In this document: positions 1 through 41,633 of the stretch, in pieces | Position numbering within the stretch: the first letter of the stretch is position 1 | How the letters are laid out: every line of letters starts with the position of its first letter | DNA from: a virus | Strand: one strand, 5' to 3' | DNA: 41,633 nucleotides | IMG/VR virus record: IMGVR_UViG_3300045925_000147 | Location: 1-41,633 of that record | Program-made: the position numbers and the translations under genes | Notes under the pieces: model-generated | Told to the model about the DNA's origin: nothing | Database searches by the model: none | The model's input: the letters and a program-made list of their open reading frames with translations, nothing else

Positions 1-223
1 GGATGCACGGGCTGCACGGGATGCACAGGATGCACGGGCTGCACGGGATGCACAGGATGCACGGGCTGCACGGGCTGCACTGGCTGCACTGGATGCACTG
101 GCTGCACTGGATGCACGGGCTGCACTGGATGCACGGGCTGCACGGGCTGCACTGGATGCACGGGATGCACGGGCTGCACGGGATGCACAGGATGCACGGG
201 CTGCACTGGCTGCACTGGATGCA
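1..223 (+). repeat. 9-bp tandem repeat array, left end
   Basis: About 24 units of a 9-bp repeat read in frame as C(T/G/A)G-G(A/C)T-GCA, giving (Leu/Arg/Gln)-(Asp/Ala)-Ala. Only two of the nine positions vary. The array is the continuation of the one at 41373-41633: its first 21-22 units match the last units there in order, except for one missing Arg-Ala-Ala unit. It lies inside the coding frame of the junction-spanning DUF6745-type gene. Confidence 0.97.
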
Positions 224-889
224 CTTGGCTTCAAGGCTCACCGCTTTTCTGAGTGGTGCGTTCACCGTGGATGGTGGTGGTACGAGGACTTCTCTTGGCT
301 CGCAACGACTGCCATCGGAGCGAAGCAATTCAAGAAGAAGCTGCCGTGGGCGGACGCGGTGTATGACGCCTTTCTTTCGGGTTGCTGGTTCGTCTACTGG
401 ACGGAATCGACGCTCTATTGGGTCGCCAAGCCAGCCGTTCATGTCGAGAAGATGGCCGACGGCTCAAGGCGGCTCCATCGCGAGGACGGCCCCGCCTGCG
501 AGTCGGACGTACAGCCGCTCTACTTCTGGCACGGCGTATTCGTGCCGTCCTTCGCCATCGAGAGGCCGGACTTGATCAAAGTCGCCCACATCGAAAACGA
601 GAACAACGCGGAGGTCCGCCGCATCCTCATCGAGCGCATGGGCGTCGGGAAGTACCTGGCGGAGGTCAAAGCGGAAGTCGTTGAATGGGACGGCGGGATT
701 CGCGGGTGCGACGGTTCAAGTAATCGCGTCCTCATGCGCTCCAAGCATGGCATGTGGCTGGTGGGGACGGACGGCTCCACGGAGCGGGTGTATTACATGA
801 GCGTGCCGGACGACGTGAAGACGCCGAGCGAAGCGCACCGGAGAATCTCGGGAGTGGACGACGAATCAAGGCTGATTTTTGAGGCTTAG
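2..889 (+). CDS. DUF6745-type protein, C-terminal part (gene continues from the right end)
   Basis: The frame is open from the first base of the window to the stop at 889 and is the same frame in which the repeat array of 41151-41633 is read, so this is the 3' part of that gene. Residues after the repeat (from 224) carry a Trp/Tyr-rich stretch ([12 protein letters not shown]), then YDAFLSGCW, then REDGPA, then YFWHGVFVP, then [13 protein letters not shown] and a C-terminal [12 protein letters not shown] segment. From memory this order (HG..VP, then E.NAEVRR..IER.G, then a final VP...T..EA) is that of DUF6745, a domain of unknown function found mainly in bacteria and phages. No activity is known. 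The array merges to roughly 33 units and the protein to about 394 residues if the ends are joined. An internal start at 359 is possible but would cut into the domain. Confidence 0.8.
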
Positions 890-914
890 GAAACCAATCG
901 AAAGGAGCATGACG

Positions 915-1373
915 ATGAAGACGGCGACCATGACGGCGGATCAGGCGGTGAAGATGGTGACGGACGCGGCGCGGCAGAACGTCGGCCGGAAGCCGGTCCG
1001 GGAAGGCGCAGGCATGAAGATCGGGCAGGGGGCGCGGCAGGGGGACATCTACATCTGGCGCGTGGCCGACAACTGGCCGAGAGGGAAGCGGATCGAGTCC
1101 CGCCAGCTCGCGGTCGGCAACACGCAGGGCTCCCGTCACATCGCGGACGGCGAGTCGGTCGAGGTCTACGAGGGGGTGAAGGCCCCGGAGTTCATCAAGT
1201 TCAAGGGACCGAACGGGCGGACGCTCGCCCCGCTTCTCGGCCCCCTGGTGGTGGTGACGGGCAGGGACTTCAGGGGCACCCACCCGGAACACGACCACTA
1301 CACGCTCGAACCGGGGTGCTACCAGATCACGCACCAGATGGACATGCGGACGCTTTCGCGGGTGCAGGACTGA
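915..1373 (+). CDS. Hypothetical protein downstream of DUF6745 gene
   Basis: A 152-residue protein. The start at 915 is chosen because AAAGGAG at 901-907 sits seven bases upstream; an in-frame ATG at 909 is too close to it. The middle has QGDIYIWRV, then RQLAVGNTQGSRHI and an EVYEG segment, and the C-terminal half has GPLVVV, HPEHDHY and PGCYQITHQ. From memory, proteins with a QGDV..V, Q.A.G.TQGSRH and HPEH.....PG.Y pattern often follow DUF6745 genes, so the two may act together; this is recollection plus neighbourhood. No membrane segment or catalytic motif is evident. It lies 25 bases after the DUF6745 stop, in the same transcript direction. Confidence 0.75.
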   Translation: MKTATMTADQAVKMVTDAARQNVGRKPVREGAGMKIGQGARQGDIYIWRVADNWPRGKRIESRQLAVGNTQGSRHIADGESVEVYEGVKAPEFIKFKGPNGRTLAPLLGPLVVVTGRDFRGTHPEHDHYTLEPGCYQITHQMDMRTLSRVQD

Positions 1374-1417
1374 TGCTTCGCGGCAAAGCCCTCCCCCAGA
1401 AAGGAAGCGGACCCACG

Positions 1418-1771
1418 ATGAATGAGAGGATTGCGGAGATCAGGCACCGGGCAGAGAGGGGTAGCCCTAGGATGAGAGACTCGGAAGACCACTCCGACAT
1501 CCTGTATTTGCTCACCCTCGTTGACGCCGGGGAGAAGCTGGCGGAGGCCATTGGGCTGGATCAAGAGATTGCAGCTTTGAAGTTGGAGCATGGAAAGCTG
1601 GAGGAGCAGCGGCAGAAGGCTGTAGATCAAACTCGGTTTGAGGACGCTGCCTCGCTTCGAGACAAGCGCATCAGGGTGTACGAGACCATCAATCGCCTGC
1701 TGGATTCAAGGCCCGACAAGAATGCCGCCCTCCAGTCTTGGACCACCGCCATGAACGTGGAGAAGCCATGA
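1418..1771 (+). CDS. Small protein with UVR (UvrB/UvrC-type) motif
   Basis: A 117-residue mostly helical protein. Residues about 62-98 read LEEQRQKAVDQTRFEDAA followed by SLRDKR, which fits the UVR motif (Leu..., Phe-Glu-x-Ala-Ala-x-Leu-Arg-Asp) that mediates UvrB-UvrC contact and also occurs in ClpC/McsA-type proteins. No nuclease or helicase domain is present, so it could be an adaptor or a coiled-coil that only resembles the motif. AAGGAAGCGG lies about nine bases upstream of the ATG. Its stop overlaps the next start as ATGA. Confidence 0.7.
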   Translation: MNERIAEIRHRAERGSPRMRDSEDHSDILYLLTLVDAGEKLAEAIGLDQEIAALKLEHGKLEEQRQKAVDQTRFEDAASLRDKRIRVYETINRLLDSRPDKNAALQSWTTAMNVEKP

Positions 1772-2136
1772 AGACGCGGGAGGAGTGCGAGAAGTGGCTC
1801 CACAAGATCACAACAGAATCACGGGAAGCCATCCCGCTAGGGCCGCCCTATGTGTTCCGGGGGGACGCCGACGAAATCCTCGCCGCCATCGCCGAGGCGA
1901 AACGGATGGAGAGGGAGCGGTGCGCGAAGATCGCGGAAAATCACGATCACGAAATGACACTCGACCCAGACGGGGACTCCTCATCGTGCGAGTGTCAGAC
2001 TGTCATCGGTAAGCAGATTCGCCGTGATGCCACCCCCGCCGTCGCGGAGGAGAAGGGGGAGTGCCCGAAGGGTGGAGAACACCACTTTGTAAATGCTGAT
2101 GAAGTTCTCTGCGAGAAATGCGGGGAGAAGCCATGA
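1768..2136 (+). CDS. Hypothetical protein with C-terminal Cys/His cluster
   Basis: A 122-residue protein that begins in the ATGA overlap with the UVR-motif gene. The N-terminal half is charged and helical (DEILAAIAEAKRMERERCAKIAE). The C-terminal half has CPKGGEHHF and CEKCGEKP, a plausible zinc-binding site. Many phage genomes carry similar proteins with an EILAAIA...ERERCAKI core; no function is known to me. Its stop overlaps the next gene, again as ATGA. Confidence 0.7.
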   Translation: MKTREECEKWLHKITTESREAIPLGPPYVFRGDADEILAAIAEAKRMERERCAKIAENHDHEMTLDPDGDSSSCECQTVIGKQIRRDATPAVAEEKGECPKGGEHHFVNADEVLCEKCGEKP

Positions 2137-2429
2137 CGTGCAAGCACGAGAACTTCGCCGCCTCGGTAGACGTTCACCGAATTGCGGAGAAAGTTGGCGA
2201 TTCGATTGAGGACTACCACGCGGATGTGAGGATCAACTGCGCCGATTGCCAGTTGCCATTCAAGTTCATCGGCATGAAGTCGGGACTGGACTACCGCGCT
2301 CCAACCGTTCGTGTGGACGGCCTTGAAGCGAGTCTGCCGATTCGCCCGTCGAACGAGACGACGCTGCCTCCCCCACCGAAACTCAGAGGATTCGGAATTA
2401 AATTCAACGGCGAGGACTTCAAGCCATGA
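2133..2429 (+). CDS. Hypothetical protein with zinc-like Cys pairs
   Basis: A 98-residue protein starting in an ATGA overlap. MTCKHENF at the N-terminus and NCADCQLPFKFIG near residue 40 provide three Cys and one His that could bind one zinc. The C-terminal half includes a proline run (TTLPPPPKLRG) and ends in FNGEDFKP. I do not recognise the family by name. Its coupling to neighbours on both sides supports it as a real gene of the early mini-gene chain. Confidence 0.65.
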   Translation: MTCKHENFAASVDVHRIAEKVGDSIEDYHADVRINCADCQLPFKFIGMKSGLDYRAPTVRVDGLEASLPIRPSNETTLPPPPKLRGFGIKFNGEDFKP

Positions 2430-2533
2430 CCCCTCCTCGACGTGCGAGGCGGCACTTCTTCCTGATCGCTTGGGTGCTAGAGCATAACAAGGCCATGAAG
2501 CCCCGCCGCCCGGCGGGAAGGAGAAGGGGATGA
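2426..2533 (+). CDS. Basic mini-protein, 35 residues
   Basis: A very short frame beginning in the ATGA overlap with the preceding gene and ending in an ATGA overlap with the next. It starts MTPPRRARRHFFLIAWVLE and ends in an Arg/Pro-rich tail. The coupling is the main evidence; there is no family match. It may serve mainly to carry ribosomes across to the next start. Confidence 0.4.
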   Translation: MTPPRRARRHFFLIAWVLEHNKAMKPRRPAGRRRG

Positions 2534-2661
2534 AGCGGGAGTGTCTGCACTACAAGAAATGCAAGCAGTATGTCTGCCTAGAGGGAGTCCTTGAAATGAT
2601 CCGAGAGTTGAGAGCCGTGTGGTTCAAGGGTCGCCGCCCTTCCAAGCGAGGCCCGCGATGA
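2530..2661 (+). CDS. Basic Cys-containing mini-protein, 43 residues
   Basis: Begins with ATGA overlapping the previous stop and with GGAAGGAGAAGG just upstream. Three cysteines occur in ECLHYKKCKQYVCLE, followed by a helical and basic tail (FKGRRPSKRGPR). Its stop overlaps the ATG at 2658. Not recognised. The good ribosome site and coupling on both sides argue that it is translated. Confidence 0.5.
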   Translation: MKRECLHYKKCKQYVCLEGVLEMIRELRAVWFKGRRPSKRGPR

Positions 2662-2840
2662 AAAGGGCGAGGAGCGTCAAGGCGTGGGCGTGGAAGGAAT
2701 CTATTGACGGGAAGCTCTACCCTAACCTTTGGATAGTGTTCGACAAGCCACCACAAAACAAGATGTTTACAGAGCGAATTGGTGGTTATGTCCCCGTCGA
2801 AATCCGCGAACTCCCCCGCTCGAAGAAACGGGGGAAGTGA
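2658..2840 (+). CDS. Hypothetical small protein, 60 residues
   Basis: Starts in the ATGA overlap with the preceding mini-gene. The sequence (KAWAWKESIDGKLYPNLW then IVFDKPPQNK then GGYVPVEIRELPRSKK) looks like a single small beta-rich domain. No cysteines or membrane segment. Last member of the coupled chain that starts at the DUF6745 gene. Not recognised. Confidence 0.55.
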   Translation: MKRARSVKAWAWKESIDGKLYPNLWIVFDKPPQNKMFTERIGGYVPVEIRELPRSKKRGK

Positions 2841-3021
2841 AGGGTGGGGGATGGAAAATGGCCGCTTCGCAGGATGGCCCAGGAGCCACGATCTCCGGCG
2901 GGTGCATGGTGTGGTGCAAATAAAAGGCCACGGGTCCTTGCTGGTCTCGAAATCGAGGGCCGTCCGACCGTTCCCCTACTTTTGCGCCCAGATTCCCTGA
3001 AAGGCTGGTTCCTCACCCAAC
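2841..3021. other. Intergenic region before the nuclease/packaging genes
   Basis: About 180 bases between the coupled mini-genes and the endonuclease VII-like gene. A short frame from 2850 (49 codons) is open but has no convincing support. I see no clear promoter or terminator. Because cos sites of lambda-type phages lie upstream of the small terminase gene, this is one place where a cos site could lie, but nothing in the sequence proves that. Confidence 0.4.
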
Positions 3022-3744
3022 ATGGTTAATAAGCACTGTGTGCCCGAAAGGACATGTGAATACTGTGGCCTGCAGTTCCTGCCTTGGACTGCTCAGACGC
3101 GCTTCTGTTCTCGTCTGTGCAGTTCTCGCTGGCGCCTGGAGAAGCGGCGGCGTGAGTGCAAGTCGCGGGATCTAACGCAGCCTTGCGAGAAGTGCGGTGA
3201 GACTGATTGGGCAGTCCACTGGGGCCAGCGCATCAGATGTCGGTACTGCCGCTGGGCGATGAAGACCCAAAACCGAATTGTGTTGGAGCTTCCGAGGCAG
3301 ACGTGTCCGTGTGGAAAGTCGTTCAGGCCAAGACGCAATAAGCAAAAGTGGTGCACCGCTCAATGCACAGTCGGACGAAAATCAAAGGAAGAACAACGAA
3401 AGTGGTGGGAGACTCGAAGGCAATGGCAGCTAGATCACCCCGAAGAGCACAAAGCCCGTCAGCGTCAGAGGGCCTTTGAGCAGAAGCTGAAGCAGTACGG
3501 GCTTCAAGAATCGGACTACGAGTTGATGCTCAGGAGGCAGGGCGGAGGTTGTGCGCTGTGCGGTAGGAAGCCGCAGCATGGAAAATCCCTGATGGTTGAT
3601 CACAACCACAAGACTGGGAAGCCTCGAGGTCTGCTTTGTATTCGATGTAACTGGGGAATTGGCCACTTCAGAGACAACCCGATCCTCATGAGGCTGGGAG
3701 CGAAGTACGTCGCGCAGGATCTCAAGGCCGATGGATGGCTTTAG
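3022..3744 (+). CDS. Endonuclease VII-like (His-Me finger) nuclease
   Basis: A 240-residue protein. The C-terminal domain (about residues 160-235) reads LRRQGGGCALCGRKP, then LMVDHNHKTGKPRGLLC, then CNWGIGHFRDNP. This is the recombination endonuclease VII signature: zinc cysteines around the DH-H motif and the GLLC..CN.G.G...D.P segment. Such enzymes cut branched DNA or nick duplexes. The N-terminal half holds three further Cys clusters (CEYCGLQF, CEKCGETD, CPCGKSF). Base composition is less GC-rich than the structural genes, suggesting separate acquisition. It sits a few genes upstream of the terminase; homing nuclease or packaging accessory are both possible. The Shine-Dalgarno site is weak. 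Confidence 0.88.
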   Translation: MVNKHCVPERTCEYCGLQFLPWTAQTRFCSRLCSSRWRLEKRRRECKSRDLTQPCEKCGETDWAVHWGQRIRCRYCRWAMKTQNRIVLELPRQTCPCGKSFRPRRNKQKWCTAQCTVGRKSKEEQRKWWETRRQWQLDHPEEHKARQRQRAFEQKLKQYGLQESDYELMLRRQGGGCALCGRKPQHGKSLMVDHNHKTGKPRGLLCIRCNWGIGHFRDNPILMRLGAKYVAQDLKADGWL

Positions 3745-3753
3745 GAGGTGACC

Positions 3754-4116
3754 ATGCAAGCAGGCCGTGAGCTGGACGCGCTGGTGGCGGAGAAGGTCTT
3801 CGGGTGGAAGGGCTGCCGTCTTGGGACCGGCGGCGTGCAGCAGAACTTCCAGGACTGGTACGGGCACGATCCGTCAAGGCCGGAGCGATCGTATTGGTAC
3901 GTGCCCCACTTCTCCACCGAGATCGATCCGGCCATGCGTGTCGCGGAGAAAATGCGGGATGACCGCGGCATGTCGATGGAGCAGCGGATCGACGGCGGTT
4001 GGGCCGTTCAGTGCCCCTCTTGGTATCGCAACTCAGAATGGACAGTTCACGCGGAACTCCCAGCCGCCATCTGCCTGGCGGCGCTCAAGGCCGTGGGCGT
4101 CGAGGTGCCGGCGTGA
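3754..4116 (+). CDS. Phage ABA-sandwich domain protein
   Basis: A 120-residue protein starting at the ATG five bases after GGAGG (a GTG at 3748 overlaps that site). The order LDALVAEKVFGW, then PHFSTEIDPAMRVAEKM, then AAICLAALKAVG is that of the small phage ABA-sandwich domain, whose function is unknown and which is very common in early or accessory regions. Its stop overlaps the GTG start of the HNH gene (GTGA), so the two are co-translated. Confidence 0.8.
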   Translation: MQAGRELDALVAEKVFGWKGCRLGTGGVQQNFQDWYGHDPSRPERSYWYVPHFSTEIDPAMRVAEKMRDDRGMSMEQRIDGGWAVQCPSWYRNSEWTVHAELPAAICLAALKAVGVEVPA

Positions 4117-4589
4117 AGCTAAATGCTGTCAATCTGGAGATTCTCAGGGCGCCGACAATTTACATCGGTGGGAATCACAGGGTGGTGTGTCCAGGTAATG
4201 GATTTCACTACTGGCTAGGCCGAGGGGAATCAACTGAGTTTCCAAACTCACTAAGCGATGTCATCCAAGAGGCGCACTTGGTGATGAAGTCAGAGAAGTG
4301 CGATCTTTGGCAAGGTGGATGCCCTGTCGCCAGGATCGTGGACAAGCGCACTCCGAAGCCGATGGGGAATAAGAGGAGATTTGAGATTCTGCAAAGGGAC
4401 AACTTCACGTGCGTGTACTGCGGTCAGCGTGCTCCCTTTGTTGAGCTGCACGTGGACCATCGAAAAAGCAGGAAGGATGGCGGTTCAAACGACGCCGAGA
4501 ATCTGGTAACAGCTTGCGCAGAATGCAATAGCGGGAAGGGAAAGAGTTCTGTCCTGACGTTCGCAGTACGCCAATTGGGTGCGCAATAA
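4113..4589 (+). CDS. HNH endonuclease next to the terminase
   Basis: A 158-residue protein beginning at GTG 4113 in a GTGA overlap. The C-terminal HNH domain is clear: RRFEILQRDNFTCVYCGQ, then LHVDHRKSRKDGGSND, then ENLVTACAECNSGKG, with zinc Cys pairs CVYC and CAEC and the DH catalytic centre. HNH proteins encoded directly before TerS/TerL are known in HK97-like cos phages to act with the terminase in cos cleavage. The position here, ending one codon before TerS, fits that role; homing activity is the alternative. The N-terminal 80 residues are unlike known domains. Confidence 0.88.
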   Translation: MKLNAVNLEILRAPTIYIGGNHRVVCPGNGFHYWLGRGESTEFPNSLSDVIQEAHLVMKSEKCDLWQGGCPVARIVDKRTPKPMGNKRRFEILQRDNFTCVYCGQRAPFVELHVDHRKSRKDGGSNDAENLVTACAECNSGKGKSSVLTFAVRQLGAQ

Positions 4590-5051
4590 ATGTCCCGAGG
4601 CGAACACGCGCGAGACGAGGCGGCGGCGCAGCTGTCGGTGCTGCGGGCGCTGAAGCAGCAGCCGGCGGCGGTGTTGGTGGGGTGGACGTCGCGGGGGCTG
4701 CGGGATTCGGGTGCGCCGCGGAACAAGGACGGGTCGTACGACGGTGTGAAGCTGGTGAAGTGGATGCTCGAGAGGGAGCGGGCGAAGGTGAAGGTGGTGG
4801 ACTCGAAGGTTCTCAACCAGCAGCTGCTTCAGCTCAAGGTGCGCAAGGAGACACGCGAGCAGGATAGGGCCGACGGGCGGATCATCGACACCGAGGAGGT
4901 CGGGCGCATCATCCGGATGATGAACCTCGAGGTCCGCGAGCAGGTTGCGGGCCTGGCTTCCAAGTACGGTCAGGACATCGTGAGGGACATCGGGGCTATT
5001 GCCGACGACGCGGACGCGATATGGAAAACCGAGATCTCCAAGCTCCAGTAG
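4590..5051 (+). CDS. Small terminase subunit (TerS)
   Basis: A 153-residue protein abutting the HNH stop. Residues about 22-60 (QQPAAVLVGWTSRGLRDSG then DGSYDGVKLVKW) look like a winged-helix DNA-binding domain of the lambda Nu1 kind, and the rest is charged helix for oligomerisation and TerL binding. The assignment rests on this fold-like pattern, on the size, and on its position immediately before TerL. It recognises the packaging site and stimulates TerL. Its 3' end overlaps the TerL start by 31 bases. Confidence 0.8.
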   Translation: MSRGEHARDEAAAQLSVLRALKQQPAAVLVGWTSRGLRDSGAPRNKDGSYDGVKLVKWMLERERAKVKVVDSKVLNQQLLQLKVRKETREQDRADGRIIDTEEVGRIIRMMNLEVREQVAGLASKYGQDIVRDIGAIADDADAIWKTEISKLQ

Positions 5052-7015
5052 GCCGGCGCGGCGCGATCGGCGCGTCTCCAGCCGACGGCTGGAGGCTGCC
5101 GCGGCACCGCACGATCCGCGAGTTCGCGGAGCAGGAGATCCGCCTGCCCGAGGGGCCGCGGAAGGGCATGCGGTACTCGACGAGCTTCATGCCGTTCTCG
5201 CGCGAACTGCTTGATGAGTTCCAGCGCGGCCGCTTCCACGAGTACTGGGGATCCGGGCCTGCCCAGGCGTCAAAGACTCTCCACTTCCTCATCATCCCGG
5301 CGCTCTATCACCTGTTCGAGCTCGAGGACGACGTCATCATCGGGGCGCCGGTCGTCGGCATGGCGAAGTCGGCGTATTTGAAAAGGATCCTGCCCGTCAT
5401 CAAGCGGAGCACCAGGTACAGGGGCTTCGTTCCCACGAAGGGCCCTGGCTCGCGCGGCGGCGTGGCCGACCTCATTCAGTTCGGGAACGGGGCGAGCCTT
5501 CGGTTTTTGGGCGCCGGCGGAGGCGATCACCAGTTGGCTGGCTACACCGCTCGCATCGTCCTCATAACAGAGGTCGACAAAATGGACACTGCGGGCGACG
5601 TCTCGCGAGAGGCCGATCCGGTTTCGAAGCTCATCGCGCGCACGAAGTCGTTCGAAGGCAGGGGCGCGCGCGTGTACGCCGAGTGCACGATGTCGATCAA
5701 GGAGGGCAGGATCTACCGGCAGGTCGTGGAGCTCGGGACCGACTCGCGCGTCTTCCTCAGGTGCCACCACTGCAGGGAATGGATCTGGCCGGAGCGGTCG
5801 GGACTGGTGGGGTGGCACGAGGCTCCGGACGAGATGGACGCCAGGGCGCGTGCCCGCTACCAGTGCCCAAAGTGCGGAGGCCAGTGGAGCGAGCTCGACC
5901 GGCGGCGCGCCCTGGAGGACCCGCGCGTGGTGGCGCGCACCCAGAAGGTCCTGGCAGACGGGACCGTCGATGGGTCGCTGCCACCGACTACGTCCTACGG
6001 TTTCCGCTGGAACGCCATGGCGAGCCCCCTGACTTCGATCGAGGCGATCGCGGCGGAGGAGTGGAAAGCAGAGCAGTCGGGGACCGACGACGACGCGAAA
6101 GCAGTGACGCAGCACACGTGGGCGGAGGCGTGGGAGAAGGCCGTCGAGGACCTCTTCCGCCCGGACGCGGAGGCGGTGCTGCGGAAGATCGTGAGGCTTG
6201 AACGGGGGACCATCCCGGACGGGACTTTGCGGATGACCATGGGGATCGACGTCGGAATACGGATCATCTGGTGGGCCTTGGTCGCCTGGCGTGCGGAGGC
6301 TCGAGGGCACGTCGTGGACTTCGGAGCCGTGGACGTGCCCCAGGGCCAGCACGGGGAGCGCAACCCGGTCGGGATCCTGCAAGCCCTGCGGGAGTTCAGG
6401 GACACGGTGGTGAAGGCCGGCTGGGGACCGCCCGACGCGCGCCGGCAGCCCGACCGGATTCTCCTCGACTCCGGGTACGAGCAGGAGGTGGCCTACCAGT
6501 TCGTGAAGGAGTCCGGCGAGCCGCACTGGCTGGCGTGCCGCGGCTTCGGCACAAGCTCGCGGTATGGCGCGTGGTCCGGTGGTCCCGCGGCAGAGCCGTC
6601 GAAGACCCAGGTGGTGCTGCCGGAATACCGCGTGGTGCTCCAGCCGTCGGGGATCCGGCTCATCATGCTTCACGCCGACTACTGGCGCACCCTCGTCCAC
6701 GACGGGTTCTTCGCTCCGGAGGGCGCGCCGGGGTCCATCACGCTCTTCCACGGCGACCCCAGGACCGACGTCCAGCTCCGGCAGTTCGCACGACACATGG
6801 TGGCCGAGCAGCGGGAGTATATCCAGGCACCGGGGAAAGAACAGAAGCTGGTGTGGGTGGTGAAGCAGCGGATGAACCACTGGCTGGACTGCAAGGTGTA
6901 CGCACGGTGCGCCGCTGACATCGAGGGCATCAAGCTGGTCACGCTCGCGCAGAGCTCCGTTCCAGCATCCAGGTCTTACTTGAGGCCAGCATCGACGATC
7001 AGAACCAAATATTAG
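5021..7015 (+). CDS. Large terminase subunit, GpA family
   Basis: A 664-residue packaging motor of the lambda gpA type. Visible landmarks are GSGPAQASKT (77-86) in the Walker A position, ITEVDKMD (182-189) as the Walker B region, a zinc site typical of this family (Cys248, Cys251, Cys282, Cys285), and a nuclease-domain start at MGIDVG near residue 405. It cuts concatemers at the packaging site and drives DNA into the prohead with ATP. The ATG at 5021 lacks a good ribosome site and lies inside TerS, so coupling is likely; a somewhat later start cannot be excluded. GpA-family terminases usually make cohesive ends, which fits cos packaging. Confidence 0.95.
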   Translation: MENRDLQAPVGRRGAIGASPADGWRLPRHRTIREFAEQEIRLPEGPRKGMRYSTSFMPFSRELLDEFQRGRFHEYWGSGPAQASKTLHFLIIPALYHLFELEDDVIIGAPVVGMAKSAYLKRILPVIKRSTRYRGFVPTKGPGSRGGVADLIQFGNGASLRFLGAGGGDHQLAGYTARIVLITEVDKMDTAGDVSREADPVSKLIARTKSFEGRGARVYAECTMSIKEGRIYRQVVELGTDSRVFLRCHHCREWIWPERSGLVGWHEAPDEMDARARARYQCPKCGGQWSELDRRRALEDPRVVARTQKVLADGTVDGSLPPTTSYGFRWNAMASPLTSIEAIAAEEWKAEQSGTDDDAKAVTQHTWAEAWEKAVEDLFRPDAEAVLRKIVRLERGTIPDGTLRMTMGIDVGIRIIWWALVAWRAEARGHVVDFGAVDVPQGQHGERNPVGILQALREFRDTVVKAGWGPPDARRQPDRILLDSGYEQEVAYQFVKESGEPHWLACRGFGTSSRYGAWSGGPAAEPSKTQVVLPEYRVVLQPSGIRLIMLHADYWRTLVHDGFFAPEGAPGSITLFHGDPRTDVQLRQFARHMVAEQREYIQAPGKEQKLVWVVKQRMNHWLDCKVYARCAADIEGIKLVTLAQSSVPASRSYLRPASTIRTKY

Positions 7016-7027
7016 AGGGGGAATTCA

Positions 7028-7267
7028 ATGTCCAAGCGCGGCGCAAAGCCACAGAAGCTTGAAGCCGTTGGTGCACCGACGGAACCGGTGACGACGGAAG
7101 CAAGCAAAAGCGGGCCGATCGTCTGGAGCTATCCAAACCGCTCACGCTGTCCACGATGCGGAGGCATCGATACTGAGGCGTACGCTTCAGTGGATGGCGT
7201 CCAGTATCGGCGCTGCAGGTCGGCCGCGTGCAGAAACAGGTACAAGGTCAACGGAAATGTCGTGTAG
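7028..7267 (+). CDS. Small zinc-ribbon protein between terminase and portal
   Basis: A 79-residue protein with a strong GAGGGGG ribosome site. The C-terminal half is a zinc ribbon: SRCPRCGGID, then VDGVQYRRCRSAACRNRY. The first 40 residues are low-complexity and basic. Similar Cys-ribbon proteins occur at this position in some phages, but no role is known to me; nucleic-acid binding is the simplest guess. Confidence 0.75.
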   Translation: MSKRGAKPQKLEAVGAPTEPVTTEASKSGPIVWSYPNRSRCPRCGGIDTEAYASVDGVQYRRCRSAACRNRYKVNGNVV

Positions 7268-7446
7268 TGATCTAGTAAGTACCCCATTGACATCGTTTGA
7301 CTCCATGCCTTAGGAAGTACTTGTCCGGCGCACGGCGCAGGCGGGAGTAGCTACCCGCCGTAGATCGGGGAACCTGTGGGCCTCGTTTCCCCGGTCTACA
7401 GGTTCCCGATCGCGCCCTCCTCAGGGGAGAGGAAAGGTCGGGGGCC
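7268..7446. other. Structured intergenic region with two hairpins
   Basis: A 179-base gap inside an otherwise tightly packed head operon. GGCGGG at 7340-7345 pairs with CCCGCC at 7354-7359. Just after it, 7363-7377 pairs with 7398-7411 over 14 base pairs with one bulged G and a 20-base loop. There is no T-run after the second stem, so it is not a typical intrinsic terminator. It could be a processing site, a small RNA or a leader for the gene at 7447. Confidence 0.6.
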
Positions 7447-7710
7447 TTGGCGGTTTGGGCGTTCTCGGACTGGAACCTCGAGACCAAGGGCACCTCAGCC
7501 TATCTCTCGAAGCTCTCCCAGCACATCAGGGAAGTCTCCGAAGTCTGCCGCAACCAGTACAACGTCCAGAACAAATCCCACAACGTCGCCCTGGAGAGGT
7601 ACCTCGACCGTCTCATGCAGTTCCTCCAGGAGGCGCAGTCCATTCCGGTGGTTGATGCGACGACTCCCACCACGGCTCCGTTCGTCGTCCTGAGGGCGCC
7701 GCGGCTGTGA
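7447..7710 (+). CDS. Small helical protein before the portal (possible head-joining protein)
   Basis: An 87-residue protein with a TTG start preceded by GAGGAAAGG. It is helical (YLSKLSQHIREVSEVCRNQY and LERYLDRLMQFLQEAQSI). Its stop overlaps the portal GTG start (GTGA). Lambda has gpW in this slot between terminase and portal, but I see no sequence match to gpW, so the role is positional inference only. The TTG start and coupling make it likely to be translated. Confidence 0.6.
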   Translation: MAVWAFSDWNLETKGTSAYLSKLSQHIREVSEVCRNQYNVQNKSHNVALERYLDRLMQFLQEAQSIPVVDATTPTTAPFVVLRAPRL

Positions 7711-9377
7711 AGAAAGCCGCGCGGCCGAAGGCTGAGAAGCCCGTCAGGGACAAGGCGCGCTCGTCGGCCGGCCCGGTATTCGTTCCGAATCGCGGTCCCA
7801 TTCTTGCCATGGGGATGCGCGGGACGTACACGCAGCTCGGCTACCACGCCGTGCGAGTCGCCTCGCGCGACGGCCGCTGGGCCGTACCGGGGTCAGGCGA
7901 TTTCCACCTCCTTTTCAACCGCGACCAGCTCGCCAATCAGGCGCGCGAGTTCGGTCGCGACAATGGAATATTCCAGGGCATGATAGACCGCGCGGTCGGG
8001 TACATCGTGGGCAGCGGCTTCACCCTCCAGTGCCGAACGGAAGACGCCAAGTGGAACGCGCAGGCAGAGGAACACTTCCGAACGGTCCACGCCTTCCCTG
8101 AAATCAGCGGACTCCTCTCGTGGCACCAGTTCCAGAAGCTGCTGGGGAAGGAGCTCCTGTCCCTCGGCGACGTGGGCGTCCTGAAGACGGTCGACGGCAA
8201 GATCCAGCTCATCGAGAGCGAGCAGATCGCAGGGCCGACGATGAAGAACGACGGCCTCCAGCGCGACGCGAACGGAACCGTCACGGGCTTCTACGTCGCC
8301 CCTTACACCGGAGGTGGAACCGTCGACTACGCGCGCGCGAGGCTCGTGCGGGCCGAAGACTTCATGTACCTCCTGAACGCGGACCGGCCGAGCTCAAAGC
8401 GCGGTGTGCCTCCACTCCAGTCGGTCTTCTCGATGCTCCACCGGATCAACGACGCCTGCGACGCGGAAGCCAAGGCCATGCAGCTCCTGGCGCGCTTCGC
8501 CATCGGCATCGAGAAGATGGGTGCCGGCCAGACCGGCCTGAGTACATCCATCGCCGATCCATCCAAGACGGGGGCCACTGGCAACCTCGCCGATCGCCTC
8601 TCCGACACCGACGTCGGCATCGCGGTCTTCCTCGAGCCCGGCGAGACGGTGAAGGGGATCGACCACAACATCCCGGGCAAGGACTTCCCGCAGTCGCTCA
8701 CGATGTTCATGCGGCTCCTGGGGCTGCCTCTGGGGCTGCCGCTCGAGTTCATCCTTCTCGACTGGACGAAGTCGAACTACTCCCAGTCACGCGCCGTCCT
8801 CGAGCAGGCGTACCAGTCGTTCATCTACTGGCAGCAGGTCCTCGAGCAACGGTTCTACAAGCCGTACTGGAGGCACTGCGTCGACCTCGCCGTGGCTGAC
8901 AGGTCCGACGACGGACTTCCCCCGCGCGAGGACATGTATCTCCACGAGTGGATCAAGCCGACCTTCCCGTGGATCGACCAGCTCCAGGAGGCGCAGGCGA
9001 AGGGCGCCATGGTCGACCGCGGGTTCACCACCCATTCGCAGGTCCTGAAGTCGCTCAACTGGGACCGCGAGGAGTGGATGAAGTCCAGAAAGGCGGAGAT
9101 CGTCAGCGCCTCCAAGGTCGTCGACGAGATCAAGGCCGAGACGGGCAAGGACGTTCCGCTGGAGCACTTCTGCGGCCTTCAGTTCTCGGTCAACAAGCCA
9201 CAGGCAGAGAAGCCGAAGGCCAAGGAAGACACGTCCTCCGATGCAGCCGAAGAGGTGGAAGAGCGCGCTCAGGCGCCGATTCCTGACCACACGATCACCG
9301 AGGTCACCGAGCGCGACGACAAGGGCCGGGTCAAGACCTTCATCACTCGGAACAAGTTCAAGAAAGAGGGGGCGTAG
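7707..9377 (+). CDS. Portal protein, lambda family
   Basis: A 556-residue protein starting at GTG in a GTGA overlap. The N-terminal half has RDNGIFQGMIDRAVGYIVG and GSGFTLQ, then LLSLGDVGVL; the middle has RPSSKRGVPPLQSV followed by a helical stretch (DACDAEAKAMQLLARFA), and then PGKDFPQSLTMFMRLLG. This pattern is that of lambda gpB-type portals, which form the 12-mer ring for DNA entry and tail attachment. The last 60 residues are a charged tail (KAKEDTSSDAAEEVEERAQ), probably flexible. Its place after the terminase agrees. Confidence 0.95.
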   Translation: MKKAARPKAEKPVRDKARSSAGPVFVPNRGPILAMGMRGTYTQLGYHAVRVASRDGRWAVPGSGDFHLLFNRDQLANQAREFGRDNGIFQGMIDRAVGYIVGSGFTLQCRTEDAKWNAQAEEHFRTVHAFPEISGLLSWHQFQKLLGKELLSLGDVGVLKTVDGKIQLIESEQIAGPTMKNDGLQRDANGTVTGFYVAPYTGGGTVDYARARLVRAEDFMYLLNADRPSSKRGVPPLQSVFSMLHRINDACDAEAKAMQLLARFAIGIEKMGAGQTGLSTSIADPSKTGATGNLADRLSDTDVGIAVFLEPGETVKGIDHNIPGKDFPQSLTMFMRLLGLPLGLPLEFILLDWTKSNYSQSRAVLEQAYQSFIYWQQVLEQRFYKPYWRHCVDLAVADRSDDGLPPREDMYLHEWIKPTFPWIDQLQEAQAKGAMVDRGFTTHSQVLKSLNWDREEWMKSRKAEIVSASKVVDEIKAETGKDVPLEHFCGLQFSVNKPQAEKPKAKEDTSSDAAEEVEERAQAPIPDHTITEVTERDDKGRVKTFITRNKFKKEGA

Positions 9378-9803
9378 ATGGCGGCAGGAAGCTGGACATT
9401 CACCGATGGTGGACGGACGCGCCTCTTGAATGGCACGTTCGACATCGACGGCGACTCGTACAAGATGGCGCTGTTTCTCTCCACTTCGAACATCGGGGCG
9501 GGCTCGACGACGTACGCGGGCCTGACGAACGAGCACGCGAACGCGAACGGCTACACCACGGGCGGGATCGCCGTGACGTTGACGCTCTCCGGCACGACGA
9601 CGGTGACGGTGGACATCTCGACCGATCCGGTCTGGACGGCGAGCGGCGGCTCGATCACGGCGCGTTTCGCGGTGATCTACGAGGTGGGCGGCGACGTGCT
9701 CTGCTACTGCCTCCTGGACTCGACGCCTGCGGATGTCACGGCGACGACCGGTAACACGCTTACCGTTGCAGCCCATGCGTCGGGTGTCTTCACGCTGGCC
9801 TAG
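9378..9803 (+). CDS. Phage structural protein of unknown role, beta-rich
   Basis: A 141-residue protein abutting the portal stop. It contains WTFTDGGRTRLLNGTFDID, KMALFLSTSNIGAGSTTYA, LTNEHANANGYTTGG and CYCLLDSTPADVTATTGN. I recall closely similar proteins in many phage genomes near head genes, always unannotated; the Thr/Gly-rich beta pattern suggests a virion surface protein. First of the group inserted between portal and protease. Confidence 0.75.
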   Translation: MAAGSWTFTDGGRTRLLNGTFDIDGDSYKMALFLSTSNIGAGSTTYAGLTNEHANANGYTTGGIAVTLTLSGTTTVTVDISTDPVWTASGGSITARFAVIYEVGGDVLCYCLLDSTPADVTATTGNTLTVAAHASGVFTLA

Positions 9804-9810
9804 GAAGCTA

Positions 9811-9969
9811 GTGCCACCAGAAAAGGGAAGGCGGAGGCTGTGCGCCAGGTGCAGGAAGCTCATCAAGGACCCGGACTACAGGCGCGGCAAGCTGGTCTTC
9901 AGGAGAAACGTCTGCGAGCCGTGCGTCGAGGCTGTGAGGCGAAAGGTGGATAGGGACCTCTCATGTTGA
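9811..9969 (+). CDS. Zinc-finger mini-protein, 52 residues
   Basis: Read from GTG 9811, seven bases after the preceding stop, to the TGA at 9969. It contains CARCRKLIKDPDYRRG and VCEPCVEAVRRK, a CxxC...CxxC zinc ribbon in a very basic protein. An upstream start would overlap the preceding gene widely. It overlaps the next start by a few bases. Not recognised beyond the zinc motif. Confidence 0.6.
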   Translation: MPPEKGRRRLCARCRKLIKDPDYRRGKLVFRRNVCEPCVEAVRRKVDRDLSC

Positions 9970-10826
9970 TGCTGCCGAACACAACCGACAAGGTGCAGCT
10001 CGTCACGAGCGCCGCCCAGAACGTGGACGTCTCCGTCCACTACGGGGACTACGCCTCGGGTTCGGTCACGCTCGGTCGCCAGCTCACGGCGATTTCGACC
10101 GCCACGATAACGGACATCCTCGCGGGGCCTGCCTCCAGCACGGTCAGGAAGGTCAAGGCGCTCACGGCGCGCAACAAGGGCAGCGCCAACGACGATGTCA
10201 CGGTCGTCTACGACGCGAACGGCACGGACTACGAGCTCTACAAGACGACGCTGAAACCAGGCGAGGTCCTTCAGTACATCGAGGGCGTCGGGTTCTTCAA
10301 GAACATCGAGGTCAACGACCAGCTCACGAACGTTTCGACGGCCGACCAGTCGATCGGCGCCTCCGCGACAGTCTACCTGACGGGATCTGAGGTCCTGTTT
10401 CCACGCACGCCACTCGTGGGATCGTTCATCGAGTGGATCATCCACGTCTCAAAGACCGCCGCGGCGACGGCGGCCGAGACTTGGACGCTCCGGTTCGGAA
10501 CGAACGGCACCACGGCCGACACCACGCGCAACACGTTCACGCTCGACACCGAGACGGCGGCGGCCGACGACATGACGGTTCGGATCGAGGCCATTATTCG
10601 CGGCCCCATCGGAGCGTCCTGCATCGTCCAGGCGCAGCTCCAGGGGGAAGACAACCTGACGACCACCGGTTTCTCGAACACGGCGAGGAAGGCCCAGGTC
10701 AGGCCATCCACGTCGTCTGGCTTCGACATCACGCCCGCGAACACGAGGGTCGGCGTCGTCGTGGCGACCGGCGCCTCGCATGCCCTCACGGTGCGTTCCG
10801 TCATTGCGAAAGCCTACAGGCTCTAG
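9963..10826 (+). CDS. Beta-rich structural protein
   Basis: A 287-residue protein with alternating beta-strand patterns, rich in Thr, Ser, Val and Ala, and free of Cys in its first half. The N-terminal part (VQLVTSAAQNVDVSVHYGDY, then VRKVKALTARNKGSA, then ADQSIGASATVYLTGS) resembles virion decoration or fibre-like proteins with two or three beta domains. I cannot name the family. It lies in the portal-to-protease insert and is likely part of the particle. Confidence 0.65.
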   Translation: MLMLPNTTDKVQLVTSAAQNVDVSVHYGDYASGSVTLGRQLTAISTATITDILAGPASSTVRKVKALTARNKGSANDDVTVVYDANGTDYELYKTTLKPGEVLQYIEGVGFFKNIEVNDQLTNVSTADQSIGASATVYLTGSEVLFPRTPLVGSFIEWIIHVSKTAAATAAETWTLRFGTNGTTADTTRNTFTLDTETAAADDMTVRIEAIIRGPIGASCIVQAQLQGEDNLTTTGFSNTARKAQVRPSTSSGFDITPANTRVGVVVATGASHALTVRSVIAKAYRL

Positions 10827-10828
10827 AC

Positions 10829-11752
10829 ATGGCAACCGACGACTTCGACAGGGCGGACAACGCCAATCTGGGCGCCGACTGGGATCCGGTCAGCGGTCTC
10901 GGTTCTCTCAGGATCACGAGCAACCAGTGCCTGGTGGCCACGGCCCTGACGGACTCGGCGGAGCTGAACAACACCGAGTCGTGGCCCAACGACCAATTCT
11001 CACAGGTGACGATCGTGACCGGCGGCCCGTCGGGCGCCGGCGAGGGCCCTGGCCCGGCGATCCGCATTGCCAGCGGCTCGGCTGATTTCTACTTCGTGAT
11101 GTGCAACGGAACGAACATCGAGCTCTGGGACTATGACGCCGGTTCGGCGGCGTCGATCATCGTGGACACCGGCGGCGTGTCGGCAGGTGCGGAGGCCCGC
11201 ATCGAGGGCGAGGGAACCGCGCTCCGTGTCTATGAGGACGACGTCGAGCGAATCAGCACCACGGATTCCACGCATTCGTCCGGCAGCGTGGGCCTCTTCG
11301 CGATCATCGTCAGCGGCACGGCCAACAGCGCGATGGACGACTGGTTCGGAGGCGACCTAGACCTCCTGAATCCGCCCCCGACGCCCATGCCGTGGCTCGG
11401 TCTCATGGAGCCCGACCTGAACAAATTCGCGTTGCTGGACGCCGACCTGGCGTTGGAGCGGATCGACGGCCTGACGGCGGTCCTGCTGCAGTACGCGAAG
11501 GACGGCTTCCAGTTCTTCCGCCACACGCTGCTCAAGAAAGTACTCGCCTCCGAGGTCGTCTCCGCGCTGCCGCGCTTGGGGATGGACTTACGCTCGAAGG
11601 TCGTCAACACCTTGAAGCGCTCGACGCGCGCGTGGCTCACCCGCAGGCCGAATCTGAGAAACGGGTGGCACATCAAGCGGTGCCGAGACCTGTGGATGGC
11701 GCTGGAGAGTTATTCACCAAGACTTATCACGGGAGTCTGCCATGCCCATTGA
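10829..11752 (+). CDS. Jelly-roll/LamG-like domain protein
   Basis: A 307-residue protein starting at ATG 10829, three bases after the preceding stop. Residues about 3-180 look like a concanavalin A-like jelly roll: DDFDRADNANLGADWDP at the start, an FYFVMCNGTNIELWDYD strand pair, ALRVYEDDVERIST, then SGSVGLFA and a final DDWFGGDL. This opening (DFDRA...LG.DW) is common in phage and bacterial carbohydrate-binding or adhesion proteins. The C-terminal 120 residues are helical and basic. It overlaps the next gene by 11 bases in another frame. Surface binding is inferred. Confidence 0.65.
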   Translation: MATDDFDRADNANLGADWDPVSGLGSLRITSNQCLVATALTDSAELNNTESWPNDQFSQVTIVTGGPSGAGEGPGPAIRIASGSADFYFVMCNGTNIELWDYDAGSAASIIVDTGGVSAGAEARIEGEGTALRVYEDDVERISTTDSTHSSGSVGLFAIIVSGTANSAMDDWFGGDLDLLNPPPTPMPWLGLMEPDLNKFALLDADLALERIDGLTAVLLQYAKDGFQFFRHTLLKKVLASEVVSALPRLGMDLRSKVVNTLKRSTRAWLTRRPNLRNGWHIKRCRDLWMALESYSPRLITGVCHAH

Positions 11753-12020
11753 CTTCATCAAGATCGACCCAGGCCAGGCGGGCCAGAAATTCGCCAACGA
11801 GCTCATCCTCGGAATCCGCGACCTCCGTAGGTCCTGGGACCGCATGAAGGCCATCAAGGAAATCATGGACCACAACACGGACGGCAGCGATTTCGCGTCG
11901 GTCGCGACGCTCTTCGGGCTTCCGACGGGAAATGGCGACGAGGTCTACAACCTCGTGGCCGGCACGCTGGCGTCCCTGGACGACGCGGATCCGCAGGCTC
12001 TTCTCAGTCGGGTGGGATAG
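11742..12020 (+). CDS. Small helical protein, 92 residues
   Basis: Begins with ATG inside the 3' end of the jelly-roll gene. It contains IDPGQAGQKFANELILGIRD, then a helix (RSWDRMKAIKEIMDHNTDG) and NGDEVYNLVAGTLASLDD. Small acidic/helical proteins of this kind recur in this position of phage structural regions, but I know of no assigned role. Confidence 0.65.
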   Translation: MPIDFIKIDPGQAGQKFANELILGIRDLRRSWDRMKAIKEIMDHNTDGSDFASVATLFGLPTGNGDEVYNLVAGTLASLDDADPQALLSRVG

Positions 12021-12030
12021 CGAGGACTGA

Positions 12031-12960
12031 ATGGCCGGCCCCGGCATATTTGACCGCGACCTGATCCAGGCGGCGTCGAACGACGTCACAGTGACGCCTT
12101 CGACGGCGACCCTGACCCTGACGCGCTTCGTCCCTGTCATCAAGCACACGATCGTCGTCCCGGTCAAAACGCTGGCTCTCACCACATTCGCGCCGTCCGT
12201 GACGGTCGGCGTGAGGGTCACACCTACGACGGCTTCGCTCACCCTGACAACCTTTGCGCCGACCGTCACGACGTCGAACAACCAGCTTGTCACCCCTGGC
12301 ACGCTGGCGCTGACTACGGCGAGATTCGCGCCGGTCATCAAGCATCAGATCACGGTGCCTGTGAAGGCGTTGAGCCTGGCGACTTTTGCTCCGGTACTGA
12401 AGTTCTCCATCATCGTCCCGAAGTTGTCGCTGACGTTGACGATGTTCGCACCGACGGTGACGGTGGCCCCCGCGGCTGGGAATGTGACCGTCACCCCGGG
12501 CACGGCCAGCCTCATCATCACCCAATTTCCGCCGACCGTCACCGTCCAGTCGGCTTCGACGCCGCCGCCTCCATCAATTGCATGGCGACAGACGCGCAAG
12601 GATGAAAAGCAGAAGGAGAAGCCGAAGCGGCCTATGCGGGTCACGCCAGCACCGGCGCGGCTTTACCTCACGGCCTATCCGCCCAGCGTGTCAATTACGG
12701 CGAACATGGTGGTCAGTCCGGCCGCAGCGGTCGTCCATGCGATCGGGCGCGGGCCGCTCGTGGTCGTCAAGCCTTCCAGGGAATCGCTTGCGAGAGCAAG
12801 GGAAGCCCGCCTGGCGGAGTCTGTCTTCGAAGCGGTCACGGTGCAGGAAACCCTGCGCGTCCATCGACGCCAGGCCGCGGAATACGAGCCCATCTTGTCC
12901 GCAGCCGAAATCGACGCCCTTGACTTCGCAGACCTCGAGGAGATCGGAGCCATGAGATGA
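12031..12960 (+). CDS. Beta-repeat protein (V-T-P...L-T-L...F-A-P repeats)
   Basis: A 309-residue protein. The first 180 residues are about eight imperfect repeats of roughly 20-25 residues with the consensus VTPxTAxLTLTxFAPxVxV (for example VTPSTATLTLTRF and TLALTTFAPSV). This would give a regular beta stack, as in fibre or adhesin stalks. A Pro/Lys-rich linker follows, then two more related repeats and a charged helical C-terminus (ESVFEAVTVQETLRVHRRQAAE) that might anchor it. The stop overlaps the protease start as ATGA. I recall similar repeats in environmental phage contigs without function. Confidence 0.65.
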   Translation: MAGPGIFDRDLIQAASNDVTVTPSTATLTLTRFVPVIKHTIVVPVKTLALTTFAPSVTVGVRVTPTTASLTLTTFAPTVTTSNNQLVTPGTLALTTARFAPVIKHQITVPVKALSLATFAPVLKFSIIVPKLSLTLTMFAPTVTVAPAAGNVTVTPGTASLIITQFPPTVTVQSASTPPPPSIAWRQTRKDEKQKEKPKRPMRVTPAPARLYLTAYPPSVSITANMVVSPAAAVVHAIGRGPLVVVKPSRESLARAREARLAESVFEAVTVQETLRVHRRQAAEYEPILSAAEIDALDFADLEEIGAMR

Positions 12961-14423
12961 CGACTCCCCTGTTCGCCGATCTGGTCCGGGACACGTGGGC
13001 GATGGAGCCGCGCGCGCTCGAGGCGTTTCTCCAGATGGTGGCGCGGCTGCCGGTGCGGACGACCTTGGCTTCAAGCACGGCCACGACAGTTCCGCAGGAA
13101 CTCCATGCGAATCTGTCGAGCGATGCAAACAACTGGGTCATTGGCACCTATGCGGAGGCCGTCATTGGGGCCGTATCGCCGGGCGTTCAAGCCCGCTCAA
13201 TGGAGGGACCATTCGACGAGGCATCCAGGAAGTCCCGCCTGAGCGTGGCCGAGGGTGTCGCCTCGATCGGCATCAGCGGCGTCCTTCTTAAGCGCGTTCC
13301 AAACCTCGTCAGGTGGTTCGGCGTCGAGGCCACGAGCTATGGCGAGATCCAGCAGGACCTCGCGCAGGCCATGGGCGACGACAATGTGAAGTCGATCAGG
13401 CTCAGGATCGAAAGCCCCGGCGGTCAGGTGTCCGGCGTGAAGGAAACCGCGGACGCCATCTACCAGGCGGCCACGAAGAAGGACATCACGGCCGAGATCA
13501 ACGACGTGGGGGCCTCGGCGGCCTATTGGCTGGCCTCGCAGGCCGACAAGATCACCGCCAATCCGAACGCCACGGTGGGCAGCCTCGGTGCCTACACGGC
13601 GTACGCGGACCTCTCGCGCATGGCCGAGATGCAGGGCGTGAAGATCCACGTCGTCTCGAGCGGCCCGAACAAGGGCATGGGCGTCCCGGGCGCTCCCATC
13701 ACTGAAGTGCAGCTTCAACCCATCAGGGAACTCATCAACGGGATCGCGTCCGGCTTCGCAGGAGACATCGCGCGCGGGCGCGGGCTGACGAAGGAGAAGG
13801 TCTCCTCGGAGTGGATGGACGGCCGCGTGTGGCGCGCCGAGGAGGCGGAGAAGCTCGGGATCATCGACTACGTCAAGGCAGGAGTTTCATCGTCGCCGGG
13901 TGGTCCGGCGGCGGCATTGTCAGAGGAGGAGCAGATGGCGAACGAGACGGAGAAGGCCGCCGCCGAGGACAAGATCCGGAGCGAGGCGGCCGCGGCGGAG
14001 CGCAAGCGCCTGGGCGATCTCAAGGCGGCGTTCCCCGGCGAGGACAAGTTCGTGATGGAGCAGTACGAGGCGGGCGCCACCGTGGAGAAGGCCGAGGCGG
14101 CTTTCTCGAAGGTGCTGCGGGGTCGTCTCGAGGCGAAGGAGAGGGAGTTGGCGGACGCGCGGAAGCCGCAGAGGGCCTCCGGTCCCGCTCCGGTGGTGAG
14201 CGGCGGCGACCCGGCGACGACGGACGTGGGAAGCGACGACTTCTTGGCCAAGGCCCGGGAGTATGCGGCGGAACACGGCTGCTCGCTGCAGCAGGCCATG
14301 TCGACGCTGGCGCGCGGCAAGGCCGGAGAGCGCAACAGCGCCCTCTTCAACAAGCACGTCGCCAACTGCTTTGACGAGGCGCCCGCCCATGCGGCGGTCA
14401 AGGCGGCGGCGGGGATCCGGTAG
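12957..14423 (+). CDS. S49-family capsid maturation protease with C-terminal scaffold
   Basis: A 488-residue protein of the lambda gpC kind. The protease domain (about residues 100-310) has IRLRIESPGGQVSGV, then the nucleophile motif INDVGASAAYWLASQAD with Ser187, then ATVGSLGAY; Lys239 in SGPNKG is a plausible partner of the Ser-Lys dyad, and the domain ends with WRAEEAEKLGIIDYV as in signal peptide peptidase A. Residues 327-488 are Ala/Glu/Lys-rich and helical, as expected for the scaffold. It cuts scaffold and portal tails during prohead maturation. It starts in an ATGA overlap. An internal start for a free scaffold lies at 13935. Confidence 0.92.
   Translation: MTTPLFADLVRDTWAMEPRALEAFLQMVARLPVRTTLASSTATTVPQELHANLSSDANNWVIGTYAEAVIGAVSPGVQARSMEGPFDEASRKSRLSVAEGVASIGISGVLLKRVPNLVRWFGVEATSYGEIQQDLAQAMGDDNVKSIRLRIESPGGQVSGVKETADAIYQAATKKDITAEINDVGASAAYWLASQADKITANPNATVGSLGAYTAYADLSRMAEMQGVKIHVVSSGPNKGMGVPGAPITEVQLQPIRELINGIASGFAGDIARGRGLTKEKVSSEWMDGRVWRAEEAEKLGIIDYVKAGVSSSPGGPAAALSEEEQMANETEKAAAEDKIRSEAAAAERKRLGDLKAAFPGEDKFVMEQYEAGATVEKAEAAFSKVLRGRLEAKERELADARKPQRASGPAPVVSGGDPATTDVGSDDFLAKAREYAAEHGCSLQQAMSTLARGKAGERNSALFNKHVANCFDEAPAHAAVKAAAGIR
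13935..14423 (+). CDS. Putative free scaffold protein from in-frame internal start (Nu3-like)
   Basis: Inside the protease gene and in the same frame, AGAGGAGGAG (13922-13931) is followed four bases later by ATG 13935. Translation from it would give a 162-residue protein consisting only of the Ala/Glu/Lys-rich helical tail (MANETEKAAAEDKIRSEAA onward). In lambda, Nu3 is made in exactly this way from gene C. The ribosome site is stronger than that of the full-length gene, which fits the need for many scaffold copies. Inference from arrangement; not proven. Confidence 0.65.
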   Translation: MANETEKAAAEDKIRSEAAAAERKRLGDLKAAFPGEDKFVMEQYEAGATVEKAEAAFSKVLRGRLEAKERELADARKPQRASGPAPVVSGGDPATTDVGSDDFLAKAREYAAEHGCSLQQAMSTLARGKAGERNSALFNKHVANCFDEAPAHAAVKAAAGIR

Positions 14424-14465
14424 GGACGACGGGAACCTCAACAGAACAAGGAAGGAGAACAGGTC

Positions 14466-14849
14466 ATGGCGTACTCGTTCGAGAACCAGAAGGGCGGCCT
14501 GACGCGCGAGGCGGCCGGGACCATCGGCCGGTACGAGCGCATCAAGATCGACACCGCGGGCAAGTGGGTCCAGGCGGGCGCGGGCGCCGGCGGCAAGGCC
14601 GAGGCGGTGGCCGAAGACGACGCCGTCGCGGGCGACCAGCTGAAGGGCATCCCGCTCATCCCCGCCACGGTGGTCCCGATGAAGGCGGCGGTCGCCATCA
14701 CGCAGGGGGCGCTGGTCTACGGCGGGGCCTCCGGGAAGATCAACGTGACGAACACGAACTGCCTGGAAGGCAAGGCCCTCGAGGCCGCGTCCGGCGACAA
14801 CAGCATCATCCCCGTGATGGTGATGAACACCTCGGCCATCACCCTGTAG
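14466..14849 (+). CDS. Head decoration protein (DUF2190-like)
   Basis: A 127-residue protein with a strong GGAGAAC ribosome site. It shows GRYERIKIDTAGKWVQAG, then EAVAEDDAVAGDQLKGIPL, then AITQGALVYGG and LEGKALEAASGDNSIIPV. The A.T.G..V.GGASGK then G.AL.AASGD pattern is that of DUF2190-type small capsid proteins. These bind the outside of the expanded capsid, like lambda gpD. The position between scaffold and major capsid gene matches the gpD slot. Confidence 0.82.
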   Translation: MAYSFENQKGGLTREAAGTIGRYERIKIDTAGKWVQAGAGAGGKAEAVAEDDAVAGDQLKGIPLIPATVVPMKAAVAITQGALVYGGASGKINVTNTNCLEGKALEAASGDNSIIPVMVMNTSAITL

Positions 14850-14990
14850 GTGATGCTCCGAAAGGACAAGGAGAACTGGACAGAGAGAACTGAGTGAAAC
14901 GGGGGTCGCGCGACATTCGGTCGCGTGACTCACGAGCGGCCAGAGGCGGAGTAATTAACCGCCCAGAAGCCTGAACCTTCGCGGCCCGTC

Positions 14991-15033
14991 AGGGGGCCAC
15001 GCGACTGAAGCTCGCGCGGCCCCCTTTCTTTTT
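14991..15033 (+). terminator. Intrinsic terminator/attenuator before the capsid gene
   Basis: AGGGGGCC-a-CGCG at 14991-15003 pairs with CGCG-c-GGCCCCCT at 15013-15025 (12 pairs with one internal mismatch) and is followed by TTCTTTTT, the classic Rho-independent layout. It lies 17 bases before the capsid ATG, downstream of the decoration gene, inside the head operon. The 140 bases before it hold no gene. Confidence 0.85.
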
Positions 15034-15049
15034 CGCGAAAGGGACAGGC

Positions 15050-16000
15050 ATGAACTACGGGACGTACTCGGTGCCGCGGGCCGATCTGGGCGCGGCGTGG
15101 GAGGAGTACAGCACTTCGCTCGGCGATTTCGTCGCCGACCAGGCACTGCCGGTCTTCCGGACCCAGCAGAAGGCGGCGAAGTACTCCGCCCTGAGCGCGG
15201 AATCGATCCTCCAGGACGTGGACGCGAAGCGGGCGCCGCGCGCGACCTACAACCGCATCCACTCGAAGCTGGCCGACATGTCGTACGCCTGCGAGGAGTT
15301 CGGCTTCGAGCACATCGTCGACGACAGCGAGCGCAGGCTGTTCGCCTCGGACTTCGACGCCGAGATGGTGGCGACGAAGATCACGACGCGGGCGCTCATG
15401 CTGCAGCGGGAGAAGCGGGCGTCCTCCCTCCTCTTCAACACGACGACCTGGACGGGCGCGAGCCTGTTCCTCGACACCGCCGTGACGTGGGCGACGGTGG
15501 CGACCTCGACCCCGGTCAACGACGTGACGACGGCGGCCAAGACCGTGAAGGACAACTGCGGCACCTGGCCGAACGCCCTCATCCTGAACTACACGAACCT
15601 CACGTTCCTCCTGCAGTCGACGCAGATCGCCAACAAGTTCCCCGGGGCCCCGCTCATCACGTGGGACATGCTGAAGTCGGCCATGGCGTCGATCTTCGGC
15701 CTCACGAAGCTGATCGTCGCCGGCGCGGCCCGCAACTCGGCGGACGAAGGCCAGACGGTCACCCCGACCCAGGTCTGGAGCAACTCCTTCGCGATGGTGG
15801 CCGTGGTGCCGGACGACCCCCAGAACCTGGTCGACCCCGCGGTCGGCCGTTCGTTCCTGTGGGTGCCTGACAGCCCGAATTCCGTGACGGTAGAGATGTA
15901 CCGGGAGGAGGCCAGCCGCGGCGACGTGGTCCGCGCCCGCCACTCGATGGACGAGGTGGTGCACGACCCGAAGTTCGCCTTCCTCCTGAAGGTCGACTAG
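15050..16000 (+). CDS. Major capsid protein (HK97 fold)
   Basis: A 316-residue protein with GAAAGGGACAGGC before the ATG. Features that fit phage capsid proteins are the N-terminal arm (GDFVADQALPVFRTQQKA), the LFASDFDAEMVATKITTRAL helix (spine helix), then TAAKTVKDNCGTWPNALILNYT (P-domain strand), and the C-terminal RSFLWVPDSPNSVTVE followed by HDPKFAFLLK. It follows protease and decoration genes. No large N-terminal delta domain is present, so the separate scaffold must supply that role. The assignment rests on position, size and this pattern. Confidence 0.9.
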   Translation: MNYGTYSVPRADLGAAWEEYSTSLGDFVADQALPVFRTQQKAAKYSALSAESILQDVDAKRAPRATYNRIHSKLADMSYACEEFGFEHIVDDSERRLFASDFDAEMVATKITTRALMLQREKRASSLLFNTTTWTGASLFLDTAVTWATVATSTPVNDVTTAAKTVKDNCGTWPNALILNYTNLTFLLQSTQIANKFPGAPLITWDMLKSAMASIFGLTKLIVAGAARNSADEGQTVTPTQVWSNSFAMVAVVPDDPQNLVDPAVGRSFLWVPDSPNSVTVEMYREEASRGDVVRARHSMDEVVHDPKFAFLLKVD

Positions 16001-16003
16001 GTC

Positions 16004-16092
16004 TTCTCGCCCCTGATGCCGTCCATGGGGGTCCCGGCACAAGCCGGGGCCTTCCCGCGGGCTCCCGCGCGGAGCTCGCAGGGAGGCGAGAA
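16004..16092 (+). other. Structured region after the capsid gene
   Basis: TTCTCGCC (16004-16011) and GGCGAGAA (16085-16092) are complementary and enclose a tight hairpin, CCCGGC-acaa-GCCGGG (16033-16048), plus another GC-rich palindromic stretch. No T-run follows, so it is more likely an RNA-stability or translation-control element of the capsid mRNA, or a leader of the lipoprotein gene, than a terminator. It also resembles the short palindromic repeats of GC-rich bacterial genomes. Confidence 0.5.
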
Positions 16093-16110
16093 AACCGAAA
16101 GGAGACCTTC

Positions 16111-16557
16111 ATGCGAAGAGTCCTCGTGAGTTTGATTCTGGTCCTGGCCCTGGCGGGAGGGGTGTGGGGCTGTACGAGCGGGCTTTCGAAGGAGCGTCAG
16201 GCCCGCGTCGATGCGCTCGTGGCGGAGAACGTCAAGCTGGCGACGGAAGCGAAAGACCTCTACGCGAAGGTCAAGGCGGGCGAGCTTCCTCTGGCAGACA
16301 TGATGGCCCTGACCGTCCAGATCACCGCCCAGACCCAGAAGAACCTCGACGAGATCAAGTCCATCCACGATGAGGCCGTGGCCAGTGGGGCGACCGCCGG
16401 CGGGATCATCGGCGTGTTCGCGCGTACCCTCCTCCATGCGGCGACCAAGATTCCACTGCCTGGACCGCTTGGGATCGTCGGGAATCTGCTGGGGATGCTA
16501 CTCGGGGGCAGTTCGACTGACAAGAAGACGACTGTGGAGCCTCCGCCGACGACATGA
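16111..16557 (+). CDS. Lipoprotein with coiled-coil region
   Basis: A 148-residue protein with AAAGGAG upstream. The N-terminus is a clear lipoprotein signal: RR, then the hydrophobic run VLVSLILVLALAGG and the lipobox VWGC with the acylated Cys at residue 21. The mature part begins TSGLSKERQARVDALVAEN, a helical coiled-coil, and ends with a Gly/Leu-rich hydrophobic stretch (LPGPLGIVGNLLGMLLGG). It must be exported and membrane-anchored in the host. Spanin, superinfection-exclusion protein or tail-associated lipoprotein are all possible. Its location right after the capsid gene is unusual for a lysis gene. Confidence 0.78.
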   Translation: MRRVLVSLILVLALAGGVWGCTSGLSKERQARVDALVAENVKLATEAKDLYAKVKAGELPLADMMALTVQITAQTQKNLDEIKSIHDEAVASGATAGGIIGVFARTLLHAATKIPLPGPLGIVGNLLGMLLGGSSTDKKTTVEPPPTT

Positions 16558-16673
16558 GCGACTCGGACGGCCTGGAGCAGCGAGAGGCCATGAGCAGGGC
16601 GCGACTCGTGGGAATCGTGGCCCTCATCATTGCGGTCGCGGCGATCTGGCTCGCGTGGAACTTGAGAAGTTGA
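16554..16673 (+). CDS. Single-span membrane mini-protein, 39 residues
   Basis: Starts in the ATGA overlap with the lipoprotein stop. The first 17 residues are charged (MSDSDGLEQREAMSRARL), followed by one hydrophobic span (VGIVALIIAVAAIWLAW) and a short NLRS tail. The charge distribution predicts the N-terminus inside. Coupling to the lipoprotein suggests a two-component membrane system; a small holin-like or anchoring role is possible but not shown. Confidence 0.6.
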   Translation: MSDSDGLEQREAMSRARLVGIVALIIAVAAIWLAWNLRS

Positions 16674-16692
16674 GCGGAAGTAAGGGGGCGAC

Positions 16693-17232
16693 GTGGCCAT
16701 GTTCGGGCAGCGCGGAACCCACCTCAGCCATCGTCCGTCCAGATTCGGCGCGCCACCAGATCTCACTGGCGCATACGGCATCGGGCGCCGGCGCGACTGG
16801 AATCCGCTGACCGCGGAGCGCCAGCTGGCCGAGCAGTTCGGGTTCATGGTCAATGGCGTCCTTCGAAGGGCCGCTCCAATCCTTCGCCAGAACGTGATCA
16901 GGGACCGGATGTCGAACCCGACGCCCATCCGAGGGCGCGGAGGCTACATCAAGATCAACGCCGCCCTCGGGGTTCGAAAGCGCAAGGAGAACCTCCAGAA
17001 GAGCGTCCGCATGACGGTCACGACGCCCGGCACGACCGCCAGGGGCTTCCGCGGCGTCTTCCGGCTCAGCTCCCACTGCGGAGGGTCCCGGGCGCATTAC
17101 GCGGGCATCCTCGAGGCCGCGGGAAAGCTCCAGTTCAAGGCATACACCACTCAGCAGTACGTGCCCATCGTGGAAGAAATCCGAAGCGCCGCCGCTGCGA
17201 TTGGGGCCTCCTTCGGGGGCACGGTGCGCTGA
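16693..17232 (+). CDS. Neck/tail-completion protein (HK97 gp10-like position)
   Basis: A 179-residue basic protein; GTG 16693 is the annotated start, with an ATG two codons later that shares the GGGGGCG ribosome site. The opening is Arg/Gly-rich, the middle shows FMVNGVLRRAAPILRQNVIRD and RKENLQKSVRMTVTT, and the end YAGILEAAGKLQFK and IVEEIRSAAAAIGASFGG. That layout (N-terminal helix, beta middle with H-Y-A-G...E, C-terminal helix) fits gp10-type head-tail joining or minor tail Z proteins. Position between capsid and tail genes agrees; moderately sure. Confidence 0.6.
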   Translation: MAMFGQRGTHLSHRPSRFGAPPDLTGAYGIGRRRDWNPLTAERQLAEQFGFMVNGVLRRAAPILRQNVIRDRMSNPTPIRGRGGYIKINAALGVRKRKENLQKSVRMTVTTPGTTARGFRGVFRLSSHCGGSRAHYAGILEAAGKLQFKAYTTQQYVPIVEEIRSAAAAIGASFGGTVR

Positions 17233-17708
17233 TGCCAACCTCAATCGACGAACGCCTCGCCGACCTCATCCAGACCAAGCTGGACGCAATTGCGCCAGGC
17301 GGTGGGTTTGAGGAGGACGTGCAGGCTGCGCACCGGGCGAGCGACTCGCCGCCGCCCATGGAGGCACCGAATCTGCCGGCCGTGCAGCTCCGGCGGCTCG
17401 CCACCACGCAGGAGCCGCACCTCCGGGGCGCGTACGAGTGCGTCGCTTCCTTCCAGGTCATCTGCATCGCACAGCGTGACGCCTCGAACGAGAAGATCAG
17501 CGACCTCATTGCAGACGTGTGCAAGGTCATCGCCTCCAACGAACGCTGGGACGTCGGCGGCGGTGTCTTCCTCGCGCGCCGCACGTGGATCACAGGCTGC
17601 GCGTTCCACGAGACCGAGACGGACGAGGAAACGATGACCGGCAACGTGGACTTCAGCGTGCTTTTCAGGGTTGCCGAGGCGGATCCCTTCACGGTGAAAG
17701 AGGTCTAG
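17232..17708 (+). CDS. Tail-terminator-like protein 1
   Basis: A 158-residue protein that starts one base into the previous stop (TGATG). It begins SIDERLADLIQTKLDAIAPG, passes through VQLRRLATTQEPHLRGAYEC, has a strand VASFQVICIAQ followed by the helix NEKISDLIADVCKVIA, and ends in strands (GNVDFSVLFRV). This helix-strand-helix-strand pattern is that of tail terminator proteins (lambda gpU-like), which cap the tail tube. A second gene with the same pattern follows, so which one is the terminator is open. Confidence 0.55.
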   Translation: MPTSIDERLADLIQTKLDAIAPGGGFEEDVQAAHRASDSPPPMEAPNLPAVQLRRLATTQEPHLRGAYECVASFQVICIAQRDASNEKISDLIADVCKVIASNERWDVGGGVFLARRTWITGCAFHETETDEETMTGNVDFSVLFRVAEADPFTVKEV

Positions 17709-18206
17709 ATGGTCACGGCGGTGCCCTCGCTCGAAACGGTGATCGACGCCGTCCACACGGCCGTCAGCGGCATCGGCTCGATCGGCACGGTCCTGAAGCG
17801 CGACTCCACGTACGAAGACGACCTGGAATTCTTGAAGGTGAATAGCCATCTGGCGGCCTCCATGGACCTCTGGATCATCGGCCTCGACAGCACGTCGCCC
17901 TTCGAAGGCCGGGGCCGCGGCGAGCAGTACGACGTCTACAACCTGCGCATCGGCTACTGGTCCATCCGCACCAACGACATCGAGTGGCAAAAGACGGCAC
18001 GCCAGAAGTGCCAGCAGGTGGCGGACACGCTGACCGACAACGCCTCGGTCTTCGAAATCTCGGGCCAGGTCCAGCTCTTCACTCCCACCACAGTCTCCTG
18101 GACGGGCCCACAGCAGCGCCAGATCTCAGACGTCGGGCGGCAGGCCGGCCAGATGCTCTTCGAGGCGGTGGTCAGTCTCCAAGTGGAGGCCCGCCGCTGG
18201 AGCTGA
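17709..18206 (+). CDS. Tail-terminator-like protein 2
   Basis: A 165-residue protein starting directly after the previous stop. It opens with the helix SLETVIDAVHTAVSGIGSIG, has strands around MDLWIIGLDS and YDVYNLRIGYWS, a helix RQKCQQVADTLTDN, and a last strand pair (GQMLFEAVVSLQVEARR). It resembles the previous protein in secondary-structure pattern and length, so it could be a neck or terminator paralogue. No specific motif fixes the role. Confidence 0.5.
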   Translation: MVTAVPSLETVIDAVHTAVSGIGSIGTVLKRDSTYEDDLEFLKVNSHLAASMDLWIIGLDSTSPFEGRGRGEQYDVYNLRIGYWSIRTNDIEWQKTARQKCQQVADTLTDNASVFEISGQVQLFTPTTVSWTGPQQRQISDVGRQAGQMLFEAVVSLQVEARRWS

Positions 18207-18209
18207 CCC

Positions 18210-18830
18210 ATGCCAGAACTCGAAACCAAAGAGGTCACGCAGTACACGGAGACGCTCCTCGTCTACGAGCTCAAGGCTTTCACCGACCAGATCTACGGCC
18301 TCCAGGCCCTGAGCGTCTTCGCGGTCACCATGACGTCCGGCAACTCGCCGTACGCGCCGACCATCCGCCTGACCATCAAGAGGAAGCAGGACGATCCCGA
18401 TGCGTTCTCCGTCGTCCGGAAGACCATCCCGCCCTACCCGGCCAACAGCACGCGCCTCGGCATCGTGGTGGACGCCATCTACGACCGGGTCCTGAGCGGC
18501 GGGATCCTGTTCGTCCGCGGCCAGCCCTGGTGGTACTGGTATCGCACGGCCTACCCGCCGGGGTACACCTACAGCGCCACGACCCCCCCGACTAACTGGG
18601 ACGCGGACGCGGGCCTGTCCGACGTCAGTTTTTTCAACGGCTTCGACCCGTTCATCGGCGAGGCGGCCTTCATCCTCTACCCGCACGAGAGCTGGTTCCC
18701 GCCGGGGAACTACTTCGTCTGGATCGAGCTCTGGACGACCGGAAACGGCACGCCGCCCTCTTCCCAGCCGCAGATGGTGGCCCAGGGGACCTTGCGAATC
18801 AACAAGAGGGGGGTGGCGACCACGCCGTAA
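18210..18830 (+). CDS. Hypothetical beta-rich protein before the tail tube gene
   Basis: A 206-residue protein. It has strands near IYGLQALSVFAVTMTSGN and TIRLTIKRK, an aromatic patch (GQPWWYWYRTAYPPGYTY) and a second beta region ending AQGTLRINKRG. It lies between the terminator-like and tail-tube genes with only a few bases on either side, so it is probably a virion protein. Not recognised. Confidence 0.6.
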   Translation: MPELETKEVTQYTETLLVYELKAFTDQIYGLQALSVFAVTMTSGNSPYAPTIRLTIKRKQDDPDAFSVVRKTIPPYPANSTRLGIVVDAIYDRVLSGGILFVRGQPWWYWYRTAYPPGYTYSATTPPTNWDADAGLSDVSFFNGFDPFIGEAAFILYPHESWFPPGNYFVWIELWTTGNGTPPSSQPQMVAQGTLRINKRGVATTP

Positions 18831-18833
18831 GCC

Positions 18834-19796
18834 ATGCCTACCGCCACGAATGTCAGGTCCGGCAGGAGGGCCGCGCTTCTTGCCGCCGTCCAGAGCGCGC
18901 TGGGCACGCCTGTAACGAACTTCTCGGCCGCGCCCGTGGTTTTCTCCACTTCTGCCGAGATCCCCGTCTCTCCGGAGAAGGCAAGGGACCTCTGGATGAC
19001 AAATCCGGTCGCTCCTGGCCCGGAAGAGGATTTCACGGTCTCGGACAAGCCTGCGGGGCGTCTGGAGGCCCACGCGACGCCTTCGGCGCTCGACCTCCTT
19101 CTCCGCTCGAACTGGGGGCCGAAGACCGGGAACTACTACATCCTCAAGACCCAGGTCAACGAGTGGCTGACCCTCGGGTGGGTCGAGAACGGGGCCGCCG
19201 GGGACATCGGAGAGGTCGTCCGCATCCAGGACGCCTGGGTCCACCGCCTGACGTTCCACGCCCCGTTCCCGCGCGGGATCCTGGAGGTGACGGGCGCCTA
19301 CCTCGGGCGGCTCCCGATCGTGAACGCCAAGGGCACGGGGGGCCTCACGTTCCCGGGCAGCTGGTCGACCGAAAAGAACCCGTTCACGGTCAACGCCGCG
19401 GCCTTCGTCCGCGACCCAGCGGGAGCAAATGTGTCCATCCGCCTCCGCGACCTCGAGATCATCCTCGACCAGAACGCGGCGGACCACGAGTGGGACATGG
19501 GGGCGCTCCTCCACCAGGTGGTGAAGGCGGGCCCGACGGTGGTCTGGGTGGACTTCACCTCCGAGGTGTCGGACGAAGCCTGGGCGGTCATCAAGGCGTC
19601 CCGGGCGGGCACCCGCCACGACTTCCGGTTCACCGCCACCGCCCAGAGCCCGGCCAAGACCCTGACGATCACTCTGAACGAAGTCAGCTTCACGTTCGAG
19701 GAAATCGGACACGACGGACTGGACATGCGCGAGATCCGCGGGACCGGAATGGCCCACCTGAAGACGGGCGTTCCGGCCACGATCTCGATCGCCTAG
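18834..19796 (+). CDS. Tail tube protein (phage_tube_2-like)
   Basis: A 320-residue protein. The N-terminus (RSGRRAALLAAVQSALGTPV) matches the start of larger tail-tube proteins, in which a Q..LGTP motif opens the fold; it continues with beta-rich central segments (FHAPFPRGILEVTGAYLG) and ends with TLTITLNEVSFTFEEIGHDG followed by a last strand (GTGMAHLKT). Hexameric rings of such proteins build the non-contractile tail tube. There is no sheath gene nearby, which supports a siphovirus-type tail. Confidence 0.68.
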   Translation: MPTATNVRSGRRAALLAAVQSALGTPVTNFSAAPVVFSTSAEIPVSPEKARDLWMTNPVAPGPEEDFTVSDKPAGRLEAHATPSALDLLLRSNWGPKTGNYYILKTQVNEWLTLGWVENGAAGDIGEVVRIQDAWVHRLTFHAPFPRGILEVTGAYLGRLPIVNAKGTGGLTFPGSWSTEKNPFTVNAAAFVRDPAGANVSIRLRDLEIILDQNAADHEWDMGALLHQVVKAGPTVVWVDFTSEVSDEAWAVIKASRAGTRHDFRFTATAQSPAKTLTITLNEVSFTFEEIGHDGLDMREIRGTGMAHLKTGVPATISIA

Positions 19797-19811
19797 GAGG
19801 AGAGAGAACAG

Positions 19812-21080
19812 ATGCCTTCACTCGACTACGGCGCCACCGGGCACATGCAGGAAATGGGCCTCGAGCTCGGAATCCTCGATGCCATCCACAGGCACTGGGT
19901 GTACTGCAGGTCGATCACGTCCGGCGGCTCGACCTTCTTCAAGGAGAAGGTGAACTCGGTCTACATCAACACCGGCGGCAGCGGCCTCCAGGCGCAGCGG
20001 GAGGACCTCCAGGAGGCACGCTCCAAGGACGCCCTCGACGCCCAGGCGCAGTCCTTGGCGGACATCTACGGGGCGGCGCGCACGGCGTTCGAGGACGGAT
20101 GGCTCCGGTCCTACATCTCCGAGGTGATGGGCCTGTCGGCCGGCGTCGTGGGCGAGCCGCCCATCATCTACGAGTACAACCAGACCCTTCTCGGCTCCAC
20201 GGGCGAGGTTCGGATCACGCGCCGCGGCGGGATCTGGGGCGCCATCTACACCGACATGGTCCTGAACGGCAGGACCATCACCGGTCCGGCGATCACCATC
20301 GGCGCCATCACCGGCCAGTCTACGAACATCGGGCAACTGACGGAGCCGGGGGTCGGGGGTTCGTACATGAACCTCATGCCGGGGCGGCTCGAGTTCCACT
20401 GCGTCGACGACACGGTGGGGCGGACGAGGCTGACCTGTGATCTCGTCCTCGACGAGCCGCTGCCGGATGGGACGACCACGATTCCGGCCGACAACCAGGC
20501 CACGGTAGGCCAGTTCTACGAGGATGGTCCCGTGGGCCTCACGTGGACGCCCCAGTACGTCACCCCCGTCGAGAGCGGCGACAACGGCAACATCATCTCG
20601 AGCCCCGTCTGGACGAACCCCGGCGAGAGCGGGGAGTCGAAGGGCGTGGCGTACCTGAAGGTGACCCGCAAGTTCGCGACGGCGTCGGTCAATCCGCCGT
20701 CGTTCCTCGTCGAGTGGTTCAACGACGCCTCGCGCACGGCGGACCACCTCGTGGCCTCCCGCGGGGTCGAAGTGATCACCGGCACGGTGGCGGTCAGCAT
20801 CCCCGGCGGCGACGCCGGCAACCTCGCCTTCAACTTCGACGCGGCGGCGGCCGCCACCCACCTGCCCTCGGTCGACAACACGGACGCCGACATCGTCCTC
20901 GACCTCAAGGTCCCGCGCGAGGGCGACGTCTTCACGAAGACGATCACGAGCGACCTCGCGGGGCTCTTCGCCCAGAAGCTCATCAAGCTCTGGCGCGTGC
21001 ACTTCCCGGTCGTCATCGGGGGCGGCGGCGGGAACATCACGGACAGCCTGGCGGCGAATCTTCCGATCGCCTACTCGTAA
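19812..21080 (+). CDS. Large beta-rich tail-region protein
   Basis: A 422-residue protein with the excellent ribosome site AGGAGGAGAG. It has a helical segment (QAQREDLQEARSKDALDAQA, then SLADIYGAARTAFEDGW), then beta domains rich in Gly/Thr (GRTITGPAITIGAITGQS, GSYMNLMPGRLEFHC). The C-terminus carries LKVPREGDVFTKTITSD. The strong start suggests a high-copy product; a second tube or tail-decoration protein is conceivable. I found no family match and no sheath signature. Confidence 0.6.
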   Translation: MPSLDYGATGHMQEMGLELGILDAIHRHWVYCRSITSGGSTFFKEKVNSVYINTGGSGLQAQREDLQEARSKDALDAQAQSLADIYGAARTAFEDGWLRSYISEVMGLSAGVVGEPPIIYEYNQTLLGSTGEVRITRRGGIWGAIYTDMVLNGRTITGPAITIGAITGQSTNIGQLTEPGVGGSYMNLMPGRLEFHCVDDTVGRTRLTCDLVLDEPLPDGTTTIPADNQATVGQFYEDGPVGLTWTPQYVTPVESGDNGNIISSPVWTNPGESGESKGVAYLKVTRKFATASVNPPSFLVEWFNDASRTADHLVASRGVEVITGTVAVSIPGGDAGNLAFNFDAAAAATHLPSVDNTDADIVLDLKVPREGDVFTKTITSDLAGLFAQKLIKLWRVHFPVVIGGGGGNITDSLAANLPIAYS

Positions 21081-21092
21081 TCAGGGGCAGCC

Positions 21093-21623
21093 ATGGACCA
21101 GACGAAGCCGTGGACGTGGGACCGGAACCTCCGGGTGGTCTTCCATCTGCCGGACGGTCAGGACTCGGAGCCCTTCCAGCTCGTGCCGTCCGATCCGAAG
21201 GGCGTGGCGGCCTTCCACGAGCGCCTAGTGCTCGCCCGCGAATTGACGCGCGTCCTGGCCACCGCACGCAACGCCTTCGCGTCCGGCGCGGCCGCTGACT
21301 ACCAAGGAGCGGCGAAGAAGCTCCGGCACCTCCTCGTCGAATGGAACGAAGCCTCGACCGTCGAGTTCCGAGAGGCGCTCAACATCGGCAGCTACCTGAG
21401 AGGCGAAGGCTTCAATCTCCTCTTCGGCCCCGCCGACACCGAGGTCCTGTCCGAGTTCGCCCTCGAGGCCATCCAGAAGCTGTACGAAGCCGCTGAACCC
21501 AAACCCGCGCCACTGTCGCCGCCGTCGGCTCCGGAACCGCCGGCGCGTGAAACGCCAGATATGAAGTCCGTGGAAGCCGCAGCGGCGGCGGTGGGCAATA
21601 TTCCCGAGACCGCCACGACCTAG
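21093..21623 (+). CDS. Probable tail assembly chaperone
   Basis: A 176-residue protein directly before the tape-measure-like gene. It starts with a beta part (NLRVVFHLPDGQDSEPFQLV), then is helical (FHERLVLARELTRVLATARN, KKLRHLLVEWNEASTVEFRE) and ends in a Pro/Ala-rich tail. Tail assembly chaperones sit in this position and have this make-up. In many phages they use a ribosomal frameshift to extend; I see no clear slippery heptamer here, so the assignment rests on position. Confidence 0.45.
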   Translation: MDQTKPWTWDRNLRVVFHLPDGQDSEPFQLVPSDPKGVAAFHERLVLARELTRVLATARNAFASGAAADYQGAAKKLRHLLVEWNEASTVEFREALNIGSYLRGEGFNLLFGPADTEVLSEFALEAIQKLYEAAEPKPAPLSPPSAPEPPARETPDMKSVEAAAAAVGNIPETATT

Positions 21624-21631
21624 GAGCCTTC

Positions 21632-22468
21632 ATGGCCGGCGAAGTCCGCAGCGAACTTGTCATCCGCCTCGAGGGCGGCTTTGGAGCCTCCGCAGGTGGT
21701 GGCGGAGGCCCCCCTGTCTCCACCGGGCGTCAGCAGTCGCTCCTGAGCGGGCCACAGCGGATGGCGAATTTCGCCGCCTCCAGACAGGCTCACTTCTCGG
21801 CCGAGATCGCAAAGGAGATCGCACAGGACCGTGATGCGGTTAGAGAAATCGAGGAGGCGGTCCTCCGCCGCGACGCCCTCGAGGCGCTTGAGGTGGCGTC
21901 GACTCGGCGGCAGCTCGCCGCAGACAGGCGCCGTCGCTTTCTCGACAACGTCCGCAGTACTCGGAGCCTTGCACCGGAGGGACGGGACCGCGCCAGCCAG
22001 TCCGTGCTTCGTCGCGGCCGAAGCGTGCTGCGCTCCCACTTCAGAGGCGTGTCCGGAACACTGCTCACTGGCGCCGCGCAGCTGGCGTTGCCGACAGAAG
22101 ACGAGGGGGCCGCTGGCGTCCTTGGTCGAGTGGGCGCGTCGGCTCTGACTGGCGCCCAGTTCGGTTCATTCATCGGAGGGGTCGGGGCGGGAGCGGGGGC
22201 CGCCGTCGGGTTCATCTACCAGAGCTTCATCGAGCTCAAGAACCAGATCTCCAACAACCGGGCGGAAGTCAAGGAGACCCGTGAGAAGCTCGCCGAGGCG
22301 ATCGCCGAGACCAAGCGGATCGAAAAGGAGCTCGGCCGGACGCTCAAGGATGCCATGACAGACCTCGAGGACAAGATCAAGGAACAGACCGAGGAGCTGG
22401 CGATCGAGCTCGTTCACGACCGATACCGTGAATCAAGAAGCGTCCACCTGAACCTCTCAGGGCGATAG
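21632..22468 (+). CDS. Short tape-measure-like protein
   Basis: A 278-residue protein. The first 120 residues are helical and basic (FAASRQAHFSAEIAKEIAQD, EAVLRRDALEALEVASTRRQ); the middle (about 140-200) is hydrophobic and Gly-rich (LTGAQFGSFIGGVGAGAGAA), as in tape measure proteins; the end is a coiled coil (EVKETREKLAEAIAETKRIE). At about 1.5 angstrom per residue it would specify a tail of only around 40 nm. No other long helical candidate exists in the tail region. Alternative: a membrane-penetrating internal tail protein. Confidence 0.5.
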   Translation: MAGEVRSELVIRLEGGFGASAGGGGGPPVSTGRQQSLLSGPQRMANFAASRQAHFSAEIAKEIAQDRDAVREIEEAVLRRDALEALEVASTRRQLAADRRRRFLDNVRSTRSLAPEGRDRASQSVLRRGRSVLRSHFRGVSGTLLTGAAQLALPTEDEGAAGVLGRVGASALTGAQFGSFIGGVGAGAGAAVGFIYQSFIELKNQISNNRAEVKETREKLAEAIAETKRIEKELGRTLKDAMTDLEDKIKEQTEELAIELVHDRYRESRSVHLNLSGR

Positions 22469-22471
22469 GGC

Positions 22472-23461
22472 ATGGGCTACAAGATCGAGATCTCCGACGA
22501 CACCGGCACCGTCGAAATCGACGCCAACTACTCCTTCTCTCTCAAGCACGAGAAGAAGTTGAACCAGCGCGGGAAGGTCGACTGGGTCGACGTCTGGATC
22601 CAGATCGAGGGCAACATCGTCGATTCCACCCCAGGAGCCGTCGCCGACCAGGCGAAGGAGTACTCGGACCTCGTCGCCTTGCGTCTGAAGCCGGTGGAGG
22701 TCGCCATCTCCCTCGACGGCAACGACAAGTGGACCTACTCCCCTGGCACCTGCGAGAACGGCCCGGCCGTCGTCGACTTCGACGAGCCGGTCGAGGACGG
22801 GAACGGCGGATCAAAGTGGCGGTACGCACTCACCATCTACGCGAAACTGCCCGGCGATTCTGAAGTGCAGGACCTCTACATCGCGCTCACCGTTGACAAG
22901 AACATCGACGGCAAGGTCATCCGGAAGATCTGGGAAGCCTCCGCGACCGCCAAGACCTACCAGAAGGCCCTCTCGACGATCATGCAGTTCAAGCCGTCTG
23001 GGAAGGTCAGGGAACGCATCAAGGAGACGTTCAGCGAGCGGACTGCCGCGGCCGTCTGGGTCTGGGAAGAGTCGAGAGTCTCCATCGAGTGCGTGGTGCG
23101 GTGGCGGGGAGGCAAGGGCCACGAGGTAGATCTACAGGTGGGCTCCAACGACACCCCCCTTCTCCATCGCGCGCGTCGAGAGCCGTTCTTGGTCGAGGTC
23201 ATCGGGACCGTCACGGGCGCCGAGGGCCAGGTGAAGGCGCCGGCTCCGCACTTCTCGGAATCAGCGACGATGGCACGCCAGGAGCGCCTCGAGACGAACG
23301 CGGACCCGACGCTGGTCGACGGCGAGATGACGCTCGAATTCAACGAGGTCTGGTACTGCACGGCTGCGAAGGTTCCAAAGCCAAATCACGTCGGCCACAA
23401 CTCGTCGAAGCAGATCGGACCCGCCGGAAACCCGCCGGCTGACGGAGCCATCCGTCAATGA
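22472..23461 (+). CDS. Distal tail region protein
   Basis: A 329-residue protein with GATAGGGC just before the start. It opens MGYKIEISDDTGTVEIDANY and has strand-rich segments (KWRYALTIYAKLPG, RVSIECVVRWRGGKGHEVD, then MTLEFNEVWYC). It lies between the tape-measure-like gene and the large hub-like gene, and its stop overlaps the next start (ATGA). This is where distal tail proteins usually lie. No diagnostic motif; the role is positional. Confidence 0.55.
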   Translation: MGYKIEISDDTGTVEIDANYSFSLKHEKKLNQRGKVDWVDVWIQIEGNIVDSTPGAVADQAKEYSDLVALRLKPVEVAISLDGNDKWTYSPGTCENGPAVVDFDEPVEDGNGGSKWRYALTIYAKLPGDSEVQDLYIALTVDKNIDGKVIRKIWEASATAKTYQKALSTIMQFKPSGKVRERIKETFSERTAAAVWVWEESRVSIECVVRWRGGKGHEVDLQVGSNDTPLLHRARREPFLVEVIGTVTGAEGQVKAPAPHFSESATMARQERLETNADPTLVDGEMTLEFNEVWYCTAAKVPKPNHVGHNSSKQIGPAGNPPADGAIRQ

Positions 23462-26007
23462 CGACCCAAATCCACTCGGGCACCTATCAGGGCTACGCGA
23501 TCAAGGAAGTCGAGTACCGCCGGAGCGATGGCCTCACGCCTGAGCCAGGCATGGTCGTCATCGACTACTCGGTGCTCAAAGAACTGTCGTTGAAGCTGGA
23601 TGTGATTCCGTGGCGGGGTCAAGCGCGGCAAGCCGACGATCCTGGGCTCATCTCAATCCAGACGTGGTGGAAGCTCTTCGGGAAATCCACCCATGCCGCG
23701 CCGCACAAGCCAATCCTTCCCGGGAGCGGACTGAAGCTGTACGGCCAGCTCGTCCTGACATCCGCTATCGAGAACGGCGGCCCCGTCGATCAGGTTGTCT
23801 ACGAGGACGTCTACCTCGACAACGCCCAGGAAGTCAGCCGGAATCTCGCGAACATCCTGTCCCACCGAGAGGGAGAAGTCCGGATCAACCTCACCGACAT
23901 CCGCAGCCAGTACCACAGAGCGGGTGCCGTCCTCGGACGGATCAACTGCCGTCTCAGGAGCGGGCGATACGACCCGAGGACTATCAAGAAGCCAGGCAAG
24001 GGTCGGCGCAGTGGCGGCACCGGCACCAGCGCGGAGTTCGACGGTACACCGTGGTCGTTCTCCGAGGTGATCCGGTATCTCTTCTCGCAGCTGCCGGGCA
24101 GCCCTATCGTTCAGACCAACGGACTCCCTGAGCTCCCGCCTCCCGAGGAAATCGACCGTGTGGGCGACTCGACGCTTTCGGTGATTCAAGATCTTCTCGA
24201 CAACTACCGCCTGGTGGCCAAGTACCAGCCCGACGGTAACTACCTGATTGCGCGCCGCGGCGTGAAGCACATGAACCCAGGCGAGGTGATCCGTGAGATC
24301 GGGCGAAGCGGCGAGCGTCCGAACTGGACCTCGTACGAGACTAAGACCGTCACCTACGAGCCTGTGCCTCCGGTGGTGGTGGTCCTTGGGCGCCGCGCCG
24401 TCCGACGCCTGACCACGAGCTACAGCCCCGCCTTCGAAGATGTGGACGGCCGGATCTACCGGTTGATCGACATCGACAAAGTCTGGAAAGGATACTCGAT
24501 CGAGCAGGTGAATCGGCAGGTGATGGCGCCTGAGATGAGCTTCCACGATGTACCTCCGCGACAGACGAGAAGGAACTTCGAATCAACTGCACAGGCGAGG
24601 GAGGTCCTCAACGCGGGCCCTGTTCCAAATCTTCAAGGCCTCTCTGTAAGCGATGCGGCAGCGGCTCAGGCGATCAATTCCCTCCACCACCAACGCAGGG
24701 ACATCATGCGCAGCCAAGCGTATCGGCTCTATGTCCCTGACATGCTCTTCGAGATGAGCGAGAACATAGGTGCTGGCGGCGCTCCGTTCATCGCGGACAT
24801 GGATGACACAGCCGTTGCATGGCTGCCGGCGCTGGACGCCCCGATGTTCGAGCAGGAGATCCGTCAGCTCTTTCCGGGCGGAGGCGTGAAGGCGAAATCA
24901 AATGCGGGGCCATTGGTCCTCGTTCCGCCGATTGTACGTGGCCGACAGGTAGCTGAGGTCTTTTTCACAGACTCAGTGGAAGCATCTAAGCATCTTAGAG
25001 ATCTCAAGGATAGCCGGTTGCGTGAGTTGGAGGAGATTGGTCGAGCGCATCAATTGTCACTCGATGACATCATCAGAAACATCGGGGCTCGCGAGCTTAG
25101 AGCCAACGCTCAGTTTGAGAGGGGGCCTGCAACTGACCTGAGGATTGCTCAACAGCTGTGGGGTTCCATCGACATCGACTTTAAACTCGGTGGTCGTCAA
25201 CAGCGCGTAATTGAAACTCTAACAGTCAGCGAGGTTGAGAAAGAGGCTTCTGCGACACAAAAGAAGAAGGTTGTAGAGGTATTGGCAAGTCTGGTGGCTC
25301 TGGTGGCAAAGGCGGACCTTGATATTAGGAGGCTTGCAGGTACGTTCCGACTGGAGGGTGGCTGCCATGTCATTAGCAACCTGCCCATTGGTGTTATCCC
25401 ACGGACGGCATACACATTTGATACAGAAACAGCGTTCATCCAATTTGATCAGCCGGTATGTGTCATTGATCCGCCTATGGTCTTCGAAGGTGGTTCAGCG
25501 ACGGTTCTCACAGATGGCGCTGTCAGTGCCACATTCGGCCATGAGGTCAACCGAAACGAACCCACCGATTTCTCAAGCGTGATCTTCGCCAGATCTGAAA
25601 AAGGCAAGGTCGAAGCCTGCGGAGTCAATCGCGGAACCGCCGTAAAGCCTCAGGTTGTCAGCGCTCCGGACCTGAGGATGTATCAGGATGACCTCGGATT
25701 CCCCATGAACTTGAAGGCGTGCGTCGAGCAAGGCCAAAGAAAGGCTGAGCCTCTCCTGAGCGGAGAACTCGCGACCGAAGGATACGTGACCGAATACTCC
25801 GGATTCGTGCAGTGTGCTCTCGAACGAAGCGTCTCCTCAATCCAGCATGTGTGGTACGGTGGCGCGGCACACACGTTCATCGCAATCAACGCTCCAGGTG
25901 CTGCGATGGCTCTGGGTTCCGCGGATACCCCTCAGCGCTTCGACAGCGAGACACGCGCGAACCAGTCCAGGAAGCTAGGTGACCAGATCGGCGGAGGCGG
26001 AATATGA
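23458..26007 (+). CDS. Large tail hub/baseplate-like protein
   Basis: An 849-residue protein, the longest in the window, starting in an ATGA overlap. The first 350 residues are beta-rich with a basic linker (KKPGKGRRSGGTGTS) and resemble tail-hub proteins in layout (WSFSEVIRYLFSQLPGSPI, then NYRLVAKYQPDGNYLIARRG). The middle and end hold long alpha/beta parts (LRDLKDSRLRELEEIGRAHQ). The DNA from about 24950 to 25480 is much less GC-rich than on either side, with codons such as TTG, CTT, AGA and GTA, although the frame stays open, pointing to a recombined segment. Role inferred from position and size. Confidence 0.6.
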   Translation: MTTQIHSGTYQGYAIKEVEYRRSDGLTPEPGMVVIDYSVLKELSLKLDVIPWRGQARQADDPGLISIQTWWKLFGKSTHAAPHKPILPGSGLKLYGQLVLTSAIENGGPVDQVVYEDVYLDNAQEVSRNLANILSHREGEVRINLTDIRSQYHRAGAVLGRINCRLRSGRYDPRTIKKPGKGRRSGGTGTSAEFDGTPWSFSEVIRYLFSQLPGSPIVQTNGLPELPPPEEIDRVGDSTLSVIQDLLDNYRLVAKYQPDGNYLIARRGVKHMNPGEVIREIGRSGERPNWTSYETKTVTYEPVPPVVVVLGRRAVRRLTTSYSPAFEDVDGRIYRLIDIDKVWKGYSIEQVNRQVMAPEMSFHDVPPRQTRRNFESTAQAREVLNAGPVPNLQGLSVSDAAAAQAINSLHHQRRDIMRSQAYRLYVPDMLFEMSENIGAGGAPFIADMDDTAVAWLPALDAPMFEQEIRQLFPGGGVKAKSNAGPLVLVPPIVRGRQVAEVFFTDSVEASKHLRDLKDSRLRELEEIGRAHQLSLDDIIRNIGARELRANAQFERGPATDLRIAQQLWGSIDIDFKLGGRQQRVIETLTVSEVEKEASATQKKKVVEVLASLVALVAKADLDIRRLAGTFRLEGGCHVISNLPIGVIPRTAYTFDTETAFIQFDQPVCVIDPPMVFEGGSATVLTDGAVSATFGHEVNRNEPTDFSSVIFARSEKGKVEACGVNRGTAVKPQVVSAPDLRMYQDDLGFPMNLKACVEQGQRKAEPLLSGELATEGYVTEYSGFVQCALERSVSSIQHVWYGGAAHTFIAINAPGAAMALGSADTPQRFDSETRANQSRKLGDQIGGGGI

Positions 26008-27803
26008 GGGGCCTGAGATTAAAGCCTTCGAAGAGTTATGACCGGACGTTTGGCAACAACTATGGAATGCTGACGCCGTGGGACCTGTCCAAGACTCCAA
26101 CCACAAATGATCGGGTCGCAAAGCTCGGTTTCGGTGTCGGAGGCCGTGCCGTTGCCATTTCCACTTTCGACACAGAGGCTCCAAAAGCCATTAATGCAGA
26201 TGGTGTTGGTCACCCAGTTTCTTCACGAGCGCGCTTCGAGCCTGACAACTGGGTCTTTCTTGATCACGGAGGTGTAGACAGAGTCTGGTCAATTCGGCAC
26301 ATCGTCGACCACGAGAATCCGTCGTCGTCGGCTGCCCACCGCTCCACGATTGGAGTGAACCAAAAGAAGCGCATGTGCTGGTTCTTGGACCAGGACCTTG
26401 AGTGGGGCGTCGAGATCAAGGAAGTCGGCCCACCGATTCCAAAGGGCAGGGGGTTCAACGGCGCCGGGTTCCTCTCGTCGCTCTATGGCAGGATCTCCAA
26501 GGGCGGGAACTTCAAGAAGCAGGGCCAGTCCGGCGCCACGTTCATTTTTCCGGCGACGCAGACCGCAAGCAACCAAGCTACGGCCCCGAAGCGCGCCACC
26601 CGGTGCCTGAACACGAACATGCGCGGCGGGTTCTTCACCGACGGCAAGTACGTGGCCCAGCTGCGCCAGCTCTTCTACATGATGCCGCTGTCGGTCCCGC
26701 CGGCCCCTGGCCCCAGACACGTTCCGGTTGAGACCGAGTCAAACTTTTCAAACAAAGGGCTGGGAGGGGGATTCAATTCCCAGCGCGGCGTGCAGGGAGA
26801 AGGCCGAGGGGGGTATTCGCAGTCCCAGTCGATTCAAGGTCCGGTCCACCAGACGGAAGGCCAGCGCCAGAACGAGCTGATCGCCCGCGATCGCGCCGCG
26901 ACTCAGGAGACGTCCGTGATGGAAAAGTCCGGCGGTTCGGACTCAGACTGCATGGTCGATCGCCGGATGGCAGCCCTCCGTGGTGACATTCTCTTCGACG
27001 TGCGGGGCAAGGGCTCTGCACTCGCATATGAGGACGTCATGCCGGCGCGTGGAGAAGACGCCTACTATGGCGCGCACTTCCTGGGCATCCCATCCTCGTG
27101 GGGACCGAAGTACGTTCCGGCCGAGGACGTATCGTCCGACCAGCCGATCCTCGAGACGCCGGACGCTGAACGCGGGATCCGGCCGTTCATCTACCTCCCA
27201 AAGGACTACAAGACCCCACCGCCCTGCCAGGTGGGGCCGCATTTCGATCCCACGTCGCCGTCGTACTCGGTGGCCGGTGTGCTGCCGCCGGCGCCGTCTG
27301 GGGATACGGGCGAGTGGATCCCGGCCCTGCCGCTCGTGGACAAGGCGTGGGCGGCCGCCGATTTTCCGCCAGGCGAGGTCTACTACGACTTCGGCGACAC
27401 TCCGATCCCGAGCATGGAGGGCGACGTCCGGTTCGAGATCCTCGTGCCGTACGTCCTCCCGACCAATCTCGCCAGCGACGAGCAGATGGACTTCCAGCTC
27501 TCCTACAAGGTCGTGCAGGGGCCGGCGGAGACGGCCGGCGAGACCTGGACGGTAATCAAGAAGTCGATCACCGCCGGGGACAACCCGACGAGCGCCCACC
27601 AGGTGCTGATGCTCAGGTTCGAGCTGACGCCGCTCCACCTCGGGGGCCCCGGCCGCATGGGCGGTGGCCGTATCCACTGGTATCTCTTCCGCCGCTCCGA
27701 CGACACCGCGGACGACAAGACGTTCCGGATGGTCGGGGCGGTTCAGGGCGCCTACAGTCCGGCGAGCAGTCGGAGGCGTATGGCGCTGGCGGGGGTGAAA
27801 TAG
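26004..27803 (+). CDS. Tail fibre/host-interaction-like protein
   Basis: A 599-residue protein starting in an ATGA overlap. The N-terminal 250 residues include an aromatic/beta part (NWVFLDHGGVDRVWSIRHIV) and ATKRATRCLNTN-like segments; a Gly/Gln-rich low-complexity stretch lies at about 245-300 (GLGGGFNSQRGVQGEGRGGY, SQSQSIQGP). The C-terminal half has VYYDFGDTPIP, then VRFEILVPYVLPTN and RIHWYLFRRSDD, likely a beta domain. The last two features suggest a multi-domain virion appendage. The first 300 bases are less GC-rich than the rest. Not recognised by family. Confidence 0.55.
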   Translation: MRGLRLKPSKSYDRTFGNNYGMLTPWDLSKTPTTNDRVAKLGFGVGGRAVAISTFDTEAPKAINADGVGHPVSSRARFEPDNWVFLDHGGVDRVWSIRHIVDHENPSSSAAHRSTIGVNQKKRMCWFLDQDLEWGVEIKEVGPPIPKGRGFNGAGFLSSLYGRISKGGNFKKQGQSGATFIFPATQTASNQATAPKRATRCLNTNMRGGFFTDGKYVAQLRQLFYMMPLSVPPAPGPRHVPVETESNFSNKGLGGGFNSQRGVQGEGRGGYSQSQSIQGPVHQTEGQRQNELIARDRAATQETSVMEKSGGSDSDCMVDRRMAALRGDILFDVRGKGSALAYEDVMPARGEDAYYGAHFLGIPSSWGPKYVPAEDVSSDQPILETPDAERGIRPFIYLPKDYKTPPPCQVGPHFDPTSPSYSVAGVLPPAPSGDTGEWIPALPLVDKAWAAADFPPGEVYYDFGDTPIPSMEGDVRFEILVPYVLPTNLASDEQMDFQLSYKVVQGPAETAGETWTVIKKSITAGDNPTSAHQVLMLRFELTPLHLGGPGRMGGGRIHWYLFRRSDDTADDKTFRMVGAVQGAYSPASSRRRMALAGVK

Positions 27804-27804
27804 C

Positions 27805-28650
27805 GTGCAGAGATACTTCTTCTTCGGCCGCCCCAGCCACACCGGTATCGGTGGGCGGTGGGCGATGTTCGATGAGGAGCCGTCGCGCGCCCCCACCGGG
27901 TACGCCCTCATTTACGCCAGATCCGACACCGGTCGCTGGCACGAGAAGAGGCTGGACGTGGAGCGGACGTTCGCGATGGAGCAGGTGACGCGCGTCGGTG
28001 ACCTGAACCCGAGCGCCGACGCCTACCTCGTCACGGATCCGCTGATCGGCTCTGACAACACCAAGGAAGTCCTCCCATGGAACGAGAATGTCTCAGGGCT
28101 CGCGGCGGCCATCACCCACAACCAAGAAGTCGCGGGGAAACTCGGCGTCGTCCGTCTCGAGACGGGAAGTTCGGCTGGAGGCCGCGCCGCCTACGCCACA
28201 GGGTCGATCCTTGGTCCGTTCGATGAGGACAAGTTCTTCATCTGCTCCATCGCGTTCAACCTGCCGACCCTGGCGGACGCGACGGACGACTACGAGCTAT
28301 GGATCGGCTTCAACAACAACCCCCTGGGCGGCGACCCCACGAACGGAGTCGTCATCCACTACGACCGAGACGGTTCGGCCAACTGGCAGCGGATGTGCGT
28401 GAAGGTGAGCGGCGGCACGACCCAGAACGCCTCAAGCGTGGCCGTCACGACCGGCAACCACGTCCTCACGATCATCGGCGACGAGGATTCCGTCGAGTTC
28501 TTCATGGACGGCGTCAGCCTTGGAACGGAGACGACGAACATCCCTGACGCCTCGGGTGAGAAGTTCGGCCTGAGCGTGAAGATCGAGAAGGAAGCCGGCA
28601 CGAACTCCCGCATCATCGACATCGACACCGTCGTATTCGGAGCCAGGTGA
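27805..28650 (+). CDS. Concanavalin A-like (LamG) jelly-roll tail protein
   Basis: A 281-residue protein with a GTG start just after the previous stop. Residues 80-281 form a jelly-roll pattern: VVRLETGSSAGGRAAYATG, then DKFFICSIAFNLP, DYELWIGFNNNP, GNHVLTIIGDEDSVEFFMDG and a last strand SRIIDIDTVVFGAR. The F.I.S..F...L...D..E.WIGF.N pattern is that of LamG-like lectin domains often fused to phage tail tips, where they bind carbohydrates. The first 80 residues are a separate N-terminal part for attachment. Confidence 0.68.
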   Translation: MQRYFFFGRPSHTGIGGRWAMFDEEPSRAPTGYALIYARSDTGRWHEKRLDVERTFAMEQVTRVGDLNPSADAYLVTDPLIGSDNTKEVLPWNENVSGLAAAITHNQEVAGKLGVVRLETGSSAGGRAAYATGSILGPFDEDKFFICSIAFNLPTLADATDDYELWIGFNNNPLGGDPTNGVVIHYDRDGSANWQRMCVKVSGGTTQNASSVAVTTGNHVLTIIGDEDSVEFFMDGVSLGTETTNIPDASGEKFGLSVKIEKEAGTNSRIIDIDTVVFGAR

Positions 28651-28651
28651 T

Positions 28652-29113
28652 ATGGGACAGCTGCTTAAGATCGTCGAGGCGTCCGAGGACCAGGACTTCG
28701 AATCCACCACGCGCGAGGCCGACGAGGTCCTCTGGTTCGACACGATCGGCGCCGGAAAGCGGTACGTCATCGAGATCATCGGGGACGTCCAGACCGCCGG
28801 CAGCGGCGGCGGGTCCTTGGCCCTCTACCACGACACCGACAGCGGCGAGGACACCGACGCGACCGGCGGCTTCGACATACAGGTCGACAACGGAGCATGG
28901 GTGCGCCGGAACTCCCTGTCGAACGCCGTCACGAACAGCGGACTCTCGAACGCCGTGCATCACGTCCACATCGTCGGAGTGATCTATCAGGGGCAGGAGA
29001 ACGGACGGATCGGCGTGGAGTTCGGCCTCGGCGCGCAGCCTGGAGGGGCGAGCCTGACCAGGATGCCCGGGATGTTCATGCGGGTTACGCTTGAGAGTCC
29101 CGAGTTTTCCTGA
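28652..29113 (+). CDS. Small beta-rich protein at the end of the tail cluster
   Basis: A 153-residue protein starting right after the jelly-roll gene. It is beta-rich: RYVIEIIGDVQTAGSGGGSL, then NGAWVRRNSLSNAVTNSG, HHVHIVGVIYQG and GMFMRVTLESPEFS. It may be another tail-tip or accessory fibre piece. No recognised family. It ends the continuous structural operon. Confidence 0.55.
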   Translation: MGQLLKIVEASEDQDFESTTREADEVLWFDTIGAGKRYVIEIIGDVQTAGSGGGSLALYHDTDSGEDTDATGGFDIQVDNGAWVRRNSLSNAVTNSGLSNAVHHVHIVGVIYQGQENGRIGVEFGLGAQPGGASLTRMPGMFMRVTLESPEFS

Positions 29114-29378
29114 GAGGTGGCGTGTATCGATGCAGCCGGAGCCCTTTCGCCCAACCGCCAGGGGTCAATCCGGCGGCAGGACTACTCGGGCCCCGGCTCG
29201 TGAAGCACCATGAAGTGCTAGGTAAGGAAATCGGCAGAGTGTTCAGGAAATCTGCATGACGAAAAAAGGGTCAGGAGAGGCGGAAGGGGCCCCCTGAGGA
29301 AGCCATGGAACCACAGCGCATCTTCAGGGAATCTTCGGGTCAAGTTTTTTGATTTCGCGTCCCATTCTGGAACACCGG
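29114..29378. other. Intergenic region between tail and lysis-like genes
   Basis: About 265 bases. A 27-codon frame from 29129 is open but has no ribosome site. Short palindromes occur (AGCAC/GTGCT near 29203-29218 and a GGGGCCCC core near 29288). The 13-mer TTCAGGAAATCTG at 29242-29254 recurs inverted at 33337-33349. No clear T-rich terminator. Confidence 0.4.
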
Positions 29379-29852
29379 ATGGCGTACACAGGAGAGGATC
29401 GCCGGGGAATCAACAGGGAGGATCTCTCCCAGTTGAAGGAGGTCATATTCGCCCGCCTGGAGTCGCACGAGAAGCTGGACGATCAGCGATTCCATTCCAT
29501 GGAGAAAGTGAGCATCGAGCGTCACGAAGCCGTGAAGCTGAGGATCGAGAACATCGGACGGAATGTTCACGACCTCAGGGACGACCTGACTCCCATCTTC
29601 GCACTGCCGGAGAGGGTGGAGGGCATCATGGCTGACCTCGAAAAAGTTCCGCGCAAGGAAGACCTCGAGAACATGACGGAGACGTTCACCACCAAGCTCA
29701 CGATCCTGGCCGACGCCATCAAGGACAAGGAAAGCAAGTCGGAGAGGAGGACCGCGAACCTGCTGAAGATGCTGGGAATCGTGGTCCCAATCGTGATGGC
29801 GCTACTGATGCTGATTTTGAACGTGGTGCTGAAGAAACTTGGAATAGGTTAA
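29379..29852 (+). CDS. Holin-like membrane protein with coiled coil (XhlA-like layout)
   Basis: A 157-residue protein; ATG 29379 is preferred over an upstream TTG, though neither has a strong ribosome site. Residues 1-125 are charged and helical (REDLSQLKEVIFARLESHEK, RVEGIMADLEKVPRKEDLEN), and the C-terminus is one hydrophobic span (LGIVVPIVMALLMLILNVV) ending KKLGIG. A long soluble coil followed by a single C-terminal span is the layout of XhlA-like and other phage lysis-associated membrane proteins. No endolysin is found next to it, so a lysis role is only likely. Confidence 0.6.
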   Translation: MAYTGEDRRGINREDLSQLKEVIFARLESHEKLDDQRFHSMEKVSIERHEAVKLRIENIGRNVHDLRDDLTPIFALPERVEGIMADLEKVPRKEDLENMTETFTTKLTILADAIKDKESKSERRTANLLKMLGIVVPIVMALLMLILNVVLKKLGIG

Positions 29853-29863
29853 GGAACCAATGA

Positions 29864-30091
29864 ATGGCCATCTGCACGTGCGACTGGTGTCCCAACCCAC
29901 CGGGCTCAGGGTATCGCGACTCGTTCATCGACACCGCAGATCCGGCATGTGCTGTTCATCGGCCGCCGTACGAGCATCCTTACACCCCTCAGCCACCGCC
30001 GTGCCCGCCGCTTCCTCCATGCACGTGCGCGCCGCCTGATCCCGTCACGGGGAAGTGGTCGAAGAACCCGACGTGCCCGCGGCATCAGTGA
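29864..30091 (+). CDS. Cys/Pro-rich small protein
   Basis: A 75-residue protein with TTAAGGAACC upstream. It contains CTCDWC, then CAVH, a proline run (PQPPPCPPLPPCTCAPP), and finally CPRH. Eight or more Cys plus His suggest one or two zinc or disulfide-bonded knots. Its last 47 bases overlap the convergent gene at 30045-30401. Not recognised; the Cys pattern supports it as real. Confidence 0.55.
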   Translation: MAICTCDWCPNPPGSGYRDSFIDTADPACAVHRPPYEHPYTPQPPPCPPLPPCTCAPPDPVTGKWSKNPTCPRHQ

Positions 30092-30401
30092 AGCCGGCGG
30101 GGTGAATCTCGTGGGCCAGCTCGGCCGCGGCGAGTAGATCGCGATCGCAGGACACCATGTTCATCAGGCGCCAGTGAGAGTACGCCCGGAATCTGTACGT
30201 CCTGGCGTCGGGCCGAAGGTCCAGCGAGTGAGAGAACGCTTCGATCGCATGTTTGTCATCGTTCGCGTGCTGGTATCGTTCGCCGAGATGGCACCAATCC
30301 TCGGCCTCCTTGTCATCTGAGATGTGGCCGTCGAACCAGAAGCAGGTGAGCCCGTATACGCAGGTGACAATGGCGACGACGACGAGGTAGCGGTCGCGCA
30401 T
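30045..30401 (-). CDS. Membrane-anchored TPR-like protein
   Basis: A 118-residue protein starting at ATG 30401, four bases after the stop of the upstream leftward gene, so the pair is an operon. It has an N-terminal membrane span (YLVVVAIVTCVYGLTCFW) and then one TPR-like helical hairpin (AEDWCHLGERYQHANDDKHA followed by IEAFSHSLDLRPDARTYRF). The W.LG..Y....D...AI..F..AL.L.PD pattern is typical of TPR units. Accessory (moron) gene in the sense that it lies opposite to the structural operon; membrane role unknown. Confidence 0.62.
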   Translation of the reverse strand: MRDRYLVVVAIVTCVYGLTCFWFDGHISDDKEAEDWCHLGERYQHANDDKHAIEAFSHSLDLRPDARTYRFRAYSHWRLMNMVSCDRDLLAAAELAHEIHPAGFTDAAGTSGSSTTSP

Positions 30402-30405
30402 CTTT

Positions 30406-31053
30406 CTAATCCGTGAGGCGCCCACGGCCACCGCAGGCCCTACACTCAATACCACCGGTTTTTTGGTCTGGAGTTGCTTGAATTCCACGGCCATTGCAGG
30501 TGAGGCAGTAGCCGGCGGCCTTTAGAAGAGCATCTTGAAGCTCTCGTTTTGTTGATTTCCGGATCTCATCGAGCTTCGCCTGTAGTTCTGCGACCTTCTC
30601 TGGATTCCTAAGCTCCCAGTCTCTCTGCTTGGCTTCGGCGGAGATACCATCCCCTTCGCAGACTGGGCAGTTGATAACCTTGGCGCCCAATTCCTCCGGT
30701 AGCGTCACTCTGAGGATTCCTCTGCCCTTGCAAGACTTGCAGTCATCTAGAAGATGCAACTTGTCCTGCTGAGAAGCCAGTCGCCAACGGTCTAGTCTTT
30801 TGAGATCAGCCTCTAGCAATCTCTTTTCAGCTGACAGCTCCGTTCGAACCGCGTTCTCAAACTGTGATTTGGCTGCGGCTTCTTTTTCTCGTTCTTGATA
30901 GTGGTTTACTAGGACGTACCCCACCACGCAGGCAATCAAGACACCTATGAAGACTACAGCAAGCCAAGGGAATGTCGTCCGCTGAGTATCCAAGCGTGAT
31001 CTAGTTGCGATTCCAGTACGCCGAAGTGACGAGATACGCAAGGGGCCCTCCAA
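30406..31053 (-). CDS. Membrane protein with DnaJ-type zinc motifs
   Basis: A 215-residue protein, TTG start at 31053 with GGAGGG upstream; later starts are possible. One membrane span (FPWLAVVFIGVLIACVVGYV) is followed by a coiled coil and three zinc motifs of the CxxCxGxG kind: CKSCKGRG, CPVCEGDG and, later, CLTCNGRG with CRACGGRG. These are the motifs of the DnaJ cysteine-rich domain. Lower GC than the structural genes suggests independent acquisition. Expressed leftward with the TPR-like gene; a host-membrane or superinfection function is possible, not shown. Confidence 0.65.
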   Translation of the reverse strand: MEGPLRISSLRRTGIATRSRLDTQRTTFPWLAVVFIGVLIACVVGYVLVNHYQEREKEAAAKSQFENAVRTELSAEKRLLEADLKRLDRWRLASQQDKLHLLDDCKSCKGRGILRVTLPEELGAKVINCPVCEGDGISAEAKQRDWELRNPEKVAELQAKLDEIRKSTKRELQDALLKAAGYCLTCNGRGIQATPDQKTGGIECRACGGRGRLTD

Positions 31054-31236
31054 TTCCAGCAGCCCCCTCCCCCGCGGTCAATCTAGACGACTCTCCACCG
31101 AAAGTGTTACAGAAATCGCGAACGGCAAAACGGCCTCCCGGAAAATCGCACTTTTCGTGCTTTTTTGTTGTAATAAATCCTCCCCCCTGCTGTCTAAGGT
31201 GCATAAGCGGTAAGCGATCTTTGGAATGCGGGATAC

Positions 31237-31325
31237 GGAAGGGTGGCCGAAAAGGACAATGGCAGAGGATTTAGGATCCTCCGGCGTCTCACGGCGCCTT
31301 GCGGGTTCGAGCCCCGCCCCTTCCG
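31237..31325 (+). tRNA. tRNA-Leu (anticodon UAG)
   Basis: Intact cloverleaf: acceptor GGAAGGG (31237-31243) pairs with CCCTTCC (31318-31324) with G at the discriminator position. The anticodon stem GAGGA/TCCTC encloses the 7-base loop TTTAGGA with anticodon TAG, decoding CUA. A long variable arm (class II) and a T arm GCGGG-TTCGAGC-CCCGC complete it. CCA is not encoded. The AT-rich 180 bases upstream contain a GCAC/GTGC hairpin with a T-run near 31150-31168. Confidence 0.95.
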
Positions 31326-31351
31326 CCCCGTCTTCGTACTGGAGGTGAACG

Positions 31352-31558
31352 ATGGAAGAGCCGAAGCAGGTATTCAAGGCTGGCGAGAACATCCAGCAAG
31401 GGATGCGCGTCAAGCAGGATCCGAAATCAGGGCTCTGCTATCTCGCCGAGCCGTTTCTCGGACATCTGATCATTGCGCCTGTGGACATCAAGGAGGGCCA
31501 GATGTTCGAGGTCAACCTGGCGACGGGGAAAATCAGGGTGCTGCCGGAGCAGAAATGA
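31352..31558 (+). CDS. Small hypothetical protein after the tRNA
   Basis: A 68-residue protein with a strong CTGGAGGTG ribosome site. Its sequence (KAGENIQQGMRVKQDPKSGL then GHLIIAPVDIKEGQMFEVNL) looks like a small beta-barrel fold. It has one Cys, no membrane segment. Not recognised. It lies between tRNA-Leu and the ribbon-helix-helix-like gene, in the same direction. Confidence 0.65.
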   Translation: MEEPKQVFKAGENIQQGMRVKQDPKSGLCYLAEPFLGHLIIAPVDIKEGQMFEVNLATGKIRVLPEQK

Positions 31559-31611
31559 AAATGGGCGCACGTCTCACGCCGTGCGCCCGTGGCCGAAAGG
31601 ACGATTGAAGT

Positions 31612-31815
31612 ATGGTGCCAAGAACACGCGAAGTCAAGAAGCGCGGCCGCCCACGCATCCACGACACCGGCGCCACCCGCACCGCCACCCAGCTCGCCCC
31701 CGACACCCTGCGCGCCGTCCTCAAGCTGGCGAAGGCGGAGAAGCGCAGCGCGTCAGCTACAATGGCGCTGCTCATCGAGGAGGCGCTGATGGCGCGGGGG
31801 TCACGTGATCTCTGA
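31612..31815 (+). CDS. Ribbon-helix-helix-like DNA-binding protein
   Basis: A 67-residue basic protein. The opening KKRGRPRIHD is an AT-hook-like basic patch, followed by TATQLAPDTLRAVLKLAKAE and KRSASATMALLIEEALMARG, the strand-helix-helix arrangement of small RHH repressors. It overlaps the convergent gene at 31801 by 15 bases. It could regulate the integrase side of the genome; this is inference. No CI/Cro-like protein was found. Confidence 0.6.
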   Translation: MVPRTREVKKRGRPRIHDTGATRTATQLAPDTLRAVLKLAKAEKRSASATMALLIEEALMARGSRDL

Positions 31816-32100
31816 GTTGACCGTCACCTCGAATGTGACGCGGCTTGGGTTCGGAACCGGGACCTCGCCCCTGTCCTTGTCCACCTTGCCGACCACGCGC
31901 ACGTCATACGCAGCCGCCTCCTTCGCGCGCGCCGCCGACACCACCGCGACGTCGAAACCGATCCTGCCGCTCGCGCCGCGGTCTTCCGCCGGCCGTATCG
32001 AGAACTGAGCCGCGCTCTTCGCCTTCCTGCCCGAGTTGGCCTCACGCACGCCCGTGGAGATCTCCGACAGGCTGTCGCGGATGAACTCACGTAGAAGCAT
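31801..32100 (-). CDS. Hypothetical protein downstream of integrase
   Basis: A 99-residue protein read from ATG 32100, with GGAAGGGGGG upstream (a TTG at 32121 is an alternative). It starts MLLREFIRDSLSEISTGVRE and ends with VPVPNPSRVTFEVTV. From memory, many bacteria encode small proteins with an LREFI...L.QI..GV.EA start, a FDVAV middle and an S.V.F.VPV end; none has an assigned function. It follows the integrase in the same direction, 45 bases after its stop. Confidence 0.65.
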   Translation of the reverse strand: MLLREFIRDSLSEISTGVREANSGRKAKSAAQFSIRPAEDRGASGRIGFDVAVVSAARAKEAAAYDVRVVGKVDKDRGEVPVPNPSRVTFEVTVNSEIT

Positions 32101-32145
32101 GGGGCCCCCCTTCCTTTCCAAACGCGAAATCTAGCTCGAGCGGCC

Positions 32146-33252
32146 TCACCGCACAATCGGCGCCTCGATTTTGCAGGTGCAACCGCCTTCCCCGCAGCGC
32201 CCCCAGTGGCCCGCGTGCGTGCAGATCGGGCACACCGTGGGCGGGTTGAAGGGGCAGTGGGGGACCTCCTTCTTGGGCGGCTCGGTCCCGGCGCGCGGGT
32301 GCGCCCGGTCGTACACCCGCCTGAGGCGCTCCATGGACACGTGAGTATAAACCTGCGTCGTCGCGATAGATTCATGGCCGAGCAGCTCCTGGACGTCCCT
32401 AAGGTCGGCGCCGCCGTCGAGCATGTGGGTCGCGAAGGAATGGCGCAGACTGTGGCAGTTGGCCCGAGGGACATTCGCCCGATCGGCCACCGCGTGGACG
32501 ATGTCGAGGATCCTCTGGCCGCTCAGCTGACCCTGGCGGCCGATGAAAAGATACCCATCGTCCTTCTCGAAGTTCGACGCGATCATGTTCCGCTGCGGAA
32601 GCCACCGGAGGATCGCCAGCACCGCGCGCGGTGTGATGACGATGAACCGCTCCTTTCCGCCCTTGTGACGGATCCGGATGAGGCGCGACTTCAGGTCGAG
32701 GTCCGTCAGCTTGATGTCGAGGAGGCCCTGGCGCCGCGGGCCCGCCGCGTACAGCACCTCGAGCACCACCTTCTCGCGTGCGGTCTTCGCCTCCTCGAGG
32801 AGCTGGAGGACCACCGGCCTGCTGTGTACGAGGGGCATCGACTTCGGGACCTTGATCGGTGCGAGTTTCGCCAGCGGATCCCGCTCGATGTGACCCTCGG
32901 TCGCGAGCCACCTGAAGAAGCCGCGGACCGCGCCGACCCGCGACAGGATGGATTTCGGATGGCGCTTCGCCGCCCGCATGTCGGCGATCCACTGCTCCAC
33001 AGCGCCGGTCGTCTTCACGTCCTCCCAGGCCAGGCCGTAGGACGCGAGGTGTTCGCCGAACCAGCGGAGGGAATTCTCGTACGTCCACTTGGTGCGGTCT
33101 GAGCGGCCATGGTTCAGTAGATACGTGAACCACTCATCCGTTCGCTGATGGACAACGCAAGGTGTAGACTGCAAGCCGGATCCCGCCCCGGCCGCGTCGC
33201 CTACACCCGAACGCGCCCTCTCTGCCCCAGGATGCCCCGCTCCACACTCCAA
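32146..33252 (-). CDS. Tyrosine integrase with C-terminal zinc tail
   Basis: A 368-residue phage integrase (XerC/D-like). The SAM-like core-binding domain spans about residues 35-125, the catalytic domain 140-320. Active-site residues are Arg173 (AAGPRRQG), Lys197 or Lys200 (RHKGGKERF), His267 and Arg270 (HSLRHSFATH), His293 (LLGHES) and the nucleophile Tyr302 (QVYTHVS). The last 45 residues carry CPFNP, CPICTHAGHWGRCGEGG and CTC, an extra zinc-binding tail. The TTG start at 33252 is weak and a second TTG lies about 75 bases downstream. It would integrate or excise the phage, probably at the tRNA-like site 290 bases upstream. Confidence 0.93.
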   Translation of the reverse strand: MECGAGHPGAERARSGVGDAAGAGSGLQSTPCVVHQRTDEWFTYLLNHGRSDRTKWTYENSLRWFGEHLASYGLAWEDVKTTGAVEQWIADMRAAKRHPKSILSRVGAVRGFFRWLATEGHIERDPLAKLAPIKVPKSMPLVHSRPVVLQLLEEAKTAREKVVLEVLYAAGPRRQGLLDIKLTDLDLKSRLIRIRHKGGKERFIVITPRAVLAILRWLPQRNMIASNFEKDDGYLFIGRQGQLSGQRILDIVHAVADRANVPRANCHSLRHSFATHMLDGGADLRDVQELLGHESIATTQVYTHVSMERLRRVYDRAHPRAGTEPPKKEVPHCPFNPPTVCPICTHAGHWGRCGEGGCTCKIEAPIVR

Positions 33253-33330
33253 CCCTGCACGCTTTCTCGCTCAAGAAAAGTGCAGAGTCCCCGTTAGCTT
33301 GACGCGATAATCAGGTACGTCTCCACATGA

Positions 33331-33354
33331 CTTTTTCAGATTTCCTGAAAAAAG
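33331..33354. promoter_or_regulatory. Inverted repeat, possible operator
   Basis: CTTTTTCAG at 33331-33339 is matched by the inverted CTGAAAAAAG at 33345-33354 with a short centre. It lies between the leftward integrase and rightward early genes, just upstream of the promoter-like site at 33357. An operator is the simplest idea; a weak bidirectional hairpin is the alternative. Confidence 0.4.
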
Positions 33355-33356
33355 AC

Positions 33357-33384
33357 TTGAAACGATTCCAAGATGGTGTAATCT
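33357..33384 (+). promoter_or_regulatory. Putative sigma70-type promoter for the early region
   Basis: TTGAAA at 33357-33362, a 16-base spacer and TAATCT at 33379-33384. It lies in the divergent region between the integrase and the rightward early genes, next to the inverted repeat at 33331-33354. The match is good but unproven. Confidence 0.5.
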
Positions 33385-33541
33385 CAATCACGTGAGCACC
33401 AAGGAATCGTCGATCCCCTCGGGCTGCGCCGTACTCTCGTCTCTGCTGCTTGGTGCTCACAACACAGGCACGTCGCGCAGGGTCGGCGTGGCGCAAGGGG
33501 ATCGCTTTGAGAGGTCGGTTCGCTCCGTTCTCTTCTTTTTT

Positions 33542-33610
33542 GGGCTGCGAGTTTTGTAGAGCGTCTGCTCGACACGCAGAAGGTCGGGGGTCCGAATCCC
33601 TCACGGCCCA
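33542..33610 (+). tRNA. Degenerate tRNA-Val(GAC)-like sequence, possible attachment site
   Basis: The 3' two-thirds reads like tRNA-Val: anticodon stem TCTGC/GCAGA (33564-33580) with loop TCGACAC and anticodon GAC, T arm GGGGG-TCCGAAT-CCCTC (33586-33602), and acceptor GGGCTGC/ACGGCCC. It is not a normal tRNA: the D arm is shortened, the acceptor has a C-A mismatch, and two nearly invariant bases are changed (C at position 33 and C at 55). It lies 290 bases upstream of the integrase. A decayed tRNA or an attP carrying a tRNA 3' end are the two readings. Confidence 0.6.
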
Positions 33611-33814
33611 CTTTTGATGAGGATGTAGCGGCTGGCTGGAAAGGCCGGTCGTGGCCGGATTCAGGGGCGTAGGAGTAGTACCCGCCGGGCCGCCAGTCCA
33701 ACTCCAACTCGCGCTCAAAGACCGTCCCCCTGGGGTCCCCGTTAGCGATTCCATGAACGGTCCGGAGAGGGGGGAAAATTCGTTTTCAGGTCTTATCTAC
33801 CCTCTCTCGATAGT

Positions 33815-33843
33815 GGGGGCGGCGACAACCGCCCCCTTCATTT
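33815..33843 (+). terminator. Hairpin in the leader of the early operon
   Basis: GGGGGCGG (33815-33822) pairs with CCGCCCCC (33829-33836) over a 6-base loop and is followed by TTCATTT. It sits 17 bases before the first early ATG. It may be an attenuator controlling early transcription. The 33611-33814 stretch before it holds no supported gene. Confidence 0.6.
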
Positions 33844-33859
33844 CCTCCGAGGTGCCCTC

Positions 33860-33952
33860 ATGACCCTCGCCGTCATCGTCAGCATCGCCGTGGTCGTCGC
33901 GGCGAGCTTCAAGGATGGGGCCATGTGCGAAGAGGGGGGCGGCTGTGAGTAG
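33860..33952 (+). CDS. Single-span mini-protein, 30 residues
   Basis: Opens with a hydrophobic span (TLAVIVSIAVVVAAS) and ends with a short acidic Cys-containing tail (MCEEGGGCE). CCGAGGTG lies upstream as a ribosome site. Its stop overlaps the next start. First gene of the rightward early operon; role unknown. Confidence 0.45.
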   Translation: MTLAVIVSIAVVVAASFKDGAMCEEGGGCE

Positions 33953-34208
33953 GAAGTTGGATCCGGCGATCGCGGGAGTCGCGTACGTGGCGGCGCAGGC
34001 GGCGAAGGAGAAGTGGAAGCGGGGCCAGCATCCGAGGAGGAAGGGGCCTGGCATCAGCCACTTCCAAGGCCGGACCGTGGTGGACAGGTTCGACTCGACC
34101 GACGCGCGGGCAGAGAGCTTCAAGGCCAACGCGCCGGACGCCCCGAAGAAGGCGAGCAGGACGATGCCAGCGGCGTGGGGCCAGCCGTTCATGGGAGGTG
34201 CCAGGTGA
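33945..34208 (+). CDS. Basic hypothetical protein, 87 residues
   Basis: Read from GTG 33945, preceded by GAGGGGGGC and overlapping the previous stop; an ATG at 33915 would extend it by ten residues. The N-terminal part is helical (AIAGVAYVAAQAAKEKWKRG), followed by a basic, Gly/Pro-rich segment and an Ala-rich tail. Overlaps the next GTG as GTGA. Not recognised. Confidence 0.5.
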   Translation: MSRKLDPAIAGVAYVAAQAAKEKWKRGQHPRRKGPGISHFQGRTVVDRFDSTDARAESFKANAPDAPKKASRTMPAAWGQPFMGGAR

Positions 34209-34273
34209 GCAAGCGGAAGTGGAAGCAGCGGAAGCCGTGGTGTGAAAAGCGGTGCTGGAGGATGTTCGTATGA
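34205..34273 (+). CDS. Trp/Arg/Lys-rich micro-ORF, 22 residues
   Basis: A frame from GTG 34205 (GTGA overlap) to the TGA that overlaps the next ATG (ATGA). It encodes a very basic peptide with four Trp/Cys pairs (KWKQRKPWCEKRCWRMF). The evidence is only the double coupling; it may serve as a translational relay. Confidence 0.3.
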   Translation: MSKRKWKQRKPWCEKRCWRMFV

Positions 34274-34527
34274 CCATCACCGACGTCATGGCCGTCCTGC
34301 CCGAGGTCACCCACAGGTCCTTCACGATGCGAATGACCCCGGAGACGAGGCAGATCCTGGAGCACGAGTTTCAGATGGTGATGCGGTTCATGCCTGGTGC
34401 GACGGCGGAGCAGCGTTTGGTGGTCGGGAACTCAATCCTCAGCTGTTGGCTGGCGGGTTGCGAGGACCAGCAGAAACACTCCTTGGAATTTGCTCTGAGG
34501 CACATCAAGCAGGCAGGTGGCGCATGA
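34270..34527 (+). CDS. Small helical protein, 85 residues
   Basis: Starts at ATG 34270, eight bases after GGAGG, in an ATGA overlap with the preceding micro-ORF. It contains SFTMRMTPETRQILEHEFQM and EQRLVVGNSILSCWLAGCED, a compact helical domain. A short GTG-initiated extension upstream is unlikely. Not recognised. Confidence 0.6.
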   Translation: MTITDVMAVLPEVTHRSFTMRMTPETRQILEHEFQMVMRFMPGATAEQRLVVGNSILSCWLAGCEDQQKHSLEFALRHIKQAGGA

Positions 34528-34772
34528 TCGACCCGGTCAGCGGCTATTTCGACCACAAGCTGGACCCGCCCGCGGAGCCCGTCACCGCCACCTGCGATGC
34601 CTGCGGTGGCCTCGGCTTCCACGGCTGCGACTTGGACTGCGGCGATGACTGCTTTGGCAACCACTGGTGCGTGGTCTGCGACGGCACGGGCAGGCTGGCG
34701 GCAGCGATCGGCGGCTGTGACGACGGGGATGCCAAGCGCGACGCCAGATCTGAAATGAGGAGAGGGCTATGA
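34524..34772 (+). CDS. Small DnaJ-type zinc-motif protein
   Basis: An 82-residue protein in ATGA overlaps on both sides. It contains CDACGGLG, then CDLDCGDDCFGNHWC and CVVCDGTG, Cys pairs of the CxxCxGxG type that bind zinc in DnaJ and related proteins. Early-region partner of unknown function. Confidence 0.62.
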   Translation: MIDPVSGYFDHKLDPPAEPVTATCDACGGLGFHGCDLDCGDDCFGNHWCVVCDGTGRLAAAIGGCDDGDAKRDARSEMRRGL

Positions 34773-35212
34773 AGCTGAGCGAGGCGATCAGGGCGGGAGC
34801 GGGGTTCCCAGACATCCGCCAGCGGTTAATTGATCCGGAGACAGGGGGATGCTGCCTGTTGGGCGGGATTTTCAAAGCGAACGGGCTTCAGAACTACATG
34901 GACCTGCACAACTTCAGCGGGATGGTCACCATTTCACTGAGAGCGGACGTCCTTTTGAAGCTCTATCCATGCGCGGCGAAGCTTCCTCCATGCCCTGTCT
35001 GCGTTGAGAAACGGAAGTCGTATGCGGCTTGGCCTGTCCTCTACGAAGGCAGAGCCATCGAGTGTCTCTACGAAGCACATCACTGGAGCAAGCGCGCCAT
35101 CGCAGAGTGGGTCGAGGTCCAAGAGAAGCGGCTCAACCTGTATGGCGACTCACCGGCCGAGCCCATGGCGGTCAACGAACTGGAGGCCGCATTCGCGGGT
35201 TCGCGCAAGTGA
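34769..35212 (+). CDS. Hypothetical early protein
   Basis: A 147-residue protein with AGGAGAGGG before an ATGA overlap. It starts MKLSEAIRAGAGFPDIRQR and has GGCCLLGGIFKANG, then PPCPVCVEKR and an EAHHWSKRAIAEWVE helix. The KLSEAIR start and CCLLGG element recall small phage proteins of unknown role. The C-P-V-C pair with later His could bind zinc. Its stop overlaps the exonuclease start as GTGA. Confidence 0.6.
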   Translation: MKLSEAIRAGAGFPDIRQRLIDPETGGCCLLGGIFKANGLQNYMDLHNFSGMVTISLRADVLLKLYPCAAKLPPCPVCVEKRKSYAAWPVLYEGRAIECLYEAHHWSKRAIAEWVEVQEKRLNLYGDSPAEPMAVNELEAAFAGSRK

Positions 35213-36099
35213 ATCCAGAGCTTACGGCACCTGCGACGGCGACGGCCAGGCGGCTGAACTGGTCGACGCTCAAGCACCTCATGGTGTCGCCGAAGCTTCT
35301 TAAGTGGCGGATGGACCGGCCGGAGGTGGAGTCGCCGGCCATGAAGCTGGGGACGGCTCTGCACTGCGCGGTGTTCGAGCCAGCGGAGTTCCCCAAGCGG
35401 TGGGTAGTGGCCGGCCGCTGCGCCGCCAGCGTCAAAAGCACGGGCCTCCCCTGCGGCAGTCAGGGCAGCCTCTTCGACGGCATCGACTGGTATTGCAAGG
35501 TGAGAGGCCACGCGACCCCCACGGCCAGCGAGAAGGTCGAGGGCGTGGAGATCGTGACCCTTGAGCAGTTGGAGGTGGTCCGCGCCGCCGCCGCCGCCAT
35601 CGCCGACCACAAGGTCGCCAGCAGGATCCTGAGCGGCGGCCTCCCCGAGCACGAGCTCGAGTGGCAGAACCCCGAGACGGGCATTCTCTGCCGCGGGCGC
35701 CTGGACTACCTGAAGCCGCGCGAGGTCGTGGACCTTAAGTCGACGGTGGAGGAGACCCTGTGGGGCATCCGCCGGAAGTGCGCCACCATGGCCTACCACG
35801 CCCAACTCGCCTGGTATCACGACGGCGCGATCGCGGCCGGGCGCCTCCAGCCGGACGCCCAGCTGCCCGCCCTCGTGGCAGTACAGACGGTGGAGCCGTA
35901 CGACGTCGCGGTGTTCCGAATGAACAAGGCCGACTACGAGGCCGGCCAGATCTGCTACCGCGACCTCCTTCTCAAGTTCCGCGACTGCCAGATCACCGAC
36001 GACTGGTACGGCATCGCCCGCGACGTCCAGCCCATGAACCTCCCGGACTGGGCGCCGGGTATGAACGGATCGAACTACGACGAGGTGGCCTTTGACTGA
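35209..36099 (+). CDS. RecE-like PD-(D/E)XK exonuclease
   Basis: A 296-residue protein read from GTG 35209 in a GTGA overlap. Landmarks: LNWSTLKHLMVSPKLLKW at the start, MKLGTALHCAVFEP (motif I region), the PD-(D/E)XK core as GRLDYLKPREVVDLKS with Asp, Asp-x-Lys, and the following HAQLAWY (QxxxY). This is the RecE/exonuclease VIII-type family. It resects double-strand ends to expose 3' single strands, which the ERF protein encoded next can anneal. The two genes overlap by eight bases and form a phage recombination module. Confidence 0.88.
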   Translation: MNPELTAPATATARRLNWSTLKHLMVSPKLLKWRMDRPEVESPAMKLGTALHCAVFEPAEFPKRWVVAGRCAASVKSTGLPCGSQGSLFDGIDWYCKVRGHATPTASEKVEGVEIVTLEQLEVVRAAAAAIADHKVASRILSGGLPEHELEWQNPETGILCRGRLDYLKPREVVDLKSTVEETLWGIRRKCATMAYHAQLAWYHDGAIAAGRLQPDAQLPALVAVQTVEPYDVAVFRMNKADYEAGQICYRDLLLKFRDCQITDDWYGIARDVQPMNLPDWAPGMNGSNYDEVAFD

Positions 36100-37177
36100 A
36101 AACAGGCACGAAGTCATTGCACATCCGGCCATGACGCAGGTCGCGAGCGCCCTTCATCCGCTGGTGGAGAAGATCGTCGCCAAGGACCTGACGCCCGAGA
36201 CGCTGGAGAAAGTCTTGAACATCCAGCGCGAGTTCGAGAAGGACCAGCAGAGGCGCGCGTACACCGAGGCCCTGGTCGCGCTCAAGAAGGACCTGCCTGC
36301 CTTCATCAAGCGCGACAACAAGGTCGATTTCACGAGCGACACCGGCAAGCGAACCCACTACACCCACGCGACCCTCGCCAACGTCCTCGACACCGTGAAC
36401 CCCAAGCTCGAAGCCCACGGGTTCAGCCTCACCTTCAAGCCCGACGTCGCGAACGGCGTGGTGTACGTGAAGGCCAGGTTGACTCACCACGCGGGGCACT
36501 CCGAGGAAGCCACCCTGTCTGCGGCTCCAGACGTCAAGGGCAACAAGAACCCCGCGCAGGCCGTCGGCTCCACCATGACGGCCCTCCAGAGGTACGCCGC
36601 CCTGGCACTCCTCGGCATCGCGACAGCCGACATGGATGACGAGGCACCGGGCGAGCGGACCGTCGCCCCGGCCGTCGACGAGAAGATCGACCCCGCCACG
36701 AACGCCAAGTACCTGCGGCGCTGCCTTGAGCTCGGGCGCAACAAGGAGCAGGTCGAGAAGTTCATCGGCAAGCCCGTCCCGGAGTGGACGTCCAAGGATC
36801 TCGAGACGATCAAGGGCTGGATGGGAGCCGCCGCTCAGAAAACTACCACGGCGAACCCGGAGACGGCTGGGGCCGCTCCACATACCAGCTCCGCCGGCGC
36901 GTCCGACGGTGGGAGCGAGCCTCAGCCAGAACCCGGCGAGGACCGCGGAGAATCAAACCCCTTCGACAGCCGCTGCACCTGCGGCTTCACCTGCCCCGGC
37001 CCCGCCGAGTACGCCGACCACCTCGCCGCCACCGGCCACGGCAAGTTCAAGTGCGGCGACGCCGGCTGCAAGTTCTCCGCCGACGACGAGGACGAGGTTG
37101 GAAGTCACCAGCTCGGCGCCGGCCACGGGTCGTACCGGCAGCCCAACGAGCCCAAGGAAAAGGCTCGGAAACGGTAG
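36092..37177 (+). CDS. ERF-family single-strand annealing protein with C-terminal zinc fingers
   Basis: A 361-residue protein with TTG start inside the exonuclease stop. The ERF domain spans about residues 45-190: YTEALVALKKDLPAFIKRDN, then HYTHATLANVLDTVNPKLEA, HGFSLTFKP and GSTMTALQRYAALALLGIAT. After a helical middle and an acidic/Ser linker, the tail has CTCGFTCPGPAEYADHLAAT then KFKCGDAGCKF and SHQLGAGH, two C2H2-like fingers. ERF proteins coat and anneal ssDNA in phage recombination and circularisation. The finger tail is unusual and may increase DNA binding. Confidence 0.88.
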   Translation: MTENRHEVIAHPAMTQVASALHPLVEKIVAKDLTPETLEKVLNIQREFEKDQQRRAYTEALVALKKDLPAFIKRDNKVDFTSDTGKRTHYTHATLANVLDTVNPKLEAHGFSLTFKPDVANGVVYVKARLTHHAGHSEEATLSAAPDVKGNKNPAQAVGSTMTALQRYAALALLGIATADMDDEAPGERTVAPAVDEKIDPATNAKYLRRCLELGRNKEQVEKFIGKPVPEWTSKDLETIKGWMGAAAQKTTTANPETAGAAPHTSSAGASDGGSEPQPEPGEDRGESNPFDSRCTCGFTCPGPAEYADHLAATGHGKFKCGDAGCKFSADDEDEVGSHQLGAGHGSYRQPNEPKEKARKR

Positions 37178-37460
37178 GCCCACTTTGGTGAGAGAGGAGG
37201 ACTATCGAGCAACCCACATGATTCCTCCATCGGGAACAGAAAACGGGATGGCCGACGGCAACCCGGCCGTCCCGCGGGGCGCTTATCAAAATCGTCCGTC
37301 CGGGTCGGCCGGCCTAGCGAAACATAAGGTATTCGCGTGGGACGGACTACTGGGTAAGTGCTCCGCGAGACGACCGGAACTGGGCTCTGGCGAGAGGGGA
37401 TGGAAACGGGGACCGCGAGTGTAGGGCGCGGTCCCGAATTATTCGGAGTCGGGGGGATTC
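37178..37460. other. Intergenic region with two strong hairpins
   Basis: Between the recombination module and the winged-helix gene. CGGGATGGCCG (37244-37254) pairs with CGGCCGTCCCG (37264-37274), and GGGACCGCG (37409-37417) pairs perfectly with CGCGGTCCC (37427-37435), followed by AATTATT. They may be terminators or RNA-processing sites. A 68-codon frame from 37218 to 37424 is open over the same bases, but its ribosome site is poorly spaced, so I do not call it a gene. Confidence 0.55.
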
Positions 37461-37844
37461 TTGGACCTGTTCGGTAGCACGGCGCCAACCTTCAACCGCT
37501 GCCTCGGCTGCGACCAGCCGATGCTTCACGGCGTTGTGCACGTCTGTCCGCGCAATGACATCACCTCGCGCAAGCACGGAGGCGTCCAGACGTCGAACGA
37601 GGCTCATGCCACGACGCCGGAGTCGTACCGAGAGAACCTCAGGCAGAGGCTCTTTGAGGTCATCGCGGCCAGCATGGACGGCAAGACCGCCGACGAACTC
37701 GTGGTCGAGCTCGACATTCCTCTGCAGACAGTGAGCGCGAGGCTGTCGGAGCTTTTGCGAGACCGGCGCATTGAGGACTCCGGGCGCAGGCGTGCGACCA
37801 GGCGGGGGAAGTCGGCGCGGGTTCTGGTGGGGAGGGCTGGATGA
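37461..37844 (+). CDS. Winged-helix protein with N-terminal zinc site
   Basis: A 127-residue protein from TTG 37461 (GGGGGG upstream). The N-terminus has CLGCDQPMLHGVVHVC, likely zinc-binding. Residues about 52-115 form a winged helix: LRQRLFEVIAASMDGKTADE, the recognition-helix region LDIPLQTVSARLSELLRD, and the wing RIEDSGRRRATRRGKSAR. Similar phage proteins act as regulators or replication/recombination accessories. Ends in an ATGA overlap. Confidence 0.72.
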   Translation: MDLFGSTAPTFNRCLGCDQPMLHGVVHVCPRNDITSRKHGGVQTSNEAHATTPESYRENLRQRLFEVIAASMDGKTADELVVELDIPLQTVSARLSELLRDRRIEDSGRRRATRRGKSARVLVGRAG

Positions 37845-38068
37845 AGCACCGTCGCGGCGGAAGCGGCGATTCCCACAGAGGCTTTCTCGGCTGGGAGTCC
37901 TTTCATCAGTCACGCGATGAACAACACTGGCGGCGGCCGCGACGGTGGCCGGTCGAGCCTTATGGGCGTCGGTTTACGGGTCAGAAGTTCGGGTGGTTTC
38001 CATGGCGTCCCGCGTGGCGCCGGGAGTGTTCTCCAGTTTTTCGAGGTCAATTGAAGTTGTGGGCGTGA
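37841..38068 (+). CDS. Basic Trp-rich small protein
   Basis: A 75-residue frame starting in the ATGA overlap with the winged-helix gene. It is very rich in Arg and Trp (EQHWRRPRRWPVEPYGRRF, then WFPWRPAWRRE). No family is recognised. The start overlap favours translation, but the odd composition leaves it uncertain. Confidence 0.4.
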   Translation: MKHRRGGSGDSHRGFLGWESFHQSRDEQHWRRPRRWPVEPYGRRFTGQKFGWFPWRPAWRRECSPVFRGQLKLWA

Positions 38069-38116
38069 AGGGACCGGCCGCGTCGCCTGCGGCCTCGACT
38101 GGAATCAGGGGGAAGC

Positions 38117-38623
38117 GTGCGAGAGAGCGAGACGTTCAAGCGCCTTGGGAAGTTCACATGCCCGGAGTGCAGGCTGGAATTCAACACCGCGGAACTCCTC
38201 GGCGAGCACCTCCAGGTCCACGACGTCCCGGCCGTCCCAGCCTTCGACGACCCCCTGGCGCGCGCGGCTGACATTGAGGACTCGGACAACGGTCGCCGGG
38301 TCATGGCGGCAATAGGAAGGAAGGGGGGACGGATGGCGAGGAAATGGGTGTGCGCCGAGCACGGGTTCACGACGGGCAGCGGGTACGCCTGGTCGATCCA
38401 CAAGAAGGAATATCACGGTGGCACGGATCCCCGCGACGCCGAGGACATCCCGACCCCGGCCAGGCTGAGGAAGAGGCAGGGCAAGAACGGCCACCACCCG
38501 TTCGCCGACGCCATCGACGCGCTGAAGGTCCGGCGCGCCCACCGCATGGCCAAGCTGGCGGCGAGTGACCACCAGGTGGCGGAGATCGACCAGATGATCG
38601 TGAAGCTGGAGAAACTGGGATGA
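38117..38623 (+). CDS. Phage protein with two C2H2-type zinc fingers
   Basis: A 168-residue protein with AGGGGGAAGC before GTG 38117. Finger 1 at residues 14-35: FTCPECRLEFNTAELLGEH followed by LQVH. Finger 2 at about 75-98: WVCAEHGFTTGSGYAWSIHK then EYH, with one Cys replaced. The C-terminus is helical and basic. C2H2 fingers of this kind are uncommon in bacteria but known in phages and in Ros-type regulators. DNA binding is likely. Confidence 0.72.
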   Translation: MRESETFKRLGKFTCPECRLEFNTAELLGEHLQVHDVPAVPAFDDPLARAADIEDSDNGRRVMAAIGRKGGRMARKWVCAEHGFTTGSGYAWSIHKKEYHGGTDPRDAEDIPTPARLRKRQGKNGHHPFADAIDALKVRRAHRMAKLAASDHQVAEIDQMIVKLEKLG

Positions 38624-38988
38624 AGACTCTCGACGTGATGTCCATCACAAATACTGACCCCATTTTCAAGGAGGCGTCCATGTCCGGAGCATCGGCGGCG
38701 AGAAAGCAGGGCGAGATCGCAGGTTTGCGGCCGCCCGAGGTCATCGAGCTAGAGTCCGCGATCTGGGACGTGAAGGAGTGGCAGGCCGAGCACAAGCGGT
38801 CGACGGAGCGTGGCAAGGAGCTGAAGGAGAACCTGGCCGGGAAGTTCCGGAAGTGCCAGCTCGTGGCCCACGCCTTCAACCGCCAGGGCGAGGAGCTGTC
38901 GGCCAGCCTCTCGACCGAGGACAAGGTGAAGGTCAAGGCCGGGAAGGCGAAGAGGAAGAAGCGCCATGCCGCGTTCCCCAAGAGGTAG
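38620..38988 (+). CDS. Small helical basic protein
   Basis: A 122-residue protein in an ATGA overlap with the preceding gene; a second ATG with GGAGG upstream lies at 38680. It is helical (PPEVIELESAIWDVKEWQAE, HKRSTERGKELKENLAGKFR) with a basic tail (KAGKAKRKKRHAAFPKR). Its 3' end overlaps the RuvC-like start. Not recognised. Confidence 0.6.
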   Translation: MKTLDVMSITNTDPIFKEASMSGASAARKQGEIAGLRPPEVIELESAIWDVKEWQAEHKRSTERGKELKENLAGKFRKCQLVAHAFNRQGEELSASLSTEDKVKVKAGKAKRKKRHAAFPKR

Positions 38989-39496
38989 GCCGCGCGTCGC
39001 CGGCGTCGACGTCGGGACCCGGCGCGCCGCGTACTGCTCGCTAAGTCAGCGCGGCCAGCGTTTCGACATCCACCGCATGGAGAGCTTCGCGGTCAGGGGC
39101 GACGACCTCCTGGAGCGCATCGAGCACCTGGCGGTCCAGCTCGGCGAGCGCCTCGAGGACGACGACCCCGCGATCGTGGCGGTCGAGGACGGGTACGTGG
39201 GACGGAACCATCGTACGTCCCTCACCATCGGCATGGCGCGCGGCGTCGCGGCGTTCGTCGCCAAGTCGTCGACGTCGGCCCGTGTGCACCTCGTGGACCC
39301 CGGCGAGGCCCGCAAGGCCATCGGGGTCGCGCGCTTTGCCCAGTCCAGGGCGGCCGCGAAGTCCGCGGTGATCGTCGCGGTGTCCCAGATCCTGTGCCTC
39401 ACGACGTCGGCGCCGGACGACGACGAGGCGGATGCGGCTGCACTTGCGATCTGGGCGGCCGGCAGGCTGTGGCAGCTGGAAGCTCGAATTGGATAG
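38966..39496 (+). CDS. RuvC-like Holliday junction resolvase
   Basis: A 176-residue protein of the RNase H fold. Acidic residues fit the RuvC active site: Asp15 in VAGVDVGTRR, Glu74 in IVAVEDGYVGRN and the cluster Asp153-Glu154-Asp156 in DDDEADAAALAIWA; the GVARFAQSRAAAKSA segment precedes it as in RuvC-type enzymes. It would resolve branched DNA before packaging. It overlaps the preceding gene by 23 bases. Confidence 0.88.
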   Translation: MPRSPRGRPRVAGVDVGTRRAAYCSLSQRGQRFDIHRMESFAVRGDDLLERIEHLAVQLGERLEDDDPAIVAVEDGYVGRNHRTSLTIGMARGVAAFVAKSSTSARVHLVDPGEARKAIGVARFAQSRAAAKSAVIVAVSQILCLTTSAPDDDEADAAALAIWAAGRLWQLEARIG

Positions 39497-39507
39497 GGGG
39501 AATACCC

Positions 39508-40575
39508 GTGGCAAGGATCAGGACGATCAAGCCGGAATTTTGGATCGACCAGCAGCTTTCGCTTCTGCCAAGGGATGTTCGATTGTTCTACATCGCCCTT
39601 TGGAATTTCGCTGATGACGAGGCCAGGCTTCGAGGGGAATTGGCCTACTTAAAAGGACAGATTTTCCCCTACGACATCGACATCAAAGAAAGGGACATCA
39701 ACGCCTTCATCCTGATGCTTGAGGAGCTTGGAAAGCTTTGGAGGTGGACGGCGAGCTCCGGCGAAGTGATGCTCTACCTGACGAACTTTAATACGCACCA
39801 GAAAATCGATAAGCGGGCAGACTCAAAACTTCCCCCTCCACCTCATGGACTAGCAACAAAGTACATCAAGAAAGCCATCCCAAACCACGAACGCCTTGCA
39901 CTTGCGGTGCGCTACGGAGCCGCATGGGGAAAGAAGCCATCAGAATTTACATGTAAGTGCGGTACAAGAGGCAAAATCACGTTTTACAGCAAGAGCCACG
40001 TCTTCTTTTCAGAGGTAGCAAGTAATGGCATTCCAATTCGTGCATTAGAAATTGACCACATCATCCCAGAATCAAGCGGTGGAGAGACAACCGCGGTCAA
40101 CCTCCAACTGCTGTGCCAGCGCTGCAATCGCGCTAAATCCTCGGCGGTTCCCGCCGAAAAGTCGGTGGAGAGTGCGGACATTCCGCCGATGGATCAGGGA
40201 TCAGGGATCAGGGATCAAGGATCAGGGAATGGAAGGGATCGCGGAGGCGCGCGCGAATCTGGCCGTGAGGTTCATTTCGAAGAAGGCATGAGGCCCGGGA
40301 AGATCCGAGGCGGCAGCACACCAGCCCTTCTGGTTGAAGCCTGGAACCGGAATCCCAAGGCGAAGCTCATAAGCCACGAAAGCGGGGACAGGCTCGTTGA
40401 CTTCGCCATCGGGAGGGGTGCCGACCCGAAGGCCATCGATGTGGCATTTCACGACCCGAAGAAGTGCGAATACAAGTTCATCTGGGAACTTCTGGACGAG
40501 CTCACACCGAAGCTCGGTAAGAAAGAGCCACTGAAGGACGCCTTTGATGCCTGGGTGAGAGGGGTAACGACATGA
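39508..40575 (+). CDS. Replication-organizer-like protein with inserted HNH domain
   Basis: A 355-residue protein from GTG 39508. The N-terminus (MARIRTIKPEFWIDQQLS, then RLFYIALWNFADDEARLRGE and YLKGQIFPYDI) is the conserved start of phage replisome-organizer/DnaD-like initiators. Residues about 150-220 form a zinc-containing HNH nuclease: FTCKCGTRGK, ALEIDHIIPESSGGETTA and LQLLCQRCNRAKSS. A low-complexity linker encoded by 7-bp repeats follows, then a helical C-terminus (PALLVEAWNRNPKAKLISHE, EYKFIWELLDELTPKL). The first 700 bases are less GC-rich than the last 300. Either a mobile HNH has entered an initiator gene or the fusion is functional in origin nicking. Confidence 0.75.
   Translation: MARIRTIKPEFWIDQQLSLLPRDVRLFYIALWNFADDEARLRGELAYLKGQIFPYDIDIKERDINAFILMLEELGKLWRWTASSGEVMLYLTNFNTHQKIDKRADSKLPPPPHGLATKYIKKAIPNHERLALAVRYGAAWGKKPSEFTCKCGTRGKITFYSKSHVFFSEVASNGIPIRALEIDHIIPESSGGETTAVNLQLLCQRCNRAKSSAVPAEKSVESADIPPMDQGSGIRDQGSGNGRDRGGARESGREVHFEEGMRPGKIRGGSTPALLVEAWNRNPKAKLISHESGDRLVDFAIGRGADPKAIDVAFHDPKKCEYKFIWELLDELTPKLGKKEPLKDAFDAWVRGVTT
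40191..40225 (+). repeat. 7-bp tandem repeat GGATCAG
   Basis: Five consecutive copies of GGATCAG (one with a single change) in the linker of the replication-organizer-like gene, giving DQGSGIRDQGSG. Since 7 is not a multiple of 3, a change in copy number would shift the frame unless three units change at once. Confidence 0.9.
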
Positions 40576-41087
40576 GCCTGTCACGTGAGCAGTTTGCTGG
40601 ATCCGTGAAGCGGATCACGGCGGTGTTCTCAATGACTCCCGAGCAGACGACGGAGTACCTCGAGACGATTTTCGAGCAGGTCAACTGGATGGACCCGTAT
40701 TTCTTCGATCAATCCTGCAAGGAGATCGTCAGGAAGTTCAAGGCCGGAGCCCGTAGGCCGATGCCTACAGAGTTCCTGACCGAATACAACGCTTCAAGAC
40801 AACGCGCCAACGTCCCAGGGGCCGTCAGGACTGAAAGGTGCTCAGTCTGTGAAGCGATTGGATACGAGTTTGAATATTTTGCACACCGAGACGGTCGCAT
40901 GATCGAGGCCGTACTGCCCTGCAAGAACTGCCGGAAGGAAGCGCGTCAAAGCTGGCAGCTCAGGGAAGAACTGACTCCGATCTCCAGAGGTGAATACGAC
41001 CGCCATCGCGGGAAATCGAGCTTTGCAACTCTGATTGAACAAGCGTTGCAGAACATCAGAAAGCCTGAGGAAGCCAATGCCAAATAA
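40572..41087 (+). CDS. Zinc-containing early protein downstream of the replication gene
   Basis: A 171-residue protein in an ATGA overlap with the replication-like gene. The N-terminal part is helical (EQFAGSVKRITAVFSMTPEQ, then WMDPYFFDQSCKEIVRKFKA); the middle has CSVCEAIGYEFEYFAHRDG and LPCKNCRKEAR, a four-Cys zinc ribbon. The combination MP..EF then a zinc ribbon is common in replication-region phage proteins placed where helicase loaders are found, but there is no P-loop, so loader function is not supported. Confidence 0.62.
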   Translation: MSLSREQFAGSVKRITAVFSMTPEQTTEYLETIFEQVNWMDPYFFDQSCKEIVRKFKAGARRPMPTEFLTEYNASRQRANVPGAVRTERCSVCEAIGYEFEYFAHRDGRMIEAVLPCKNCRKEARQSWQLREELTPISRGEYDRHRGKSSFATLIEQALQNIRKPEEANAK

Positions 41088-41154
41088 TACAACTCCCACC
41101 AACCGCCTCGCCCTGCAATCCCTTCACGGAAAGAAGAATAGGAGCCCGAAATGA
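41077..41154 (+). CDS. Micro-ORF, 25 residues
   Basis: ATG 41077 lies five bases after TGAGG within the end of the preceding gene and its stop overlaps the DUF6745 gene start (ATGA). The product opens MPNNTTPTNRLALQSLHGKK. No family; probably a coupling peptide or a leader for the downstream gene. Confidence 0.4.
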   Translation: MPNNTTPTNRLALQSLHGKKNRSPK

Positions 41155-41633
41155 CCAAGAACCCGCTTCACGATCCCTACGTCAAGGCGTGCGACTACCC
41201 AGGAGTTCTCGATGAGCGCCAGGTAGAGGCGGCGCTGGGAAGGTATCTGGAAGCCTTGGGCATCAAGCGAGAAATTCGCAGACTCCGCGCCGGGTGGACT
41301 TTGGAATCAGAGCCCGCCATCGCCGTCACCGTCAATGCCATTCTTGACGACTATTCCAAGCGGACTGGGAATGCACTGGCTGCACTGGATGCACGGGCTG
41401 CACTGGATGCACGGGATGCACGGGCTGCACTGGATGCACGGGATGCACGGGCTGCACGGGATGCACAGGATGCACGGGCTGCACGGGATGCACAGGATGC
41501 ACGGGCTGCACGGGCTGCACGGGCTGCACTGGCTGCACTGGATGCACTGGCTGCACTGGATGCACGGGCTGCACTGGATGCACGGGCTGCACGGGCTGCA
41601 CTGGATGCACGGGATGCACGGGCTGCACGGGAT
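41151..41633 (+). CDS. DUF6745-type protein, N-terminal part (gene continues at the left end)
   Basis: ATG 41151 follows AGGAGCCCGAA and overlaps the micro-ORF stop. The first 74 residues ([20 protein letters not shown], then [20 protein letters not shown], then [19 protein letters not shown]) resemble the helical start of DUF6745 proteins, in which a helix with A...YL.A.G precedes a variable middle. From residue 75 the protein is the tripeptide-repeat array, and the frame is still open at the last base. The frame matches that of 2-889 exactly, so the gene is complete only across the junction. Confidence 0.8.
41373..41633 (+). repeat. 9-bp tandem repeat array, right end
   Basis: About 28.7 units of the same 9-bp repeat as at 1-223, in frame, each ending in GCA. 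The final 22 units equal the first 21-22 units of the left-end array in order, with one additional Arg-Ala-Ala unit. No sequence divergence besides the two variable positions per unit. Confidence 0.97.

What the first reader, a model, noticed from the sequence alone, without database searches (positions are those of the whole stretch)
2..889. DUF6745-type protein with a variable (x-[Asp/Ala]-Ala)n core inserted between two conserved parts
The merged gene encodes a conserved N-terminal 74 residues, about 33 tripeptides of (Leu/Arg/Gln)-(Asp/Ala)-Ala and then the DUF6745-like domain. At DNA level only two of nine bases vary, so the array is recent or kept homogenised, and its 9-bp unit lets length change without frame loss. 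This looks like a hypervariable helical spacer in a phage protein of unknown function. It may tune distance or binding valency, similar to length-variable surface or effector proteins. This is the strongest candidate in the window for an undescribed system.
Basis: partly seen in the sequence, partly recalled or inferred. Interest (0 to 1): 0.72.

Follow-up and report, generated by a model that had tools for sequence, protein, structure and literature searches.

The report
Phage protein with ever-reshuffling helical repeats
A little-studied phage protein (DUF6745) carries a block of about 33 three-residue repeats that phages constantly lengthen, shorten and reorder while holding its chemical make-up steady, and the gene travels with one small unnamed partner gene in phages, plasmids and bacterial genomes, so this looks like an undescribed two-gene module whose function can now be tested.

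Summary
The window is a phage record opened inside one gene: its last 127 bp equal window 58-184. The joined gene (41151 to 889) encodes a conserved N-domain, 33 tripeptides [D/A]-A-[R/L/Q], and DUF6745 (PF20530, E=4e-13). Some 50 phage relatives (IMG/VR) all have such an array (about 7 to 76 units). In each, the 9-bp unit varies almost only at two second-codon bases (D/A; R versus L/I/M/Q). Wobble bases are uniform within an array but differ between lineages, changing at least 14 times on the tree, so arrays are repeatedly swept homogeneous while the two-site dimorphism persists. Order turns over completely between phages whose domains are nearly identical (dS about 0.04, dN/dS about 0.1), with no detectable order rule. 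A sister group has the same design with 12-bp units. New here: a small His-rich gene (PHROG 27831; window 909-1373) lies next to DUF6745 in 30 of 31 intact phage loci and in all phage and plasmid records found to carry it. Best reading: an order-independent helical rod in a two-protein module of unknown biochemical function. Modular recognition or escape remains possible. I found no literature on DUF6745.

The parts
41151..41372 (+). Conserved N-terminal domain (74 aa, ..[21 protein letters not shown]..) of the DUF6745/array gene; preceded by an AGGAG ribosome-binding site
   Evidence: 48-65% identical N-domains in IMG/VR loci L009-L014; alignment A2 with invariant CDYPGVLD
41373..41633 (+). 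Array, first 29 tripeptide units (9 bp each), cut by the end of the record
1..224 (+). Array, 3' part; 58-184 duplicates 41507-41633 (assembly overlap); 1-57 is a version with one 9-bp unit fewer; 185-224 completes the 33-unit array
225..889 (+). C-terminal part with the DUF6745 domain (Pfam match at about 368-847), stop TAG 887-889
   Evidence: PF20530 E=4e-13; alignment A1 with relatives 40-45% identical
909..1373 (+). Partner gene: small protein ARQGDIY..GSRH..HPEH..LEPG.Y..Q..RVQD (phrog_27831 family), start ATG 909 or 915
   Evidence: phrog_27831 E=5.9e-5; family adjacent to DUF6745 in 30 of 31 intact phage loci

Best explanation
A two-gene, probably cotranslated module: (1) a small protein with conserved histidines (GEVTGHxH..HEEH..PG.Y) and (2) a DUF6745 protein made of an N-domain, a short-unit tandem array and an alpha/beta DUF6745 domain. 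The array is an alpha-helical, Ala-rich rod whose bulk composition is selected (about 60% D at site 1, about 53% R at site 3, net charge near zero) while the order of units, and largely their number, is free. Tandem slippage or annealing-type exchange between identical 9-bp (or 12-bp) units adds, deletes and homogenises units without frame loss; selection restores the mixture of acidic/neutral and basic/hydrophobic units after each sweep. The rod most likely acts as a soluble, order-independent linker or lever between the N-domain and DUF6745, working with the partner. Shown: architecture, homogenisation, order turnover, kept dimorphism, purifying selection on the domains, partner linkage. Predicted: helix. 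Inferred: slippage mechanism, linker role, complex with the partner, action in the infected cell.
For: About 50 phage DUF6745 relatives all carry the array. Within-array heterozygosity is 0.43 and 0.47 at the two variable bases against 0.04 at wobble sites, although wobble bases differ between arrays (0.28-0.59). On a 57-row tree the 3-residue arrays are one clade (100/100) and minor wobble states arise at least 14 times. No correlation of D with R, or of units with each other, stands out at any lag. Domain dN/dS is 0.1-0.15 while array order is not alignable above shuffles (z 0.7 at dS 0.23-0.5; z 1.3 at dS 0.04). L047 and L048, 99.5% identical, differ by a clean 19-unit indel. AlphaFold2 (mean pLDDT 81.7) makes the array two long helices. 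Sister 12-bp arrays obey the same rule. The partner is next to DUF6745 in 30 of 31 intact phage loci, often overlapping its start by 11 nt; the 10 phage records with the partner are the same 10 that have DUF6745.
Against: Confidence is low inside the array (pLDDT 46-88) and for the 12-bp array (30-48). Complete order turnover would also be produced by diversifying selection, which these data cannot separate from free order. A simple linker need not be kept in every phage member nor show such a sharp two-site rule. Assembled arrays are biased against long internal repeats. No biochemical activity of either protein is known, and no solved structure resembles either.
Confidence: 0.45

Rival explanations
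1. Diversified surface: the array is selected to change. Its random charged/hydrophobic helix face binds, or evades recognition by, a fast-changing host or rival-phage factor, and slippage is a diversity generator.
For: Replacement variation with almost no synonymous variation inside arrays; order completely replaced at dS about 0.04; dimorphism kept through at least 14 array-wide changes of wobble base; two array versions in the window's own assembly.
Against: Variation is limited to a few residues per site and shows constant composition; no partner or host factor is known; no excess of novelty beyond free shuffling is demonstrable here.
Confidence: 0.25
2. Modular recognition code: each unit reads one element of a repetitive ligand through its two variable residues, as TALE repeats do with their two-residue positions.
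For: Invariant unit with two toggling residues, near-identical unit DNA, variable unit number in two clades with different unit lengths; other DUF6745 proteins replace the array by leucine-rich-like repeats.
Against: Three- or four-residue units are too short to form a separate binding module; a period of 3 on an alpha helix puts successive units on different faces; no order signal.
Confidence: 0.08
3. Neutral simple-sequence expansion: a harmless low-complexity insert that the protein tolerates.
For: Order and length drift freely; some arrays contain recent block duplications (9 of 31).
Against: Universally present in the phage clades, reading frame always kept, composition constant, and two amino-acid dimorphisms survive repeated homogenisation.
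Confidence: 0.17
4. Assembly or pseudogene artefact.
For: 22 of 49 relatives' contigs start or end inside the array, as short-read assemblers fail there.
Against: Intact arrays in many contigs, including 7.3-Mb and 3.0-Mb chromosome contigs (L108, L083); dN/dS about 0.1 in the flanking domains; no stops.
Confidence: 0.02
5. DNA-level element (replication, packaging or recombination site) that happens to be translated.
For: Strong DNA homogeneity within an array.
Against: Between lineages the DNA unit changes (GCA/GCC/GCG/GCT; CGG/CTG, CGC/CTC, AGA/ATA, AGG/ATG) while the amino-acid rule stays.
Confidence: 0.03

Closest known systems
DUF6745 (Pfam PF20530; PHROG 31813, Microcystis phage Ma-LMM01 gp174)
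   Same: Same domain by HMM and by fold search of a relative's model (LMM01 gp174, E=8e-7); same adjacent partner, gp175 = phrog_27831
   Different: LMM01, Streptomyces, Nonomuraea and Nostoc members have no repeat array; Deinococcus and Methylobacterium members have leucine-rich-like repeats instead
In-frame amino-acid tandem repeats of Borg elements (PMC9879509)
   Same: Fast-evolving tandem repeats in mobile-element genes, unit lengths divisible by 3, homologues reuse the same residues
   Different: Borg repeats are perfect, occur in many proteins per element and are mostly disordered; here one protein family, predicted helical, units differ at two fixed sites
TALE repeat arrays (from general knowledge)
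   Same: Nearly identical units with two variable residues and variable unit number
   Different: 34-residue DNA-reading modules; here 3-4 residues with no known ligand
Ala-rich helical proteins such as type I antifreeze Maxi (PDB 4KE2)
   Same: Ala-rich long helices; top but non-significant Foldseek hit (E=0.86)
   Different: 11-residue repeats (general knowledge), no domain or sequence relation

Membership tests
DUF6745 (PF20530) | Pfam score above the gathering cut-off | tested here: met
   49.6 bits against 27, E=4e-13 for the window gene; relatives 80-102 bits
DUF6745 (PF20530) | Genomic linkage to the phrog_27831 partner (a feature found here, not part of the Pfam definition) | tested here: met
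   Window partner 909-1373, phrog_27831 E=5.9e-5; 30 of 31 intact phage loci; the 10 phage records found with each search are the same; plasmid records also carry the pair
Borg-type amino-acid tandem repeats | Unit length divisible by three, inside an ORF | tested here: met
   9-bp and 12-bp units in frame
Borg-type amino-acid tandem repeats | Perfect repeats, mostly disordered | tested here: not met
   Two sites per unit dimorphic; predicted helix
Diversity-generating retroelement target | Reverse transcriptase in the element | tested here: not met
   No RVT_1 (PF00078) match in the record; variation is mainly A/C and G/T at two sites
TALE-like modular recognition | Unit-by-unit binding to a ligand | not testable with these tools
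   Needs binding experiments
Known anti-phage defence system (PADLOC) | Credible PADLOC-DB HMM match to the DUF6745 protein or the partner | tested here: not met
   No match for DUF6745 proteins or the window partner; only weak chance-level hits (E 0.007-0.012) for one relative's partner

The most novel reading that the evidence does not exclude
A phage-encoded, self-diversifying recognition protein: short helical units with two toggling residues are continually re-dealt by slippage while a conserved domain pair (DUF6745 plus the His-rich partner) turns binding into an effect, i.e. a retroelement-free diversity generator based on tandem repeats.
Probability: 0.15. Interest if true: 0.92.

Novelty: new variant of a known kind. 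Interest (0 to 1): 0.7.

Why it matters
It defines a two-gene module (phrog_27831 plus DUF6745) shared by phages, plasmids and bacterial genomes for which I found no published description, and a clean natural case where array order and length evolve very fast while composition and two dimorphisms are held. It also explains why many environmental phage genomes break at this gene, and it offers a directly testable question: is the order of a hypervariable repeat protein functionally irrelevant, or is it the point?

Tried and rejected
Close DNA relatives in the phage collection: none. tblastn of the window's own C-domain in phages: none; a closer family member found LMM01-type phages. DGR: no reverse transcriptase. 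Unit-order rules (charge pairing, periodicity): none clear at any lag. Block duplication as the main pattern: only 9 of 31 arrays exceed shuffles, with assembly bias. Conserved wider neighbourhood: none except the partner. Fold matches in PDB: none significant for either model; PDB sequence search: none credible. NCBIfam, PADLOC and Pfam for the partner: nothing credible. The window's partner scored 1.6e-27 with my own HMM, but it was in the training set, so only the phrog_27831 hit counts as independent. L015 is an unrelated protein. The first unit-by-unit comparison of L012/L013 was out of phase and was redone. The first adjacency count used stop-to-stop ORF starts and was redone with true starts. 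Literature: no paper names DUF6745.

Full report
What the window is. The record is a 41.6-kb phage contig with an integrase, exonuclease VIII, Erf annealing protein, RuvC-like resolvase, replication initiator, terminase, portal and major head protein. IMG/VR classes it as linear, but its last 127 bp are identical to window 58-184, so the two ends meet inside one gene. That gene starts at 41151 after an AGGAG ribosome-binding site, runs off the record's end and finishes at 889. Upstream of the shared 127 bp the two ends differ by one 9-bp unit (AARx2 against AARx3), so at least two array versions appear in the same assembly; a library slippage artefact cannot be excluded.

The gene. Joined, it encodes 395 aa: a 74-aa N-domain, 33 tripeptides, and a C-terminal part that Pfam assigns to DUF6745 (E=4e-13, 49.6 bits, cut-off 27). 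In the array only unit positions 2 and 8 vary, giving D/A and R/L/Q.

The family. Searches with the two conserved parts returned about 50 IMG/VR contigs and three MAG contigs. Every DUF6745 relative of this clade has a [D/A]-A-x array at the same place, from about 7 to 76 units. In 22 of 49 loci the contig itself starts or ends inside the array, which is where short-read assembly fails.

The rule. In 42 arrays the mean within-array heterozygosity is 0.43 at unit base 2 and 0.47 at base 8, but 0.037, 0.039 and 0.043 at the three wobble bases and zero at bases 1, 4 and 5; base 7 is intermediate at 0.13. (The parser required D/A then A, so zeros at bases 1, 4 and 5 are partly by construction; the wobble result is not.) Wobble bases differ strongly between arrays (0.28, 0.59, 0.56). 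On a 57-row tree of the DUF6745 domain the 3-residue arrays form one clade (100/100), and the minor wobble states of the middle Ala codon arise at least 14 times (AlaT 6, AlaA 5, AlaG 3). So arrays are repeatedly swept to one synonymous form, yet in nearly every array (95-98%) D/A and R/hydrophobic remain mixed. The residue switch is kept even when codons change (CGG/CTG, CGC/CTC, AGA/ATA, AGG/ATG). Composition is steady (D 0.61 +/- 0.14, R 0.53 +/- 0.15, net charge per unit -0.08), and there is no clear order signal at any lag.

Turnover. Between L012 and L013 the domains have dN/dS about 0.11, but the order of the arrays is no more similar than shuffles (z=0.7). Between L099 and L104 dS is 0.03-0.04, yet the arrays (20 and 33 units) do not align above shuffles (z=1.3). 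L047 and L048 (99.5% identical) differ by a clean 171-bp, 19-unit indel with 50 bp of junction homology. Caveat: these are mostly short-read metagenome assemblies; only arrays without long internal repeats assemble through, and a collapsed repeat could mimic an indel.

A sister architecture. Other DUF6745 proteins have 12-bp units: (S-S-L-x), ([D/A]-S-L-x), ([D/A]-Q-V-x), ([D/G]-Q-L-x), with x mostly W/R/G/E. There the variation is again confined almost entirely to one base of codon 1 and to codon 4, with no synonymous variation in most arrays. They occur in phage MW202476, in IMG/VR contigs, in prophage-like stretches of an Acidobacteriota and a Planctomycetota genome, and in a 7.3-Mb contig (L108), so the arrays are not assembly products. 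Cellular members in Streptomyces, Nonomuraea and Nostoc and phage LMM01 lack arrays; Deinococcus and Methylobacterium members carry leucine-rich-like repeats instead and sit in STM4011-4015 gene clusters.

The partner. The only conserved neighbour is a small protein with invariant G-E-x-T-G-H-x-H and H-x-E-H motifs in its main branch, phrog_27831, unnamed in Pfam, NCBIfam and PADLOC and without a PDB relative. It lies next to DUF6745 on the same strand in 30 of 31 intact phage loci, often overlapping the DUF6745 start by 11 nt. In 50,697 phage records both proteins are found in the same 10 records; of the nine plasmid records with the partner, eight were also DUF6745 hits and the ninth, Skermanella, has an annotated DUF6745 gene directly downstream. 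In the window it is 909-1373, directly downstream (phrog_27831 E=5.9e-5).

Structure. AlphaFold2 of the relative L039 gives a confident N-domain and DUF6745 domain and two long helices for the array (pLDDT 46-88). The 12-bp array of L099 is modelled with low confidence. Foldseek finds only DUF6745 proteins significantly in BFVD and nothing significant in PDB.

Interpretation. What is shown: a conserved two-gene module whose larger protein carries a homogenised, fast-reshuffling short-unit array under constraint on frame and composition. The most likely role of the array is an order-independent helical rod or linker; a selected diversity surface is the main rival; a unit-by-unit recognition code is possible but weakly supported. 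No experiment or paper that I could find assigns a function to either protein; the Ma-LMM01 transcriptome paper places neighbouring gp173 in the middle class (PMC5780444), which only hints at expression during replication.

Noticed in passing
window 909-1373: Small gene of the phrog_27831 family directly downstream of DUF6745; conserved partner across phages, plasmids and genomes.
   Followed up: yes
window 40191-40228: 7-bp tandem repeat GGATCAG (5.4 copies) inside the replication-initiator/HNH gene 39394-40575; a copy-number change would shift the reading frame.
   Followed up: no
window 31236-31328 and 32146-33252: tRNA-Leu gene about 800 bp from a tyrosine integrase (minus strand); possible attachment-site region.
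   Followed up: no
L062 and L065 (IMGVR_UViG_3300031820_000004): Two DUF6745/array genes, apparently tandem across the contig ends, in one phage, with different array codon sets (CGG/CTG against AGG/ATG).
   Followed up: partly
L093, L096, L109: DUF6745 C-terminal domain fused to leucine-rich-like repeats; in Deinococcus and Methylobacterium beside STM4011-4015 radical-SAM clusters.
   Followed up: partly
window 39394-40575: Replication-initiation N-terminus combined with an HNH endonuclease domain in one ORF (phrog_1408 and phrog_5718).
   Followed up: no
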